Shown: in pieces, positions 1 to 64,000 of the stretch
How the letters are laid out: every line of letters starts with the position of its first letter
Numbering within the stretch: position 1 is the stretch's first letter
Assembly (NCBI GenBank): GCA_019429275.1
Contig: JAHYJC010000013.1
Coordinates: 1-64,000, forward strand
DNA: 64,000 bases
Direction: 5' to 3'
From: Lentimicrobium sp.
Lineage (GTDB): Bacteria > Bacteroidota > Bacteroidia > Bacteroidales > Lentimicrobiaceae
Notes under the pieces: generated by a model
What the model saw: the letters and a program-made list of their open reading frames with translations, nothing else
Database searches by the model: none
What the model was told of the DNA's origin: nothing
Program-made: the position numbers and the translations under genes

Positions 1-124
1 CTTTTGCCGCCAGCTTCCTTCAGATTCCATCTCGCGATGGACACCCTTGCTCTTGGCTAACACTCCTTACTGTGAAGCGTGTTCGGGACTTGCACCCTAT
101 AGCTGATATACATGCCTGACGCAC
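1..124 (-). ncRNA. Group II intron, 5' part of domain I (partial)
   Basis: Read on the minus strand, the sequence starts with GTGCG at position 124, the canonical 5' end of a bacterial group II intron. It continues with two blocks familiar from bacterial group II domain I: GGGTGCAAGTCCC near 92-80, and a GGAATCTGAAGGAAGC block near 33-18 followed by a GGCGGCAAA stretch. The intron runs off the left edge, so its reverse transcriptase ORF, domain V and 3' end are not visible. The 5' end abuts the T-tract of a terminator hairpin, the usual target of class IIC introns. The class is inferred from the site only. Confidence 0.75.
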
Positions 125-154
125 AAAAAAACTCCTGTTATTCGCAGGAGTTTT
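125..154 (-). terminator. Intrinsic terminator of the 868-codon T9SS gene; intron target site
   Basis: A 10-bp stem (128-137 with 145-154, arm AAAACTCCTG) closes a 7-nt loop. On the minus strand it is followed by a run of Ts (130-125). It lies about 33 nt past the stop of the upstream gene. The group II intron begins at the base right after the T-tract. Confidence 0.8.
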
Positions 155-187
155 TCTTTGACTGATCTGATCCTGAATTCCTTCGGG

Positions 188-2791
188 CTACAGGATTAGG
201 ATTTTACCTGTTGTTTGAGTGCTTCCTGATTGAACCCGCACAAAATAACTTCCTGCTTTCAGGTTCATGGCAGATTGAAAAATATAATTCAGAGACAGGT
301 TATTTACTCCGGCTTTCAGTTTAATCTTTGTTTCAGAAAATATTTTTTGTCCATTAAGGTTAAAGACTTCAATTACTGCTGATGTTTCCACCCCTGAACT
401 AACTTCCATCATGATATTGGCTTCAGGATTTTTCAGGAAGGGTTGTGGATAAATCTTATTTATCAGCAGTGTTGAAGATGGCTTGACTGTCTGAGCAACA
501 TCGACGGTGAGTTCTGAAAGATCGAGCCTGTAAGCCGATAATCCGTAGGTTCCAATAACCAGGACTTCTTCTGTATCATGCAACTTCATGGTAGTAACAG
601 GCACATTGCCAAGCCCCTGATTCAGGCTAATCCAGTTTACACCGTAATCAGGGCTCATAAACATTCCTGCATCAGTACCTGCAAAATATCTGCCCTGCCT
701 TGTAGGATCAGCGATAAAAGCATTTACCGGAATTTCGGGCAGATTTGAACTGATGGGCTCCCAGGTCTGGCCCAGGTTGGTGGAACGGTAGATATGTGGT
801 AAAGGCTCGTCCCATCTGAATCCGGAACAGGTAACATAAATGGTGTTGGCATCAAACGGATCGGCACTTACCCTGGTAATCCAGCGATCAGGCAAACCAG
901 CACTGATATTGGTCCATGTTAATCCTCCATCGGTGCTGATGTGGACCAGCCCATCATCGCTGCCGGAAAGCACAATTGTGGGGTCAACCGGTGAAATGCC
1001 CAATGTACTGATTGTGTGGAAGGTACTTCCGTCATCGCCTTTAGTCAGGTCATAACTCACAGCGCTCCATAAGTTGCCTCCGTTGGTAGATTTCCATACC
1101 CTGTAGGTTCCAAAATACAGAATGTTGGGGTTTTCGGGATGCATGATTACCGGGGCCGACCAGTTTACCCTGTCGTTATACCACGAATTTCCGATATAAC
1201 TCATTGAATTGCCGTAATTATTTGATTTATGTAGCATACCCCACTGATATTCAGCATATACTACATTAGAACGAGTATAATCGACCAGCGCATAAAAGCC
1301 ATCGCCACCAAGTATCGGATCCCAACCATCTACATCGCCGTAACTGGTTCTGATGGTATTGTTGTCCTGGGTCCCTCCTATCAAACGCTGAGGATTGAGA
1401 TAATCGATTTCTATGTCATAAAACTGGGTAATCGGAATGTTGTTGATCCAAGTCCATACATAGCCCAGATTATCGCTGATGTAAAAACCACCGTCGTTGC
1501 CTTCATATATCCTTCCGGTTTCAGGATGGATATACATGGCATGATGATCCACATGAATTTCATCGCTGTTGTAATACCCGGCAAGCTGCACATAACTGTT
1601 TCCACCATTCTCGGAACTGAAGAGGTCAACGCCGAGAAGATATATCCGGTTCTCATTCTGCGGATGCACCCTGATTTGTCCAAAATACCAGCCAAACGAG
1701 CTGTTCATGCCCTGTATTGCATTGTCATTGGTCCTGGTCCAGGCGGCGCCTCCGTTGGAAGTTTTGTACACAGCCACTTCCGACTGATTATCATAAAAAG
1801 CATAAAGTACCGAAGGATTTGAGGCTGAAATGGCCAGACCGATTCTGCCTACGCCACTCCCTGAAGGCAATCCGACTGTCAATTCTGTCCAGTTATCGCC
1901 TCTGTCGGTTGTCATCCAAATGCCTGAAGTATGGCCAAACGAACGCCGGTAATTCAGGCCCCGCATCCGCTCCCACATAGCTGCATAGAGAATATCGGGA
2001 TTGGAGGGATGTTGCACAAGATCGATTCCCGAGGTAGAATCGCTCAGAAAAAGCACATTTTCCCAGTTCTCCCCGCCATTGGTGGTCCGGTAAATTCCCC
2101 TGTGTTCATCAGGCGAAAACAGATTTCCGCAGGCTGCAACAAAAACGCGTTGTTCATTTTCATAATCAATAATAATTCTTCCTATATACGCAGATTCATC
2201 CAACCCGGAATGATTCCAGGTTTCACCACCATCGGTTGACTTATAAATTCCATCACCTCTGAAACTCTGACTCGATGCATTGGCTTCGCCGGTGCCGGCA
2301 TATATCAGATTGGTATTGTTTGGTCCTATGGCCAGATCGCCAATGGAAATCGTAGCCGCATGATCGAAAATATTTGTCCAGGTAGTCCCTTCGTCTTCTG
2401 TCTTAAAAATTCCTCCCGAAGCTGCGCCAACATAAATGACTGAAGTAGAACCGGCAGGCATTTCTATATCCGTAATCCTGCCCCCGATGTTGGTTGGGCC
2501 GGCCAGTTCCCAGTTGTATGTGCTGCGTGTTGCATTCTCATGCATGTCTCTGGCTTCTCTCACAGCGGTAAGGAATGATTCTGTCTTGATCCTGCCTTGC
2601 GGATAGGCACGCTGCCTTGCCAGCCAATCGTTTGGCAGAAAGCCGGGCTCCTTTTGCAATCCGGTGCGATTCAGCATAAACCGGTTGATTTTCTCAGGCG
2701 CCTTGGGCTGATAATACACAACAGCGGCGAAAGTGATTAATACCAATAAAGGCAGAATTACCGGAAATGCTTTAAAGAACCTATTTTTCAT
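188..2791 (-). CDS. Sortilin/BNR-repeat beta-propeller protein with T9SS sorting domain
   Basis: Predicted exported protein of 867 residues. An N-terminal hydrophobic segment (about residues 8-27) serves as signal or anchor. It is followed by many Asp-box/BNR-type repeats of the form SxDGGxxW (for example KSTDGGETW, KTSNGGAAW, ISTDGGLTW) that build sortilin/VPS10-like beta-propellers. The last ~80 residues form a T9SS type A sorting domain (YPQPF near its start, then VEVFNLNGQKI and a GSYFVRV strand), so export through the type IX system is expected. The ATG at 2791 is preferred over the in-frame GTG at 2794. No enzymatic residues can be assigned; a binding or adhesive role is possible. Its terminator lies just downstream. 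Confidence 0.85.
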   Translation of the reverse strand: MKNRFFKAFPVILPLLVLITFAAVVYYQPKAPEKINRFMLNRTGLQKEPGFLPNDWLARQRAYPQGRIKTESFLTAVREARDMHENATRSTYNWELAGPTNIGGRITDIEMPAGSTSVIYVGAASGGIFKTEDEGTTWTNIFDHAATISIGDLAIGPNNTNLIYAGTGEANASSQSFRGDGIYKSTDGGETWNHSGLDESAYIGRIIIDYENEQRVFVAACGNLFSPDEHRGIYRTTNGGENWENVLFLSDSTSGIDLVQHPSNPDILYAAMWERMRGLNYRRSFGHTSGIWMTTDRGDNWTELTVGLPSGSGVGRIGLAISASNPSVLYAFYDNQSEVAVYKTSNGGAAWTRTNDNAIQGMNSSFGWYFGQIRVHPQNENRIYLLGVDLFSSENGGNSYVQLAGYYNSDEIHVDHHAMYIHPETGRIYEGNDGGFYISDNLGYVWTWINNIPITQFYDIEIDYLNPQRLIGGTQDNNTIRTSYGDVDGWDPILGGDGFYALVDYTRSNVVYAEYQWGMLHKSNNYGNSMSYIGNSWYNDRVNWSAPVIMHPENPNILYFGTYRVWKSTNGGNLWSAVSYDLTKGDDGSTFHTISTLGISPVDPTIVLSGSDDGLVHISTDGGLTWTNISAGLPDRWITRVSADPFDANTIYVTCSGFRWDEPLPHIYRSTNLGQTWEPISSNLPEIPVNAFIADPTRQGRYFAGTDAGMFMSPDYGVNWISLNQGLGNVPVTTMKLHDTEEVLVIGTYGLSAYRLDLSELTVDVAQTVKPSSTLLINKIYPQPFLKNPEANIMMEVSSGVETSAVIEVFNLNGQKIFSETKIKLKAGVNNLSLNYIFQSAMNLKAGSYFVRVQSGSTQTTGKILIL

Positions 2792-3279
2792 CACAATTGG
2801 CTTTTAATTAAAAAATGCAGGGTTTCAAAAATACAATTTCTTTCTTATTTAGAAACATGAATCCCGTTCAGAAAAATGATCTGATTTAAAATTGAAAGCC
2901 AGCGATAGAAATACTGTCAAACGATCTGGGATTTATATCCTGTTGTTTGTTTTTAAGAAAATTTAAATGAAGATCAGCGCCTGACATTATATGCAGGAGC
3001 ATGTGGTTCTGTGTTTAGAGTACTCTTTTTTTTGATATATTTTGCTGGTTTTAATCCACCGTTTTCTCTTGTTTGCTAAAGAAATGAAATCTTCACTCCA
3101 TAAAAGAAATACGAATTTAAAGCAAATACATACGAATATGAAATGGCCCTTATATTAATTAAAAATGTAGTTATATTTATGCGGCTATTTCGTCTTATTA
3201 AATCAGGCTACAAATATTAAGAAAGCTTCAATCGTGAACGTATTTTTTTTGACTGACAAACTCATCAAATTTGGCCATT
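2792..3279. other. Divergent intergenic region, AT-rich
   Basis: This 488-bp gap separates two divergently transcribed T9SS genes and must hold both promoters. On the minus strand a TATTTTTG element (plus 2826-2833) fits the Bacteroidota -7 consensus, but no good -33 TTG lies at the right distance. No ORF, RNA gene or repeat was recognised. Confidence 0.5.
2826..2833 (-). promoter_or_regulatory. Possible -7 promoter element for the sortilin-like gene
   Basis: TATTTTTG on the minus strand matches TAnnTTTG and sits 35 nt before the start codon. The -33 TTG is missing at 19-21 bp spacing, so support is weak. Confidence 0.3.
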
Positions 3280-4170
3280 ATGAAAACAAAACTTCTTTTT
3301 TTAGCTGCAATTTTTATCAGCATCACAACACAGTCCCAGTCACTCAATAGTACACATGCTTTTGCCATTGGCACTCCCGATAGTGTTAATATTCAATGGG
3401 ATGCATATGGCGAGGCAACCGTACAAGGCTGTTTGGTATATAAACAACGTAATCAGTTTGAACCGGTACAACTCCTTACACCGGAAATACTGATTTCATC
3501 CGATTCTCTGTTTAGTTTTATCGATAAGGGTGAATTTGACACTATTTTACCTCCCGAATACTTAATATATGCGATAATAAATTCAGACACTGTTCTGGTC
3601 AATTCCTGTTCGGGATTTAAATCAATTGATTTTGAAGTTATAGATCCTACCCATGTAAATATGTTATTGGTACCCTGGAATCCGGTGGAATGTTGTGCTT
3701 ATGTTAAAATATTTCAGAATGGAATATTTATGGTTGATACGGGTTATGATGAATATTTCCAAACGACCTTTGACATGAACCTACTTACACCCGGCGACTA
3801 TTATAAATTTATGCTGATGAGTGCTTCTCCTGAATTGTATGCCCAAATATCCGTTACCTGGGAATTTCTTCATCAATTTATCCTTGCCCTGGGTATAGAG
3901 GACAATTCAGCAACAGTTATACCTGACCAAAATCAACCAAACCCTTTTAATTCAGAAACAATAATACGTTTTGATTTAAAAGAGAAAGATAATGTTTTGC
4001 TTGAAGTATATAGCCTGCATGGCCGTTTGGTAAGAACTTTAATCAATCAATCCCTTAATAACGGGATACACGAGGTTACTTTTACCAAAGGAAACATACA
4101 GAGGGGCCTTTATTTGTACCGGTTGGAAACGTCAAAAGGAGCAAGTACCAGACGTATGATTGTACAATAA
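3280..4170 (+). CDS. Secreted T9SS C-terminal domain protein of unknown function
   Basis: A 296-residue exported protein. The ATG at 3280 gives a clean signal peptide (MKTKLLFLAAIF, then a small/polar c-region ending near QSQS). An upstream in-frame TTG at 3271 is less likely. The middle (about 20-205) matches nothing I recognise. It is rich in aromatic and beta-forming residues and contains a conspicuous ECCAY cysteine pair. The C-terminus has the T9SS type A layout: DQNQPNPFN, then LLEVYSLHGRLVRTL, then RGLYLYRLET and a basic end (RRMIVQ). It is divergent from the sortilin-like gene and followed by a 323-bp gap. Function unknown. Confidence 0.75.
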   Translation: MKTKLLFLAAIFISITTQSQSLNSTHAFAIGTPDSVNIQWDAYGEATVQGCLVYKQRNQFEPVQLLTPEILISSDSLFSFIDKGEFDTILPPEYLIYAIINSDTVLVNSCSGFKSIDFEVIDPTHVNMLLVPWNPVECCAYVKIFQNGIFMVDTGYDEYFQTTFDMNLLTPGDYYKFMLMSASPELYAQISVTWEFLHQFILALGIEDNSATVIPDQNQPNPFNSETIIRFDLKEKDNVLLEVYSLHGRLVRTLINQSLNNGIHEVTFTKGNIQRGLYLYRLETSKGASTRRMIVQ

Positions 4171-4493
4171 TGTACTTATATACTTATCGAGATAATGCTG
4201 GTTACCGGGAGCATTCTAAACAACCAGGTCTTTTAATAAATCATCAGGGATGATTGGTATTGTGTTTCAGTAAGCCAATTTTTCAAGGCTTAAATAGCAC
4301 CTTTAACAGAAAAAATTTAACCCTCCACCCTTTTCGGGCAATGCTTCCCTACACTGCATAAACTTATTTTTGAATTTAACTGAATATCAGCGGGTAAATC
4401 AAATGGATTAAAACCATAATTGGCATCACTTAAACATTTAATCTCCTGAAGTAACAATATATTTTCAGGGGATTTCAACAGAAAAAAATCATA
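4171..4493. other. Convergent intergenic gap, nothing recognised
   Basis: This 323-bp AT-rich gap lies between two convergent genes. I see no convincing hairpin terminator, ORF or repeat. Confidence 0.5.
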
Positions 4494-4904
4494 CTATTGC
4501 GGATCAACTATCCTCAATGTATCATACTTCGGATAATTGCTTCGTGATTCCGAAACAAAAATAAATGTTCCGGTTGCGTCAGGAATAAATTGGAAAGTGC
4601 TGTCTTTGGTCACGTAAACTTCAGGGCAAATGCCTTCGTAGGATTCATAAAGCCCGATTGAGTTTATCAAATATACACTATCGTTATAGGGATAGAAATA
4701 AATTACAAGATCAGACCAGCAGCCATTCGGGGCTCCGGCCAAAGCATAAATATGCACAGTGTCTCCCACCATGGCACTGTCCTGCACCCGGGTTGAATCA
4801 ATATTGACATAATCATAATAACGGACATAGTTTTCGCCTCCAAAATCGCAGGAAGCCATGACAATGAAGCATAGAGAGACAAGAAAAAACATGATTTTTC
4901 TCAT
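4494..4904 (-). CDS. Small lipoprotein of unknown function
   Basis: A 136-residue protein starting at the ATG at 4904; the in-frame TTG at 4916 is rejected. It begins MRKIMFFLVSLCFIVMASC, a lipoprotein signal with Cys19 as the predicted lipidated residue. The mature part is short, acidic and beta-rich, with no family I can name. A TAAATTTG element (plus 4914-4921) lies just before the start and could give a very short leader. However, the gene is only 23 bp downstream of the Dabb gene on the same strand, so co-transcription is equally possible. Confidence 0.65.
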   Translation of the reverse strand: MRKIMFFLVSLCFIVMASCDFGGENYVRYYDYVNIDSTRVQDSAMVGDTVHIYALAGAPNGCWSDLVIYFYPYNDSVYLINSIGLYESYEGICPEVYVTKDSTFQFIPDATGTFIFVSESRSNYPKYDTLRIVDPQ

Positions 4905-4927
4905 GATTATGTTCAAATTTACACGGA

Positions 4928-5290
4928 TTAATTCATTAAAAAATCTGACGAACTTGAAATTTCCTGCCCGGGTTTAAACTCTTCAACAGAAGTCCGGTAA
5001 TCAACGGTTGACATTTTGACATGGTTGTTTTTGTTCCATTTGATAAATGCCAGGTGAGCCGGGTGATTCATGAAGTGGATAAGCGAATCCATGTCTGCAA
5101 AATCACAGATCAGAACCAGCTCGGGTGAGGTTGAATAAAACGGAATAACTTCCCTTATTTCAAAACGCCCTATTCCTGGAATAATGTCAAACAGAAAATT
5201 AAGCTGGATCCTGACTTCAATCAGCATATCCTCCAAATAAAAATAATCATCGTTAAAACGGATTTTCAGAAAAACAATATGCCTGATCAT
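4928..5290 (-). CDS. Dabb (stress-responsive A/B-barrel) domain protein
   Basis: A 120-residue cytoplasmic protein. It opens with MIRHIVFLKI, the HxVxFK-type start typical of Dabb (dimeric alpha/beta barrel) proteins. The central LICDFADMDSLIHFMNHPAH segment and the following HV strand also match the family: the hydrophobic strand, helix and HPxH elements line the barrel cavity. The family is small and ferredoxin-like; some members are enzymes (for example polyketide cyclases in plants), but bacterial members are mostly uncharacterised. The last ~12 residues (serine-rich) extend past the fold. It is probably co-transcribed with the downstream lipoprotein. Confidence 0.75.
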   Translation of the reverse strand: MIRHIVFLKIRFNDDYFYLEDMLIEVRIQLNFLFDIIPGIGRFEIREVIPFYSTSPELVLICDFADMDSLIHFMNHPAHLAFIKWNKNNHVKMSTVDYRTSVEEFKPGQEISSSSDFLMN

Positions 5291-5392
5291 GTTTCAATTT
5301 TACAACAAAAGTATATAAACTAAGGGTTACGAATATATTTTAAGAAATTTTAATGAAATCAAAAAAACAAATTCGTCTGGCATTAATATTTC

Positions 5393-5422
5393 TTGATTTC
5401 CTGAACGGATAATGTAAATTTG
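5393..5422 (+). promoter_or_regulatory. Bacteroidota-type promoter of the SAM hydrolase gene
   Basis: TTG at 5393-5395 and TAAATTTG at 5415-5422 are separated by 19 bp, matching the -33/-7 consensus of the Bacteroidota primary sigma factor. The predicted leader to the ATG is about 60 nt. Confidence 0.65.
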
Positions 5423-5490
5423 CAAATCACTTATAGTTAAATGTACGCAAAAATCATTGCGACAGGCTTATATTCAATAACCAGAATAAG

Positions 5491-6276
5491 ATGACACCTT
5501 TAATCACACTTACTTCAGACTGGGGGCTTTGCGATCACTATGTCGGAGCAGTAAAAGGTGCTATTTACAAACAGTTGCCCGAGGCCAGGATTGTTGACAT
5601 AAGCCATCAGATTACTCCATTTAACGTTAAACAGGCTTCATTTATTCTTAGAAACACCTATGCTGAATTTCCGAAAGGCAGCATTCATATCGTGGGTATC
5701 AACACCGAAGAATCGGAGTACAGTCCGCACATCGCTATTCTCAAAGACGGCCATTTTTTCATCGGAGCCGACAACGGAATTTTTACGCTGATGTTCGATT
5801 CTTTGCCTGATGTGATTATTGAACTGAACATAACCCAGGATACCAGCCATTTTACTTTTTCCACACGCGACAGGTTCGTAAAAGCAGCAGTTCATCTGGC
5901 CAAAGGAGGTGATATATCAGGCCTTGGCAACCTGCGGACCAGCCTTAACGCACTCATCAGCATGAAATCGCAGATCAACGGAAACACCATATCCGGAAGG
6001 GTTATCTACATCGACAATTATGAAAATGTGTTTCTGAACATCACACATAAAGAGCTGGAAGAAACCGGTAACAACAGGAAATTCACCCTGAACATCAAAG
6101 GCCGAAAACACGTGATCAACCAGATACGAACCGCCTACAGCGATGTACCCGATGGCGAAATTGCCGTGCTTCAAAGCACAACCGGATACATCGAAATAGC
6201 CATCAACCAGGGAAACGCAGCCAGTTTACTGGGGCTTCACATCGATGACCTGGTGCTGATTGAATTTGAGGCTTAA
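5491..6276 (+). CDS. S-adenosyl-L-methionine hydrolase (adenosine-forming), DUF62 family
   Basis: A 261-residue cytoplasmic enzyme of the SAM hydroxide adenosyltransferase family, related to fluorinase and chlorinase. These hydrolyse SAM to adenosine and methionine. Family motifs are visible: SDWGLCDHYVGAVKG at residues 9-23 (the TDFGxxDxYVG signature with Trp for Phe), the DISHQI segment near 37-42, GADNGIFT near 92-99, and RDRFVKAAVHLAKG near 124-137. The second, smaller C-terminal beta-barrel domain carries the VIYIDNYENVFLNI strand. Length is normal for the hydrolases. It has its own promoter and precedes gldF by 100 bp. Physiological role in this organism unknown. Confidence 0.85.
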   Translation: MTPLITLTSDWGLCDHYVGAVKGAIYKQLPEARIVDISHQITPFNVKQASFILRNTYAEFPKGSIHIVGINTEESEYSPHIAILKDGHFFIGADNGIFTLMFDSLPDVIIELNITQDTSHFTFSTRDRFVKAAVHLAKGGDISGLGNLRTSLNALISMKSQINGNTISGRVIYIDNYENVFLNITHKELEETGNNRKFTLNIKGRKHVINQIRTAYSDVPDGEIAVLQSTTGYIEIAINQGNAASLLGLHIDDLVLIEFEA

Positions 6277-6376
6277 GATATTTTAACATTCCGAACTCTC
6301 CCTATCCTCGTATTCCATAACTCTTTTCAGTTTTTTGAGTAATTTAGCAGCCCGTTTGGAATTAGTTAAATCATTT

Positions 6377-7138
6377 ATGTTCACACTTTATAAGAAAGAA
6401 ATCTTCAGCTTTTTGAACACACTCATCGGCTACATTGCTGTGATTGTTTTTCTGCTGATCAATGGCCTTTTCCTGTGGGTTTTCCCGATGGGTTACAACA
6501 TCATAGATTTTGGTTATGCAAGTCTTGACAATATGTTCGCGCTTGCTCCACTGGTTTTTCTTTTCCTGATACCTGCCATTACCATGCGTTCCTTTGCCGA
6601 TGAAAAGCGCAGCGGAACCATCGAAATGCTGCTAACCAAGCCCCTTACCGATTATCAGATCATTTTTTCAAAATACTTCGCCAGCATCACCCTTATTCTT
6701 CTCGCTTTATTGCCAACCCTGATTTATGTAATTTCGGTTTATAAACTTGGGAGTCCGGCCGGCAATCTGGATATGGGAGGATTATGGGGTTCATATATCG
6801 GACTTGTTTTTCTGGCTTCAGCCTTTGCAGCCATTGGATTGTTTATCTCATCAATCACCGAAAACCAGATTGTCGCATTCATGATGTCTCTGATTATCAG
6901 CGGTTTCATACTTATGGGTTTTGATTTTATCGCTGGGCTGTCCATTTTCGGAAAAGTTGACCTCTTCATTATGTCGCTAGGAATTCAGGCACACTTTACA
7001 TCCATGAGCAGGGGAGTCATCGACTCGCGCGATGTATTGTATTTCATCAGCCTCATCGCCATATTCCTGCTTCTGACAAAAACTTCACTTGAAAGCCGCA
7101 AGTGGGAAAAATCTACCGTTTTGAAAAAAGAAGTATGA
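6377..7138 (+). CDS. gldF: Gliding-motility-type ABC transporter permease GldF
   Basis: A 253-residue integral membrane protein with about six transmembrane segments. It is the permease of the GldA-GldF-GldG ABC complex known from gliding Bacteroidota. The start is the ATG at 6377 (MFTLYKKE); an upstream TTG at 6335 would add an unlikely N-terminus. Family features are the N-terminal KKEIFSFLNTLIGYIA segment, RSFADEKRSGTIEMLLTKPLTD near residues 75-96 (the ABC-2 EKxxGTxExLLxxP motif) and the later SSITENQIVAF segment. It overlaps gldG by ATGA. No ATPase gene (gldA) is adjacent. The same subunits occur in non-gliding species, so motility is not implied. Confidence 0.88.
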   Translation: MFTLYKKEIFSFLNTLIGYIAVIVFLLINGLFLWVFPMGYNIIDFGYASLDNMFALAPLVFLFLIPAITMRSFADEKRSGTIEMLLTKPLTDYQIIFSKYFASITLILLALLPTLIYVISVYKLGSPAGNLDMGGLWGSYIGLVFLASAFAAIGLFISSITENQIVAFMMSLIISGFILMGFDFIAGLSIFGKVDLFIMSLGIQAHFTSMSRGVIDSRDVLYFISLIAIFLLLTKTSLESRKWEKSTVLKKEV

Positions 7139-8925
7139 GCATGGTTTCGAAAAATAAAGCGACCGAAGCAACAGTGAAACCTGTAAACAACTCCTACGGG
7201 AATGTCCGCAGGTCGAATATGATTCAACTGCTGTTGGGGTTGATTATCATCGTTTTATTAAACATTATCGGTTCAGCCATATATTTCCGCCTCGATCTTA
7301 CTTCGGAAAAAAGATACTCCCTCTCTCCTTCAACAAAAAAACTGCTCAGGGAAACCGACGATATTTTTTACTTCAGGGTATATCTTGAAGGTGATTTCCC
7401 GGCAGGGTTCAAATTACTAAGCCGTTCAACCCGCGAAATGCTTGATGAATTCAGGGCTTTCAGCGACAATATTGAATATGAGTTTATCAACCCTTCTGAT
7501 GCATCGGATGCCAAAACCCGGAATGATGTGTTTGAGAGGTTGATGCAGCAGGGACTTCAACCCACCGACATAAACGTAAGAAGCAATGATGGCCAAAAAC
7601 AGCAACGGATCTTTCCCGGGGCTATTCTTTCGCACAAAGGCAGAGAAACACCTGTCAATCTGCTGGCCGACCAGGTTGGCGCTCCTCCTGATGCCATCAT
7701 CAACAACTCGGTGCAGGCGCTGGAGTACAACATATCCAATGCCATCAGGAAACTGGGGAATGCCAGCAAACCCAAAGTTGCCTTTACCGAAGGCCATGGA
7801 GAATTATCAAGGCTTGAAACAGCGGATATCACCAGAGCGCTGTCGGATTATTATATAGTTGACAGGGTTTCCCTCGATGGTAAAGTAAATGCCCTTACCG
7901 AAAGAGTGGAAAAAGAAGACGGAAGTTTTTCAATTGTCAATAAATATGCTGCCATCATAATTGCCAAACCCGACAGTATCTTCAGTGAAAAGAATAAATT
8001 TATTATTGATCAGTTTATCATGAAAGGGGGAAAGGTTCTGTGGTTGATTGATCCTGTTTCGGCAAGTATGGACAGTGTTCAGGCTTCGAACCGCACCATT
8101 GGCATAACCCGTGACATCAATCTGAATGATCAGCTTTTCAGATATGGAGTTAGGCTGAACAGCAATCTGCTTCTCGATCTGAATGCACTGCCAATTCCTG
8201 TGTTTACAGGAAATATTGGTAATCAGCCTCAATACAGTTTTTTCCCCTGGTTCTACTTTCCGGTGCTGACCTCAACCTCGCAACACCCGATTGTGAATAA
8301 CCTGAATGCAGTGCGCACTGAATTTATCAGCGGCATTGACACGGTTGGAAATCCCGGAATCCGGAAAACGGTGTTGCTGGAAACATCAGAGTATACACGT
8401 ATTGCCATGACTCCGGTAATGATTGACCTTGAAATTCTGAGGAAAGAACCCAATCCCGATGAGTACAATCAACCACCCCAGCCTGTTGCTGTTTTGCTCG
8501 AAGGCGAATTCGAATCTCTTTACACCAACCGGATTCCCCGTGAAATATCAAATGCCCCCGAAATCGGATTTACCTCAAAAAGTCCTGAAAACAGGATGAT
8601 TGTTATGGCCGACGGAGACATCATTAAAAACCAGGTACAATTCAGCGGTGGAACTTACAATCCCTACCCACTGGGCTACGACCGCTTCACGGGCCAAACC
8701 TTCGGAAACAAAGACCTTATGCTGAATGCCGTTAATTACCTTTGTGATGACACAGGACTTATGTCAGTACGATCAAGAGAATTAAAACTCAGAGCGCTCG
8801 ACAGAACGCGGGCAAATAAAAATCTGCTCTTTTGGCAATTGTTAAATACTGCCGGCCCGGTATTGCTTGTTATACTCTTCGGAATTGTACAATTCTTCTT
8901 CAGGAAATTACGATACACAAGATAA
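7135..8925 (+). CDS. gldG: Gliding-motility-associated ABC transporter substrate-binding protein GldG
   Basis: A 596-residue membrane-anchored protein. The ATG at 7135 overlaps the gldF stop (ATGA), showing translational coupling; the GTG at 7102 lies inside gldF and is rejected. One transmembrane helix near residues 28-50 precedes a large extracytoplasmic region of the ABC_transp_aux/DUF4350 type. Typical marks are SEKRYSLSPSTKKLL, KPKVAFTEGHGE and the KVLWLIDPVSASMD strand. A second transmembrane helix sits near residues 570-590 with a basic tail. In the known complex GldG works with GldF and the ATPase GldA; its exact role in gliding or in the T9SS is still open. Confidence 0.88.
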   Translation: MSMVSKNKATEATVKPVNNSYGNVRRSNMIQLLLGLIIIVLLNIIGSAIYFRLDLTSEKRYSLSPSTKKLLRETDDIFYFRVYLEGDFPAGFKLLSRSTREMLDEFRAFSDNIEYEFINPSDASDAKTRNDVFERLMQQGLQPTDINVRSNDGQKQQRIFPGAILSHKGRETPVNLLADQVGAPPDAIINNSVQALEYNISNAIRKLGNASKPKVAFTEGHGELSRLETADITRALSDYYIVDRVSLDGKVNALTERVEKEDGSFSIVNKYAAIIIAKPDSIFSEKNKFIIDQFIMKGGKVLWLIDPVSASMDSVQASNRTIGITRDINLNDQLFRYGVRLNSNLLLDLNALPIPVFTGNIGNQPQYSFFPWFYFPVLTSTSQHPIVNNLNAVRTEFISGIDTVGNPGIRKTVLLETSEYTRIAMTPVMIDLEILRKEPNPDEYNQPPQPVAVLLEGEFESLYTNRIPREISNAPEIGFTSKSPENRMIVMADGDIIKNQVQFSGGTYNPYPLGYDRFTGQTFGNKDLMLNAVNYLCDDTGLMSVRSRELKLRALDRTRANKNLLFWQLLNTAGPVLLVILFGIVQFFFRKLRYTR

Positions 8926-8981
8926 TTCCCTCATCTGTTTTTGAAACGGGGAAGGATAAACCAATTGAAAAGTGAAAATAA

Positions 8982-10043
8982 ATGAATAAAACCAAAATTA
9001 CATTAATAGCAGCTCTAATACTTGCTGTTATTGCAGGATATTTTCTCGTTACCAAATCAGATACAACTCTGGATAAAAGTTTGCGCGATTTCTCGGTTAA
9101 GGATACCGCTTCGATTACCCGCATTTTTATGTCGGACAAATCAGATCGTTCAATTCTGCTTGAAAGAGAAAGCACAGGTGTCTGGTCAATGAATAAAGAT
9201 TTCAGGGCTCATCCTGAAAACATAAACACTTTTTTGCTGACTGTTTCGAATCTAACAGTCAGGGAGCCGGTTGCCAGGGCTGCGCACAACAATATACTTA
9301 CTTTATTATCGGCCCGTTCGGTAAAAGTTGAGATTTATCAGAACAGCCACAGGCTCAAAATCGGTCAATACCACTTTTTTCCTTACGAAAAACTGGCAAA
9401 AACTTACTACATCGGAGATGCAACCATGGATAATATCGGTACCTATGCCCTTATGGAAGGATCTGATTCACCGGTGGTATTGTATATGCCCGGATTAAGG
9501 GGATATGTCGCCACCCGCTTTTCAACTGCCGAAACTGACTGGAGAGAACACACTGTTTTCAATAAAAAATTGCCTGAAATAGATTTTATTACCGTTGAGT
9601 TTCCTGAACAGGCTGAGGAGTCGTATAAAGTCATCAACAAAAACAATGAAGCACTTGAACTCATCAGGATGATTGACAACAAAATACTGACAGCTTATGA
9701 CACCTTGCAACTCATGGCATTTGTCAATGCTTTCCGAAACATCAGGTATGAAGCCCTATTTAATGATATGGAAGTCAGGAAGAAAGATTCAATTTCGGGT
9801 GTAACTCCAATGCATATCATAACTTTGCAGGCAAAAGATGGAACGGTGCAGGATGTGAAAACTTTTCCGCGCATGCTGCCTGAGCCTGAAATAGATGTTT
9901 TTGATGGCTCTGTGATAACTTACGATCGCGATAGAATGTATGCCTACATTAACAATGATGCAGATTTTGTTCTGATTCAGTATTTCGTTTTCGATAAAAT
10001 TCTCCGGCCTTTGTCTTCTTTCACAATGGGAAGAAAAGAATAA
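8982..10043 (+). CDS. DUF4340-like membrane-anchored protein
   Basis: A 353-residue protein with an N-terminal membrane anchor (residues 6-23) and a periplasmic body. The sequence pattern resembles DUF4340 proteins, which often accompany GldF/GldG-type ABC modules: an early DTTLDKSLRDFSVKD segment, GVWSMNKDFRAHPENINTF, and a TYYIGDATMDNIGTYA strand in which the substrate-like YxG motif is typical. It lies 56 bp downstream of gldG on the same strand, so it most likely belongs to the same operon and complex. The DUF assignment is from memory of the family and was not searched. Biochemical function unknown. Confidence 0.7.
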   Translation: MNKTKITLIAALILAVIAGYFLVTKSDTTLDKSLRDFSVKDTASITRIFMSDKSDRSILLERESTGVWSMNKDFRAHPENINTFLLTVSNLTVREPVARAAHNNILTLLSARSVKVEIYQNSHRLKIGQYHFFPYEKLAKTYYIGDATMDNIGTYALMEGSDSPVVLYMPGLRGYVATRFSTAETDWREHTVFNKKLPEIDFITVEFPEQAEESYKVINKNNEALELIRMIDNKILTAYDTLQLMAFVNAFRNIRYEALFNDMEVRKKDSISGVTPMHIITLQAKDGTVQDVKTFPRMLPEPEIDVFDGSVITYDRDRMYAYINNDADFVLIQYFVFDKILRPLSSFTMGRKE

Positions 10044-10070
10044 ACCCTGAGGTAATTTAACCCGTTACTT

Positions 10071-11066
10071 ATGAATAAACTTTTCGATTCTCGCGTTTTG
10101 GTAACCGGTGGTGCTGGTTTCATTGGATCAAACCTGGCAGAAACATTGCTTTCGCAGGGCAATTACGTTGTGTGCCTCGATAACTTCAGTACGGGTAAAA
10201 AACAAAATATCGAAACTTTACTACCAAATCGATCATTCCGGCTGATTGAAGGGGATATCAGAGATCCGGAAGTATGCAGGGAGGCAGTGCAGGGAGTTGA
10301 TTATGTGCTTCATCAGGCAGCTTTAGGCTCAGTTCCAAGATCAATCAACGATCCGGCGACCACAAATGAAGTAAACATTTCCGGTTTCCTGAATATGCTG
10401 ATAGCTTCGAGAGATGCGGGGATAAAGAGGTTTGTTTACGCCGCCAGCTCATCAACTTATGGCGACCATCAGGCTTTGCCCAAAAAAGAGGACATCATTG
10501 GAAAACCTTTATCGCCTTACGCCATCACCAAGTTTGTTAATGAATTATATGCAGGTATATTTTCCGACCTTTACGGAATAGAAACCATTGGTCTCAGGTA
10601 TTTCAATGTTTTCGGCGAAAGGCAAGACCCAAATGGAGCCTATGCTGCCGTAATACCAAAATTTTTAAAATCCCTGATAAAAGGAGAAGCTCCGGTTATT
10701 AACGGTGATGGTTCGCATTCGCGTGATTTTACTTATATCGACAACGTAGTTCAGATCAATCAGCTTGCACTCCTTACTACCAATATAAAAGCAATAAACA
10801 CTGTTTACAATGTTGCATTTGGTGAAAACACCACTTTACTTGAGCTGTATAGCCAACTCATTCTTAATTTGTCAGAGTTTATTCCTGAGGTTCGGAAAAT
10901 AAACCCGATTTTCGGCCCTCCCCGAAAAGGAGATGTGCTTCACTCACTTGCCTCAATTGAAAAAGCTACAAATCTTTTAGGTTACCAACCACAATACAGC
11001 CTTGCCAAAGGGCTGAAAAAAGCCATAAAGTGGTATTATGAAAACCTGAGTTTGACAAAAGACTGA
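10071..11066 (+). CDS. NAD-dependent sugar-nucleotide epimerase (WbpP/TviC-like SDR)
   Basis: A 331-residue extended short-chain dehydrogenase. TGGAGFIGSN at residues 12-21 binds NAD. The catalytic set is Ser126-128 (AASSSTYGD) with Tyr150 and Lys154 (SPYAITK). The LRYFNVFGERQDPNGAYAAV stretch and the RDFTYIDNVV motif are typical of UDP-N-acetylhexosamine 4-epimerases of the WbpP/TviC branch, which convert UDP-GlcNAc and UDP-GalNAc or their uronic acids for surface polysaccharide synthesis. The exact substrate cannot be read from sequence. It lies 27 bp behind the DUF4340-like gene, probably in one transcript. No other glycan genes are adjacent. Confidence 0.82.
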   Translation: MNKLFDSRVLVTGGAGFIGSNLAETLLSQGNYVVCLDNFSTGKKQNIETLLPNRSFRLIEGDIRDPEVCREAVQGVDYVLHQAALGSVPRSINDPATTNEVNISGFLNMLIASRDAGIKRFVYAASSSTYGDHQALPKKEDIIGKPLSPYAITKFVNELYAGIFSDLYGIETIGLRYFNVFGERQDPNGAYAAVIPKFLKSLIKGEAPVINGDGSHSRDFTYIDNVVQINQLALLTTNIKAINTVYNVAFGENTTLLELYSQLILNLSEFIPEVRKINPIFGPPRKGDVLHSLASIEKATNLLGYQPQYSLAKGLKKAIKWYYENLSLTKD

Positions 11067-11067
11067 C

Positions 11068-11094
11068 AAAAAAAAGAGGACATTTCTGCCCTCT
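11068..11094 (-). terminator. Intrinsic terminator of gltA
   Basis: On the minus strand a 7-bp stem (AGAGGGC with GTCCTCT, one G-U pair) closes a 6-nt loop and is followed by eight Ts. It lies 26 nt past the citrate synthase stop and just before the convergent epimerase gene ends. Confidence 0.75.
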
Positions 11095-11119
11095 CGTGAA
11101 AATCGGTTTCAATCTCCTG

Positions 11120-12436
11120 CTATTCTTTCTTATTGGCTTCAGCAATGCGTTCAAGCATTTCGGTGGTAAGCGATTTAGGCCTTTCCAGTGAATAGCCCAG
11201 CGCTCTGTCCCAGATGATATTGGCACAAATACCAATTGAACGGCCAACTCCAAACAAAACTGTATAGAAATCGTATTCCTTAACTCCATAATGCCATTGA
11301 ATTACGCCGGATTGGGCATCAACATTTGGCCATGGATTTTTTGCTTTACCTTGTTCAAGCAGAATTGGAGGAACAATATCATAAAGCATACTCACGATTT
11401 TGAACAGCGGATCTTCTGACATATTTTTCAGACTGAATTCCCTTTGCAGTGAATACCGGGGGTCAGTTTTCCTCAACACAGCATGGCCAAATCCGGGGAT
11501 AACCTGACCAGAATTGAGCGTATCCCATACAAATTGTTTCAGCTCACCTTCTGTTGGCACTTCACCGTTCATCTTATCCATAAGGTCCTGCAGCCACCTG
11601 AGAACTTCCTGATTGGCAAGTCCGTGAAGGGGCCCGGCGAGTCCGTTGATCATTGCAGATATAGACTGATAAACATCACTCAGCGAACTGGCAACAAGAT
11701 GCCCTGTATGTGCGCTTACATTTCCTGCCTCATGATCAGCATGCACAATAAAGTGCATTCTTGAAACATCATCGTAGGGTCTGCCGATACCCATCATATG
11801 TGCAAAATTTCCACCAAAATCGAGATTCGGATTTGATTGTATGCGCTTACCATCGCGATAAAGCTTGGCATAAGTATAGGTAGCAATCTCAGGGAGTTTT
11901 GCCAGCAGATTCAAAGCATCTTCATAGGTCGGATCCCAGTAATCCAGTTTATTGATTCCGGCACCATATTTTTTAGCAAAAAATGATTCACGGTGAAGTG
12001 TCAGTATAGCAGCCGAAAAAATGGTCATTGGATGACTGCAGCATGGCATAGCATCGATAAGTTCGTAAATGAAACGGGGCAAAATTCTGCGTTTGTTAAA
12101 TTCATCGGCCATTTCGGCAGCCTGCTCTTCGGTAGGCATATCGCCAGTGAGCAGAAGGTAGTATAAACCTTCAACCATAGGCATTTCACCGCCTTTTGCT
12201 TTGGGAAGTTTTTCGAAAACCTCAGGAAGAGTATACCCTCTGTATCTGATACCTTCCTGAGGATCCAGGTAAGAGATGTCAGAAACCATGGCTTTTATTC
12301 CCCTCATTCCTCCTATTATCTGCCCGATGGTAATTTTATCAACAACAACATCACCGTATTCTTTCATAAGCTTTTCGGTGCGTGGCCGCCAATCCATTAT
12401 TTTTTCATAGAGCGTATCTTTAATTCTTTTTGCCAT
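11120..12436 (-). CDS. gltA: Citrate synthase, mitochondrial-like type
   Basis: A 438-residue enzyme condensing oxaloacetate and acetyl-CoA to citrate. The catalytic triad is clear: His271 in GPLHGLANQEVL, His318 in PGFGHAVLRKTDPRY and Asp373 in NPWPNVDAQSG. These blocks, and the ending LGYSLERPKS, are nearly the same as in mitochondrial (animal) citrate synthase and unlike the E. coli hexameric NADH-regulated type. The protein should therefore be a dimer of the eukaryote-like class found in Bacteroidota. It lies 36 bp downstream of icd in a two-gene operon and has its own terminator. No aconitase gene is present nearby. Confidence 0.95.
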   Translation of the reverse strand: MAKRIKDTLYEKIMDWRPRTEKLMKEYGDVVVDKITIGQIIGGMRGIKAMVSDISYLDPQEGIRYRGYTLPEVFEKLPKAKGGEMPMVEGLYYLLLTGDMPTEEQAAEMADEFNKRRILPRFIYELIDAMPCCSHPMTIFSAAILTLHRESFFAKKYGAGINKLDYWDPTYEDALNLLAKLPEIATYTYAKLYRDGKRIQSNPNLDFGGNFAHMMGIGRPYDDVSRMHFIVHADHEAGNVSAHTGHLVASSLSDVYQSISAMINGLAGPLHGLANQEVLRWLQDLMDKMNGEVPTEGELKQFVWDTLNSGQVIPGFGHAVLRKTDPRYSLQREFSLKNMSEDPLFKIVSMLYDIVPPILLEQGKAKNPWPNVDAQSGVIQWHYGVKEYDFYTVLFGVGRSIGICANIIWDRALGYSLERPKSLTTEMLERIAEANKKE

Positions 12437-12472
12437 AAGTTTTGTTATAAAAAGCTGAGAAATTATTTTTGA

Positions 12473-13747
12473 TCAGGATTGATTAATGGTATTTAACACT
12501 TCAGTTCCGAATTCTGAAGTTTTAAGCTTGACCGCATTCGCCATTTGCCGATGAAAATCGTAGGTCACTTTACCCGAAAGTATAGTTTTACCGATGGCAT
12601 CATAAATCAGGTCAGCCGCTTCCTGCCAACCCAAATATTCAAGCATCATGGCACCCGACAGAATTAACGATCCGGGATTTACCTTATCTAGTCCGGCATA
12701 CTTTGGTGCTGTTCCATGAGTAGCTTCAAAGATTGCATGGCCGGTTGTATAATTTATGTTGGCTCCGGGAGCAATACCAATTCCGCCGACAATTGCTGCC
12801 AATGCATCAGAAATATAATCGCCGTTAAGGTTCAGAGTGGCAATAACAGAATATTCTGCAGGCCTCAACAAAATCTGTTGAAGGAAAGCATCAGCAATCA
12901 CATCCTTAACCAGAATTTTTCCTGAATCAAGGGCAGATTTTTGTGCCTGATTTGCAACTTCTATTCCCGATTTTTCCGAAATTTCATCATATTCAGCCCA
13001 GGTAAAAGTTTGCTCACCAAATTCACGGCGGGCAAGTTCATATCCCCATTTTTTAAATGCACCTTCGGTAAACTTCATGATGTTTCCCTTGTGAACAATA
13101 GTGAGTGAAGGCAGTTTTCGCTCAATGGTGTATTTCAGAGCAGCACGAACCAGCCTTTCAGTTCCCTCTTTTGAAACCGGTTTTATGCCTATCGAACTTG
13201 ATTCCGGAAAACGGATTTTATCAACACCCAACTCATTTTTCAAAAATGAAAGTAGTTTTACAGCTTCAGGTGTTCCATTCATAAACTCAATACCGGCATA
13301 TATATCTTCAGTGTTCTCGCGAAAAATATGCATATCAACCTTTGATGGGTCTTTAACCGGACTTGGAACACCATGGAACCAGCGAACCGGACGCAGACAA
13401 ACATACAAGTCGAGTTGTTGCCTGAGAGCAACATTTAGAGAACGTATCCCTCCACCAACCGGGGTTGTCAGTGGCCCTTTTATACCTACTTTATATTTTC
13501 GAAACGCTTCCAGGGTTTCTTCGGGTAGCCAGTTACCGGTTTTATTAAAAGATTTTTCACCGGCAAGCACTTCCTTCCACAACAATTTCCGCTTACCGTG
13601 ATATGCTTTTTCTACAGCTCCATCAAGCACCCTCACTGCGGCAGCCCATATATCAGGGCCGGTGCCGTCTCCTTCAATAAATGGAATTATTGGCTGATCA
13701 GGAACCTGCAGGCCCCCATTGACAATTGAAATCAGATTTTCGCTCAT
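12473..13747 (-). CDS. icd: Isocitrate dehydrogenase (NADP+), E. coli-like
   Basis: A 424-residue enzyme converting isocitrate to 2-oxoglutarate and CO2. [11 protein letters not shown] near residues 24-34 and [18 protein letters not shown] near 93-110 are conserved; Ser103 corresponds to the active-site serine phosphorylated in E. coli. The [12 protein letters not shown] substrate-binding block and the Asp-rich [13 protein letters not shown] metal-binding stretch are intact. [17 protein letters not shown] marks the cofactor region. The type I fold and length are normal. It is the first gene of the icd-gltA operon, transcribed from a good promoter 50 bp upstream. Confidence 0.94.
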
Positions 13748-13798
13748 TATACGTATTTAATTTGCTAATTATGAAACACAGATCGATATTTTGAATTA

Positions 13799-13828
13799 CA
13801 AAGATAGGAAAGTAATTAAATATTACAA
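13799..13828 (-). promoter_or_regulatory. Promoter of the icd-gltA operon
   Basis: On the minus strand TTG (plus 13826-13828) and TATCTTTG (plus 13799-13806) are spaced 19 bp, an excellent match to the Bacteroidota -33/-7 consensus. The predicted leader is about 45 nt. Confidence 0.7.
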
Positions 13829-13935
13829 AAACCACTTTAACGTCTAACAAACCTGACAAATCTTTGTTTTCCATATTCATTATATTAGTGTAGAAGTGTG
13901 TGTTTAAAGGTTCATCCTCAAAATCAAAATATTAA

Positions 13936-14427
13936 GTGCAGAAAAATATTAAATCACTTGAAAGTTCCCCATTAGAAATAACAACAAATCTTGTGATTTA
14001 TGATGGAATTTGCAGATTATGTAGTGGATCTGTAAAGTTTCTGCTCAGTATTGACAAAAGAAAAGTATTAAAATTCACTACTTTAACTCCAATAAAGAAT
14101 TCAGATCCAGACGTTGAAAAAATCAACAATTTTCAGGACCGGGAGTCAATTTTATATATTGAAAATAAAATCCTATACACTGAATCTGAAGCTGTTATCA
14201 GGATATTTAACCGAATAGGTGGGCTGTGGAAAATTGCAATGATCTTCCTTATTATTCCTTCAGTAGTAAGAAATTTTTTTTATCGGCTTATAGCCAGAAA
14301 CAGATACAAAATTTTTGGCGTTCTGGACAGTTGTGAACTCCCTGGTCCTGAATATGCCGGGCGATTTATTCCGGAAATCTCAGAAGCTGAATTACAAACC
14401 CTGATGCGTGGGGGCGACCCTGATTAA
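13936..14427 (+). CDS. DCC-family thiol-disulfide oxidoreductase-like protein (DUF393)
   Basis: A 163-residue protein with the DCC family start LVIYDGICRLCSGSVKFLL: Asp23 and the CxxC pair Cys26/Cys29 are in place. Further conserved pieces are the ESILYIENKILYTESEAVIRI segment and the later helix ending in RNRYKIFG. The family is thioredoxin-related; its redox partner and reaction are not known. There is no ATG in the early region, so the GTG at 13936 is taken as start; another GTG lies in the LVIYDG segment. It starts 188 bp from icd in divergent orientation. Confidence 0.75.
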   Translation: MQKNIKSLESSPLEITTNLVIYDGICRLCSGSVKFLLSIDKRKVLKFTTLTPIKNSDPDVEKINNFQDRESILYIENKILYTESEAVIRIFNRIGGLWKIAMIFLIIPSVVRNFFYRLIARNRYKIFGVLDSCELPGPEYAGRFIPEISEAELQTLMRGGDPD

Positions 14428-14471
14428 TTGAGCGCAAGCCCTTTAATTTGACCCAAAGTTCACTGTTTTAT

Positions 14472-14501
14472 CTGGCTGAAACCATAAAAAATTTAATTTT
14501 G
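14472..14501 (+). promoter_or_regulatory. Possible promoter of the TonB receptor gene
   Basis: TAATTTTG at 14494-14501 fits the -7 element. A CTG at 14472-14474, spaced 19 bp, is a one-mismatch -33 element. The leader would be about 80 nt. Confidence 0.4.
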
Positions 14502-14586
14502 CACCACTTGCTGCTGATTTTGGCAATCACCGACACCTTGACTAATAAGAAATACTATTAAACTCACCTGACTCATTACCCTGAAT

Positions 14587-16923
14587 ATGCAAAAAATTCT
14601 AAATGCTGCATTTTTAACAGTAATCCTGCTTACCGGCCTTTTATTTCAATCTTATGATTCACATGCACAACACGGCATTATCCGCGGTTTTGTTTACGAA
14701 AAAGAGTCGGGTGAGCCGGTAATTTTTACCAACGTTTATCTTTATAAAACCACCCATGGAGCAGCAACTGATGTAAATGGGTACTTCACCATATCCAGAA
14801 TTCCGGATGGCAATTATGAATTGATGGTTACCTATCTGGGTTACGATACACTTCGTGTTGAAGTTACAATCAAAGGCCACACAGTTATCACCAAACAACT
14901 TTATCTCAACAAGGCATCCTACAATCTTGATGCAGTGCAGATTACTGCAGAAAGAGAAGAAGCCAGAAGTGACACCCGGACATCAGTAATAAAAATTACG
15001 CCCAAACAAATAAGCAAAATTCCTACCATTGGCGGCCAGCCTGATCTTGCACAGTACCTTCAGGTTTTGCCCGGAGTAATATTTACCGGTGATCAGGGAG
15101 GTCAGCTCTACATACGTGGTGGCTCACCCATTCAAAATAAGGTATTGCTCGATGGAATGGTCATCTACAACCCTTTCCACTCCATAGGACTTTTTTCAGT
15201 GTTTGACACTGATATCCTTCGAAATGCCGACATCTATACCGGAGGTTTCAATGCCCAGCATGGTGGCCGTATTTCTTCGGTTATGGATCTTACTACCCGC
15301 GATGGAAATAAAAAACATCTGGCCGGAAAAGCCGGAGCAAGCACCTTTGGAGCAAAACTTATGCTTGAAGGCCCAATAAAGAAACAAAAAGACAACGGCG
15401 GCAGTGTATCATTCCTGCTTTCTGCCAAGAATTCTTATCTGAAACAATCTTCTGAACTGATTTACAGTTATATTGATACAGCTGGATTACCATTCAACTA
15501 TACTGATGTTTACGGAAAGGTTTCGATCAATGCAGCCAATGGGTCAAAAGTTAATATTTACGGTTTCAATTTCAATGATAAAGTCGATTATACAAATCTG
15601 GCAACCTACCAGTGGAATTCAACCGGTGGCGGAAGCAACTGGGTTGTTATTCCGGGAAATAATCCGGTGTTGATGGAGGGTAATTTCGCCTATTCATCCT
15701 ACGACATTTCAATGAAAGAGGGATCGCTTCCCGAGCGCACCAGTTCGATTAACGGGTTTAATCTGGGAATGGGTTTTACTTATTTTCTGGGAAAAGATGA
15801 GATCAAATACGGAATTGAAATGCAGGGTTTTAAGACTGAATTTGATTTCACCAATCTGATAGGCCGAAAAATATCGCAGGTTGAGAACACCACTGAACTT
15901 GCAGGTTTTGTAAAATATAAAATGACACGCGGCAAACTGCTGTTTGAACCGGGATTCAGGATGCAGTATTATGCCTCTCTCGCAAATTTCTCTCCTGAGC
16001 CCAGATTGGCCATGAAATACAATTTCACCGACAGGTTTCGCCTTAAAATGGCAGCAGGCCTTTATTCTCAAAACCTTATCAGTGCCAATTCCGATCGAGA
16101 TATCGTGAACCTTTTCTATGGCTTCCTTTCAGGACCTGACAATCTGCAACAAACTTTTGATGGAAAAGATGTCAATCATAAATTACAAAAATCAGAACAC
16201 ATAATTTTGGGCGCTGAATTTGATCCGTTTGATAATCTGACCGCCAATGTTGAAGTTTATTACAAGAATTTTTCACAACTTACAAACATCAACCGAAACA
16301 AAATTTTTGATGACAACAGTGATTATAACAATCCAAACAATCCCAATTACAAACCCGAATATCTGCGAAAAGATTTCATAATCGAAAACGGAAATGCAAA
16401 TGGATTTGATGTGTCGTTGAAATATGAAGTCAGAAAAATTTATCTGTGGGCTGTATATTCTCTTGCCTTTGTTAACAGATTTGATGGTATAATTGAATAT
16501 GTTCCTCATTATGACAGAAGACATAATGTGAATCTTGTCGGCTCTTACCGGTTTGGCAGCGAACTTGCCTGGGAGTTGAATGCCCGCTGGAACATGGGAT
16601 CAGGTTTCCCATTTACCCAAACACAGGGTTTTTATGAAAAACTTTTGTTTGAACAAGGTGCTGCAACCAACTATAATATTGCTAACGGACAACTTGGCGT
16701 TATTTATGCCGGATACAACAAAGCAAGACTTCCCTACTATCACAGGTTAGATCTGAGTTTGATGCACAGGATTAGGATCGGTGAAAGAGGTTTATTGGAA
16801 TTTAACCTGAGTGTGACAAATATTTATGACCGCGACAATATTTTTTATGTTAACCGCATCACCGGTGAAAAAGTTTATCAACTGCCGATTATGCCAAGTT
16901 TTGGGATGAATTTTGGATTCTGA
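14587..16923 (+). CDS. TonB-dependent outer-membrane receptor
   Basis: A 778-residue outer-membrane protein. The order is signal peptide (about 1-27), a carboxypeptidase-like regulatory domain (residues 30-105, GFVYEKESGEPV to YLGYDTLRVEV), a plug domain (about 125-235, with LPGVIFTGDQGGQLYIRGG and VLLDGMVIYNPFHS) and a C-terminal 22-strand barrel ending in Phe (FGMNFGF). There is no SusD-like partner and no binding or biosynthesis gene beside it, so the substrate (siderophore, vitamin, peptide or glycan) cannot be predicted. It has its own terminator and appears monocistronic. Confidence 0.9.
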   Translation: MQKILNAAFLTVILLTGLLFQSYDSHAQHGIIRGFVYEKESGEPVIFTNVYLYKTTHGAATDVNGYFTISRIPDGNYELMVTYLGYDTLRVEVTIKGHTVITKQLYLNKASYNLDAVQITAEREEARSDTRTSVIKITPKQISKIPTIGGQPDLAQYLQVLPGVIFTGDQGGQLYIRGGSPIQNKVLLDGMVIYNPFHSIGLFSVFDTDILRNADIYTGGFNAQHGGRISSVMDLTTRDGNKKHLAGKAGASTFGAKLMLEGPIKKQKDNGGSVSFLLSAKNSYLKQSSELIYSYIDTAGLPFNYTDVYGKVSINAANGSKVNIYGFNFNDKVDYTNLATYQWNSTGGGSNWVVIPGNNPVLMEGNFAYSSYDISMKEGSLPERTSSINGFNLGMGFTYFLGKDEIKYGIEMQGFKTEFDFTNLIGRKISQVENTTELAGFVKYKMTRGKLLFEPGFRMQYYASLANFSPEPRLAMKYNFTDRFRLKMAAGLYSQNLISANSDRDIVNLFYGFLSGPDNLQQTFDGKDVNHKLQKSEHIILGAEFDPFDNLTANVEVYYKNFSQLTNINRNKIFDDNSDYNNPNNPNYKPEYLRKDFIIENGNANGFDVSLKYEVRKIYLWAVYSLAFVNRFDGIIEYVPHYDRRHNVNLVGSYRFGSELAWELNARWNMGSGFPFTQTQGFYEKLLFEQGAATNYNIANGQLGVIYAGYNKARLPYYHRLDLSLMHRIRIGERGLLEFNLSVTNIYDRDNIFYVNRITGEKVYQLPIMPSFGMNFGF

Positions 16924-16951
16924 TAGCCGCTAAGTTAACTTCCAACAGAAT

Positions 16952-16992
16952 AAACCGGGAACGATTAAAAATCAGATTATTCCCGGTTTTTT
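16952..16992 (+). terminator. Terminator of the TonB receptor gene, overlapping the dtd 3' end
   Basis: A 10-bp stem (16952-16961 with 16980-16989, arm AAACCGGGAA) closes an 18-nt loop and is followed by Ts. The 3' arm is also the last codons of the convergent dtd gene, so one hairpin serves as terminator and coding sequence. It may work in both directions. Confidence 0.65.
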
Positions 16993-17429
16993 GTATCAAT
17001 GATGATGGTTACAGGCCCATCGTTTTCAAGGCTTACTTTCATATTTGCACCAAACCAACCGCTTTCTACCTTTAGTCCTGAATCTGACTTTAACCGGTCA
17101 ATAAAGGCATTGTAAAGCGGTATGGCAATCTCAGGCGGAGCAGCTTTTATATATGAAGGCCTGTTGCCTTTGGTTGTGGATGCGTGCAGTGTAAACTGAC
17201 TAACAACCAACAGGTCGCCACCTATTTCAGCAACAGAGCGATTCATAACGCCATTATCATCAGGAAATATCCTGAGCCTTATAATTTTACCTGACAACCA
17301 ATTGATATCATCCTGATTATCTGAGCTTTCAATGCCGAGCAAAATCAACAATCCTGTTCCAACAGAAACCTTTCCATGATATTTGCTGCTCACGCTGGCA
17401 CTACTAACCCTTTGAAGCACAACTCTCAT
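16977..17429 (-). CDS. dtd: D-aminoacyl-tRNA deacylase
   Basis: A 150-residue cytoplasmic enzyme that removes D-amino acids (and glycine mischarged on tRNA-Ala) from tRNA. The two family signatures are present: SQFTLHASTTKGNRPSY (near residues 77-93) with the catalytic Thr, and the Gly-cisPro motif NDGPVTI near 136-142. It starts MRVVLQRVSSASV as usual, with normal length for the family. It is convergent with the TonB receptor gene and lies 72 bp downstream of rsgA on the same strand, so the two are probably co-transcribed. Confidence 0.93.
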   Translation of the reverse strand: MRVVLQRVSSASVSSKYHGKVSVGTGLLILLGIESSDNQDDINWLSGKIIRLRIFPDDNGVMNRSVAEIGGDLLVVSQFTLHASTTKGNRPSYIKAAPPEIAIPLYNAFIDRLKSDSGLKVESGWFGANMKVSLENDGPVTIIIDTKNRE

Positions 17430-17501
17430 AATTCATATTTATTTTTATGATCAATCAGGATGAAACAGGAGCTAAATTAACAATCAGAGAATCATCAAAA
17501 G

Positions 17502-18443
17502 CTAATCCCATTCTTTTTCATCAAAATATTCGTCATTCAGAATACTGATGTAGTTTTTATAGCGCGATTCACTGATCAGTCCCTTTTTTAGCGCATTTTT
17601 AACAGCACAGTCCGGCTCATGCACATGTGTGCAATTGTTAAACTGGCAGGCATGCATCAATTCACGCATTTCGGGAAACCGTTCAGCCACCTCCTGCTTG
17701 TTAAAATGAACCAGACCAAATTCTTTGATACCGGGTGTATCAATGATGAAACCTCCACCCGCAAGAGGTAGCATTTCAGCATATGTTGTGGTGTGCTTTC
17801 CCTTCTGATGATAATCGGAAATTGCACCCACCTTTTGCTTAAGATGAGGTTCCAGAAGATTTATCAAAGCAGATTTTCCGACACCTGAATGTCCACTCAA
17901 CAGAGTAACCTTATCTTTGAGCAACTCCTTTACACTTTCAATTCCCTGACCTGTAATTACAGAAGTTGTGATGCATGTATATCCGACTGAAGTGTACAAA
18001 GTCATCAGTTCATTCAGCATGAGTAAAGAACCTCCGGAATATAAATCACACTTATTGAAAATAATTGAGGCAGGTATGTGATAAGCTTCGGCAGTAACCA
18101 GAAACCTGTCGATGAAACCGGTGGATGTCCGGGGGCTTGCAATGGTTGCCATGACAACTGCCTGATCAATGTTTGATGCAATTATATGAGATTGCTTCGA
18201 CAAGCGGGTGGCTTTCCTTACTATAAAATTGTGCCTGTCAGCAATCGAATGAATGATCCCGGTTTCTTCGTTGGGCTGAATTTCAAAATCAACACGATCG
18301 CCAACGGCCACAGGATTGGTGGAACGGATTCCTTTCATCCTGAAATTGCCCTTAATCCGGCATTCAGATATAACACCATCATCTGACATTACTGATGCCC
18401 AACTTCCGGTTGATCGGATTACCACACCTTTGATTAGAGTCAT
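17502..18443 (-). CDS. rsgA: Small ribosomal subunit biogenesis GTPase RsgA
   Basis: A 313-residue circularly permuted GTPase that checks late 30S subunit maturation. An N-terminal OB-fold (about 1-70) precedes the GTPase domain, in which G4 (FNKCDLY) comes before G1 (GHSGVGKSALIN) and G3 (DTPGIKEF), the expected permuted order. The C-terminal zinc-binding part holds CQFNNCTHVHEPDC, giving the Cys/His ligands. Length is typical. It is followed by dtd; both act on translation quality. Confidence 0.93.
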   Translation of the reverse strand: MTLIKGVVIRSTGSWASVMSDDGVISECRIKGNFRMKGIRSTNPVAVGDRVDFEIQPNEETGIIHSIADRHNFIVRKATRLSKQSHIIASNIDQAVVMATIASPRTSTGFIDRFLVTAEAYHIPASIIFNKCDLYSGGSLLMLNELMTLYTSVGYTCITTSVITGQGIESVKELLKDKVTLLSGHSGVGKSALINLLEPHLKQKVGAISDYHQKGKHTTTYAEMLPLAGGGFIIDTPGIKEFGLVHFNKQEVAERFPEMRELMHACQFNNCTHVHEPDCAVKNALKKGLISESRYKNYISILNDEYFDEKEWD

Positions 18444-18746
18444 TCCTGCTTTATTATTTTAAAGAATCAGGCAAATGTCATTCCTGAAATTGGTAATAAC
18501 TGCAAACAGTAAAGATCCATTTTTCAATTACTTTCCGGATCAAAAAATCCTCCATTTATATTTATTTGTCTGGTTTGTAAAATTAGTAATTATCCTTACA
18601 TTTGTGATAGTAAAGAGACTCCCTGTACTCACAAAAGACTATTCGTTATCTGCCCGATCATTATCAAATTATTGTTTTAGGATTATTTTTTCTTTTTTTA
18701 CATTCTCAGCCTATAAGAACATCGAAATAACTTTAAATAGCAGATT
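18444..18746. other. Intergenic region with a doubtful small ORF
   Basis: This 303-bp gap separates rsgA from the divergent PrsW-like gene. A 91-codon ORF (18475-18750) fills most of it, but its product is compositionally odd, overlaps the next start and resembles no family. I treat it as chance. The region should hold the two divergent promoters; no strong -33/-7 pair was found. Confidence 0.4.
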
Positions 18747-19409
18747 ATGAAAGAAATTCTATCGCTGTTGATTTCCCCGCTGATTTTTCTGTTGCTTTTT
18801 CTCTATCTGAAATACAGATATCCCCAAGGGCACTTCAAATTATTTTTCAAGGCGTTTGGGTTAGGACTTATGATGGCAATTCCTGTAATAATTGCCGATC
18901 AGGTTGCTCATTATCTGAATCTTGACGGAGCCATCAGCATAAGGCGGATGTTTATGTATTCATTTGTTTTTGTAGGATTTATTTTTGAGTTGAGTAAGTT
19001 TATACCGTTGGCCACAAAAATTATAAAGCATCACAGTTTTAACGGAGTCCCTGATGGGATCATTTATACCCTTGCCATCTCAACCGGAATTACTACCCTT
19101 TATGCAATTTACTATCAATATTTTGGTTTGAAGGTTCCGGGCGATGAAATTTATATGTTGGTCATTGGACCAATGAACACCCTACTCGCTGTAATTCTTG
19201 GCTTTTTTGCAGGCATGGGCAAAATCAGGAACAACAGGTTTATCGACTCTATGACGGGTTTAGGAGCTGCCTCATTTTTACATGGATTATTCAGATTTAC
19301 TTTGCTGAGTAATGATCCCATGTTTTTCTATCTGGTAGCCGGCGGTATATTATTCATTGCAATGATCCTGTTAAGAAAAAGCTTAACAACGCCTCCTGAA
19401 TCATATTAA
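18747..19409 (+). CDS. PrsW-family membrane protein with altered protease motif
   Basis: A 220-residue polytopic membrane protein with about seven to eight hydrophobic segments, arranged like PrsW/CPBP-type intramembrane metalloproteases. The family helix normally carries EExxK. Here it reads Phe80-Glu81-Leu82-Ser83-Lys84, so the first glutamate is lost. PDGIIYTLAISTG at 102-114 matches the second PrsW helix, but GPMNTLLA near 141-148 has no histidine where the third motif usually does. The FLHGLFRF histidine near 175 remains. The fold is likely PrsW, while peptidase activity is doubtful. It converges with dprA, overlapping it by 9 bp. Confidence 0.65.
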   Translation: MKEILSLLISPLIFLLLFLYLKYRYPQGHFKLFFKAFGLGLMMAIPVIIADQVAHYLNLDGAISIRRMFMYSFVFVGFIFELSKFIPLATKIIKHHSFNGVPDGIIYTLAISTGITTLYAIYYQYFGLKVPGDEIYMLVIGPMNTLLAVILGFFAGMGKIRNNRFIDSMTGLGAASFLHGLFRFTLLSNDPMFFYLVAGGILFIAMILLRKSLTTPPESY

Positions 19410-20516
19410 TCTGTAAATCTTTCCGGGAAGACTTTTCACAAGTCCCTCAAATTCAAGATTAAGCAACGCAGATGCTACTTTACTTGTTTGAATACCTGAC
19501 GTAAGACATATCTTATCGATACTGCAATCGCCATGCTCCTGAAGCAATTTAACCACTGCTTCTTCATCGGGCTGAAGCTGAATAAATAGTTTGCGCTGAA
19601 CAGCTTCCTTTTTTACAGCTGTTTTATCCCAACCCATGATATAGTAAATATCTTTGGCCGACTGCACCAAAGCAGCTCGGTTGGTCTTGATCAGGTGATT
19701 GCATCCTTCCGACATGGGATCATTCAGGCGGCCAGGCACTGCAAATACATCCCTGTTGTATGAATTTGCAATATCGGCTGTAATGAGTGCGCCACCTTTG
19801 GCACCGGCTTCAATGACGATGGTTGCATCAGAAAGCCCGGCAATGATTCTGTTGCGTTTGGGAAAATTTTCTCTGTCAGGATTGGTATCACTGGTAAACT
19901 CAGTAACCAGCCCGCCCTGTTCAAGCATTCTCTGAGAAAGATTGAAATTCAGGGGAGGGTAAATCCTGTCCAGCCCATGAGCCAGCACGCCCACGGTTTT
20001 CAAATTTTCATCGAGTGCAGATTTATGTGCGCAGGTATCAATTCCGTATGCCAATCCGCTGACAACCAGTATACCAATATCTTTCAGACCTGATATGAGC
20101 TTCCGGCACATTTCCTTTCCATACTCCGACGCTGTGCGGGTACCAACTACACTCACAATGTGCGGAGCGTTGAAATCCATATTTCCCAAAGAGTAGAGCA
20201 TTACCGGGCTATCAGTACAATGTTTTAGGCGTTCAGGATAATCAGCATCGGTAAAAAAAGTTGTTTTAATTTTGAATTTCTCTATAAACTCAACTTCCCG
20301 GGCAGCCCTTTCGAGCACATTCTTATTTTTTAAAATCAGGCCAACCGATGCTGTGCCCATGCCAGGTATTTTAAGCAGATTATTTTTATGCTCGTTGAAA
20401 ACAGCCTTCGGACTTCCGGTGTAGGCAACCAGTTTTCGTGCATTCACATCTCCAACGCCGGGAAGCAAAGTAATGGCAATCTGATAGAGCAGGGTTTCCT
20501 TTTCTGAAGCATTCAT
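19401..20516 (-). CDS. dprA: DNA-processing protein DprA
   Basis: A 371-residue single-strand DNA-binding protein that loads RecA during natural transformation. The ATG at 20516 (MNASEKETL) is used; the longer reading to 20630 starts at a weak codon inside the promoter region of the divergent gene. An HhH-like N-terminus (LLPGVGDVNARKL) is followed by the Rossmann-type core: SVVGTRTASEYG, VSGLAYGIDTCAHKSAL, GVLAHGLDRIYPP and the KGGALITADIAN and DVFAVPG blocks. A winged-helix domain ends the protein (about 305-371). Competence cannot be concluded, because dprA is present in many non-transformable bacteria. Confidence 0.93.
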   Translation of the reverse strand: MNASEKETLLYQIAITLLPGVGDVNARKLVAYTGSPKAVFNEHKNNLLKIPGMGTASVGLILKNKNVLERAAREVEFIEKFKIKTTFFTDADYPERLKHCTDSPVMLYSLGNMDFNAPHIVSVVGTRTASEYGKEMCRKLISGLKDIGILVVSGLAYGIDTCAHKSALDENLKTVGVLAHGLDRIYPPLNFNLSQRMLEQGGLVTEFTSDTNPDRENFPKRNRIIAGLSDATIVIEAGAKGGALITADIANSYNRDVFAVPGRLNDPMSEGCNHLIKTNRAALVQSAKDIYYIMGWDKTAVKKEAVQRKLFIQLQPDEEAVVKLLQEHGDCSIDKICLTSGIQTSKVASALLNLEFEGLVKSLPGKIYRLI

Positions 20517-20558
20517 AGTGGTGCGAATATATGAACTTTTCACAGAATCATTAATAAC

Positions 20559-20590
20559 CTGAGAACACATCAAAACGGTTTTTATATTTG
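20559..20590 (+). promoter_or_regulatory. Promoter of the glycosyltransferase gene
   Basis: TATATTTG at 20583-20590 matches the -7 element. CTG at 20559-20561, spaced 21 bp, is a near -33 match. The ATG follows 26 nt after the -7 element. Confidence 0.5.
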
Positions 20591-20616
20591 CAAAAAGTAA
20601 TTTATAACCAATCCGG

Positions 20617-21708
20617 ATGAAATCTCCCAATGTTTTGGTTTGCCCGCTCGACTGGGGACTGGGTCATGCTACCAGGTGCATTCCGGTCATAAAAGCCTTG
20701 ATTGAAACCGGCGCCAGGGTTATAATAGCTTCCGATGGAGCACAACAAAATTTGTTGAGAAGCGAATTTCCTGATATTGAGTTTATTACGTTCAAAGGCT
20801 ATCAGATTAGATACAGCAAAATTCTCCCTGTCACGGTCAAAATACTTTTCGATTTACCCCGGATCATCAGCAGAATCAAAGCAGAGAACAAAGAGCTGAA
20901 AGCACTGATCAGGCACTATAAAATTGACATCGTCATCTCTGACAACAGGTATGGATTGTGGAATAAAAACATCTACACTGTAATCATCACTCACCAGCTA
21001 AAAATTATACCTCCTCTCCTGCTGAAACCATTTGGCAAATTGTTGCACAATCTGACACGGAGTCAGCTCCTTCGTTTCAATGAATGCTGGATTCCCGATT
21101 ATGCGGGAGAGCCCAACCTGAGCGGAGAGCTTTCGCATGGGAAAAATTTACCCTCTAATTCCAGATATATCGGTTTACTGAGCCGTTTTGATTCAAATTA
21201 TGCTCAAAAAGAGCCTGCAAAATCATATAAAATTGTGGCAATTCTTTCAGGCCCTGAGCCTCAGCGGACAATTTTCGAAATGAAAATTAGGGCTCAACTG
21301 CTTGAAATTGCCGTTCCCTGTCTCATTGTCAGAGGATTACCCGGAAATACGGGAATAAGAAAACATAATTCATTCATTGATATCGCCGATCACATGAATA
21401 CCAATGAATTCGCTCAGGTACTGCTGAGTAAACCACTGGTGATCTCCAGAGCAGGATATTCAACCCTCATGGATATTGCCTTTACGGGAAATAAGGCCAT
21501 TCTTGTGCCTACACCCGGCCAGACAGAGCAGGAATATCTGGCAAAAAAACTTTCAGAGGCCGGTATTTTTTATACAACAACTCAAAACAATTTGAATCTG
21601 AAAAGAGATTGCCAAATGGCACAAAATTTTTCTGGTATCAGGCAACCTGAACAAAAAGATTCCTATAAATTCATAATCAAGGAACTGATTAACAGATTCA
21701 GACAATAA
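20617..21708 (+). CDS. MurG-like (GT28-type) glycosyltransferase
   Basis: A 363-residue GT-B-fold protein. The N-terminal VCPLDWGLGHATRCIPVIKAL segment (residues 7-27) is the GxGHxTR acceptor loop of the MurG/GT28 group. The C-terminal half has the donor-site pattern SRAGYSTLMDIAFTGNKAILVPTPGQTEQEYLAKKL (about 275-310), which matches the GGxGTxxEAxxxGxPxxxxPxxxEQ signature of UDP-GlcNAc-binding members. It is not MurG itself: there is no peptidoglycan gene cluster, and the family also includes unassigned proteins with this N-terminus in Bacteroidota. The acceptor is unknown. It is 61 bp ahead of lgt. Confidence 0.72.
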   Translation: MKSPNVLVCPLDWGLGHATRCIPVIKALIETGARVIIASDGAQQNLLRSEFPDIEFITFKGYQIRYSKILPVTVKILFDLPRIISRIKAENKELKALIRHYKIDIVISDNRYGLWNKNIYTVIITHQLKIIPPLLLKPFGKLLHNLTRSQLLRFNECWIPDYAGEPNLSGELSHGKNLPSNSRYIGLLSRFDSNYAQKEPAKSYKIVAILSGPEPQRTIFEMKIRAQLLEIAVPCLIVRGLPGNTGIRKHNSFIDIADHMNTNEFAQVLLSKPLVISRAGYSTLMDIAFTGNKAILVPTPGQTEQEYLAKKLSEAGIFYTTTQNNLNLKRDCQMAQNFSGIRQPEQKDSYKFIIKELINRFRQ

Positions 21709-21743
21709 ATTCAGGCAGTTCATACTACTGCATCGAATTTGTT

Positions 21744-21751
21744 TAACTTTG
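21744..21751 (+). promoter_or_regulatory. Possible -7 element before lgt
   Basis: TAACTTTG matches TAnnTTTG and ends 18 nt before the lgt ATG. No TTG lies at a proper distance upstream, so the call rests on the -7 element and position only. Confidence 0.35.
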
Positions 21752-21769
21752 CGCTTAAACTATAAAGAA

Positions 21770-22564
21770 ATGCTGCTAAATCAAATCAGCTGGGATGTCA
21801 GCCCTATAATCTTCGGTCTCGGAGGTTTACAAATCAGGTGGTACGGCTTGTTTTTCGCCTTATCGTTTTACCTGGGATATTTGATTCTGGAGAAATATGT
21901 TTTCAAACGCGAAGGGCTACCCGTTGGCCTGCTTGATAAGCTTGCCACCTATGTTGTAATAGGAACAGTCATCGGAGCAAGGCTGGGACATGTATTTTTT
22001 TATGAGCCTGCCTCCTACCTGCGTGATCCATTGAGCATACTGAAAATCTGGGAAGGCGGACTGGCGAGTCACGGCGCAGCTATTGGAATATTGCTGGCTT
22101 TATGGCTTTTTGTGCGGCAATCGGGCAAAACCTACCTTTGGACGCTTGACCGTGTGGTTATTGTGGTTGCCCTGGGCGGCTTCTTTATCAGGATGGGAAA
22201 TTTAATGAACAGCGAAATTTACGGGCACTATACTTCCCTTCCCTGGGGATTTATCTTTATGCGCGATGGAGAAACCGAAGGCCGGCACCCGACTCAGATT
22301 TATGAGGCATTGTCGTATCTCATCCTGTTTTTCGTCCTTATCAGATATTACATCAGGAATTACAAAACCATGAAGGAGGGCTTTATTTTTGGTGTATTCC
22401 TGATTGTCCTTTTTGGCGTAAGGTTTTTGATCGAATTTGTGAAAGAGCCTCAGGTAGCCTTCGAACAAACCATGTCGCTGAATATGGGGCAGTTGCTTAG
22501 CCTTCCGTTTATTCTTGCCGGAATTTTTCTGCTTTATTACGTTACCCGGAAGAAGTTAATATGA
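21770..22564 (+). CDS. lgt: Prolipoprotein diacylglyceryl transferase
   Basis: A 264-residue inner-membrane enzyme that transfers diacylglycerol to the lipobox cysteine of prolipoproteins. It has about seven transmembrane helices. The Lgt signature is intact: IRMGNLMNSEIYG near residue 140 (the arginine, two asparagines and Glu-Ile-Tyr-Gly) and the HPTQIYEAL block near 175-183. An early ARLGHVFFY segment carries the conserved arginine and histidine. The ATG at 21770 is chosen over the TTG at 21749. It would process the lipoproteins encoded in this window, such as those at 4.5 and 55 kb. Confidence 0.93.
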   Translation: MLLNQISWDVSPIIFGLGGLQIRWYGLFFALSFYLGYLILEKYVFKREGLPVGLLDKLATYVVIGTVIGARLGHVFFYEPASYLRDPLSILKIWEGGLASHGAAIGILLALWLFVRQSGKTYLWTLDRVVIVVALGGFFIRMGNLMNSEIYGHYTSLPWGFIFMRDGETEGRHPTQIYEALSYLILFFVLIRYYIRNYKTMKEGFIFGVFLIVLFGVRFLIEFVKEPQVAFEQTMSLNMGQLLSLPFILAGIFLLYYVTRKKLI

Positions 22565-23029
22565 AAACACTAATAGAAATTTAATAACTCGTGAAGAGGT
22601 CAAAGAAAAAAATTGCGGCAAACTTGTGAAGAAATACCCTGATGAACTTGAAGCTTAATATGAATGAAAAACGAAGAAATACAAATCGCGAAATACAGAT
22701 TCCATTATGACTGAAATATAAGCATGCCTGATAATCAATTCTTATATTCAATTTTTCAAAAGTACCCCCTTTTGAAATGTATATCTTGTTTACAAAACTG
22801 AAAATGGATTTTAAATGGACAGGATTTACATGATTAACAGGGGTTTCCGATTCTGTTCGCTATCGAAACTGATGACAGAATTGTCACCCCAGAATTTTTT
22901 TTCCACCACAAAAGTTCAAAAGGCATTCAGTTTCATTTTTTTAGAGGATTACAAAGATTAGCAGGTCTAATCTTACATCTCAATAGTAATCGGTACCAAT
23001 TTTCCAATAATCCATCCTTCCATCAACAT
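22565..23029. other. 465-bp intergenic region with gene remnants and a dispersed-type repeat
   Basis: No complete gene. A short open stretch just after lgt reads TREEVKEKNCGKLVKKYPDELEA before a stop. Another, near 22671, reads MKNEEIQIAKYRFHYD. Both look like worn coding scraps. At 22818-22840 there is a GGACAGGATTTACATGATTA segment similar to one near 33953 (acaggactaacaggatt), a phrase type I recall as dispersed between genes in related genomes. The region ends at the stop of the converging T9SS gene. Confidence 0.4.
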
Positions 23030-24667
23030 CTACCTCACCACCTTCGCACTTCCCACCGTCTTATCTTTATAAACCAGCCTGAGCAGATACATCCCAGGTG
23101 CCCATTTTGACGCATCGAATGTGGCGATCAACTGCCCTTGTGTTAGTTTTTGCACTGTTATAAACCGGCCACTCAGGTCAAAAACCTGTAACCTGCTTTG
23201 GTGCTGGTAGTTGCTTTGGTACAAAGCTGTGCTCAAACCCTTGTTGTTGTTGCGCAGGGCAATAAACTCCGGCAAACGAACCTGAAACTGATCGTTAACC
23301 GGGTTGGGATAAACCTCCATCACCGCCACATCTGGCAGGGTGGCCAGGTGTTCAGCGCTTACCACTATATCGCATTCTTCCATACCAATGGTGTCATGGG
23401 GTGCAACACCACCCGGGCAGGCATAGTCGTATTCACGCGGGGTAGGGTCAAACACATCATCCTCAAGGGTGGAGGTAAGTTTGAAAAGGAAGGTGTTAAG
23501 CATGGGGCCGTAAGGGTTTTCTTCGGCGCTGCCGGTGGCCAGGATTTTATTGTCATGGGTGGTTGAAACATAATAGTAAGGTCCTGTGTAATCATCCAAC
23601 AATCGCCGGCTATGTAGAATGTTTCCCATGGTATCAACAATCTGTACCTCAACCCTTATATCATACCAACGATCGTAATTCTGCATTGAACCAGCGATAA
23701 CTATGGTGCTATCCTGCATCCAACTCAATGAATAGGCATAACTTATTGAATCACTTAGTGAAAAGAACTGCGGATTTTCCTCGGAAAGGAATTGCTTTCT
23801 CAGGCTTTTTTTTGGTGAATTGGTAACCCCTGCAGAATATAAACGGCCGCCGGCCGATTCAATGGTAAAGAAATCCAGCGCGGCATCGATTGAATCAACA
23901 TCTTTATAAAGGATCTGATAATCCAAAATATTGCCATCTTGTCCAACGTTGACTTTTATTGGCTTTCTATACCACCGTGACTGAATCGAATCGTAATAAT
24001 CGGTATATCCGGTTACCAGATAGGTACTGTCCTTTAAAACCAGAATATCCCACCAGTCCTCAACATCCAAAAGCTTATCATCGTAATTCAATCTCCATTG
24101 GATCTGGCCGTTGAAATCAAATTTAATCAATGAAGTCGGGTTTTCGGTGCTGTGTGGTGGAGGCCCGCCGGGATGATAATTGTTATAAAGTCCAACGTAA
24201 CCATCGTAGGTTTCAGCAACATCCTGTCCAAAATTATCAATCCCGGGTTCATTAATTATTTTGCACCAGTCTAATTGCCCGCAGGCATTAAGTTTCATAA
24301 AAGCGGCATCTGCAAAAATTCCAAAAGGGTATAAATCAGCATAGCGCGTTGACAAAGCAATAATCAAGCCTGAATCCCGGGTCACCTGCATCATATTAAA
24401 CCAGGACAAATAGTCTGTGAGACTACCAAGTGTTCGTTCCCAGATAATTTCACCATTGATGTCAGTCTTAAACACCCAACCTGCATAAACCAAACCAGCA
24501 TTACTAAAATGATTAGAAAGCACTGTTATACCATTATCATAAACCTGAAAGGTACATGATGCATTAGTATAGCCGTTGGGATTAATATACACTTTTGGCC
24601 AGGTTTGAGCGGATAGCTGGGATAGACTACTTATTATTATAAGCAAAATTAAAATTATTTTGTTCAT
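23030..24667 (-). CDS. Secreted T9SS protein with delta-60-like repeats (paralogue A1)
   Basis: A 545-residue exported protein. The signal peptide (MNKIILILLIIISSLSQLSAQ) is cut after residue 21. Repeated strands of the FKTDINGEIIWERT and DFNGQIQWRLNYDD type alternate with DSGLIIA and DGYVGLY turns, the pattern of beta-propeller-like 'delta-60' repeats. A segment with REYDYACPG, a cysteine-containing spacer (EECDIVV) and a T9SS type A sorting domain (YPNPVNDQFQV to GMYLLRLVYKDK) end the protein. It is paralogous to the 535-residue product at 34.2-35.8 kb. It lies downstream of the large metalloprotease gene with an 11-bp-stem hairpin between. Function unknown. Confidence 0.8.
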   Translation of the reverse strand: MNKIILILLIIISSLSQLSAQTWPKVYINPNGYTNASCTFQVYDNGITVLSNHFSNAGLVYAGWVFKTDINGEIIWERTLGSLTDYLSWFNMMQVTRDSGLIIALSTRYADLYPFGIFADAAFMKLNACGQLDWCKIINEPGIDNFGQDVAETYDGYVGLYNNYHPGGPPPHSTENPTSLIKFDFNGQIQWRLNYDDKLLDVEDWWDILVLKDSTYLVTGYTDYYDSIQSRWYRKPIKVNVGQDGNILDYQILYKDVDSIDAALDFFTIESAGGRLYSAGVTNSPKKSLRKQFLSEENPQFFSLSDSISYAYSLSWMQDSTIVIAGSMQNYDRWYDIRVEVQIVDTMGNILHSRRLLDDYTGPYYYVSTTHDNKILATGSAEENPYGPMLNTFLFKLTSTLEDDVFDPTPREYDYACPGGVAPHDTIGMEECDIVVSAEHLATLPDVAVMEVYPNPVNDQFQVRLPEFIALRNNNKGLSTALYQSNYQHQSRLQVFDLSGRFITVQKLTQGQLIATFDASKWAPGMYLLRLVYKDKTVGSAKVVR

Positions 24668-24688
24668 TAGATTTAATTTTGAAAGGAT

Positions 24689-24719
24689 AATCCCACAGGA
24701 GTACTAAACCTGTGGGATT
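24689..24719 (-). terminator. Hairpin between the metalloprotease and paralogue A1 genes
   Basis: A perfect 11-bp stem (arm AATCCCACAGG) closes a 9-nt loop, 18 bp past the stop-proximal end of the metalloprotease gene. The T-tract after it is poor, so it may be a processing or stability hairpin and not a full terminator. A hairpin sits at the equivalent place in the second gene pair (35852-35878). Confidence 0.5.
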
Positions 24720-24736
24720 AACTAACTTGTTAATGC

Positions 24737-27700
24737 TTATTTAACTGTAAATTTGGCACTGTGTACTATTTTGCCTTCAGCAATTCTTACAATATAAATG
24801 CCTGAAGCTAAATGGTTGACACGGATTATTACCTGGTTTTTACCATGAGAAATTGATTGCGAGTAAACAATGCGCCCATCCTGTGAAACAATGCTGAGTT
24901 CACCCTCTTTTTTTAACTTATAAGCAATGACAATATACTCACTGGCTGGATTTGGAAATACATGAAGTGCTTCTTGTGAAAGTTTTCCCTTGGTTTTGGG
25001 TTTGTTAATCACAGGAGTAGCCTTCAGACCTGTATCAGGTAAGGTAACCGATGGTTCGAAATCTATCAGCCGGTACGCCGAGAGAAGGTTACGGGCCGAC
25101 ACCCCGGCAGCATTGTCTTCGTTAGAAAGAGCGAAAAGTGCATTAATCGTCACGGTATCTTCTGAAAATGCATACGTTGTATCAGTCACTAACAGATTAA
25201 GAATGCCTGCCAACTGAACATATCCGGGCTGATTGATCTGGTGGTGCTCAGGAATAGTTTCAATATTTAGATTTTGTAAGGCAGCAATACCATTATTTGA
25301 ATTACCCTGATCGAACCATGTCCATACTTGCTGGTATGCTGACAAAGGTTCGGGAAAGGTTGTAAGCGCCCAACGTAAGCTATCGAAATTAGATTCCTTC
25401 TGGTAAACTTGCAACAATTCTGAACGTGAAGCAGCAAGATCAGCTTCAAGACCCGATTTGGTGAGTTCGAGTGCCTGTCTGGCGCTGATCAGTTCTGCGC
25501 CTGCTTTTATCTCATCCATCAGCTCTTCAGGAAGTTGCTCCGCTCTTTGTTCAAGCGCTGAAATTACTTCAGGTGATTTTGCTGAATGCGGGTTGGCCAC
25601 CATTATATCACGCACCAGGGCGCTGTTTAATACTTCCTCTTTCTTCCCGGCTTCAATCAGGGCTGTATCACTAAGATACGGAGATGTATTCATCAACTCA
25701 TCATGTAGCAACAACGCTTCGAAAGGCGCTGAGCTTGTTATACTATTTACCAGAAGAGGGGTATCACCATCGTCAGTTAAAGTAACCAGTTGTGATTGGG
25801 TTTCACTGATTTCATCAGTAGTGCTCATTGATGATGCAATAAGTTCCTCCTTGCTTTGATTGATATTGAGCTTTGAAGGACAAGCTGTATTTTTGTAATA
25901 ATATTGAGAAGTTCCAACTGTCAAAAACACGGTATTGTTGTAAAGAACCACATGTTGCCAGTTAGGTTGTAAACTTTGATTGAGTGGATATCTATGATAA
26001 AAATACTCAATGGGTTGTGCGAATTGGTTATTAATGTTGATAATATTTGAGCTTGACGGGAAAGTAAACCAATTACCAGCCGGTGCGGTAATAGTATCCT
26101 GATTGCTACCCTGGTCGTGCTTTATACCCTGGCTTGAAATTGGAATACCATCCCGCGGAATAATGTTTATGTCCGTTTGATTTCCAGAAAAATCATTACA
26201 TTTTATACACAATCCTGTACCGGAGCCTCTGTTTTCGCCTTCTGCTATTATCCCGGAATAAAAATTTTCCAATTTATTGTTGTAAAGCAGATTCTCGGAT
26301 GGACCCGAGTTTCTTATTAGAATTCCTGCTTCACTTTTAAATTGACTGTCTATTCCAACCAATGTATCTTCCTGGATTGTATAATTGTTGCAATATTCAA
26401 GAAAGATGGCAAATTGAGTAAAATTTGACTGACTAATATACTTTGGTTGTAAGAACCTGTTTTCAGTAATCCTGCTACTATTTATGCCACTCCCGAAAAT
26501 ACCTGATTTGCATGACCTGAAAACGGAGTTCCTGACTGTAAAATTTCTGCTTGAAAGCGATGCGGTGGAATATACCCCGTATTTAAGATTTTCAAAAACA
26601 GATCGTTGGAATTTGCCGTTAAGCGGGAGTCCGTCAACCAGGAAATTAGAGTTAATGGATCGGATACCGACAATGTTATTGATGCTGGTCCCGAAAATCT
26701 GTGATGTATAGTTGAAGGTACATTTTTTGAAATCAACACCTGTAACTCCATTCATGTTTACATGACAATCAACACCTGTGCTTAATTGGGGAAATTGATT
26801 GTTTGCAGTAAACAAACAGTTGCTGAAAGTACTTATGTTATTCAAGGTATAACCCGAAAAACTAACCCCAATATAATTATTATTGAAAGTTGAATTCTCA
26901 GCTATAATAATACCACCACCGTAGCCCATTGAAAAACCAGGCTCTCTTTCAATAATTGGCCAGTCAAGTAGAACGCCCACCCGGGCATATTCTATGCTAC
27001 TGTTATTCATAACCAAATGCCCCTGGTTGGTGGTCGGGGTCTGGGTACTGCACGGATTTCCCCATACGTTGATGCCTCGCCATAATTCAGAGTTACAAGT
27101 AGTCGTTAGTTTGCTGTTGTTAGTCATGTTCAATTTGGCACCCTGGGAAACCCTTACCCTTGCATTACGGAAAAATTTTAGTGTTGTACCATTAAGGTTA
27201 AGTGTTGCACCTGTGCCAATGCATAAGTCGTCAAAAAAATTATATGTTCCATTAGTCCATGTAGTGGTCCCATTAATTTGCTTAAGTGGAGGAACGCCTA
27301 ATAAGCTCAGCGCATTTGACATGGTAATCGCAATCCCACCCTGCCCGACTATAAAGCCTGTTTGCAGATTTAGATTGGCGATGCCATCCATAAATACATT
27401 GGCTCCATCTTTAATTGTCAGGATACCTCCAGGTTCAACTACAAGTTGCCCGTTACCTCTAAGGACAAGATTGCCGCATCCTTCGATAATCAGTTCACTT
27501 CCATTTTTAACAATTAGTTTAGCATCATTCTGAACTGTCATCACACTTCCAGCCAGAATGTAAAATTTGCTTTTTTCTGATAGTATTGTCCGGCTATTGT
27601 TTGATAAATACATTTCGCTTTGATCGTGGCATTCAAATGCTGTATAAGGCGCAAACTGACCGGTATATGTATCGCGTGTTATCTGTATTGGAGTTTTGTT

Positions 27701-29611
27701 TTGCTTTAAAAGCAATGTGTCATTATCATATATATACAACGATTCTTTCAGCGCAATTTTTCCTGTCCATGCAACACTATTGTCCAGTCGGTTGTGTCCC
27801 CAGTCAGTGTTTACGCTGTAGTCACCATTGGCAAGCTTAGTCATGGTGATACTTAAGCCTGTTATATATATGGTGTTGTTATTTACCAGGCTAGCAGGTG
27901 TTGCGGTACTTGTAATGTTTCCTTCATTATCATTAGTGTTATAAAAGGTTATGGTATTGACCGGCGCCGGGTTTGAAGAGAGGTTAAACGTTTTTGTGCC
28001 CCGGAAAGGGTCCTTTTCATCCATTAAGAAAGGCATTGAATCATTCGCAACCCATTGCCCGTTTATAAACTGCTCCTTTATATCCAGTTTAAAGACATAG
28101 TCATCCTGCACTTTTAAGACATCCAGGGAATTATTGTAGAAATGTATCATTGCATCGTTATCTCCCATAAAAGGATTGGGATCTAGTTTCTTACCATGTC
28201 CATTTTCGGTAATATAATTAAAGCATTCATTTGACACCTCCGATAACTTCATATAATTGAAATTACCTTCTGCTGAAATCAGTCTCAGGTGATCAGATTG
28301 GCCTACCGGCCTGATATTATCACCTGATAAAACATCTTTTCCAACCTGGTAAAAGGCATAAATACCTGCTTTGCCTTCAGGCCTGCAAAGAGAGTTTGAA
28401 TTAGTTAAGAAGTCAAGCTTATTGTTTGTCCCAATTTTATGATTTTCGAGCCAGATATATTGATCTTTTGCATCAGCATCAGTGTACGGCAATTTAATCC
28501 TGATTGCATCACCTGTTGTAACAAAATCGCGTAGTATAAAAGTTTTCGTACCATTTTCTTTTGTAATGTCAGAAACCTGATTACTTGCAGCAATAAATGA
28601 ATTGGTCGTATTATATATCGGACTCTTCCAATGCAGCCACCAACGGTCAAACCCATTGGCAGAAACCATACCTGTGCCTGACTGTCCCATAAGTCCATAC
28701 CCTCCCATTCGTTGCAGAAATGTCCTGCCTGAGTTATAATTCCATCCATTTCCACCAGCGCTATGCATATCATTGCCTCCAAATAGTTTATGTGCAAATT
28801 CATGAAATAGAACACTTAAGGGATTTTCAGTAAATTGACGCCCTTTCCCAACACATTGTAAAGTGAATCTTTTTATTTGATTGTAATTCCCTGTGTTAAA
28901 TAGTATACTATCAATAAGAGAACTACTCATGCCAATGTTTTCATTGAAATATCCATAATCTAAACTGTCGTTTCTGAATGAGTTTCTAACAATAATATTT
29001 ACCAAATCAATGATGCTGTCATTATCTGAGTCGAAATCCTCAGTGAGATTATGTCCCCAGTATGCTTGAATTCCCCCATTTTCATTCAAGTAGTCAATCG
29101 TCCTTTCAATTAAAGTATTCCATGTGAACTGCCCCTTAGGCAATGGGTCGTTCTGAATAATATAGGATTGGGGCAATGTTATAATAACATAATCGCCAAT
29201 TATATGGAGGTTTCCAAAAGAGGATTCGTAGAACCGGCGGGTGAAGGTCCCATTAATATTGTTTTCCTGATTATATTCAGTATCAAACAGAGAACTGTCT
29301 TTTACCCAATTTGGCACAATAGTGTTAATACCTGCATCAGCTATACTTGCCTGAGGCCAGTCAACACCAGAAAAACCGGGTTGTGGGTCATTGTTTGATA
29401 CATCATAAATGATATTAGCCAAAAGGTTTAATGCCCTGTAATTTCCAAAAGGATTAAACGAAAATCCCTCCCACGAATTTTGGGTTTTGTTGTTAATTGT
29501 ATAGTCATTAAACGTTGAGTCTGGGTTTAGGTCAATAATAGGAATCGGGAACTGGGAAAATACACAACTGTAAAGGAACAGAAATGTAATAAAGCTAGCG
29601 AACTTTTTCAT
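24737..29611 (-). CDS. Large secreted M6-like metalloprotease with beta-helix and T9SS domains
   Basis: A 1624-residue exported protein. It opens with a signal peptide (1-19). The peptidase-like domain (about 60-480) carries HEFAHKLFGGND at 270-281, an HExxH zinc site with His270, Glu271 and His274 and a likely third ligand Asp281 or His283, resembling M6/immune-inhibitor-A peptidases. A right-handed beta-helix region (about 690-1180) has many short strands with N-rich turns (NNSSIEYARVGV, ENSTFNNNYIGV, RNSVFRSCKSGI). An alpha-helical segment (about 1290-1500) and a T9SS type A domain end it (FPNPASEYIVI to SGIYIVRIAEGK). Peptidase activity is inferred from motif only. Its C-terminal third is duplicated as a pseudogene at 35.9-36.9 kb. 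Confidence 0.75.
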   Translation of the reverse strand: MKKFASFITFLFLYSCVFSQFPIPIIDLNPDSTFNDYTINNKTQNSWEGFSFNPFGNYRALNLLANIIYDVSNNDPQPGFSGVDWPQASIADAGINTIVPNWVKDSSLFDTEYNQENNINGTFTRRFYESSFGNLHIIGDYVIITLPQSYIIQNDPLPKGQFTWNTLIERTIDYLNENGGIQAYWGHNLTEDFDSDNDSIIDLVNIIVRNSFRNDSLDYGYFNENIGMSSSLIDSILFNTGNYNQIKRFTLQCVGKGRQFTENPLSVLFHEFAHKLFGGNDMHSAGGNGWNYNSGRTFLQRMGGYGLMGQSGTGMVSANGFDRWWLHWKSPIYNTTNSFIAASNQVSDITKENGTKTFILRDFVTTGDAIRIKLPYTDADAKDQYIWLENHKIGTNNKLDFLTNSNSLCRPEGKAGIYAFYQVGKDVLSGDNIRPVGQSDHLRLISAEGNFNYMKLSEVSNECFNYITENGHGKKLDPNPFMGDNDAMIHFYNNSLDVLKVQDDYVFKLDIKEQFINGQWVANDSMPFLMDEKDPFRGTKTFNLSSNPAPVNTITFYNTNDNEGNITSTATPASLVNNNTIYITGLSITMTKLANGDYSVNTDWGHNRLDNSVAWTGKIALKESLYIYDNDTLLLKQNKTPIQITRDTYTGQFAPYTAFECHDQSEMYLSNNSRTILSEKSKFYILAGSVMTVQNDAKLIVKNGSELIIEGCGNLVLRGNGQLVVEPGGILTIKDGANVFMDGIANLNLQTGFIVGQGGIAITMSNALSLLGVPPLKQINGTTTWTNGTYNFFDDLCIGTGATLNLNGTTLKFFRNARVRVSQGAKLNMTNNSKLTTTCNSELWRGINVWGNPCSTQTPTTNQGHLVMNNSSIEYARVGVLLDWPIIEREPGFSMGYGGGIIIAENSTFNNNYIGVSFSGYTLNNISTFSNCLFTANNQFPQLSTGVDCHVNMNGVTGVDFKKCTFNYTSQIFGTSINNIVGIRSINSNFLVDGLPLNGKFQRSVFENLKYGVYSTASLSSRNFTVRNSVFRSCKSGIFGSGINSSRITENRFLQPKYISQSNFTQFAIFLEYCNNYTIQEDTLVGIDSQFKSEAGILIRNSGPSENLLYNNKLENFYSGIIAEGENRGSGTGLCIKCNDFSGNQTDINIIPRDGIPISSQGIKHDQGSNQDTITAPAGNWFTFPSSSNIININNQFAQPIEYFYHRYPLNQSLQPNWQHVVLYNNTVFLTVGTSQYYYKNTACPSKLNINQSKEELIASSMSTTDEISETQSQLVTLTDDGDTPLLVNSITSSAPFEALLLHDELMNTSPYLSDTALIEAGKKEEVLNSALVRDIMVANPHSAKSPEVISALEQRAEQLPEELMDEIKAGAELISARQALELTKSGLEADLAASRSELLQVYQKESNFDSLRWALTTFPEPLSAYQQVWTWFDQGNSNNGIAALQNLNIETIPEHHQINQPGYVQLAGILNLLVTDTTYAFSEDTVTINALFALSNEDNAAGVSARNLLSAYRLIDFEPSVTLPDTGLKATPVINKPKTKGKLSQEALHVFPNPASEYIVIAYKLKKEGELSIVSQDGRIVYSQSISHGKNQVIIRVNHLASGIYIVRIAEGKIVHSAKFTVK

Positions 29612-30118
29612 AATATCGAATTATAAAGGATTAAAGATAAAGGATATCATTAATGTGATTTTTTTTTGCAAAATGAACTATCTTAAATCTGATATTGTTG
29701 AAAATTCTCTTTTATAATAGTTGAAATTACAGGTGATATAGGTGCAACAATAAAAACTAAGGAGGCATGTCCTTTAGTGAACAGAACATTGTTGAATACG
29801 GGAACTTTTCCCGGATCGAATGTGCAATCAAATTAAGGGCTATATAGTATAATGCTTCGAAATCACTTACTCTACAAATACCAAAATCTCTCGTTATATT
29901 CATAATTAATGGTCTAATATGAAAGACTATCGGTTGTTTGTAAACCTATTATCTTTACAAATATAGTGGAAATAATTTGTGCAATCAAAGTCTTTTTGAG
30001 CTTTAGCGAAAATACGACCGAAGGGAGCTCACCAAAGGTAATCTCATAATTTATTCCGGACAATAGTGTTTTAAAATAAAGACTCCAAGAGTTTTTCCTA
30101 TGATTTCCTATAAAACAC
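29612..30118. other. About 500-bp intergenic region, no gene called
   Basis: It lies upstream of the metalloprotease gene and should contain its promoter, though no good -33/-7 pair was found on the minus strand. A 68-codon minus ORF (29914-30120) and a 40-codon plus-strand open stretch without a start (near 29710-29835, ending GTFPGSNVQSN) show no family resemblance and may be remnants or chance. Confidence 0.4.
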
Positions 30119-30148
30119 AAAAGCCGGTTGATATCTCAACCGGCTTTT
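30119..30148 (-). terminator. Intrinsic terminator of the DUF2723 gene
   Basis: A perfect 13-bp stem (30119-30131 with 30136-30148, arm AAAAGCCGGTTGA) closes a TATC loop. It lies 18 nt beyond the stop codon and ends in Ts on the minus strand. Confidence 0.85.
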
Positions 30149-30165
30149 ATGCTTTAAAACACTTA

Positions 30166-33100
30166 TCAGTTAAAAATATCTTCCAGTTCTTCAGGAATAA
30201 TCATGCTGCTTTTGAATTCTTCTTTCAGCTGTGGCTGTTTGTATTTATTGGCATATTCCCAGATTCTGGCCATTACCGCATAAGCCTGCATCTCGTCTTC
30301 CTGGTAAAATGAAGCAAACTCAGGACTTACTGCTTTGTAATAATTCAGATTTTCGATGTAAACCCCGGCAAGTGCTTTTAAGAAGTTATTGCCTTTCTCA
30401 ATTGCGCCAGCATCGTAATAGACTTCAACCAATGGCAACATATAATAATCAAAAGTGATTTTGTTGTTAGGGAATTCCAATATGCACTTATCGGCAACTG
30501 CAATGGCTTCGGTATTTTTTCCTTTTGCCTGAAGAGCCTTGGCCAAACGCAGGTAACTCTGCCTTGGCATAATAGAATTTCTGTAACTTTCAGGATCAAC
30601 ATGAACACCCGGCTTATTCAGATTGCCCCATTTGGCTTTATTCACCAGTATTTCATAGGATGCTTCTGAATCAACACCACCCAAACCGGGAACAACATCC
30701 GCTGCAAGCACAGGAATAAATTTATAAACTATACCCGTTTGATGGCAATATTTATCAACATTAAACACTGAGCTAACACTGCTGGGACTGGCAAAATAAA
30801 GCGGCCTGTCCCAGTTCTGTGAAGCAAGGAAATCGAGCAGCATAAGGTCGTTTTTATAGAGGTAATTCGATGTTATATCCCATTCAATAACGGGAACAAC
30901 TTTATCCTTCATATATTCAGGGACAATGCCGTTCTGAACAGCCTTGGCCGAATCAACAGTGAGTTTCACCCTTTTGGTAGGGAAGAAATTGATTTTTTTA
31001 CCCGACTGCAGACTCACCTTGCTGCGATCTGTTTCATCGGCAATAAAATTAATAAGCTCCTTCAACTCTACCCTCTCCACTATATTACCACGGGTAAAAT
31101 AGGGTATGTATTCATTAACTCCTTTGTTGTATTGCTCAGGAGTAAGTGTAAACTTTAATGGTTCAGAATCATATATTTTTCTGGCCAATTGATGAACATA
31201 CCAATCGCCCGACGAAAGCATGTAATTCACAACCCTGATGTCGGTTCTCACACCTTCCACTTCCTGGGCATACCAGAGCGGGAAAGTGTCGTTATCGCCA
31301 TTGGTAATCAGGATGGCATTCGGGGCACATGAATTCAGATAATTCAGCGCAAAATCGCGGGCTGCGTATTTCTCTGAGCGATCATGATCGTCCCAATTCT
31401 CAGCCGCCATGATGCCGGGCACCAGGGCCAGACAAACAACCGTAACGGAAGCTGCAGAAACCAATTGATTCATTTTCAGCTTTTTCGTAAGCACCTCCCA
31501 TAGCGAAATCACTCCGATCCCAACCCATATGGCAAAAGCATAGAATGAGCCCGCATAGGCATAATCCCTCTCTCGGGGCTGAAACGGTGTTTGGTTCAGG
31601 TAAATGACTATGGCCAGACCGGTCATGAAAAAGAGCAGTCCTACAATCAGACCATCTTTATAATTCCGGTTAAAATGGAACAACATTCCGATAACACCGA
31701 GTATCAACGGCAACAGGTAATAGGTATTTCGGGCAGGACTCTGCATGCTCAGAGGCAGATCGGTTTGTTTGCCAAGCCTCATCTCATCGAGGAAGTTTAT
31801 CCCACTTATCCAGTTCCCTTTCTGAATGCCTCCGTGCCCCTGAACATCGTTCTGACGGCCGGCAAAATTCCACATAAAGTACCTGAAATACATGTGGCCA
31901 ACCTGATAGCGGAAAAAGAACCTGAGGTTTTCGCCCATGGTAGGTTTAATAATGGTTTCTGTTTCCCCGTCATTATTAATTGCCTGTATGGGAATTCCTT
32001 TGATTTTTCCCCAGCTTTTATAGGCTCTTACATGATTTTCCTGCGGGCTGTGCATGCGTGGAAATACGGTTGTAAACTTTGGATCATAATTAAAAACATC
32101 TCCCTTTCTGGAATCCGTTATGATGTATTTTCCGCTTTTTTTATCTCTCACATAAATGGGAGAACCATCCGATCTGGGATTTACAGGATCAATAGGCGCA
32201 CTGTAATATTGGCCGGAAAAGATTGGCCAGGTTCCGTATTGCTCACGATTCAGATAGGAAAGCAGACTGATGGCGTCATCGGGATTGTTCTCGTTGATGG
32301 GTGTATTGGTATTTGCCCTGATAACCAGCATCATGAAAGAAGAGTATCCGATAAGGATAAAAGTGAGTGACAACAGGGCTGTGTTGGCAATAAGCTTTCC
32401 TTTTCGGTGTGTATAGCGTAAGCCATAAACAAGACCGGCAATGATCAGGACAAAATATACGATGGTTCCTGAGTTAAACGGCAATCCGAAGCTGTTGACA
32501 AACAGCAGTTCAAATTTCGCTGCCAGATCAACCACCCAAGGGATGATGATGTACATGATGAAGGCAAGCAGAAATACTGATATTACTCCGGTAAGAACGA
32601 TGCCTTTGGTGGTGGTTTGATATTTCTTGAAATAATAAACATACGCGATGGCAGGAATTGCCAGCAGATTAAGCAAATGCACCCCAATGGATAAACCTAC
32701 CAGGTAAGCAATAAAAACGATCCAGCGTATGGAGTGTTTGTGATCGGCAACCTCTTCCCATTTAAGGATGGCCCAGAAAACAACCGCGGTAAAAAGTGAG
32801 GACATGGCATAAACCTCTCCTTCCACAGCCGAAAACCAGAATGAATCGGAGAAAGTATAAGCCATGGCACCAACCAAACCGCTTCCCAAAACCACAGCCT
32901 GCTGGCCAAAAGTCAATTCCGCTTCAGCTTTAACCAACTTTATGGCCAGGCGGGTAATGGTCCAGAAAAGGAACATGATGGTAAGTGCACTGACCAACCC
33001 CGACATAAAATTAACCATCAGGGCAACCTTGCTGGTGTCGCCAAAAGCAAAAAGTGAGAAAAAACGGCCCAGAATCTGGAAGAACGGAGCTCCCGGCGGG

Positions 33101-33246
33101 TGGCCTACCTGCAATTTATAGGCAGTAGCAATGTATTCTCCGCAATCCCACCAGCTGGCGGTAGGCTCGAGCGTAAGGGTATAAACAATCAGGGCTACGG
33201 CAAAGGAAAACCAGCCGAGAATGTTGTTTAGTTTTTTGTAATCCAT
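30166..33246 (-). CDS. DUF2723 / TMEM260-like (GT117) glycosyltransferase-type membrane protein
   Basis: A 1026-residue protein. The N-terminal half has about 11-13 transmembrane segments. The first loop holds the DUF2723 signature LEPTASWWDCGEYIATAYKL (residues 26-45, with the Asp/Glu-rich WWDCGE) and a GHPPGAPFF segment at 48-56, as in GT-C folds. The soluble C-terminal half (about 620-1026) has NGDNDTFPLWYAQEVEG and ends in TPR-like helices. Human TMEM260 of the same family is a protein O-mannosyltransferase, and the family is placed in GT117. In Bacteroidota it is near universal, but its substrate is not established. It has a strong terminator and probably its own transcript. Confidence 0.85.
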   Translation of the reverse strand: MDYKKLNNILGWFSFAVALIVYTLTLEPTASWWDCGEYIATAYKLQVGHPPGAPFFQILGRFFSLFAFGDTSKVALMVNFMSGLVSALTIMFLFWTITRLAIKLVKAEAELTFGQQAVVLGSGLVGAMAYTFSDSFWFSAVEGEVYAMSSLFTAVVFWAILKWEEVADHKHSIRWIVFIAYLVGLSIGVHLLNLLAIPAIAYVYYFKKYQTTTKGIVLTGVISVFLLAFIMYIIIPWVVDLAAKFELLFVNSFGLPFNSGTIVYFVLIIAGLVYGLRYTHRKGKLIANTALLSLTFILIGYSSFMMLVIRANTNTPINENNPDDAISLLSYLNREQYGTWPIFSGQYYSAPIDPVNPRSDGSPIYVRDKKSGKYIITDSRKGDVFNYDPKFTTVFPRMHSPQENHVRAYKSWGKIKGIPIQAINNDGETETIIKPTMGENLRFFFRYQVGHMYFRYFMWNFAGRQNDVQGHGGIQKGNWISGINFLDEMRLGKQTDLPLSMQSPARNTYYLLPLILGVIGMLFHFNRNYKDGLIVGLLFFMTGLAIVIYLNQTPFQPRERDYAYAGSFYAFAIWVGIGVISLWEVLTKKLKMNQLVSAASVTVVCLALVPGIMAAENWDDHDRSEKYAARDFALNYLNSCAPNAILITNGDNDTFPLWYAQEVEGVRTDIRVVNYMLSSGDWYVHQLARKIYDSEPLKFTLTPEQYNKGVNEYIPYFTRGNIVERVELKELINFIADETDRSKVSLQSGKKINFFPTKRVKLTVDSAKAVQNGIVPEYMKDKVVPVIEWDITSNYLYKNDLMLLDFLASQNWDRPLYFASPSSVSSVFNVDKYCHQTGIVYKFIPVLAADVVPGLGGVDSEASYEILVNKAKWGNLNKPGVHVDPESYRNSIMPRQSYLRLAKALQAKGKNTEAIAVADKCILEFPNNKITFDYYMLPLVEVYYDAGAIEKGNNFLKALAGVYIENLNYYKAVSPEFASFYQEDEMQAYAVMARIWEYANKYKQPQLKEEFKSSMIIPEELEDIFN

Positions 33247-33464
33247 CTGAAAAGAGAATTGGGTATGTGTTATTTATCGAATTCTTTCAAAATGAGACAT
33301 CCGAAATAAGTGTTCACTAAACTGAACAATATTTCAAAAAAAGTGCTGCGAAGTTAATGATTTTCACACAACAGATGAATCGGTGTTTTCTAAAAAATGT
33401 TAAGTCTGGAGAGAAGGTGAGCCATCGGGTAAAACAGGTTAATTATAAAATATTTTTAATAGGA

Positions 33465-33926
33465 TCATTGCTTTGCTTGCATATAATCCAACACCAATTT
33501 CACTTCCTTACGTATCACATAAGCTTCAGGCGCCGTCTGCCAGTTCTCTAATGTTGTCAAAGCTTCGGGAGGCAATTGAGAAATATCGTTCTGACTGAAA
33601 TAAATGTACAAGGCCATAACCCGCAACCAGTCCAAACGCTGGTAATTGTCGGCTTGAAATGCTGATTGTGTGAGGAAATTGCGAAATATTTGTAAAAGTG
33701 CTTCTTTTGCTGGCAGCGGCGGCACTAAAATACTGAGCTTGCGCACGGCAACAAAGTGTGGCAGTTGAGGGACAACCGTACGGAGGGTGAAATATTCAGC
33801 GGGTATGTCAATAACAATATTTTCTTCCTGGAAATTTACCCAAAGATACAGTGAATCAATGGGTTGCTGGGCGCGGGAAATGCCGCACAGGGCGATAAAG
33901 AAAAGGAGTATAATTGTTTTTTTCAT
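33465..33926 (-). CDS. Small secreted protein of unknown function
   Basis: A 153-residue predicted periplasmic or secreted protein. The signal peptide MKKTIILLFFIALCGISRAQ is cleaved after residue 20. The remainder is mixed alpha/beta with no recognised motif, no T9SS domain and no lipobox. It lies between the repeat element at 34.0-34.2 kb and the DUF2723 gene, all on the minus strand. Codon use resembles its neighbours. I do not recognise the family. Confidence 0.6.
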   Translation of the reverse strand: MKKTIILLFFIALCGISRAQQPIDSLYLWVNFQEENIVIDIPAEYFTLRTVVPQLPHFVAVRKLSILVPPLPAKEALLQIFRNFLTQSAFQADNYQRLDWLRVMALYIYFSQNDISQLPPEALTTLENWQTAPEAYVIRKEVKLVLDYMQAKQ

Positions 33927-34004
33927 GTGACAGGTTTTGAAGGTTTCTTTTTTTTACAGGACTAACAGGATTTTTTGGTTCTATTCTAACGCATTTTTCC
34001 GGAT

Positions 34005-34216
34005 GCTTTCGACTCCGCTCAAGCACCGGATTATCGGTGGTCGAGCGGTGGTTGGTGAGCTTTCGTCGAACCAAGCCGTCGGTGGTCGAGCGGTGGTTGG
34101 TGAGCTTTCGTCGAACCAAGTCGTCGGTGGTCGAGCGGTGGTTGGTGAGCTTTCGTCGAACCAAGTCGCCGGTGGTCGAACCAAGTCGCCGGTGGTCGAG
34201 CGGAGTCGAGACCACC
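34005..34216. repeat. 45-bp tandem repeat element bounded by imperfect inverted repeats
   Basis: Three full 45-bp units (34036-34080, 34081-34125, 34126-34170) differ from each other by one or two bases and start GGTGGTCGAGCGGTGGTTGG. A fourth copy (34171-34190) lacks the middle 25 bp, and a fifth start follows at 34191. The block is flanked by 25-nt inverted repeats (34005-34029 and 34189-34213) that match at 21 of 25 positions, core CGACTCCGCTC. As 45 is a multiple of 3, several reading frames stay open and produce false ORFs. The element lies in the gap after the 535-residue T9SS gene, starting 8 bp beyond its stop. Confidence 0.85.
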
Positions 34217-34223
34217 AATAACC

Positions 34224-35831
34224 TCATTCCACCACAAACCTCGCCTTACCCATCTGCTTATTACCGGCAAATACCACCGCCATATACAGCCCCGGCCTCC
34301 AGTGTGAAATGCTGAGCCCGGTTTCGTTTACACCTGCATTAACGGGCATTTCAGCCAGTTGCCGGCCGTGTATATCGTAACACACCACCCGTATTTTGCT
34401 ATGATATTCTGTATTTTCAAGCAAAAAGCGCACATAATCGCTGGCAGGGTTTGGAGCCGGGGTTATGGGTATCAAACTGATGCGGGCCTCATACTCCTTG
34501 CGGGTTGGTATATCTTTTACATCAACAATTACCTCGCAACTGCTTAAATCAATGGTTTTTGAAACAATAGGCTCGGGACAGAGGTAATCGTACTCGCGTG
34601 GTGCAGTATATATGCTGTCGTACTCAAGGCTGGTGTTGAATTTCATAAGGATGATGTCCTGATTATAGCCGCTGCCAACCACGGCTCCGGCAAGAAGTTT
34701 GTCATCACTTGTTACTATAAGGCCATAAGGAGAGTGTGCTGTGGGATGTATAAAAGAATTGTGCCATCCTCCTAAGGAATCAAGTTCATGCAAACCAAAC
34801 CAACCTGGGTAAAAATTTGAACTATCAGCATACAAGATATTGGTAAACAATCGTCCATCTGAGGTATAAGAAGGGTTAACCATATAACCTTCAACCCATT
34901 TATTTCCAACCATTGGAAACTGAGGTATTGAGTCATGTACAAAGTTGCCAAAGCTATCTAATACCAATAACGATGGAGAATATGCTCCTGTGTTACGATC
35001 AACAGCACCTAAGTAAAAGTTTCCACTGCCTTGCTGTGTTGACCAGCCGGCATCTGAATATTGATCATGTAAAGTATCCCGGTAAGCACTTACCCATTGT
35101 TCAGCGCGACTGCTATCGGCCAGTAGTCCAAATGCTTTTAACCTGCAGGGGATTGGGCCGCCGTTGGCAATTGAATCGTCACACCAAAAAAGATAACCAC
35201 TCATAAAGAAATCTCCTTTGGTGGTAAGCACGAGATCATAGGCCCCGTTGTCGTCAATAAAAGGGTGATTCTCAGTTAAGGCATAAGGTTCAATCCAGAG
35301 TACTTCGCCTGTATTATCGAACCTGAAAAGATGTGTTTTCGGATTATTGTCTGTGACGTAATACTGGTGTGTCAGCATAATATACCCACCATCAGGCAGT
35401 TGTAAAATTTCTGTACCCCAATCCGGTCGGCCATTGGTGCGGAAAATATTGCACCACTCTAATTCACCGCATGCATTGTGTTTGGTTACACTAATGTCAT
35501 TCAAAGTCCAACGTTCGTGACTGCCGCAGAGGATAAAACCTCCGTCAGCAGTTGGCTCAATGTATGACGGGTAATTGCCCTGGCCTAGTCCGGTGGTTCC
35601 TATAGTTAAATCGTACAGAAGGTTGCCATTGATATCGGTTTTTATTAACCAGCCACGGGTATCAGGGTAGTAATTGTAAGCCCCAAGTATAAAATAACCT
35701 CCATCATAGGATAAATTCAAATTTCGGAATACTTCAGGACGATTTTGGAGACCAAATGTTCGGTTCCAATTCTGTGAAAAACACAATTGGGTGGATATCA
35801 GAAATGGTAGTAATAACAGCAGAGTTTTCAT
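34224..35831 (-). CDS. Secreted T9SS protein with delta-60-like repeats (paralogue A2)
   Basis: A 535-residue exported protein paralogous to the 545-residue product at 23.0-24.7 kb. A signal peptide (residues 1-19, ending CFSQ) is followed by repeats with SYDGGYFILGAY, ADGGFILCGS and DGGYIML turns. NACGELEWCNIF matches NACGQLDWCKII in the paralogue. The PREYDYLCPEPI segment and the spacer with a Cys (SSCEVIVD) are also shared. The T9SS type A domain runs from APNPASDYVRFLL to GLYMAVVFAGNK. It lies downstream of a decayed copy of the large metalloprotease gene, mirroring the order of the first gene pair. Function unknown. Confidence 0.8.
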   Translation of the reverse strand: MKTLLLLLPFLISTQLCFSQNWNRTFGLQNRPEVFRNLNLSYDGGYFILGAYNYYPDTRGWLIKTDINGNLLYDLTIGTTGLGQGNYPSYIEPTADGGFILCGSHERWTLNDISVTKHNACGELEWCNIFRTNGRPDWGTEILQLPDGGYIMLTHQYYVTDNNPKTHLFRFDNTGEVLWIEPYALTENHPFIDDNGAYDLVLTTKGDFFMSGYLFWCDDSIANGGPIPCRLKAFGLLADSSRAEQWVSAYRDTLHDQYSDAGWSTQQGSGNFYLGAVDRNTGAYSPSLLVLDSFGNFVHDSIPQFPMVGNKWVEGYMVNPSYTSDGRLFTNILYADSSNFYPGWFGLHELDSLGGWHNSFIHPTAHSPYGLIVTSDDKLLAGAVVGSGYNQDIILMKFNTSLEYDSIYTAPREYDYLCPEPIVSKTIDLSSCEVIVDVKDIPTRKEYEARISLIPITPAPNPASDYVRFLLENTEYHSKIRVVCYDIHGRQLAEMPVNAGVNETGLSISHWRPGLYMAVVFAGNKQMGKARFVVE

Positions 35832-35851
35832 AATAACGTAGGATTAAACAA

Positions 35852-35878
35852 GAAAACCGGAATATGAATCCGGTTTTC
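35852..35878 (-). terminator. Hairpin between the pseudogene and paralogue A2
   Basis: A 10-bp stem (35852-35861 with 35869-35878, arm GAAAACCGGA) closes a 7-nt loop. Its place between a large and a small T9SS gene mirrors the hairpin at 24689-24719, although the stem sequence differs. Confidence 0.5.
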
Positions 35879-35892
35879 CTGTAAAGTTTAGA

Positions 35893-36912
35893 TTAGAAAG
35901 AAATGATTATTCCAGTACTGCCAACACATTGGCCACCAGAAACCAACCTAACAGTATAACTACCAGATATAAAATTTCTGGTATCAATAATAATCTGGTC
36001 AAACTTTCGACCGATGTTTCTATTATAAACCTTTCTACCTGTTTTGTCAATGATTTCAATTATGCCCTGGGTTTTATCATCACCGGTATTGAATTTAATG
36101 GTAATAAAATCCTTAGCCGGGTTGGGATATACCTTCAGGCTAGCATACTCTGGATTTACCGATTTAACCCTTGGTTTTTTTACTTCCACACTTTTAGTCA
36201 AATCCGGTTCAAGGTAGGGTTCGTTGTATTCAAATAGGTTGTTGGCAACCAATATCCCTCGTGCTGCTGCGGTGACAAACAGGCTGCTATACAGAAGAAA
36301 GTTATTCAGAGGCACCCCATCAAGGGTATCAATCGGTTGATTTTCAATCAGCCATTGCATAAATACCTGTTATTGGCCAAGTTCGGAGAGTTCAACTTCA
36401 GAAAGTGAAATTTCATTGATGATGTTGCTCCAAGAGTTTAAGGCTGAAGTTGTATCCCCGTTTTCAAGCAACAGCCAGGCCTGTCGCATCATAGATTCAG
36501 CACTGCCATCGGCAGCAAGCAATGCCAGCAATGTATCAATTGGCACGGGCGTGGTATCAGTAAGTGAGGCAGACAACAAACGGTTATACCCATAGTTGTA
36601 AAGCCGTTCGCTCATATCCCTTTTGGCTTCCATCAACTCTTTGGCAGAGAGTAAAAATATCCCTTCCAAGATTTCATCTTTCATATAATCAGGCATTGGC
36701 TCAAGGCGCATATCAATTTCCTGCATTATGGTTCCCGATTTTGCACTGTGGGGGTGGTTGGCTACCATAATATCGCGCAGCATCGCATTGTTGAGCAATT
36801 CCTCACGGTTGATTGAATACCCACATTGTAAAAAGGGTTCGGTATCATATATCAAGTTCATGGCTCCGAAGAAAATATGACTTGTGTTATTGTTGTCAAT
36901 GGCTATTGATAA
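35893..36912 (-). pseudogene. Truncated, interrupted copy of the large T9SS metalloprotease C-terminus
   Basis: Two pieces in the same frame are separated by a TAA at 36370-36372 (LGQ, stop, QVFMQWLIEN). The upstream piece carries AMLRDIMVANHPHSAKSG, matching ALVRDIMVANPHSAKSP in the 1624-residue protein, plus the following helical segment. The downstream piece matches its final part through to a T9SS type A domain (YPNPAKDFITI to SGSYTVRLVSGG). Nothing equivalent to the signal peptide, peptidase or beta-helix regions is present, and there is no ATG or promoter at the upstream end. I read it as a gene remnant: N-terminally deleted and with one nonsense codon. The downstream piece alone could still be an ORF (35893-36360) but lacks a signal peptide. 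Confidence 0.75.
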
Positions 36913-37435
36913 CAAATATATTACATGATTTTAAAATTCAAAGAAATATTTTGGAAAAGCTATCAAGTTTATTGTAAAGTGAATTATTTAGGCATTTGAG
37001 TTATAATTGTTAATAATTTTACATCCCCCTTCTTATATATCGCTTTTTTGGCAACAATGACCAAAGATTAATATTTAACAGCTTCAGTTGCAGCCCTAAG
37101 CTAATTGTTAATTGTGCCTATCCCGTGGTTAAAATACTAACCTTGTAAACATTTTAAGGCATTTAAACTTTAAAGAGAGTTATAGTAAACCTATTTTTTG
37201 AATTCCAAATAGGAATGGATAAAATTTTCCATAAGTAACAATTTAGCAAAAATGAATTTCAACTGCTTCTTCCAGGAAAGACCATAGTTTTAATACTCAA
37301 CCGTGAAAAAATATTGGATAACCGGGACATAAACATGATAGCATCTAATAAAATGGAAAACTACTGAACCATTTAATTCTCATTTGCACTAAAACTTTAC
37401 TGCCCAAACAAATGCAAAAGAAATTCCCGAAATAT
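36913..37435. other. AT-rich intergenic region before tRNA-Gln
   Basis: About 520 bp, very AT-rich, between the T9SS remnant and the tRNA promoter. No ORF, repeat or structured RNA was recognised. If the pseudogene once had an N-terminal part here, it is no longer visible. Confidence 0.45.
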
Positions 37436-37467
37436 TTGTAAAGTTTTAAAAAATATACCTATTTTTG
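37436..37467 (+). promoter_or_regulatory. Promoter of tRNA-Gln (and possibly rimP-nusA-infB)
   Basis: TTG at 37436-37438 and TATTTTTG at 37460-37467 are spaced 21 bp. The tRNA starts 19 nt past the -7 element. No second promoter was found between the tRNA and rimP, so this may also feed the operon through the hairpin at 37618. Confidence 0.7.
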
Positions 37468-37485
37468 CACACCCTAAAGGGAAAA

Positions 37486-37556
37486 TGTCCGATGGTGTAA
37501 CGGTAGCACAAGAGATTTTGGTTCTCTCGGTCTAGGTTCGAATCCTGGTCGGACAA
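37486..37556 (+). tRNA. tRNA-Gln (anticodon TTG)
   Basis: A 71-nt cloverleaf. The acceptor stem TGTCCGA pairs with TCGGACA (37549-37555), then discriminator A; no CCA is encoded. The anticodon stem AGAGA/TCTCT encloses TTTTGGT, giving anticodon TTG. The T-loop TTCGAAT is present. The first pair is U1-A72, the bacterial form of tRNA-Gln that GatCAB uses for recognition; archaeal tRNA-Gln usually has A1-U72. This is of interest because a GatDE pair is encoded 11 kb away. Confidence 0.93.
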
Positions 37557-37617
37557 CATTAAAAAACAATCACCCCGTTGCGCATGTTGCGCGCGTACTC
37601 AATGGTGAAACTAAGTT

Positions 37618-37645
37618 GAGGGGACTGTATTGTCCCCTCTTTTAT
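37618..37645 (+). terminator. Terminator or attenuator hairpin before rimP
   Basis: An 8-bp stem (GAGGGGAC at 37618-37625 with GTCCCCTC at 37632-37639) closes a 6-nt loop and is followed by TTTTATT. It ends 12 nt before the rimP ATG and 62 nt after the tRNA. It can terminate the tRNA transcript, with readthrough supplying rimP-nusA-infB. Confidence 0.65.
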
Positions 37646-37657
37646 TACATTAATAAA

Positions 37658-38107
37658 ATGATCGACAAAGAAGCAATCCTTAAAGAAGTTGAAGCAAAGT
37701 TGCAGGATACCGATAGGTTTGTGGTTGAGATTACGGTAAAATCAGGCAACCGCATTACTGTCCTGCTCGACAGCGACACCAGCATCACCATCGACGACTG
37801 CATTGCGGTAAACCGGCATATTGAATCGGTTTTCGATCGTGAAACTGAAGACTATGACCTTACGGTTTCTTCTTCGGGTATTGACCAGCCCTACAGAATG
37901 TTAAGGCAATATGTTAAAAACATAGGCCGCGAAGTGGATGTAACTTTTACCGATGGATCTGTTTTTACCGGAAAGCTTATAGCTGCCGACAAAGACAAAA
38001 TTACCGTTTACCGGAAGACAAAAGTAAAGAAAGTGGAAACCGAAGAAACCAAAGAAATTCCTTACACCGAAATCAAACATACCAAAGAGGTCATCTCTTT
38101 CAAGTAA
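37658..38107 (+). CDS. rimP: Ribosome maturation factor RimP
   Basis: A 149-residue cytoplasmic protein needed for 30S subunit maturation. The start is the ATG at 37658 (MIDKEAILKEVEAKL); a longer reading would run through the terminator hairpin. The N-terminal domain has the SDTSITIDDCIAVNRHIES segment (about 45-62), and the YDLTVSSSGIDQPYRML segment matches the conserved YxLEVSSPGxxRPL signature of the family. The C-terminal SH3-like domain ends with a lysine/glutamate-rich tail. It is first in the classical rimP-nusA-infB operon; 38 bp separate it from nusA. Confidence 0.93.
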   Translation: MIDKEAILKEVEAKLQDTDRFVVEITVKSGNRITVLLDSDTSITIDDCIAVNRHIESVFDRETEDYDLTVSSSGIDQPYRMLRQYVKNIGREVDVTFTDGSVFTGKLIAADKDKITVYRKTKVKKVETEETKEIPYTEIKHTKEVISFK

Positions 38108-38145
38108 CATAGTAAATCAACCCAATCAAAGAACCTGAAACAACA

Positions 38146-39381
38146 ATGGAACATATCAATTTAGTCGAAACCTTCTCCGAATTCAAGGAGTTTAAAAACA
38201 TCGACCGCGAAACCATGATGCGCATCATAGAAGATGTATTCAGACATATGCTCATGAAGAAATATGGTTCGGACGAGAACTTTAATGTTATTGTCAACAT
38301 TGATAAAGGCGATCTTGAAATCTGGAGAAACCGTGAAATTGTTGAAGACGAAGAAGTTGAAGACGAAAACAAACAGATAGGTTATTCTGAAGCCATCAAA
38401 ATCGAGCCCGACTTTGAAGTAGGTGAAGAAGTTACCGAAGAAATAAAGTTGAAGGATTTCGGAAGAAGGGAAATCCTGACCATCAGGCAGAATCTGATGT
38501 CCAAGATACAGGAGTACGAAAAAGACAATATCTTCAAAAAATACAAGGAGAAGATTGGCGACATCATCACCGGCGATGTTTATCAGGTCTGGAAAAAAGA
38601 GATACTGGTGCTGGATGACGAATACATTGAGCTGACACTACCCCGCTCAGAGCAAATACCATCGGATTTCTACCGCAAAGGCGATACCCTCAGGGCTGTT
38701 GTTTCAAAAGTAGATATGCGAAACAACACCCCTGTTATTATTCTGTCGAGAACAGCACCGAATTTCCTGGAAAGACTTTTCGAACAGGAAGTTCCCGAAG
38801 TTTATGACGGACTGATTACCATCAGAAACATTGTAAGGGTGCCTGGCGAACGTGCAAAAATTGCAGTGGAAAGTTATGATGACCGTATTGACCCGGTTGG
38901 GGCATGTGTGGGTATGAAAGGTTCGCGTATTCATGGCATTGTCAGGGAACTGCGTAACGAGAACATTGATGTAATCAATTTTACGAACAACGCTTCATTG
39001 TACATTTCGCGTGCATTAAGTCCGGCTAAAATATCTTCGATATCGATAAACGAGGCTGAAAAACGTGCAGATGTTTTCATGAAACCCGACCAGGTTTCAC
39101 TGGCTATCGGTAAAGGCGGCTACAACATTAAGCTTGCCAGCAGGCTTACAGGTTACGAAATTGACGTGTACCGTGATACCGAATTCGACAATGAGGATGT
39201 TGATATCCAGGAATTTAATGACGAAATCGATCAGTGGATTATCGATGAATTCAAAGCCATCGGCTGCGACACGGCCAGAAGCGTTCTGGATCTCAGCATT
39301 GAAGAATTGGTAACCCGCACCGACCTTGAGGAGGAAACGATCAAAGAGGTAGTAAGGATACTCCGGGCTGAATTTGAGTAA
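38146..39381 (+). CDS. nusA: Transcription termination/antitermination protein NusA
   Basis: A 411-residue RNA polymerase-associated factor. The N-terminal domain (1-130) is followed by an S1 domain (about 135-200, GDIITGDVYQVWKKE) and two KH domains (about 200-345) with the landmarks VPGERAKIAVESYDD, DPVGACVGMKGSRIHGIVREL and DQVSLAIGKGGYNIKLAS. A short C-terminal helix-hairpin-helix piece ends it. This length is the common Bacteroidota form, shorter than E. coli NusA, which has two acidic repeats. It is the second gene of the operon; infB follows. Confidence 0.95.
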   Translation: MEHINLVETFSEFKEFKNIDRETMMRIIEDVFRHMLMKKYGSDENFNVIVNIDKGDLEIWRNREIVEDEEVEDENKQIGYSEAIKIEPDFEVGEEVTEEIKLKDFGRREILTIRQNLMSKIQEYEKDNIFKKYKEKIGDIITGDVYQVWKKEILVLDDEYIELTLPRSEQIPSDFYRKGDTLRAVVSKVDMRNNTPVIILSRTAPNFLERLFEQEVPEVYDGLITIRNIVRVPGERAKIAVESYDDRIDPVGACVGMKGSRIHGIVRELRNENIDVINFTNNASLYISRALSPAKISSISINEAEKRADVFMKPDQVSLAIGKGGYNIKLASRLTGYEIDVYRDTEFDNEDVDIQEFNDEIDQWIIDEFKAIGCDTARSVLDLSIEELVTRTDLEEETIKEVVRILRAEFE

Positions 39382-39506
39382 TAAATTTGTTGCAAAAATA
39401 TTTTTCACTCGGATGATTCCGGAATTCCAAGGGTTTGAATAGCATAATTAGCGTATTTTTACAGACAATCCGCAGCAGCAGGCGGTTAATAACATCAAAA
39501 AATAAT

Positions 39507-42500
39507 ATGTCAGAAATTAGTAAGAGCATACGACTTGGGAAAGCAGCTCAGGAGTTTAATGTCGGAGTCCCAACCATTGTCGAGTTCCTTCATAAAAAAG
39601 GGATCAAAATCGACAATAATCCGAACACTAAACTTGCGCCTGAAGTTTACGCTTTGCTGATGAAAGAGTACCAATCTGAAAAAACCGTTAAAGAGTTTTC
39701 ACAAAAGATTGAACTTGAGTACACACAGCACAAAACCATTTCCATTACCGATAAACGCCAGCCGGCCGAAGAAGAAACCGAAACCGAAACAGGCGCAGAA
39801 CTGTTTATCCGTAATATGCCATTAAGTGAAGGTACTCTTGCAAAAGAGAAAACAGCAGACAAACCTGCTGAGACTTCGAAACCGGAAACAGCTGATAAAA
39901 CTGCCGCTGAAGCTGTTCCCGAAGAAAAAATCGTTAGTCCGGCTAAAGTGACTCACAAAAAGACGAAAGCTGATGAAACTGCCGAGAAACCAAAAGCTGA
40001 AGCCGAAAAACCGGTAGAAGATTCAAAGGCAGAAGCAACTGAAGCTAAACAAGAAGTTTCTGAAAAAACTGACACTCCCGCATCACCTGAGCCGTTGCCT
40101 GTTGAAGCCGAACAAACAGAAAATAATAAAGATACTGAAACTGAGATCGTAAAACCTGAAGCCACGGCACCTGAGACCGGAATTAAGGTTCTGGGCACAC
40201 TTGATCTCGATCAGTTCAAAAAACCATCGAAAAAAGGCAAGGTATCGAAGAAGAAAACTGACCCACCACCCGAAAGCAAAGAGGAAACTCCGGCCGCTGA
40301 AATTTCTCAACCTGCTACCGAAGAGGTTATTTCTGAACCGGTTGCTGAAAAAACTGAGGCTGAAGCAACGCCCGAACCGATTGCAGAAGCCAAAACTGAG
40401 ACACCTGAAGTTGAACCTGAAGCTCCTGTTGCTGAGAAGGAATCAAATTTCATGAAGACTGAGGTCAGAAAACTTGAAGGGCCAACCGTTCTGGGAACCA
40501 TGATATTGCCCGAACCCAGAAAACAAGAGCCGAAAAAACCGATTGCATCTTCATCTGACGATTCAATCAAATCGAAAAAGAAAAAGCGTAAACGCATCAA
40601 AAAGGCGGGGGAAACAACTCCTTCGACGGATAAGCCTGCAACTCATGGAACTCAGGGAGCAGGACGCCAGCAATCATCACCCCAAAGGGGAAAACCAACC
40701 CGCGATAAAAGGGGAGGCCAGCGACCTGAGGCTCCAAAAGTTGAGCCTACCGAAGAAGACATCCAAAGGCAAATTAAGGAAACGCTGCAGAGGTTGAGTT
40801 CCGGAGGTAAATCAAAAGCATCAAAACACCGCCGCGAAAAACGAAGCATTGCAAGTATGCATATGGCTGAAGATGCACAACGACGTGAGGATGAACAGAA
40901 AACCATTATGGTGGCTGAATTTGTCACAGCCAATGAATTGGCCAATCTGATGGACGTACAGGTGAATCAGATCATTTCTACCTGTCTTTCACTTGGCTTG
41001 TTTGTATCAATAAATCAGCGGTTAGATGCTGAAACCATTGTAGTCGTTGCTGATGAATTTGGATTCACGGTAAAATTTGTCGGAGTTGAAGATGCTGAAA
41101 GCACAGTTAATGAAAGCGAAATTGACAAACCTGAAGATCTTCTGTTCCGTGCTCCTATTGTAACCGTTATGGGTCACGTTGACCACGGCAAAACATCGTT
41201 ACTTGACTTTATCAGAAGTGCAAATGTCATCGCCGGTGAAGCCGGAGGAATTACACAACATATTGGGGCGTATGAAGTTAAACTCGACAACGGCAAAAAA
41301 ATCACCTTCCTTGATACACCTGGCCACGAGGCATTTACAGCCATGCGTGCAAGGGGAGCAAAAATTACAGATATTGTAATCATTGTGATTGCTGCTGACG
41401 ATACTGTGATGCCGCAGACTGTTGAAGCCATCAATCATGCTCAGGCAGCCGGCGTTCCTATTGTATTCGCAATCAACAAAATAGATAAGCCCAACGCAAA
41501 TCCTGAGAAAATCAGGGAGGAACTCTCAAAACGCAATATACTTGTTGAAGACTGGGGTGGAAAATATCAGAGTCAGGAAATATCTGCCAAACATGGTAAG
41601 AATCTTGACCTGTTGCTGGAAAAAGTACTTCTTGAAGCAGAAATGCTTGATCTCAAAGCCAATCCGAATAAGGCCGCCAGCGGAACCATTCTCGAATCAT
41701 CACTTGACAAAGGAAGAGGATACGTTGCTAAACTTCTTGTACAAACCGGAACACTTAAAGTGGGCGATCTTGTAATTGCTGGAACCACTATTGGTAGGGT
41801 TAAGGCTATGTACAATGAACGCAATGTTCAAATAAAAGAGGCCGGACCAAGCACCCCGCTTCTGCTGTTGGGATTGAATACAGCACCCCAGGCTGGCGAT
41901 ACTTTTAAAGTTATGACCGACGAAAGGGAAGCAAAAAATATTGTTACCAAACGTCAGCAATTGCAGCGCGAACAGGGCATAAGAACCCAGAAACACATTA
42001 CGCTCGACGAAATAGGACGCCGTATTGCAATTGGAGACTTTAAAGAATTGAATATCATTGTTAAAGGTGATGTTGACGGATCGGTAGAAGCGCTATCAGA
42101 TTCATTATTGAAACTCTCAACCCCGGAAGTACAGGTAAATATCATTCATAAATCTGTGGGTGCAATTACTGAAAGTGATGTCCTGCTGGCTTCAGCCTCC
42201 AATGCGGTTATCGTTGGATTCCAGGTAAGGCCTACACCAAGCTCTCGCAAACTGGCAGAACAGGAGCAGATAGACTTGAGGGTTTATTCAATTATTTATA
42301 CCGCCATCAACGAAATCAAAGCCGCCATCGAAGGTATGCTTGCTCCCGATATTGAGGAAAAAATTCTGTGTAACATTGAAGTTCGCGAAGTATTCACAAT
42401 AACCAAGGTCGGAACAATTGCCGGCTGTATGGTACTCGATGGAAAGATTCACCGGAATACCAAAATCAGGGTAATCAGAGACGGTATCGTTGTTCACACA

Positions 42501-42653
42501 GGAACCCTGGGATCGCTCAAACGATTCAAAGATGATGTTAAGGAGGTTTCAGCCGGTTATGAATGTGGACTAAACATCGACAACTTCAATGATATCAAAG
42601 TCAAAGACATCATTGAAGGTTACGAAATTTTTGAAGTTAAAAGGAAATTGTAA
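39507..42653 (+). CDS. infB: Translation initiation factor IF-2
   Basis: A 1048-residue GTPase that brings initiator tRNA to the 30S subunit. The ATG at 39507 ([17 protein letters not shown]) starts the IF2_N domain; a TTG reading from 39435 is rejected. A long low-complexity region rich in Lys, Glu, Pro and Ala (about 70-430) follows, as is common in Bacteroidota IF-2. A second IF2_N-like domain (about 480-530) precedes the GTPase domain: G1 GHVDHGKTS near 554, G3 DTPGHEAF and G4 NKIDKPNA near 655. The domain II/III and C-terminal fMet-tRNA binding domains are intact. Last gene of the operon, closed by a strong terminator. Confidence 0.96.
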
Positions 42654-42676
42654 CAATTCTAAAAATCTGATAACAC

Positions 42677-42716
42677 AAAAAAACCTTCCCGGCAATACAC
42701 CTGGAAGGTTTTTTTC
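42677..42716. terminator. Bidirectional terminator between infB and the exported SOD gene
   Basis: AAACCTTCC at 42681-42689 pairs with GGAAGGTTT at 42703-42711; a run of As precedes and a run of Ts follows. It lies between two converging genes and can serve both. Confidence 0.8.
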
Positions 42717-42733
42717 GTAAAAACTTATTCTGA

Positions 42734-43561
42734 TTATTTATTCAGCCTGTCAGCAAGTCTGAAGTAATCGTTATAACGGGTCTGGACTTCCTGCCAGTTT
42801 AATTTGTTCCAGAAGTTCTCAACATAATCCGCTCTTTTATTCTGGTATTTTAGGTAATACGCATGCTCCCAAACATCAATTCCCAGTATTGGAAAGCCTC
42901 TTTTCCCCTCCGTATTCATTAAAGGATTATCCTGATTTGCGGTTGAGGTGATAAAAAGTTCATCGGTTTTAAAATCGATGGAAAGCCAGGCCCAGCCTGA
43001 GCCAAAACGTGTTTTTGCAGCATCATTAAATTGCTGATAAAAAGCATCATAGCTACCAAAAGTGCGGGTAATGGCGTCGAGCAATTTACCCGAAGGTTTT
43101 CCACCTCCGTCAGCCGACATAATCGACCAGTACAGAACATGATTGTAAAAACCTCCGGCATTGTTTCTGATACCTGCCGGAAAATCAGTCATGTTTCCAA
43201 AAATCTGGTAAAATGACATTTTTTCAAGATCAGTTCCTGCCACAGCTTTCATAAAGTTGTTAAAATATCCCCTGTGATGCCTGTCGTAGTGAATTTCTAC
43301 AGTTGATTTGTCAATGACAGGTTCCAGAGCTTCATAAGAGTAAGGAAGTGCAGGAAAGACAGCCTTTCCCGCCTCGATAAACCAATCTTCTCCACTTCCG
43401 GTAAATGCCGATTCGATACTTGCACTGGATTTGGCACTTAAGACTGCTGTAACCGGCTTCTGCTCAGTTTTGGTTTTACTTTTTACTGCTGTTTGTGCAA
43501 GCAGTCCAAAAGGAAGTATAACTGCAGATGCCAGCAAAATAGAAAATATGTTTTTTTTCAT
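42734..43561 (-). CDS. Exported Fe/Mn superoxide dismutase
   Basis: A 275-residue protein. The ATG at 43561 (MKKNIFSILLASAV) gives a signal peptide cut near residue 23 (LLAQ); a longer start at 43603 adds 14 residues with no signal. A ~50-residue Lys/Ser/Ala-rich spacer precedes the SOD fold. Metal ligands are visible: the HYDRHHRGYF region, YNHVLYW, and Asp and His of [23 protein letters not shown] carries the Gln typical of Mn-type enzymes. It dismutates superoxide outside the cytoplasm, probably in the periplasm. It lies directly downstream of the cytoplasmic sodB, from which it looks like a duplication. Confidence 0.88.
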   Translation of the reverse strand: MKKNIFSILLASAVILPFGLLAQTAVKSKTKTEQKPVTAVLSAKSSASIESAFTGSGEDWFIEAGKAVFPALPYSYEALEPVIDKSTVEIHYDRHHRGYFNNFMKAVAGTDLEKMSFYQIFGNMTDFPAGIRNNAGGFYNHVLYWSIMSADGGGKPSGKLLDAITRTFGSYDAFYQQFNDAAKTRFGSGWAWLSIDFKTDELFITSTANQDNPLMNTEGKRGFPILGIDVWEHAYYLKYQNKRADYVENFWNKLNWQEVQTRYNDYFRLADRLNK

Positions 43562-43582
43562 CGTTGTTTTGATTTTTACTTG

Positions 43583-43611
43583 AAAACCGGACAGCAAAGC
43601 CATCCGGTTTT
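43583..43611 (-). terminator. Hairpin between the two SOD genes
   Basis: A 9-bp stem (AAAACCGGA at 43583-43591 with TCCGGTTTT at 43603-43611) closes an 11-nt loop. It follows the sodB stop by 26 nt and precedes the exported SOD start by 21 nt. T-tract is short, so readthrough is likely. Confidence 0.5.
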
Positions 43612-43636
43612 AATTTGTTATTCAGGTTTAAAACTA

Positions 43637-44248
43637 TTATTTTAATGCTTTTTCGAAGTTTTCTGAAACTTTATTCCAGTTAACAAGATTCCAGAAAGCA
43701 CCGATATAGTCAGGACGACGGTTCTGATATTTCAGATAGTAGGCATGTTCCCAAACATCAAGACCCATGATTGGGGTTCCTTTGCAGTCATGAACATCCA
43801 TAAGAGGATTATCCTGATTGGCTGATGAACATACACATAAATTTTTGTCATTATCAACGCTCAACCATGCCCAGCCACTTCCAAAACGGTTTGCTGCAGC
43901 GTCGTTGAACTTAGTTTTAAATGCCTCAAAAGATCCAAATTTAGTGTTTATGGCTTCTGCAAGTTTGCCGGTTGGTTCTCCACCACCCTTTGGACTGAGA
44001 ATTTCCCAGAAGAGGTTGTGATTGTAAAAACCGCCGCCGTTGTTTCTCACGGCCAATGGGGCCTTGCTTATTTCAGCAAAAATTGCTTCCATACTTTTTG
44101 ATTCAAGGTCTGTGCCTTGAATGGCTGCTGTAAATTTATCGAAATATGCCCTGTGATGTTTGGTATGATGGATTTCCATTGTCATTTTATCGATGTGTGG
44201 TTCGAGAGCATCGTAGGCATAAGGTAATTGCGGGAATTCGAAATTCAT
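43637..44248 (-). CDS. sodB: Superoxide dismutase (Mn-type signature), cytoplasmic
   Basis: A 203-residue enzyme converting superoxide to oxygen and hydrogen peroxide. Ligands: the first His in [12 protein letters not shown] (near 26-38), [10 protein letters not shown] (near 75-84), and Asp and His of [20 protein letters not shown] (near 158-177). The Gly of GGFYNH and the Gln of ANQDNPLM are the residues that usually mark Mn-type enzymes, though cambialistic use cannot be excluded. No signal peptide. Unusually for Bacteroidota, it has a strong Shine-Dalgarno 8 nt upstream. The symbol sodB is used loosely; metal preference is not proven. Confidence 0.93.
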
Positions 44249-44256
44249 TGTTATAT

Positions 44257-44263
44257 CCTCCTT
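44257..44263 (-). promoter_or_regulatory. Strong Shine-Dalgarno of sodB
   Basis: AAGGAGG on the minus strand, 8 nt before the ATG. Most genes in this window have no such motif, so sodB is probably translated at high efficiency. Confidence 0.7.
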
Positions 44264-44381
44264 GTTAAAAAAATGTTAATGTTATTTAAATTCAATATAA
44301 ATAACGTATGAATCCTGAATTTGTTTATCAGAACAATTATTATTTTTCTATGGTAAAAAGGGAGTTTAAATGAATTCAGGT

Positions 44382-46931
44382 TTAGAACTCAACCGAAATT
44401 TTAATATTGAGTTGTCTGGGTGTCAGATAATTGGGAACTCCATACAAGCGATTATTCACATCCTTAACCCAGGTGTAAGATATGGTATTATTAACCTGAA
44501 GCAGGTTCAGCACTTCGGCGCTTATCCAGATATTATTGATATACTTTCGCCAGCTGCCGGGCTTAACAACCTGATTTTTGGCAAATGAAGCCTCCCCCAC
44601 AATCTGTTTTGAAAAGCCAATATCAACCCTTCGGAATGAAGGCATGCGTTGCGAATTTCTGGCTCTGGGCACTCCCGGAGGGCTGTATGGTATTCCTGTT
44701 CCGAAAAGCAGGTTGAGGTGCATCTTAAAAGTTGGATTCCGGGGCAGGTAATCCTGAAAAAACAAACCAAAAGTGAGCAACTGGTCAGTTGGCCGGGGCA
44801 TAAAACCCCTTTCTGTAGTTAAACTGTCAGCAATTACCTGATCAGTAGTATACCCCCTGATGATAAGCTCTCCGGCATTGTTATAATAGTCTGTGTAAAA
44901 ATCACCTTCAATATCTTCCCGGGTCTGCATAAGCGAGAGACTGGCCCACGACTCAATGCCATTAACAAATTCACCATTTACCTTGAAATCCACTCCGGTA
45001 GCATAACCTTTGGCATTGTTCTGAGCAAAATACCTTATCCTCACATTATCAACTTCATAAGGTATAAGATTGGTCAGATATTTATAATAAGCTTCGCCAA
45101 CAAATTTAAAAGGCCGGCCCCACGCCCTGAAGTTCAGGTCAGTAGCAGCTACCAAATGATAGGAAGTCTGGGCTTTGAGATCGCGGTTTATGGAGCCGTC
45201 TTTTGCCCTGAGCTCACGGTAGAATGGGGGCTGGTGGTAAATTCCGGCAGTAAGACGAAATAATATATCTGTTTCCCAAACGGGTTTAAGCGATAACCCG
45301 CCCCGTGGGCTGATCACCAGTTGTTTATTGAGATCCCAGTAATTGGCTCTGATACCAAAGTTGAGTCCCAACTGCCCAAAGTCGGTCTCTTTTGTTTCCG
45401 AATATTGGGCAAAGCCAGAAATACGGTTTGAGTTGAGTTCAATATTTGCCCTGACTATATCCTGAAGTACAATATCTGCCTGGTTGCCTGTAATGCCAGG
45501 TATACCCCCGGAGTATGGCAATGTATAACCTGCTGAATCATTCATATTCCACTCATTCAACCGGTCGCTGATCATTTCGCGCTGAAATTTTACCCCCCAT
45601 TGGAATGTTTTGTCATCAAACTGAAACAATCCCCTTTGCTCGATGTTAAAAACGTTGGCATTCAAATAATTACGTGCATGATTGAGGTAGGTTCCCACTC
45701 CTTTTGTCTCAATGGCCTGACCAAAGGTTTCACTTCCCTGATTAGTTTCAAGTTCACCAATCCAGTATTGACCCATTATATCAAATGTCTCACTTTCAAT
45801 GGTTTGAAAAGCTGATACAATCAATTTAAGTGACAGATCTTTGTTGGGTTTATAATTGGTGGTAAACGCTCCCATATAGTTTTTGAATCTGTCGACTTCT
45901 CTACCCTCAAAATAGATTCGAAGCTGGAGGGCTTCGTTGATGGTTCCAAAACTGGTGGTGCGGTCAGTTGGCTTCAATTCATAGGAGTTTCTGGCAAAAT
46001 TTCCCAGGAATGAAAATTCAAGTTTTGGATTGACTTCATAAAGCAACATTCCCTGTAAATCGGTAAATGAGGGTTTGTAATCGCCTTTGGTTTCCAGACC
46101 TTTTAATATATATTGGTTCGACTTTTGACGAAATCCCAGCAGGTACATAAATCTACGATCTGGCGAGGAACCTTCAAGGTGCAACGATGCGCCAAGCAAA
46201 CTTCCACTTACTGATCCGGCCATTTTTGTCGGCCGCTTATACCTGATATCCAATACTGAAGAAAGTTTATCACCATAACGTGATTCAAATCCTCCGGCAG
46301 AAAATAAGATGGAGGCCACCATATCGGAGTTCAGGAAGCTCAATCCCTCCTGTTGGCCTGACCGCACCAGAAAAGGACGGTAGATTTCAACATCGTTTAC
46401 ATAAACGAGATTCTCATCATAGTTACCCCCCCTCACAGAATATTGTGAACTCAGCTCATTGTTGGACGACACGCCGGGCATGGTTTTAAGCAAGGCTTCT
46501 ATACCGCCTGACGCACTGGGAATCAGTCCGGCCAGTTTGGGATCAATGGGATTCAGATTTGCTGAACGTATTTGCCGGTCTTCAACCACAAAATCAGGCA
46601 ATTCGGTGGCAATTTCCCTTAATTTTCTTTTGAGTTCATAACGTTCACCGGGTTCAAGCCTGACTTTAAAAAAAATGGTTGCATAGCCAATGGAGGAAAT
46701 AACAAGTACAACATCACGATTGGCAGGAATTTTCAGATGGAAAGTGCCATCTTCCTGGCTGACTGTTCCTCCGGGTTGCCCCTGAATAGCAATATTTACA
46801 AGACCCAATGGATGATTATTATCATCGGTAATCCTGCCTGAAACTTCACCAAACTCCTGAGCAAAAGAATGTGTGGCCAACAATAGGCCTGTAATCATAA
46901 AAAAAAGTCGTAAAAAGTTTCGAACAAGCAT
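44382..46931 (-). CDS. TonB-dependent outer-membrane receptor
   Basis: An 849-residue outer-membrane protein. It has a signal peptide (about 1-24, SFAQ), a carboxypeptidase-like regulatory domain (27-105, GEVSGRITDDNNHPLGLVNIAI), a plug domain (about 125-240, including LLKTMPGVSSNNELSSQYSV and VYVNDVEIYRPF) and a beta-barrel to the terminal Phe (KISVEF). It is preceded, 17 bp upstream on the same strand, by a small carboxypeptidase-like protein; that pairing is often seen in Bacteroidota. No SusD or uptake partner gene lies close by. Substrate unknown. Confidence 0.9.
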   Translation of the reverse strand: MLVRNFLRLFFMITGLLLATHSFAQEFGEVSGRITDDNNHPLGLVNIAIQGQPGGTVSQEDGTFHLKIPANRDVVLVISSIGYATIFFKVRLEPGERYELKRKLREIATELPDFVVEDRQIRSANLNPIDPKLAGLIPSASGGIEALLKTMPGVSSNNELSSQYSVRGGNYDENLVYVNDVEIYRPFLVRSGQQEGLSFLNSDMVASILFSAGGFESRYGDKLSSVLDIRYKRPTKMAGSVSGSLLGASLHLEGSSPDRRFMYLLGFRQKSNQYILKGLETKGDYKPSFTDLQGMLLYEVNPKLEFSFLGNFARNSYELKPTDRTTSFGTINEALQLRIYFEGREVDRFKNYMGAFTTNYKPNKDLSLKLIVSAFQTIESETFDIMGQYWIGELETNQGSETFGQAIETKGVGTYLNHARNYLNANVFNIEQRGLFQFDDKTFQWGVKFQREMISDRLNEWNMNDSAGYTLPYSGGIPGITGNQADIVLQDIVRANIELNSNRISGFAQYSETKETDFGQLGLNFGIRANYWDLNKQLVISPRGGLSLKPVWETDILFRLTAGIYHQPPFYRELRAKDGSINRDLKAQTSYHLVAATDLNFRAWGRPFKFVGEAYYKYLTNLIPYEVDNVRIRYFAQNNAKGYATGVDFKVNGEFVNGIESWASLSLMQTREDIEGDFYTDYYNNAGELIIRGYTTDQVIADSLTTERGFMPRPTDQLLTFGLFFQDYLPRNPTFKMHLNLLFGTGIPYSPPGVPRARNSQRMPSFRRVDIGFSKQIVGEASFAKNQVVKPGSWRKYINNIWISAEVLNLLQVNNTISYTWVKDVNNRLYGVPNYLTPRQLNIKISVEF

Positions 46932-46948
46932 GTTTAGTTTCGCAATTA

Positions 46949-47584
46949 TCAGTCCTTCTTTTTAAAATCACCCCGTTTCCAGGCTTTGATAAATTCGGCC
47001 CAGGCAAACGGATTAAAAACAGTGATGGGTTGGGCCTGTCCGCGGTAATACAATTTACTAACCTGGTTATCAATGTAATTCCTATAATTCATACTACCAT
47101 CCATAGGCATTGCTCTGGCACGTTCGCGCATTTCCATTTTGTCCAGATTTTTCTGTGCAATCACAAGATCATCGTCAGGAATTTTATTCCACACGAAAGC
47201 CTGGCGAAATTGCTCTTTTGTCGGCCATGGGTATATAACGGTTTCTTTAAGCAATATTGTGTCATTCGTCATGATATGAACCAGTGAATAACGATTCGAC
47301 CTCAAGGTATCAGGAATTTTATACTCTCCCTTTTTGAAACCAACTGCCGAAAACTGAATCACATCGCCTTTGCTCGCTACCAATGAAAAAAAGCCATAGA
47401 AATCGCTGATGGTTCCCCGGTTATAACCTTTGATTTTAATATTTACATAAGGGACGGCTTCAAGGCTATCGCTTGCCACAATCATTCCCGAAAACTGCAC
47501 AAGGTCATTGTCAGGCTTTTGTGCAAGCAAAGTCAAACCCGACAACAACCAAATAAGTAAAGGAAGGATTTTAAGATAGTTCAT
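46949..47584 (-). CDS. Carboxypeptidase-like regulatory domain protein, exported
   Basis: A 211-residue protein. ATG at 47584 (MNYLKILPLLIWLLSG) gives a signal peptide ending near LLAQ; the longer reading adds 7 residues before it. Residues 30-105 form a CarboxypepD_reg-like beta-sandwich (FSGMIVASDSLEAVPYVNIKI to FSAVGFKKGEY), the same module that starts TonB receptors, but here it stands alone. The rest is helical and polar, ending with a lysine-rich tail. It is first in a two-gene operon with the TonB receptor. Possibly periplasmic; function not known. Confidence 0.78.
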   Translation of the reverse strand: MNYLKILPLLIWLLSGLTLLAQKPDNDLVQFSGMIVASDSLEAVPYVNIKIKGYNRGTISDFYGFFSLVASKGDVIQFSAVGFKKGEYKIPDTLRSNRYSLVHIMTNDTILLKETVIYPWPTKEQFRQAFVWNKIPDDDLVIAQKNLDKMEMRERARAMPMDGSMNYRNYIDNQVSKLYYRGQAQPITVFNPFAWAEFIKAWKRGDFKKKD

Positions 47585-47593
47585 TGTTGCCGG

Positions 47594-47620
47594 CAAATAT
47601 AACACTTAAAATCTTTGCAA
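47594..47620 (-). promoter_or_regulatory. Possible promoter of the carboxypeptidase-like/TonB operon
   Basis: TATATTTG (plus 47594-47601) fits the -7 consensus on the minus strand and lies 9 nt before the ATG. The only TTG upstream (47618-47620) is spaced 16 bp, shorter than usual. Confidence 0.4.
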
Positions 47621-47647
47621 CTAAGGTAAGAAGGCCGCGATAATGCA

Positions 47648-47679
47648 CAAAAAAAAAGCTGCTGCACTTGGCAACAGCT
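47648..47679 (-). terminator. Intrinsic terminator of rpmB
   Basis: On the minus strand a 9-bp stem (AGCTGTTGC with GCAGCAGCT, one G-U pair) closes a 5-nt loop and is followed by a long T run. It is 28 nt past the rpmB stop. Confidence 0.82.
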
Positions 47680-47706
47680 CTGCATATTTTAGTAAATATC
47701 AGTTAT

Positions 47707-47946
47707 CTATTTGGGAAGAAAACCTTTGGCACGGGCAGCTTTTAAACTGGCACTTATGCCCTTTTTACTGATGGTTCGGATTCCAGCAGCTGATACCTTC
47801 AAAGTAATCCAGCTGTCTTCTTCGGGGATATAAAATTTCTTAACCTGTAGATTCGGGTAAAATCTTCTTTTGGTTTTTATATTGGAGTGGGAAACTCTAT
47901 TTCCAACTATCATTCCTTTACCGGTAATTTGACAAACTTTTGACAT
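47707..47946 (-). CDS. rpmB: Ribosomal protein L28
   Basis: A 79-residue component of the 50S subunit. It starts [21 protein letters not shown], where CxITGKGxxxGNxVSHS is the L28 signature, then [10 protein letters not shown] and [16 protein letters not shown]. Size and basic composition are normal. It stands alone here with its own terminator; in many bacteria it neighbours rpmG, which is not seen. The motif-level match leaves little doubt. Confidence 0.96.
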
Positions 47947-48273
47947 GACTTTTGTATTATCAGTGGTTTTTTATTTCGGTTTGCAAAAGTCGGAATATTT
48001 TTTGGAATTCACAACAATAAACCAAAAAAATAATTTTAAGAAAATTTTACCGTACAATCCTTGCCAAACGTTATTTGTAAAAAAATATTTTATGACTTTT
48101 AATAACATCTGGATCAGACCGGAGGTGAAATAAAAGGACAACAATCAGGAATTTCTCATTTTTTTTTGAGTTTTTCAATTTTGTAGTCAATGAAAAGTCT
48201 CCGTGTCAGAAAATAGTCAGTTAACAAATCTGGATCAGATTTTTAAACGGTGAATAATCTCTGATAAAAAGGA
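47947..48273. other. AT-rich divergent region between rpmB and gatE
   Basis: About 330 bp without a supported ORF. It must hold the rpmB promoter on the minus strand, where no perfect consensus pair was found, and the gatE promoter at its right end. No structured RNA was recognised. Confidence 0.45.
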
Positions 48274-48304
48274 TTGTACTTTTCCAAAAAATCCTGTAGG
48301 TTTG
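48274..48304 (+). promoter_or_regulatory. Promoter of the gatE-gatD operon
   Basis: TTG at 48274-48276 and TAGGTTTG at 48297-48304 are spaced 20 bp, an excellent Bacteroidota-type match. A start of transcription near 48310 would leave a very short leader before the first ATG at 48317 and about 20 nt before the ATG at 48329. Confidence 0.65.
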
Positions 48305-48328
48305 GCGCTTCATAAAATGCATCCCAAT

Positions 48329-50290
48329 ATGAACAAGAATTTCGATCCCAGGGAAAATTACAAAAAAACGCAAGAAGCTGCAGGATATATTCCACGCTCA
48401 AAGGCTACCCAGAAAACTTATGATGAAATAGGATTTATGTCGGGGCTTGAAGTTCATCAGCAACTCAAAACCAAAGAAAAGCTTTTTTGCCATTGTCCGG
48501 CAGGCATCTATCAGAAACCCAATGTTTTTGATGCTGAAGTTATCAGGCACATGCGTCCAACGCTGAGCGAACTGGGTGAATACGACGGAACCGCACTCAT
48601 GGAGTTTAAAACCCGGAAAAATATAATCTACCGTCTGAAAAATGAGACCACCTGTACCTACGAAGTTGACGACACGCCTCCTTTTCCGCTTAACCGCGAA
48701 GCACTGAATATTTCCATTGAGATTTCATTGCTTTCAAAGCTCAACATTGTAGGTGAGGTACACATCACCAGGAAACAATACCTAGATGGCAGTATACCGA
48801 CAGGTTTCCAGCGCACAGCAATCATTGGCGTTGAAGGTGAAATTCCGCTTAAGAACAAGAAAGTAAGGCTTATCCAGCTCAGCCTTGAAGAAGACTCATG
48901 CCGCGAAGTTTCTGATATCGGCCACACCCGAATTTACCGCACCGACCGGCTGGGTATGCCACTGATTGAAACAGTCACCTATCCTGACATGGCAAATCCT
49001 GACGAAGTGAAAGAAGCCTGCGATTATATCCGCTTTTTGAACCGAAGTACAGGAAAGGTCAGAACCGGTATCGGAGCTGGCCGTCAGGATGTGAATGTAA
49101 GTTGCCGGGGCGGATCAAGGGTTGAAATCAAAGGAGTAGCGCATACACGCTGGATTCCCGAACTTACCCATAATGAGAGTTTCAGACAGTGGTCGCTGCT
49201 GATGCTCCGCAACCGGCTGGTTAAAGAAATTCCGGATCACATAAACTGGAAAATCAGTCAGCTTGCTTTGGATTATTACGATTTTAATTTTAGTTACAAG
49301 CCTCTTAAGGAGAGCAAGGAGCTTAAACACAGGATCATTGCTGTAAACCTGCCCGGATTCAGGGGAGCGCTATCGCATTTTACCCAACCCGGCAAAATGT
49401 TTGCAAACGAACTAACCGAAAGGCTGAAAGTTATTGCTTGTCTTGAAATTCCTAACATGGCTCATACCGAAGAGTTTGATCCGGTTGTTCCGTTAGAGGA
49501 TTGGGAGTCCATCAGAAAACTTCTGGGATCTGCCCAAAATGATGCACAGGTATTGATCTGGGGTCCTGAAGCTGACATGAAAACTGCTTTGGAAACCATT
49601 GAAGAACGATGCAAAATGGCTTTTGCCGGAGTTCCTAATGAGACCAGAAAGTCATTTGAGAACGGCACCACAATCTTTGAACGTGTGTTACCCGGTGCCG
49701 ATCGCATGTATCCCGATACTGACAGTGCTCCCATCCCGCTTGAGGACAAATTAATTACAGAACTTGGCAGCAGCCTGCCGCAGGAGATTATCGACAGGTA
49801 TCACATCATGAAAAGCTGGGGAATTCCAGAAGACACCTACACCTACATTTTTAAAAAGGATCTTTTCCCACTGATTGAAAAAATCGTGAATGAGCTTGGT
49901 TACAGTCCTTCTTTTGTTGGCAGACTTTTTGGCCACAAATTGAAATACATTGAGGGCCATTCAAAACCAGCTGCAGAATTTTCGTACAAAATCGTATACG
50001 GACTTCTTAAGTTTATCAGCGAGCAGGGACTTACCCCCGAAATTGCCTGGCTGATGCTTCCACATGTTTATGAACATCCGAAAATTGATTTTGAATCGGT
50101 ATTGATCAGTATAAAATTTAAGAGAGTGGCCAAAGAGCAGTTGTTTGGCAGTGTCCCCTTCCTGAAATCAAAGTTTGCCGAAATTCAGATGAGCGAGAAA
50201 AAAAACAACGAAAAAGACTGGATAATGGGCCAGCTCAGAAAAATGGCCATCGGAAACGTAAGCCTGAGTGAGCTTGCTGCTAGTCTTTGA
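48329..50290 (+). CDS. gatE: Glu-tRNA(Gln) amidotransferase subunit E (archaeal-type GatE)
   Basis: A 653-residue subunit of the tRNA-dependent amidotransferase that phosphorylates Glu-tRNA(Gln) and amidates it with ammonia from GatD. The GatB/E cradle starts with IGFMSGLEVHQQLKTKEKLFCHC (about residues 34-56), then SCREVSDIGHTRIYRTDRLG and MPLIETVTYPDM. The part that separates GatE from bacterial GatB is the inserted AspRS-like GAD domain (about 285-430): GALSHFTQPGKMFANEL, AFAGVPNETRKSFENGTT and PGADRMYPDTDSAPI. A helical and YqeY-like tail follows. ATGs at 48317 and 48329 are both possible. It forms an operon with gatD. No GatA or GatC is nearby. Confidence 0.88.
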   Translation: MNKNFDPRENYKKTQEAAGYIPRSKATQKTYDEIGFMSGLEVHQQLKTKEKLFCHCPAGIYQKPNVFDAEVIRHMRPTLSELGEYDGTALMEFKTRKNIIYRLKNETTCTYEVDDTPPFPLNREALNISIEISLLSKLNIVGEVHITRKQYLDGSIPTGFQRTAIIGVEGEIPLKNKKVRLIQLSLEEDSCREVSDIGHTRIYRTDRLGMPLIETVTYPDMANPDEVKEACDYIRFLNRSTGKVRTGIGAGRQDVNVSCRGGSRVEIKGVAHTRWIPELTHNESFRQWSLLMLRNRLVKEIPDHINWKISQLALDYYDFNFSYKPLKESKELKHRIIAVNLPGFRGALSHFTQPGKMFANELTERLKVIACLEIPNMAHTEEFDPVVPLEDWESIRKLLGSAQNDAQVLIWGPEADMKTALETIEERCKMAFAGVPNETRKSFENGTTIFERVLPGADRMYPDTDSAPIPLEDKLITELGSSLPQEIIDRYHIMKSWGIPEDTYTYIFKKDLFPLIEKIVNELGYSPSFVGRLFGHKLKYIEGHSKPAAEFSYKIVYGLLKFISEQGLTPEIAWLMLPHVYEHPKIDFESVLISIKFKRVAKEQLFGSVPFLKSKFAEIQMSEKKNNEKDWIMGQLRKMAIGNVSLSELAASL

Positions 50291-50325
50291 TAAAAAACAA
50301 ATGCAACACAGAAATAAATAACAAA

Positions 50326-51711
50326 ATGGCTGAGGATATTTTTCAGGGATACAAAGGATTGGCATTGGAAGTGCTAAAAAAATTCAATGTCAGGGTTTGG
50401 GGACAGGCTGATGTTTTAACCACCCGGGGTCTGTTTAAGGGCACAATTCTACCGCGATCGGAAAACGATGACGACAAACACATTGTGATGAAGATCATAA
50501 CCGGCTATAATATAGGTCTCGACATTGCAACCATTAGCGATATGAAGGAGACGGGCTATAAAAAAGCCAATTACAAAATTCCTGAAAAAGAGTTTCCTTA
50601 TACGCAAGGACTGCCGAAAGTGAAACTTATCGGCACCGGAGGAACCATTGCATCGAGGCTCGACTACAGAACCGGAGCTGTAATTCCCGCATTCTCTCCG
50701 GGCGAATTGTATGGAGCAGTGCCCGAACTGGCAGAAATCTGCAACCTGACTACAGAAAAAGTTTTCGCTGTGTTCAGCGAAAATATGGCACCTGAAAATT
50801 ATAAAAAGCTTGCCATCGCCATTGGCAAGGAAATTGAAAACGGGGTAGATGGAATTGTAATCGGTCATGGTACTGATACATTGCATCACACAGCCGCAGC
50901 GCTGACGTATATGGTTCAGAATCCACCGGTACCAATCGTACTGGTAGGATCACAGAGATCGTCAGACAGGCCAAGTTCTGACGCTGCTTTGAATCTTATG
51001 CATGCCTGCACCACAGCCGGTCATGGCGACATTGCTGAAGTAATGGTGTGTATGTTTGGACCGACCAGCGACGAATATGGATTCCTGCACCGGGGAACAA
51101 GGGTTAGGAAAATGCACTCTTCATACCGTTCAACATTCCGCACCATTGGCGACACTCCGCTTGCAACAGTTACGCGCAGAGGAGTTGAACCCATCAAAAA
51201 GGAGTACAACCACCGTCGCAAAGACAGGAACGTAACCATACTGCCGTACTTCGAAGAAAAAGTAGCCATTGTTTATTATTATCCGAACATGCAGCCCGAT
51301 ATCATTGATTCGCTGGTTCAGAATGGATATAAAGGCATAATTATAGCCGGAACCGGACTCGGACATGTAAATAAACCCATTTATCCTGCCATTGAGCGTG
51401 CTCACGCGGCGGGAGTTCATATGTATATGACTGTTCAGACTTTGTGGGGTTATGCTCATATGTTTGTTTACGACACGGGCCGCGACCTGATGGCCAAAGG
51501 AATAGTTCCGGCTGCTAATATGCTGCCCGAAGCTGCCTATATTAAACTGGGCTGGGTTTTAGGACAAACCAATGATCCGGAAGAGGTAAAACGTATGATG
51601 CTGACTCCTGTGAATGATGAAACCACATCACGGGAGCCTTACAATGGATATCTCGTTTATCAGGGCGGCGTTCCTGAAATTGAAGATTTTATAAGAAAAG
51701 TCAGGAAATAA
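50326..51711 (+). CDS. gatD: Glu-tRNA(Gln) amidotransferase subunit D (archaeal-type GatD)
   Basis: A 461-residue asparaginase-like subunit that releases ammonia from glutamine for GatE. An N-terminal beta-domain (about 1-90) precedes the amidase. LIGTGGTIASRLDYRTGAV gives nucleophile Thr107. HGTDTLHHTAAAL supplies Thr183-Asp184, GSQRSSDRPSSDA the next loop, and RGTRVRKMHSSYRSTF the catalytic Lys262. The GatD-type N-terminal domain, the RKMHSSYR block and adjacency to gatE separate it from ordinary L-asparaginases. This GatD is unrelated to the MurT-GatD of Gram-positive bacteria. The ATG at 50326 lies 35 bp after gatE; the TTG at 50287 is rejected. Confidence 0.88.
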   Translation: MAEDIFQGYKGLALEVLKKFNVRVWGQADVLTTRGLFKGTILPRSENDDDKHIVMKIITGYNIGLDIATISDMKETGYKKANYKIPEKEFPYTQGLPKVKLIGTGGTIASRLDYRTGAVIPAFSPGELYGAVPELAEICNLTTEKVFAVFSENMAPENYKKLAIAIGKEIENGVDGIVIGHGTDTLHHTAAALTYMVQNPPVPIVLVGSQRSSDRPSSDAALNLMHACTTAGHGDIAEVMVCMFGPTSDEYGFLHRGTRVRKMHSSYRSTFRTIGDTPLATVTRRGVEPIKKEYNHRRKDRNVTILPYFEEKVAIVYYYPNMQPDIIDSLVQNGYKGIIIAGTGLGHVNKPIYPAIERAHAAGVHMYMTVQTLWGYAHMFVYDTGRDLMAKGIVPAANMLPEAAYIKLGWVLGQTNDPEEVKRMMLTPVNDETTSREPYNGYLVYQGGVPEIEDFIRKVRK

Positions 51712-51807
51712 ATGCATCAGAAATTCATTGCAAGCCCTGAGAATTCATATTTTCTCAATACCTGTGCTCTTCCTTCACAGCTAAAATTCTGATATATTAA
51801 TTTAACT

Positions 51808-51815
51808 TACCTTTG
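51808..51815 (+). promoter_or_regulatory. Possible -7 element of the nuclease-like gene
   Basis: TACCTTTG matches the -7 consensus and lies 28 nt before the ATG. The upstream -33 candidates (TTC or CTG at about 16-18 bp) are weak. Confidence 0.4.
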
Positions 51816-51843
51816 TCAGGATTTCAGATTTACAATTACGTTT

Positions 51844-53127
51844 ATGATAAAACACCTGCTTTCTGCACTGTTTTTAGCTTTTTTCTTTCAGGTTCAAGCT
51901 CAGGACACCCTTGTTGTGATGCATTACAACCTGTTGAACTATGGTAATTATACTTCCTATTGTACATCGTCCAACAACAACCACGAACAAAAAGACATAC
52001 TGATTAAAACCATTGCAGACCATGTAAGTCCACACATTTTTACCGTCAATGAAATAAGTCAGTACGATTTTTATCACAACCGTATTCTAACCAATGTTCT
52101 GAATACCGATGGAAAAAATTATTTCCGCAGGGCTGAGGTTACCAACATTGCAGGATCATCAATCATAAATGGTTTTTTTTATGATTCGCGCAAACTTGTT
52201 TTTCACTCCCAACGCGTGGCACAATCCTACATCAGGGATATTAATGTTTACACGCTTTACTACAACCACGAATCTCTGAATCAGGGTGATACAATTTATA
52301 TTCACTGTATTGTGGCACATTTGAAGGCAAGTTCAGGAAGCAGTAATGAACAGGCCCGTTCTGCCATGACCAACAACACCATGAACTGGTTAAAAAACAA
52401 CATGGTACCGGGCAACTTTCTGATGATGGGTGATTTTAACCTTTACACATCCAACGAACCCGGCTATCAGAACCTCATCAATCCGTTGCCCGCAACCCAA
52501 GCCTTCAGATTTTATGATCCGGTAAACAAACCGGGAAACTGGAACAATAATTCATCTTTTGCCAACTGGCACACACAGTCGGTATCTGCCTCAGGCAGTG
52601 GTTGCCAGGCCAGTGGCGGAATGGACGACCGTTTTGATTTTATCCTGGCCTCCGAAAAAATTATACAGGGCTCAGCCAATGTTCAGTATATCAATGATTC
52701 ATATCATGCTTTAGGACAAGATGGCATGCATTTCAATACTTCAATAAATGTATCTCCCCAAAACACTTCGGTGCCTGGTAATGTGCTGGAAGCCCTGGCT
52801 ACCAATTCCGATCATTTGCCGGTTGTTTTGAAATTAAAAATCACCACCGGACCGACCGGCTTAAGAAATAATTTTTCAGAAATAATTTCTGCCACCGTCA
52901 TGTACTCAGGCGATGAACGATATCTGAACATCAACTCATTGAAAGAACAAATAGTCAGGATCCGGATCTTTGATCTGGCTGGAAGCGTGATAATTAGTCA
53001 GGAGGTTTACTTATCTCAGGGAAATAACACCATACAAATTGCATCAGAAAACCTGGCAAAAGGCATGTATCTTCTGAATTTATCAGACCAGAACAATAGC
53101 AGCCTCACATTAAAGATGGTGCGATAA
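51844..53127 (+). CDS. Secreted endonuclease/exonuclease/phosphatase-fold protein with T9SS domain
   Basis: A 427-residue exported protein. The signal peptide ends near QVQAQ (residue 20). The EEP fold has an opening strand VVMHYNLLNYGN, a catalytic-type FTVNEISQYD (the Glu position), LMMGDFNLYTSN near residue 195 (the GDFN motif) and NSDHLPVVLKL near 320 (the SDHxPV motif). These motifs are shared with exonuclease III, DNase I-like and phosphodiesterase families; substrate (DNA, phospholipid, sugar phosphate) is unresolved. A T9SS type A domain ends it (VRIRIFDLAGSV to KGMYLLNL). It could degrade extracellular DNA, but this is inference. Confidence 0.82.
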   Translation: MIKHLLSALFLAFFFQVQAQDTLVVMHYNLLNYGNYTSYCTSSNNNHEQKDILIKTIADHVSPHIFTVNEISQYDFYHNRILTNVLNTDGKNYFRRAEVTNIAGSSIINGFFYDSRKLVFHSQRVAQSYIRDINVYTLYYNHESLNQGDTIYIHCIVAHLKASSGSSNEQARSAMTNNTMNWLKNNMVPGNFLMMGDFNLYTSNEPGYQNLINPLPATQAFRFYDPVNKPGNWNNNSSFANWHTQSVSASGSGCQASGGMDDRFDFILASEKIIQGSANVQYINDSYHALGQDGMHFNTSINVSPQNTSVPGNVLEALATNSDHLPVVLKLKITTGPTGLRNNFSEIISATVMYSGDERYLNINSLKEQIVRIRIFDLAGSVIISQEVYLSQGNNTIQIASENLAKGMYLLNLSDQNNSSLTLKMVR

Positions 53128-53139
53128 CCAATGGCTGTC

Positions 53140-53916
53140 TCACTGAAACATGAAACCAATTCTGAGTGAAATCCGGTTGTAGTGCACAAATACCTTTTTC
53201 TCGTAATTTTGCATCCAGCCATATACAGGTTCTTCATATGAAAGTTCCTGATAGTGATACCCGATTCCCAGCAAAAGTGCACTTTTGCCACTCAGGGATA
53301 TTTTGATACCTGCTTCGGGGCTGAGCAAAACTCCTCCAAAAGTTTTCCCTCCATTACCATACCAATCCATTTCTTTATTTTTTGATAATGGGAAACTATA
53401 TCCGGTTTTAAAACTGAAAAAAGGTGTCACAACATCAGGTTCCAGCATAAACTTTACCTCTGCAAAAAGCGGCAGATTGCTCCACTCATAAAATTCATAA
53501 CCCAATCCAATACCCGCGAATATTTGCTGATTCCACTGGTAGCCATTTACAGTCGTAATGGATGGGTAGGGTATGAAACCATCAGCGCCCTCGCCCAGAA
53601 GTAATGCAACGCTGCTGATGTTGTAATATCCCCTGGGTTTTAGTTTGGATTTCCGGTCATCTGAATATTTTTGAATTCTATCGACTTCATTAATTCTATA
53701 ATTCCAGATTCCACAATCATTTGAAATCACAACGCCCGCAAGGCTGTCATAATTATCAATTTTCCCTATCACCACATCGCCGGACTTCAGATAAACTGCA
53801 TCCTTTTTTCTGTTTTGAGCTGCTGCTCCGCCAGGGAGCAACAGCCCTGCAAACAGACTCAAAACCACCAAAAAGCGGAGACATTGATGGCTGGGTTTTG
53901 GAAACGGCCATCTCAT
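53140..53916 (-). CDS. Outer-membrane beta-barrel-like protein of unknown function
   Basis: A 258-residue exported protein. A basic N-terminus and long hydrophobic stretch (about 14-34) are cut near GGAAAQ. The segment AVYLKSGDVVIGKIDNYDSLAG (about 40-60) is a small beta element often placed before OM barrels. The remainder alternates aromatic and small residues in amphipathic strands (FAGIGLGYEFYEW, FFSFKTGYSF, ALLLGIGYHY) and ends in Phe-Gln, suggesting a small outer-membrane barrel. Its start overlaps the LVIVD stop by ATGA, so it is translationally coupled and the last gene of the sigma operon. Confidence 0.68.
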   Translation of the reverse strand: MRWPFPKPSHQCLRFLVVLSLFAGLLLPGGAAAQNRKKDAVYLKSGDVVIGKIDNYDSLAGVVISNDCGIWNYRINEVDRIQKYSDDRKSKLKPRGYYNISSVALLLGEGADGFIPYPSITTVNGYQWNQQIFAGIGLGYEFYEWSNLPLFAEVKFMLEPDVVTPFFSFKTGYSFPLSKNKEMDWYGNGGKTFGGVLLSPEAGIKISLSGKSALLLGIGYHYQELSYEEPVYGWMQNYEKKVFVHYNRISLRIGFMFQ

Positions 53917-55205
53917 GGGCGAACAACAGGTATCTGACTTATCAGAGTCAGGTTATTTAAATCAGAATAATCATACTGGTAAAGTCCGTCAGCACCGATG
54001 AGCATCAGCAAGCCATCAACGGGAATAACATCGTAGGTCTTGATATCCTGAAAATAGGCAATCTGGTTCATGTGGATGTTCATAGGGTCTGATGCGTTAT
54101 ATACCTTAAGTCCGGCATCTCCGTCGCAAATAAAAAGTATGTTGTTATCAATTCCCAAACCGTGGGGATTAAACATTGGATAGGACTTAACCTTAATCGG
54201 GTGCGCCAGAGAAGATACATCTACCACATCGAGCTGATTTGTAAATCCGTTGCACTGATTCCCTGAACGCAATGTTACATAAGCGTAATTTCCTTCTATA
54301 ACCACAGGATCGCAGGAGCTTATATGCTCAAAAACTGAAACAAAAGCGGGGCTTGCAGGATTGGCAAGACTATAAATCAACATTCCGGTGGTTGTCCCCA
54401 GGAAAAGGTGGTTGCCGTAAGGAAAAATAGTTTCAACCTGTCGATCGAGCATGATTTCAGGTCCGGTAGTAATGCCAGGAGTTGAAGCAATGGAAAACAA
54501 CTTCAGTGCATTGTTGTGCACCGCATACATATAATCATCACTTATTGTAAAACGTGCCATAGAGCCAGCGACACCTGTTGAGGGGCGCCCAATAGAAACC
54601 TCACTTGAACCAAGGTTTGCAACACCCATTCCATCAAATCTAAGCGTCTCCTTATTGTAATAATTTCCCTTCTCAACCAGTTCTGTTACTACTTTGGTTT
54701 CCCAGGCAACCACAACTCCTTTTCCAAAATCAAGTCCGTAAACCGGAAAGCTATAATCAAACATAGGCAAAACATTGGGAAATGCGTCCTCCACCCTGTC
54801 AATTTCAACAGGATTCAACGGATCAGAAATATCAATGGCAACAAGATCGATAAAACTATCGGCATATAAAATATTTCCGCGTATCGCAATATCCAGATTT
54901 CCCGGAATATTGAGAAAAGTAACCTGTACAGGTGAAGCGGGGTTGCTGTTGTCAATGACATGAATCCCCTTGTTCAACTCATTGATATACAAATAATTGT
55001 CCTTAAAATAAATTTTACCCGTATTTTCAAGTTGCTGAGGTTCAGCGCTTTTAACAGAATTTCTGAATTCAGAGAAACCCATATAAACCGGCACGTTGGC
55101 GGTATAGGTAATTTCCTCAAAAGTTTTGTCCTGGCAGGAAGTGAAAAGTGCTGCTGTAAAGAGCAGAATCAACATTCCAGGTAATGAAAGATTTATTTTT
55201 TTCAT
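53913..55205 (-). CDS. LVIVD-repeat beta-propeller lipoprotein
   Basis: A 430-residue exported lipoprotein: the lipobox LFTSC gives Cys24 as the lipidated residue. The mature chain has about seven repeats of the form GIHVIDNSNPASPVQV, LVAIDISDPLNPVEI and LDVVDVSSLAHPIKV, each built around DVSxPxxP, the hallmark of LVIVD proteins that fold as beta-propellers. No catalytic residues are known for the family; binding to surface structures is likely. It lies between the anti-sigma/OM protein and a small OM barrel gene, on one transcript. Confidence 0.82.
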   Translation of the reverse strand: MKKINLSLPGMLILLFTAALFTSCQDKTFEEITYTANVPVYMGFSEFRNSVKSAEPQQLENTGKIYFKDNYLYINELNKGIHVIDNSNPASPVQVTFLNIPGNLDIAIRGNILYADSFIDLVAIDISDPLNPVEIDRVEDAFPNVLPMFDYSFPVYGLDFGKGVVVAWETKVVTELVEKGNYYNKETLRFDGMGVANLGSSEVSIGRPSTGVAGSMARFTISDDYMYAVHNNALKLFSIASTPGITTGPEIMLDRQVETIFPYGNHLFLGTTTGMLIYSLANPASPAFVSVFEHISSCDPVVIEGNYAYVTLRSGNQCNGFTNQLDVVDVSSLAHPIKVKSYPMFNPHGLGIDNNILFICDGDAGLKVYNASDPMNIHMNQIAYFQDIKTYDVIPVDGLLMLIGADGLYQYDYSDLNNLTLISQIPVVRP

Positions 55206-55281
55206 TTTGATTGATTTTTTCTTTTAAAAGAGATGAAAGTTAATTGAAAAGGTTGCACAGATTTTTCAGATAAAGCCGGAA

Positions 55282-56592
55282 TTATTTAAGATTTACTCTC
55301 AGTCCGGCATGAAATGAAGGCCAGGCCATTCTGGCACTGCGAATATTGTATGGTTGTGATTTATTAAGGAAAAAGAACTGAACCCCTGCCTGACTGAAAA
55401 ACGAAAGGTTTCCAGAAATTTTAACATCGCCACCCAGGGCTGAGAGTGATGACAACTGAATTCCCCGCACCGACCAGTTTGCCTGATCTGTATTATTTAA
55501 CCTGCCTTGTGTAAAAGTCTCTGTTGTGATGCGGCTGTTTATACCTTTTTCCGTAATGAGCATCTGCGATGCATAGAGTCCCAGCATCTTCTTTCCTGCA
55601 ATATCATAGCGCAGTCCAAGGGGTATGCCGAGGTAGAAAATTTCAGTATTGTACTCACGGCGGGTAAAATTCATTTCGTCGGTTTTAACCTGGTATGAGA
55701 GCTTTGTGTAGGTAATTCCACTTTCAAGATTCCACTTCCGGGCAATTTGCTTACTAACCATAAGTGCGATGGAAATGGGTGATTTGTGGTTAGTTTGCTC
55801 AACCTCAGCAAAATAAGAGGTTTCATTTGCTAATCCGGATGATAGTGCATCGTGACTGTAATTGTTTTTATTTGAATTCAGGGCATAGTCCTCCTGCGAC
55901 AAATCTATCGCCGGATTTATGCCGTAATTCATCGCAATTCCCCAGTTTTTCAAAGCCTTTGAAGGTATTGGCTGAGATTGCTCTGAGATTTCAGGAATTA
56001 TAATAGTAGGCTGATTTGTTTGTCCGGCCTGATCCGGTAAAGGTGATTCTTCGACATCAACTTTATTTTGAGCAATTTCGATATTCGAAATATAGTCAGT
56101 GGGAAGTAAATCGGCTTCTTCCTCCTTAACATTTTGTCCGTCAATTGTTTCCGGAGCAATTTCAGCTTCTGATCGGGCTTTTTGTATCTTTTGCGGTGCT
56201 GAAAGTTGTGTTAAAATCACTTTTTCAGGTTCGTTTGCTTTATCCGATAACAATATTCTTTCTTCGGGTACAGGAATTTCTTTATGAATGCTTTGATTGC
56301 TAACATTTACACCATCGCCTGGCCTGGCTTTATCCTTATTTTCAAAATTTCCGGAAGCTGATTGCCGGTAATTGTCTTTATCGGGTGTCCAAAAAGTATC
56401 TATCAGAGAAAATCCTAAACCTAGAAGGATGATCACTGATGCGGCAATTGCTGCCCATCTGAACATAACAAATCTTCTCCGGCGTTTGAGTTGCCGATCA
56501 ATAAGATTCCACATACCATCAGGAGGTTTTGGTTCAAAACCGCCAAAAATCCGGCTCATGGCTTCCTTTATTTTATCTTCCTGATTGTTCAT
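55282..56592 (-). CDS. Fused anti-sigma-like and outer-membrane beta-barrel protein
   Basis: A 436-residue protein. The ATG at 56592 (MNNQEDKIKEAMSRIFG) is preferred to the TTG at 56598. A cytoplasmic helical segment (1-43) precedes a transmembrane helix (about 46-65, AAIAASVIILLGLGFSLI). A long acidic, Pro/Glu-rich linker (about 70-220) then leads to a C-terminal region of amphipathic strands (IALMVSKQIARKWNLESGITY, IPLGLRYDIAGKKMLGLY, FHAGLRVNLK). I read it as an inner-membrane anti-sigma-type N-terminus joined to an OM barrel-like domain, a layout seen beside ECF sigma genes in Bacteroidota. The sigma gene ends 6 bp upstream, supporting co-function. Confidence 0.7.
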   Translation of the reverse strand: MNNQEDKIKEAMSRIFGGFEPKPPDGMWNLIDRQLKRRRRFVMFRWAAIAASVIILLGLGFSLIDTFWTPDKDNYRQSASGNFENKDKARPGDGVNVSNQSIHKEIPVPEERILLSDKANEPEKVILTQLSAPQKIQKARSEAEIAPETIDGQNVKEEEADLLPTDYISNIEIAQNKVDVEESPLPDQAGQTNQPTIIIPEISEQSQPIPSKALKNWGIAMNYGINPAIDLSQEDYALNSNKNNYSHDALSSGLANETSYFAEVEQTNHKSPISIALMVSKQIARKWNLESGITYTKLSYQVKTDEMNFTRREYNTEIFYLGIPLGLRYDIAGKKMLGLYASQMLITEKGINSRITTETFTQGRLNNTDQANWSVRGIQLSSLSALGGDVKISGNLSFFSQAGVQFFFLNKSQPYNIRSARMAWPSFHAGLRVNLK

Positions 56593-56598
56593 TTTCAA

Positions 56599-57126
56599 TC
56601 ACTTACGTTCTGTCAATCGCTTCAGCAACCAGGCACGAGCCCTGGTATACTGAGATTTTGATGTTCCTTCGCTTATGCCGAGCAATTGTCCGATTTCGCT
56701 GTGTTTATAATCTTCAATGGCATAGAGATTAAAGACAGTTCGGAAACCGTCAGGCATTTCCTTAATCAGTTTCAGCACCGCATCAGGGTCTGCAGGTTCA
56801 GGTATATCATCAGTTTCATCATTAAGCAGAACTGCATTATCAAGTTCAACACTAAAGCGCAGAACATCCTTTTTCCTGAGCATTTCCAGAGAAGTTGTCA
56901 CCATAATCCTCCGGATCCATCCCTCGAGCGAGCCCTGCGACCTGAATGTATCCAGGCGTGTAAAAACCCTGATAAATCCTTCCTGAAGTAAATCCTCAGC
57001 CATGCAATGATCCGGGGCATAACGAAGGCAAACCCCAAACATTTTTCGGGAATAATTTTCGTACAAACGTTTCTGGGCATGCACGTTACCATTAAGGCAA
57101 TCCTTCAGGAGTTGACTTTCATCCAT
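56599..57126 (-). CDS. ECF-type RNA polymerase sigma factor
   Basis: A 175-residue sigma-70 family regulator. Region 2 (about 20-85) contains the MAEDLLQEGFIRVFTRLDTF helix and the SLEGWIRRIMVTT piece that bind core polymerase and the -10 DNA. Region 4 (about 115-170) contains EIGQLLGISEGTSKSQYTRA, the helix-turn-helix that reads the -35 site. There is no long linker, as expected for ECF factors. It heads an operon with a fused anti-sigma/OM protein, an LVIVD lipoprotein and an OM barrel-like protein. The inducing signal is unknown. Confidence 0.92.
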   Translation of the reverse strand: MDESQLLKDCLNGNVHAQKRLYENYSRKMFGVCLRYAPDHCMAEDLLQEGFIRVFTRLDTFRSQGSLEGWIRRIMVTTSLEMLRKKDVLRFSVELDNAVLLNDETDDIPEPADPDAVLKLIKEMPDGFRTVFNLYAIEDYKHSEIGQLLGISEGTSKSQYTRARAWLLKRLTERK

Positions 57127-57300
57127 CAGATACTCAGAAGCGTTATTAAGTCCGGACTATAACAGAGATGCATATCGGCAGGAATGGTTGCATGCAATAT
57201 TAAGAAAATGCTGTAAGAATGACATGTTAACAGGAAAATAATATCATGTAAAAAATATTTTATGTTTCATCCAAAAGAACAGGTGATGACGTTAATAAAC

Positions 57301-57308
57301 TAAATTTG
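57301..57308 (+). promoter_or_regulatory. Possible -7 element of cinA
   Basis: TAAATTTG matches the consensus perfectly and is 63 nt before the cinA start. No clear TTG is found 19-21 bp upstream. Confidence 0.4.
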
Positions 57309-57371
57309 CTTCCTCTAATTGCCTTATCAGGCATAAAAAATCTATAAAATATTTTAACACGGAAACAATAA

Positions 57372-58610
57372 ATGAAAGCTGAAATAATTACCATAGGTGA
57401 TGAATTGCTTATTGGGCAGGTGGTGGACACAAATTCAGCCTGGATGGCTGAGCAACTGAATCTGATCGGGATAAAAGTAGGGCAGATTACCAGTATTTCT
57501 GATCATAGAGAACACATCCTGACAACGCTCAGGGAGGCATCAGAGCGTGCTGATATCATTTTGATGACCGGAGGGCTTGGCCCCACCCGCGACGACATCA
57601 CAAAAACTGTACTTTGCGAGTATTTCGGCACCAGGCTGGTTTTCAATCAGCAAGCCTATGAAAACATTGAACGGATCTTCAGAAACCGGGGTTATCAGAT
57701 TACCCCGCTCAACCGCGCTCAGGCCGAGATCCCTGAATGTTGCACTCAGCTTTTAAATGTAAACGGAACGGCTCCGGGCATGTGGTTTGAAAAATCGGGA
57801 AAAATTTACATTTCTATGCCAGGGGTACCTTTTGAGATGAAGTCGCTCATGACCGGGGAGGTTCTTCCCCGGCTTCAGCCCTTTAGCCAGATTGCAATCG
57901 TGCATCGCACCATACTCACTCAGGGTGTTGGCGAATCGTTTCTTGCGGCCAGGATTGAGAAATGGGAAACTTCACTTCCTGAAAATATTAAACTTGCCTA
58001 CCTCCCTCAACCGGGCATTGTAAGGCTCAGACTCTCCGCATCCGGCAACGACCGCAAATCAATTGAAAAAACCCTGTCGGAATGCACCGATGAACTTTAC
58101 AACCTGATTCCTGAATATATCTTCGGCGAGGGTGAAGATTCTCTGGAGCTCATTGTCGGAAATCTTCTAAAAGCAAATAGTTATACACTGGCCACAGCCG
58201 AAAGCTGCACCGGGGGCTACATCGCCCACATGATAACCAGCATTGCGGGTAGCTCAGCCTATTTCAAGGGTTCAGTTGTGGCATATGCAAATGAGATTAA
58301 AGAAGGGGTACTTGGCGTGAGTGCTCAGACCATCTCAAAATATGGCGCAGTAAGTGAAGAAACCGTGTTTGAAATGGCAGCCGGCCTTATCAGGAAGTTT
58401 AAGGTTAACTGCGTCATTGCCGTTTCGGGCATTGCCGGCCCTGATGGAGGTACTCCCGAAAAGCCTGTCGGTACCACCTGGATTTGTGTATTAACGCCAA
58501 AAGGCGCCCAAACCCGGAAATTTACTTTTGGCGAACACCGTGGACGAAATATCAGGCGGGCAGCTTTGGCAGCACTTGACATGTTGAGACAACAGGTAAT
58601 AAAGCACTGA
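57372..58610 (+). CDS. cinA: CinA-family protein (NMN deamidase-like)
   Basis: A 412-residue protein with two parts. The N-terminal MoCF-like domain (1-170) opens MKAEIITIGDELLIGQVVDTN and holds MTGGLGPTRDDITK near residues 66-79. The C-terminal CinA/PncC domain (about 255-412) contains TAESCTGGYIAHMITSIAG and GIAGPDGGTPEKPVGTTW, the nicotinamide-mononucleotide deamidase site. Both halves are complete. Its best supported reaction is NMN to nicotinic acid mononucleotide with ammonia, in NAD salvage; the competence link is historical. It stands alone here. Confidence 0.93.
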   Translation: MKAEIITIGDELLIGQVVDTNSAWMAEQLNLIGIKVGQITSISDHREHILTTLREASERADIILMTGGLGPTRDDITKTVLCEYFGTRLVFNQQAYENIERIFRNRGYQITPLNRAQAEIPECCTQLLNVNGTAPGMWFEKSGKIYISMPGVPFEMKSLMTGEVLPRLQPFSQIAIVHRTILTQGVGESFLAARIEKWETSLPENIKLAYLPQPGIVRLRLSASGNDRKSIEKTLSECTDELYNLIPEYIFGEGEDSLELIVGNLLKANSYTLATAESCTGGYIAHMITSIAGSSAYFKGSVVAYANEIKEGVLGVSAQTISKYGAVSEETVFEMAAGLIRKFKVNCVIAVSGIAGPDGGTPEKPVGTTWICVLTPKGAQTRKFTFGEHRGRNIRRAALAALDMLRQQVIKH

Positions 58611-58686
58611 TAAATCACTCCCGCTATATCAATATGGAGTTATTAAAATATTTCACTAAATACATAAAACTTAAAACAGTTTATAA

Positions 58687-58694
58687 TACATTTG
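58687..58694 (+). promoter_or_regulatory. Possible -7 element of the Omp28-like gene
   Basis: TACATTTG matches the -7 consensus, 42 nt before the ATG. There is no proper -33 TTG, so the call rests on the -7 element. Confidence 0.4.
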
Positions 58695-58736
58695 CATCCG
58701 ACTAATTAAATTTATCACGAATCAACCCCCCAAAAC

Positions 58737-60839
58737 ATGAAAAAAACCTTACAACTTATTGTTCTTTACATTTTTATGGCAACCAGCATTATGGCCCAGG
58801 TCATCGTTGGAACAGATCCTATGCCCAAAAACGCAATTCTTGAAGAATTTACCGGAATCCACTGCGTCTATTGTCCCCAAGGACACGTGATCGCACAAGG
58901 TATCCTGGACAACAATCCGGGCAGGGCTTTTACCATTGCCATTCATCAGGGATCTTTTGCAGTTCCCGGAGCAGGTGAGCCTGATTTCAGAACTATATTC
59001 GGAAATGCAATTGCAGGCCAAACCGGCCTGACCGGTTATCCGTCCGGAACCGTAAACCGACATGTTTTCAGTGGCGCCAACACCATTCTGGGGCGTGGTT
59101 CATGGGTTGCAGCCTGCAATATTATTATGCAGCAAACTTCACCGGTAAATATAGGACTAACCTCAGATTATGATCCTTTTACACGCAGGCTAACCATAAA
59201 CGTTGAGTTGTATTACACCTCCGATGGGCTTGCCTCAACCAATAATCTAAACATCGCTTTGATTCAGGACAGCATATATGGGCCTCAAACAGGCGGAAAT
59301 GCCGGAAACAACTACCTGCACATGCATATGCTAAGGCACCTGATAACCGGCCAATGGGGAGAATTGGTTTCCCCGACTACAGCTGGTTCTTTCATCAGCA
59401 GGAGTTACACCTATGATGTTCCTGAAGCATACAACAATATTCCGGCTATTGTTCAAAACATGAAAGTTGTAGCTTTCGTTGCCAGAGATAATCAGGAAAT
59501 ATTAACCGGTGTTGGGGTAGATGCCATTGGTGGAACCAACTTTGATATTGGCGAGATGACATCAGCTGAGCCTACCATCAAAAGAGGTTTTGATGGTTTT
59601 GAAACCAACTTTACGGTTGAAGCCAACAGCAATATTGGCGGCAGTCAGCCTTTTGAAATAAAGTTGGAAACAGAAAGCCACCCAGCTGACTGGCAGACAA
59701 CTTTTATTATTGATGGAGAAGAATATACAAACCTGGCAGTTGTCAACCTTATAAAAGACGAACCCAAACCCATTACGGTTAAGGTTGTTCCTGGCAATTC
59801 CCCCGGATTTCCAACCTACACGCTGAAGATGAAGTCTGTCAATTATTCTTCAGCACCAGCAAAACAAATTAAAGTAGCTGCAGTTGCCGGTGTTACCGAT
59901 CTGGTTGTGAATGCAACCGGAGGTCCGGAAGCGGCAATGCATCAGGACGTTTATCTCAATGCCCTGGAAGCATCAGGAATAACAAGTTACGCTGTTGCCA
60001 ATGCAGATGTAATGAGCGACATGGTCAACTTCAACGCCTATCACGATGTATTCAATATCTGGATGAATGTGGCATGGACATTCCCCTCACTTACTGACGG
60101 ACAGGCCGAAGCCCTGATGACTTTTATGGATGCAGGTCATAATGTATTTATTGCCGGACAGGACATAGGCTGGGACATCATGAGTGGAGTGAGCGGCTCG
60201 AACGGAACTCCCGTTACGCAAGACTTTTATACCAATTACCTGAAAGCCATTTATGTTGCTGACGGCTCAAGTGTTAACAATAAACTGACTGCCAATCCGG
60301 ATGATCAGATATTCGGACAGGTTGCCCAGAGCAATATAGTAGATGTTTACGGTGGAAATATGTATCCTGATGAAATCAATGCCGGAGCCGGTGCTGATAT
60401 TATTTTCCATTATAATACAAACGCCAAAAATGCTGCAATCAGATATGAATCAGACACCTACCGCTCTATTTATTTCGGCATAGGCCTTGAAATGCTCAGC
60501 AACATTGAAATTGCCAATGAAGTTATCGGACTGAGTCGCCTTTGGCTAACCGACCTGATGGTAGGTGTGGAATACGAACAGGCAATGAAAACACTGATGA
60601 GTGATCAGAACTATCCAAATCCTGCGGGCGATTTTACCTACATTAAAACTACAGAAGCAGCAATGGGTGGTTACATTGAAATATACAACCTCAGTGGCGG
60701 CAGGGTGGTTAATCAGGCCATCGGCAACTCCTTGCTTAATCGTGTTGACCTGAGCGAACTGTCTAACGGAATGTACACCTACAGGATCATTTCAGGCAGT
60801 AATGTTTCAGAAGCGAAAAAGCTGACTATTATCAGATAG
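58737..60839 (+). CDS. Omp28-related thioredoxin-like T9SS protein
   Basis: A 700-residue exported protein with a signal peptide (1-20, SIMAQ). The Omp28/thioredoxin-like domain (about 25-260) has EEFTGIHCVYCPQGHVIA, with Cys40 and Cys43 forming a CxxC redox-type pair, and a GLTGYPSGTVNRHVF cis-Pro-like loop. A middle beta-sandwich (about 280-390) follows. Residues 395-610 look like a class I glutamine-amidotransferase-like/Rossmann domain (AGHNVFIAGQDIGWDIM). A T9SS type A domain ends the chain (NYPNPAGDFTYI to NGMYTYRIISG). Omp28 homologues bind host proteins in Porphyromonas; that role is not implied here. Confidence 0.78.
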   Translation: MKKTLQLIVLYIFMATSIMAQVIVGTDPMPKNAILEEFTGIHCVYCPQGHVIAQGILDNNPGRAFTIAIHQGSFAVPGAGEPDFRTIFGNAIAGQTGLTGYPSGTVNRHVFSGANTILGRGSWVAACNIIMQQTSPVNIGLTSDYDPFTRRLTINVELYYTSDGLASTNNLNIALIQDSIYGPQTGGNAGNNYLHMHMLRHLITGQWGELVSPTTAGSFISRSYTYDVPEAYNNIPAIVQNMKVVAFVARDNQEILTGVGVDAIGGTNFDIGEMTSAEPTIKRGFDGFETNFTVEANSNIGGSQPFEIKLETESHPADWQTTFIIDGEEYTNLAVVNLIKDEPKPITVKVVPGNSPGFPTYTLKMKSVNYSSAPAKQIKVAAVAGVTDLVVNATGGPEAAMHQDVYLNALEASGITSYAVANADVMSDMVNFNAYHDVFNIWMNVAWTFPSLTDGQAEALMTFMDAGHNVFIAGQDIGWDIMSGVSGSNGTPVTQDFYTNYLKAIYVADGSSVNNKLTANPDDQIFGQVAQSNIVDVYGGNMYPDEINAGAGADIIFHYNTNAKNAAIRYESDTYRSIYFGIGLEMLSNIEIANEVIGLSRLWLTDLMVGVEYEQAMKTLMSDQNYPNPAGDFTYIKTTEAAMGGYIEIYNLSGGRVVNQAIGNSLLNRVDLSELSNGMYTYRIISGSNVSEAKKLTIIR

Positions 60840-60892
60840 AAAATAATTTACTTACAAGGGTTGTCAGCCTCTGATGACCATTTGTTTTTTTG

Positions 60893-60933
60893 ACAAACCC
60901 GCTTTCCTGAAAAAGATAGCGGGTTTGTTTTGT
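60893..60933. terminator. Terminator between two convergent T9SS genes
   Basis: A perfect 11-bp stem (60893-60903 with 60918-60928, arm ACAAACCCGCT) closes a 14-nt loop and is followed by Ts on the plus strand. A T run on the minus strand suggests use in both directions. Confidence 0.8.
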
Positions 60934-60980
60934 TGTATGATAACAGTTAACCGGCATCTATTCCCGCATTAAGGGCATCT

Positions 60981-63092
60981 TCACTTCAAATGTATCATTT
61001 TCCGGGTTTCAGGCCTTCCATCTACTTGTAACTGATAAAAATAAATGCCTGACGATAGTCCCGTAGCATCAAAATCTATGTGGTGTTTTCCTTTGGTCAT
61101 TTGGCCATTTTTAAGAGTTTTCAATTCCCTGCCTGTAAAATCATAAACTTTTAAAATAACATGGGCATTTATAGGCAATTGCCATGAAATGTAAGTGATG
61201 GTGTTGAATGGGTTGGGGTAATTTTGTTTAAGGCATTGAAAATTGGCTGGAGAATTTAGTTTATCGACGGATGTAACGGTTGAAGTGCTAGTTTTTAGCA
61301 TTGAATATCCATCAGTACCTGCATAAAGATAGTCATCGGAATCGATTGCAAGCGACCATATTTCAAGTGTCGGAAGACCTGTGTTGAGTGATTCCCAGCT
61401 TTCACCAAAATCAATCGATCGCCAAATGCCGGTTCCGTAGCTTCTCGTACCCATAAAAATGTGACCAACGGAATTTTCGGCATAACATGGGTAATTACCT
61501 GGCTGAGAAATTTCTTCCCAGGTAATTCCATTATCTGTCGATCGCTTGCTGCCAACATATATGTAATCGTTGCTTCCGATTAACATTGACCAATTCCAGC
61601 TAGCGTTAACAAGGGCAGTGAGATCAACCCAGGTTGTTTCACCAGCGGGTAGTTTCCATAAACCTCCACCCCAGCTTGCAAGGAACAGATCACCCAATGA
61701 ATTAAACGCGAGAACCTTTGCACCACCAACTCCTCCTATATTTACCCAACTGTCACCATTGTCGGTTGATTTGTAAACACCATAATAATTTCCTGCATAA
61801 ACATTTCCTGCAGCATCAACAGTTATTGCTTCAACTGTTTGGTTTTGAATTCCGTTATCGGCACGTGCCCAGGTGTTGCCATTATCAATAGTTCGAAAAA
61901 CGGGAGGTGGTGGAGCGTATCCACCGCCGGGAGCTCCGAGAAATATCGTTCCATCCGTTTTAAAAGCAAATGTTTTAACATCGAAATTAGTCAGACCATT
62001 ATTCGCAGGTTGCCAGATTAGTCCTCCATCGGATGAACGGGATACACCATTAACTGCGGCAAACAAATATCCATTCAACGGATTTATTGCGACTTTCTTA
62101 ACACCTGCTGCAGTTAAACCGACTTGCTGCCAGGATTCACCACCGTTATCAGATCTATAAATTCCTCCTCCGCTTAAACCTGCATAAACATTCCCATCAT
62201 TAGAGATGTGCATTGATTTTATATATAGATGTCCTAACCCATTATTGTGCTGTGTCCAGGTATCACCGTTGTCGGTAGATTTCCAGACTCCCCATCCCCA
62301 GGTCCCAACAAAAATTTCTTCATTTTCATTAATCACAATATTATGCGCCGGATATACTCTGAAGCCCTCCTTAACAGCAGTCCAGCTATCTCCATTGTCA
62401 GTAGATTTATAAACTCCGGAATTTGCTGCATATTCTCTGAAGCATCCGGCATATATATATCCGTTTGCTGCAAATGCAAAAGAGTTTATTCCATCCGGGA
62501 GAGAGAGACTGGTCCAGGTTGCACCATTATCTGTTGAACGATATCCGGTATAATTTCCACCGATAAAGATATGTCCGCTGTCATTTATTTCGATACAATT
62601 AATAAACGGACTTGGGTGTGTGTAATGAGTCCAGGTATATCCGGCATTTATTGAAACGCTATATTGACCACTACCAGTATTGCCAACATATATATGCCCG
62701 ATATCATTTACTGCCACAGAAGTGCCTCCAAGAATGGAAATCTGTGACCAACTTTCACCGTTGTCTTTTGATTTATAAACCCCATTGCCTATATGGCTGG
62801 TCGTACCCGCAATAACATAACTGCTATCATCAATGGTAATCCAGTTGATTGCTCTGCTTGCCAGTGCAATGCCGCTGCTTTTTGGCAACCAGGTAATTCC
62901 AGCATCTGTTGACTTAAAAACCCCTCTCTGGTTTTGATCAGCACCGGCGAAAAGATCTCCGTTACTATTTGATGCAAAAGAAAGAGCCGTTCCTCCAAAG
63001 GGCCCGTTTAGCTGCTCCCACTCAATGTCCTGAGCATACATACTAGCCGCAACAAAAAAGAATGCCAGCAAGAAAAAGTTAATCCTTTTCAT
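60981..63092 (-). CDS. BNR/sortilin-like repeat protein with T9SS domain
   Basis: A 703-residue exported protein. The signal peptide ends near SMYAQ (residue 20). At least ten BNR-type repeats with the phrase KSTDxGxxW follow (GVFKSTDAGITW, GVYKSKDNGESW, GIYRSDNGGESW, GTGIWRSIDFGESW), each joined by a YAGT/YVGN-type strand, giving one or two sortilin-like propellers. The C-terminus is a T9SS type A domain (NYPNPFNTITYISW to SGIYFYQLQVDG). A strong Shine-Dalgarno lies 4 nt before the ATG. It lies 39 bp downstream of the next gene, so both may be co-transcribed. No enzymatic residues are recognised. Confidence 0.85.
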   Translation of the reverse strand: MKRINFFLLAFFFVAASMYAQDIEWEQLNGPFGGTALSFASNSNGDLFAGADQNQRGVFKSTDAGITWLPKSSGIALASRAINWITIDDSSYVIAGTTSHIGNGVYKSKDNGESWSQISILGGTSVAVNDIGHIYVGNTGSGQYSVSINAGYTWTHYTHPSPFINCIEINDSGHIFIGGNYTGYRSTDNGATWTSLSLPDGINSFAFAANGYIYAGCFREYAANSGVYKSTDNGDSWTAVKEGFRVYPAHNIVINENEEIFVGTWGWGVWKSTDNGDTWTQHNNGLGHLYIKSMHISNDGNVYAGLSGGGIYRSDNGGESWQQVGLTAAGVKKVAINPLNGYLFAAVNGVSRSSDGGLIWQPANNGLTNFDVKTFAFKTDGTIFLGAPGGGYAPPPPVFRTIDNGNTWARADNGIQNQTVEAITVDAAGNVYAGNYYGVYKSTDNGDSWVNIGGVGGAKVLAFNSLGDLFLASWGGGLWKLPAGETTWVDLTALVNASWNWSMLIGSNDYIYVGSKRSTDNGITWEEISQPGNYPCYAENSVGHIFMGTRSYGTGIWRSIDFGESWESLNTGLPTLEIWSLAIDSDDYLYAGTDGYSMLKTSTSTVTSVDKLNSPANFQCLKQNYPNPFNTITYISWQLPINAHVILKVYDFTGRELKTLKNGQMTKGKHHIDFDATGLSSGIYFYQLQVDGRPETRKMIHLK

Positions 63093-63096
63093 AGAA

Positions 63097-63103
63097 CCTC
63101 CTT
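63097..63103 (-). promoter_or_regulatory. Shine-Dalgarno of the BNR-repeat gene
   Basis: AAGGAGG on the minus strand, 4 nt before the ATG at 63092. Along with sodB it is one of the few clear Shine-Dalgarno sites in the window. Confidence 0.6.
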
Positions 63104-63131
63104 ATTGATTTATCATGTTAAGAACGAAAAA

Positions 63132-64000
63132 CTATTTCAATAAAATCATCTTCCGGGTTTCCACAGCTCCGTTTACCTGAAGCTGATAACAATAAATTCC
63201 CGTGGGTAATCCCGTAGCGTCAAAAATCACCTGATGCTCACCGGGCTGTTGACTTTCATCGGTCAGCAACCTGACTTCTCTTCCCAAAAAATCGTAAATC
63301 TTAATGACAGCATGTCCAAAGGACTTAGTCGTCCAGGAAATTGTAGTGCTGTTTGAGAATGGATTAGGAAATGGCTCGTTTAAAACAAGATCAGCTGAAT
63401 GAGAGGCAAAATCATCCTCTATACCCAGTGCTCCGAAGTTTGGGCTGAATTTAACAATTAATCCATCGGTAATTGTTTGACCTACGGCAATATAACTACC
63501 ATCAGCACATTGCAGTACACTTCTGCCTCTGTTTATATAAAAATCGGACACCTCAGCCAATTCAAAAGATTGGATTTTATTCCCTTGTTGATCGGTTTTC
63601 ATAACCCAGAAGTTTATTCTGGTTGGATCAGAGGAAATCTTGTGTTCACCTGCAATAATATACCCCCCATCAAGCGTTGGCTTTGCGGAATGAATTTCAT
63701 CCTGATCGTAATCGTTGTATGTCTGCATCCATTCCTCGTTACCGGCGGCATCCAGTTTAAGGAGAAGTCCTTTAAAGGAGCTCATGTAAGATTTGGTTGC
63801 TGCCACAATAAATCCACCGTCCGGTGTGGGGACAATCTCTTTCGGACGATCGAAGGCCGTAGTCCCCCAGCGGCGGGTCCAGAGTGTATCTCCCTGAGCA
63901 TCGATCCTGACCAGCAGGATCTCGTCGCTATTGGTCGGCGTGTCGGAGGATCCGGCAAGTATAAAACCGCCGTCAGGCAACTTCCCGATGCAGGTGAATC
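63132..64000 (-). CDS. Delta-60-like repeat protein with T9SS domain (partial, N-terminus beyond window)
   Basis: The C-terminal 289 residues are visible; the reading frame stays open to the window edge, so the start lies outside. The repeats have the form PDGGFILAGSSD, PDGGFIVAATKS and LDGGYIIAGEHK, spaced about 45-50 residues, each with a LDAAGNEEWMQTY-type strand. The T9SS type A domain at the end (FPNPFSNSTTISWTTK to GIYCYQLQVNGAVETRK) closely resembles that of the downstream BNR protein. The two genes are 39 bp apart on the same strand and are probably co-expressed. Function unknown. Confidence 0.8.
   Translation of the reverse strand, partial: FTCIGKLPDGGFILAGSSDTPTNSDEILLVRIDAQGDTLWTRRWGTTAFDRPKEIVPTPDGGFIVAATKSYMSSFKGLLLKLDAAGNEEWMQTYNDYDQDEIHSAKPTLDGGYIIAGEHKISSDPTRINFWVMKTDQQGNKIQSFELAEVSDFYINRGRSVLQCADGSYIAVGQTITDGLIVKFSPNFGALGIEDDFASHSADLVLNEPFPNPFSNSTTISWTTKSFGHAVIKIYDFLGREVRLLTDESQQPGEHQVIFDATGLPTGIYCYQLQVNGAVETRKMILLK

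Follow-up and report, generated by a model that had tools for sequence, protein, structure and literature searches.

The gatE and gatD genes lying side by side in a Lentimicrobium contig are, judging by family membership, a complete GatDE pair, although this amidotransferase is described as archaeal only in the literature, including the accessible part of PMC9499178. On balance, we think that the pair forms a working Glu-tRNA(Gln) amidotransferase, which is kept as a second, conditional or repair route beside GlnRS; its chemistry and substrate are deduced from the protein families. The features of interest in the window, i.e. in the whole stretch of 64,000 nucleotides that was analysed, are listed in Table 1.

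Table 1. Positions of the gatE-gatD genes, the putative promoter elements and the tRNA-Gln gene in the window
Feature	Position	Strand	Description
tRNA-Gln(UUG)	37486..37557	+	U1-A72, U13.G22, 4-base variable loop without base 47; candidate substrate
-33 element ATTG	48273..48276	+	20 bases ahead of the -7 element
-7 element TAGGTTTG	48297..48304	+	Bacteroidota-type TAnnTTTG, upstream of gatE
gatE	48329..50290	+	amidotransferase/kinase subunit; contains the cradle and helical domains, the GAD insertion and a YqeY-like tail domain; 653 aa, frame open from TTG at 48302
gatD	50326..51711	+	amide-donating subunit of asparaginase type, carrying a GatD_N domain; 461 aa, frame open from TTG at 50287

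By computation, we observed that both subunits and their catalytic residues are intact, that GatD and GatE are paired almost strictly, that GatDE coexists with GlnRS, that the host has no GatB and that the genes are under purifying selection. The two genes were found intact where the sequence-only reading had placed them, and are separated by 35 bases. The likely start of gatE is the ATG that matches the start of aligned relatives, and that of gatD is the ATG at 50326. The Bacteroidota-type promoter proposed for gatE was also recovered: by eye, TAnnTTTG, which we take to be the Bacteroidota-type -7 motif, is conserved in close relatives, being kept in 12 of the 13 upstream regions that were aligned, and TTTG occupies the -33 place in 11 of these 13. 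A regulatory RNA at the locus was considered and dismissed, because only a tRNA and an intron end were detected in the window at Rfam gathering scores. The locus had no PADLOC match that would assign it to a defence system, and one scan of viral contigs revealed no relatives.

GatE scored 402 bits against TIGR00134 (cut-off 319.6) and 454.8 against NF003107, a second GatE model, which is slightly below the cut-off of 456; its catalytic GatB/GatE domain (PF02934) scored 158 bits. GatD, which carries the GatD_N and asparaginase domains, reached 491 bits against TIGR02153 (cut-off 324). Although the Pfam GAD model is silent (neither it nor GatB_Yqey matched GatE at E 0.001), the GAD insertion claimed for GatE is present according to profile alignment and fold match: the profile aligns without a break through the insertion to the GatE proteins of Methanothermobacter thermautotrophicus (2d6f) and Pyrococcus abyssi (1zq1), and these two were also the best PDB matches of the predicted GatE fold in Foldseek. 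The helical and tail domains, which are the tRNA-binding ones, align to P. abyssi GatE up to residue 612, and the corresponding region is all-helical in the predicted structure. The amidase residues T107, T183, D184 and K262, which had been read as intact in GatD, are invariant in 29 aligned bacterial GatDs. Likewise, E50/H52 and the EED motifs of GatE, presumably catalytic, are invariant in the aligned bacterial relatives (L063, with a stop inside the given range, was left out). Thus, the bacterial pair has the same two subunits and domain order as archaeal GatDE and shares with it the GatD catalytic residues and the predicted GatE fold. With bacterial GatCAB it has in common the cradle, helical and tail domains, which are found in both GatB and GatE, but GatD is asparaginase-like while GatA is an amidase, GatE has the GAD insertion, and the host lacks GatB.

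The pair is widespread in the order to which the host belongs. Of the 295 genomes sampled, 127 contain GatE, which is accompanied by GatD in 126 of them; one genome has GatE only, four have GatD only and 164 have neither, so that both subunits are present in 126 of the 131 genomes with either. GatE is dispensable, since it was not detected in the other 168 genomes. Bins that carry the labels Cloacimonadota, Aminicenantes and Zixiibacteriota contain it as well. In 71 stretches, the sequence continues for at least 1.5 kb beyond gatE; 64 of these contain gatD, in 51 cases within 100 bases, and no other neighbour of gatE was seen to be constant across phyla. The ABC ATPases beside gatE in 13 stretches were rejected as such a neighbour, as nine re-examined stretches showed different genes that are 26-38% identical across phyla, and glnS lies immediately upstream of gatE in one of 80 fetched stretches (L081).

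In the tree, the bacterial GatEs form one clade, sister to three archaeal GatEs, a thin sampling. Bacterial and archaeal GatEs are 33-37% identical in the five pairs measured, and two archaeal GatEs are 53% identical to each other. This topology comes from a second tree, from which GatB_L219 and one Natrinema piece were dropped after a long-branch warning; in the first tree, which included the Natrinema piece, the archaeal group was unsupported (54/0). The sequence-only reading had offered horizontal transfer or an overlooked bacterial branch. The latter is supported by the order-wide occurrence, the presence in several phyla and the tree, all of which point to an overlooked bacterial branch of the GatDE family. 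A recent transfer into this genome does not stand, since the pair is spread across the order and the bacterial sequences form one clade, while an old transfer may still lie at the origin of bacterial GatDE.

Whether GatDE replaces or supplements the usual enzymes can be answered from the gene content of the host. The host encodes a complete GlnRS (753 bits) and a bacterial GluRS. GatB was found above cut-off neither in the host nor in any of the 46 genomes examined (the host and the genomes of 45 of the 80 loci), and the sole amidase found in the host begins like a lipoprotein; GatCAB is thus absent from the host, although a GatB-like gene exists in at least eight other GatE-containing genomes of the order. 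Accordingly, GatDE supplements GlnRS, and the complete GlnRS in the same cell makes a second, conditional or corrective route the most likely one. At the level of the order, we compared genomes that are at least 90% complete, counting fragments as present and scoring an enzyme as absent when its model gave no match or only matches as weak as those to the other synthetase (nothing better than about 1e-20 with the GlnRS model and about 1e-25 with the GluRS model). By this measure, 4 of 105 genomes with GatE and 4 of 142 without it showed no GlnRS (101 of the former had it), and no GluRS was seen in 3 and 5 genomes, respectively. In the 46 GatE-containing genomes reached by locus, for which completeness is not given, no GlnRS was seen in seven while GluRS was missing in only one. 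GatDE may therefore be the sole route, and hence a replacement, in a few genomes. As a rule, replacement of AsnRS or GlnRS by GatDE is rejected, these seven genomes being the exception.

We had expected GatDE to be accompanied by a GluRS-type tRNA-Gln or by a relaxed GluRS, but found support for neither. Features of tRNA-Gln(UUG) do not, as a rule, explain the distribution of GatDE. The U1-A72 pair is present in all 42 tRNA-Gln(UUG) examined (40 fetched whole, 20 each from genomes with and without GatE, and two more) and in both host isoacceptors. The tRNA-Gln(UUG) of the window lacks base 47 and has U13.G22, which we take to be part of a longer D stem. Both variable loop classes occur with and without GatE among the 40 fetched tRNAs, which were picked by loop class, so that their class counts are uninformative on frequency. 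When the loops were classified by eye in 88 of the 295 genomes, among the matches listed and ignoring relatedness, base 47 was missing in 17 genomes with and 43 without GatE, and present in 20 with and 8 without. The loop without base 47 thus goes the opposite way, and a GluRS-type tRNA-Gln(UUG) as the explanation of GatDE is rejected as a rule. According to the portion of PMC9976931 available to us, one GluRS requires a longer D stem and the missing base 47. The A1-U72 pair, which archaeal GatDE contacts (PMC9499178, in part), was not found in the tRNAs examined, which have U1-A72 instead.

No change that would account for GatDE was found in the two synthetases. An altered GlnRS is unsupported: the residues Y, C and Q, to which we ascribe roles in the Gln pocket, are invariant in 11 GlnRS from genomes with and 10 from genomes without GatE, and two GlnRS signature motifs are nearly unvarying in the same set. 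A relaxed GluRS in GatE-containing genomes is unsupported, since the discriminating Arg of T. thermophilus is kept in 45 of 46 sequences from genomes with and 44 of 45 from genomes without GatE (90 fetched sequences, one a short fragment, and that of the host, chosen among about 150 matches listed). The largest single-column difference in this alignment, V at host residue 183 in 40 of 46 versus 19 of 45, may reflect shared ancestry. For another phylum, this Arg was reported to be without discriminating effect (PMC3927822, sections at hand).

On the preferred reading, the pair would act as follows. GatD would release ammonia from Gln or Asn, and GatE would phosphorylate the side chain of Glu on tRNA(Gln) and convert Glu to Gln, so that GatDE would make Gln-tRNA(Gln). 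GlnRS of the host would charge tRNA(Gln) directly, and GatDE would deal with Glu-tRNA(Gln) that arises through GluRS error or Gln scarcity, a condition at which we can only guess. For this reading speak the family scores, the invariant motifs, the conserved tRNA-binding domains, the near-strict pairing, the low dN, the stretch with glnS beside gatE, the failure to see a neighbour other than gatD across phyla, and the tRNA-Gln(UUG) of the window. Against it speak the discriminating-type Arg of GluRS, the loop without base 47 going the opposite way, U1-A72 in place of A1-U72, the dispensability of GatE and the seven genomes in which no GlnRS was seen.

It is also conceivable, though rather unlikely, that GatDE uses the same chemistry on a glutamyl group attached to another carrier, such as another or modified tRNA or a molecule that is not a tRNA, and persists beside GlnRS for this reason. 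Such a repurposing would fit with the GlnRS, GluRS and AsnRS already in the host, with the deep split from archaeal GatE, and with the fact that no change tracking GatDE in the expected direction was found in GluRS, GlnRS or tRNA-Gln. On the other hand, the fold, the active sites and the tRNA-binding tail are conserved, and no new conserved partner gene was seen.

We regard it as improbable that GatDE serves as a nitrogen shuttle, which would make Gln on tRNA from Asn where the synthesis of free glutamine or asparagine is limited. A precedent is found in the accessible text of PMC4206432, namely GatCAB of Bdellovibrio and Deinococcus, which, like GatDE of the host, is an amidotransferase kept despite both direct synthetases, AsnRS and GlnRS. 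This GatCAB would form Asn on tRNA and is assigned to Asn-tRNA(Asn), whereas the pair of the host is of the Gln-specific type.

That GatDE is a relic being lost after acquisition of GlnRS is very improbable. GatE is indeed patchy inside families, with f34, f71 and f101 holding genomes with and without it, but the proteins change slowly and GatD is retained wherever GatE occurs, with the one exception given above. In comparison to two relatives, dN was 0.024 and 0.058 for gatD, 0.080 and 0.126 for gatE, 0.068 and 0.084 for glnS, and 0.248 and 0.213 for gltX, with dS saturated or nearly so. Both genes are under purifying selection, and since gatD changes no faster than glnS, GatDE is no relic.

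Amidation of Asp-tRNA(Asn) by GatDE, instead of AsnRS or GatCAB, would suit genomes in which GatB is missing, but it is hardly credible, as AsnRS exceeds the cut-off in the host with 632 bits and does so in 275 of the 295 genomes; moreover, archaeal GatDE is Glu-specific. Finally, the archaeal label that the family carries in the literature we had access to is what speaks for archaeal contamination or recent transfer from archaea, which is unlikely and, for this contig, refuted by the tree and, in agreement with the earlier argument from codon use and flanking genes, by the Bacteroidota-type flanks (on our reading), by the codon usage of gatE and gatD (correlation 0.94 with four adjoining genes), by their GC content (0.445 and 0.459; window 0.415) and by the presence of the pair in further bins labelled Lentimicrobium.

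The preferred reading, a working amidotransferase beside GlnRS, sets the host apart from archaea, which are without GlnRS according to PMC9499178 (part seen): there, GatDE is the sole route to Gln-tRNA(Gln), while the bacterial pair coexists with GlnRS, a bacterial GluRS and a U1-A72 tRNA-Gln. As a tentative idea, for which we see some but less than even prospect, bacterial GatDE could represent an old lineage, sister to the archaeal one, which survives beside GlnRS because it has a different job, either on another glutamyl carrier or in quality control of Glu-tRNA(Gln). With either job, both Gln-tRNA(Gln) machineries would coexist in these bacteria, while no bacterium with both routes was known in 2014 (PMC4206432, as far as its text was at hand). 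Further, the view that GatDE is confined to archaea, together with the fact that archaea lack GlnRS, was used in arguing about the content of LUCA and the exclusion of GlnRS from archaea (PMC9499178, in the part cited), and in the consulted section of PMC3927822 a tRNA-Gln-discriminating GluRS is predicted from presence of GlnRS and absence of gatCAB, with gatCAB scored and not GatDE; as we read its table, the prediction covers 12 of 14 Bacteroidetes. The widespread GatDE beside GlnRS in bacteria bears on these arguments, on the statement about both routes and on the GluRS prediction, in so far as these sources were seen. Thus, many bacteria have a conserved GatDE together with GlnRS, and may possess two routes for one step of the genetic code.

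The gatE-gatD pair lies on a contig of 96 kb, of which the window covers bases 1-64000, in an assembly of 4.19 Mb and 108 contigs that is 96.5% complete and 0.9% contaminated. The contig starts inside the end of a group II intron (positions 1-41, minus strand; RF02001, 35.7 bits). Both proteins passed the curated family cut-offs of profile models for GatE and GatD; with the second of the two GatE models the score was about 1 bit below its cut-off. Their closest solved relatives are archaeal GatDE structures. A profile of 31 bacterial GatE sequences aligns with residues 7-612 of P. abyssi GatE, tail included, and runs through its GAD insertion, which bears out the inserted GAD domain proposed by the sequence-only reading. 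The predicted model of GatE (mean pLDDT 77; weak stretches include 76-124 and 446-472) matched best the GatE of 2d6f and 1zq1 in the PDB (E 7e-35). The GatD amidase residues that the sequence-only reading described as intact (Thr107, Thr183, Asp184 and Lys262) are invariant in the 29 bacterial GatDs aligned, whose source bins are labelled Bacteroidota, Cloacimonadota, Aminicenantes and Zixiibacteriota, and the Bacteroidota-type promoter is indeed conserved upstream of the pair.

Coordinates of the gatE-gatD pair and the tRNA-Gln genes of the host
Feature	Position	Strand	Basis
gatE	48329 (ATG)-50290	+	family models, alignment with relatives
gatD	50326 (ATG)-51711	+	family models, alignment with relatives
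tRNA-Gln(UUG)	inside window		ARAGORN
tRNA-Gln(CUG)	beside glnS, host genome		ARAGORN

Does this enzyme replace or supplement GlnRS and GatCAB, as the same reading had asked? The class-Ic catalytic domain was found in two host proteins, a complete GlnRS (TIGR00440, 753 bits; cut-off 426) and a GluRS of the bacterial type (TIGR00464, 493 bits; cut-off 290). AsnRS is also present (632 bits). The profile search revealed no GatB in the host genome, and its lone amidase begins like a lipoprotein and is not likely to be GatA. Among 41 tRNA matches, ARAGORN names two tRNA-Gln and one tRNA-Glu (UUC); a partial tRNA-like match in contig C71 (4196-4251, 34.6 bits; stretch L123) gave no ARAGORN call.

The scan of species genomes, with patterns derived from the window protein that under-sample distant members, found 100 GatE relatives, 80 of which were kept (GatE identity 56-88%). 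In 70 of the 80, gatD is on the same fetched stretch; where at least 1.5 kb follow gatE, it is present in 64/71 and absent in 7/71. Stretch L081 (uncultured bacterium), with the order glnS-gatE-gatD, is the sole one of the 80 in which glnS adjoins the pair. Among 295 genomes drawn evenly from the host's order, GatE exceeded the cut-off in 122, with fragments in five more, and GatD in 130; both subunits were detected in 126 genomes, GatE alone in one and GatD alone in four. The latter (G057, G091, G232 and G281) reflect assembly gaps or GatD alone. Occurrence is patchy inside families.

In the 46-genome set, which comprises the host and the genomes of 45 of the 80 loci, GlnRS exceeded the cut-off in 38 and GatB in none. 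One of the remaining eight has GlnRS fragments and in seven no GlnRS was seen; since the set does not include completeness figures, true loss is possible in a few of them. A GluRS-level match is missing in one genome. GlnRS was over the cut-off in 11 of the 12 genomes of this set labelled Cloacimonadota, Aminicenantes, Zixiibacteriota or Tenebribacter. In the order sample at a completeness of at least 90%, GlnRS was not found in 4/105 genomes with GatE versus 4/142 without it, and GluRS in 3/105 versus 5/142; for GlnRS in all 295 genomes the figures are 11/127 and 10/168. GlnRS is therefore missing about as often as expected from assembly gaps, with no link to GatDE. In general, GatDE adds to GlnRS and is not a substitute for it.

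A GatB-like gene was also found in at least 8 of the 127 GatE-containing genomes (G054, G058, G095, G130, G134, G172, G175 and G236, each with GatE and a separate GatB-like gene), so some bacteria carry the two types of amidotransferase together. Three of these genomes, G054, G172 and G175 (78-88% complete), gave no GlnRS match. Three further genomes, G059, G122 and G226 (families f14 and f77; 90, 91 and 73% complete), have a GatB-like gene, while GlnRS and GatE were not found; the GatB reading frames of G059 and G122 were read. These are possibly Bacteroidales which use GatCAB for glutamine.

A passage in PMC9499178 places GatDE now only in archaea, and one in PMC8007984 only in archaea without AsnRS. 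Among the titles and abstract openings that searches of open-licence papers brought up, none was on bacterial GatDE; earlier notice elsewhere is possible, and family-model annotation probably already labels many bacterial gatDE genes in databases. Bacterial and two archaeal GatEs share 33-37% identity (five pairs), versus 53% between the archaeal two; the window GatE shares 56% and 60% with those of two other phyla. The sequence-only reading had left the choice between horizontal transfer and an overlooked bacterial branch to a phylogeny of both subunits, which was run for GatE. In the second tree, where six Bacteroidales GatBs served as the outgroup, all 31 bacterial rows group in a single clade (95/93), and the three archaeal rows form a separate one (100/99). 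The first tree, which included a misbehaving archaeal piece, supported the bacterial clade (100/99) and left the archaeal group unsupported (54/0). The trees thus argue against recent acquisition from the archaea sampled. Because only three archaeal rows were usable, one of them a fragment, the tree is compatible with a shared ancestor and a very old transfer alike. A plasmid of Natrinema thermotolerans (L126) carries an unannotated haloarchaeal gatE, split across two frames.

Against two close relatives, nonsynonymous change was 0.024 and 0.058 in gatD, below glnS (0.068, 0.084), 0.080 and 0.126 in gatE, somewhat above glnS, and 0.248 and 0.213 in gltX, much faster than glnS, with synonymous sites at or near saturation. 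gatDE is thus under about as strong a constraint as glnS, though many lineages lack the pair. The nonsynonymous rate of the host gltX (L002:1495-3021) against loci L245 and L247 is about 2.5-3.7 times that of GlnRS.

Since the active sites and the tail are intact, the likeliest predicted chemistry is amidation of Glu on a tRNA, and Glu-tRNA(Gln) would be the obvious candidate substrate. In the host, base 47 is missing from tRNA-Gln(UUG), which also has U13.G22; tRNA-Gln(CUG) has neither feature. One GluRS is described in a passage of PMC9976931 as using a longer D stem and the missing base 47. Across the order, however, no association of GatDE with a tRNA-Gln(UUG) lacking base 47 was found (the trend was opposite), nor were accompanying changes in GluRS or GlnRS. 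Across the families of the Bacteroidales, tRNA-Gln(UUG) alternates between two main structural classes, 4-base loop/U13.G22 and 5-base loop/U13-A22; 3/42 combine a 4-base loop with U13-A22. With these context tests null, the proposal of a second route rests on the enzyme itself and not on its context.

Alternatively, the bacterial GatDE may have a different substrate. According to a passage in PMC9499178, archaeal GatDE interacts with A1:U72, whereas each of the 42 tRNA-Gln(UUG) examined has U1-A72. If tRNA-Gln is the substrate, the bacterial GatDE must therefore read the tRNA differently from its archaeal counterpart.
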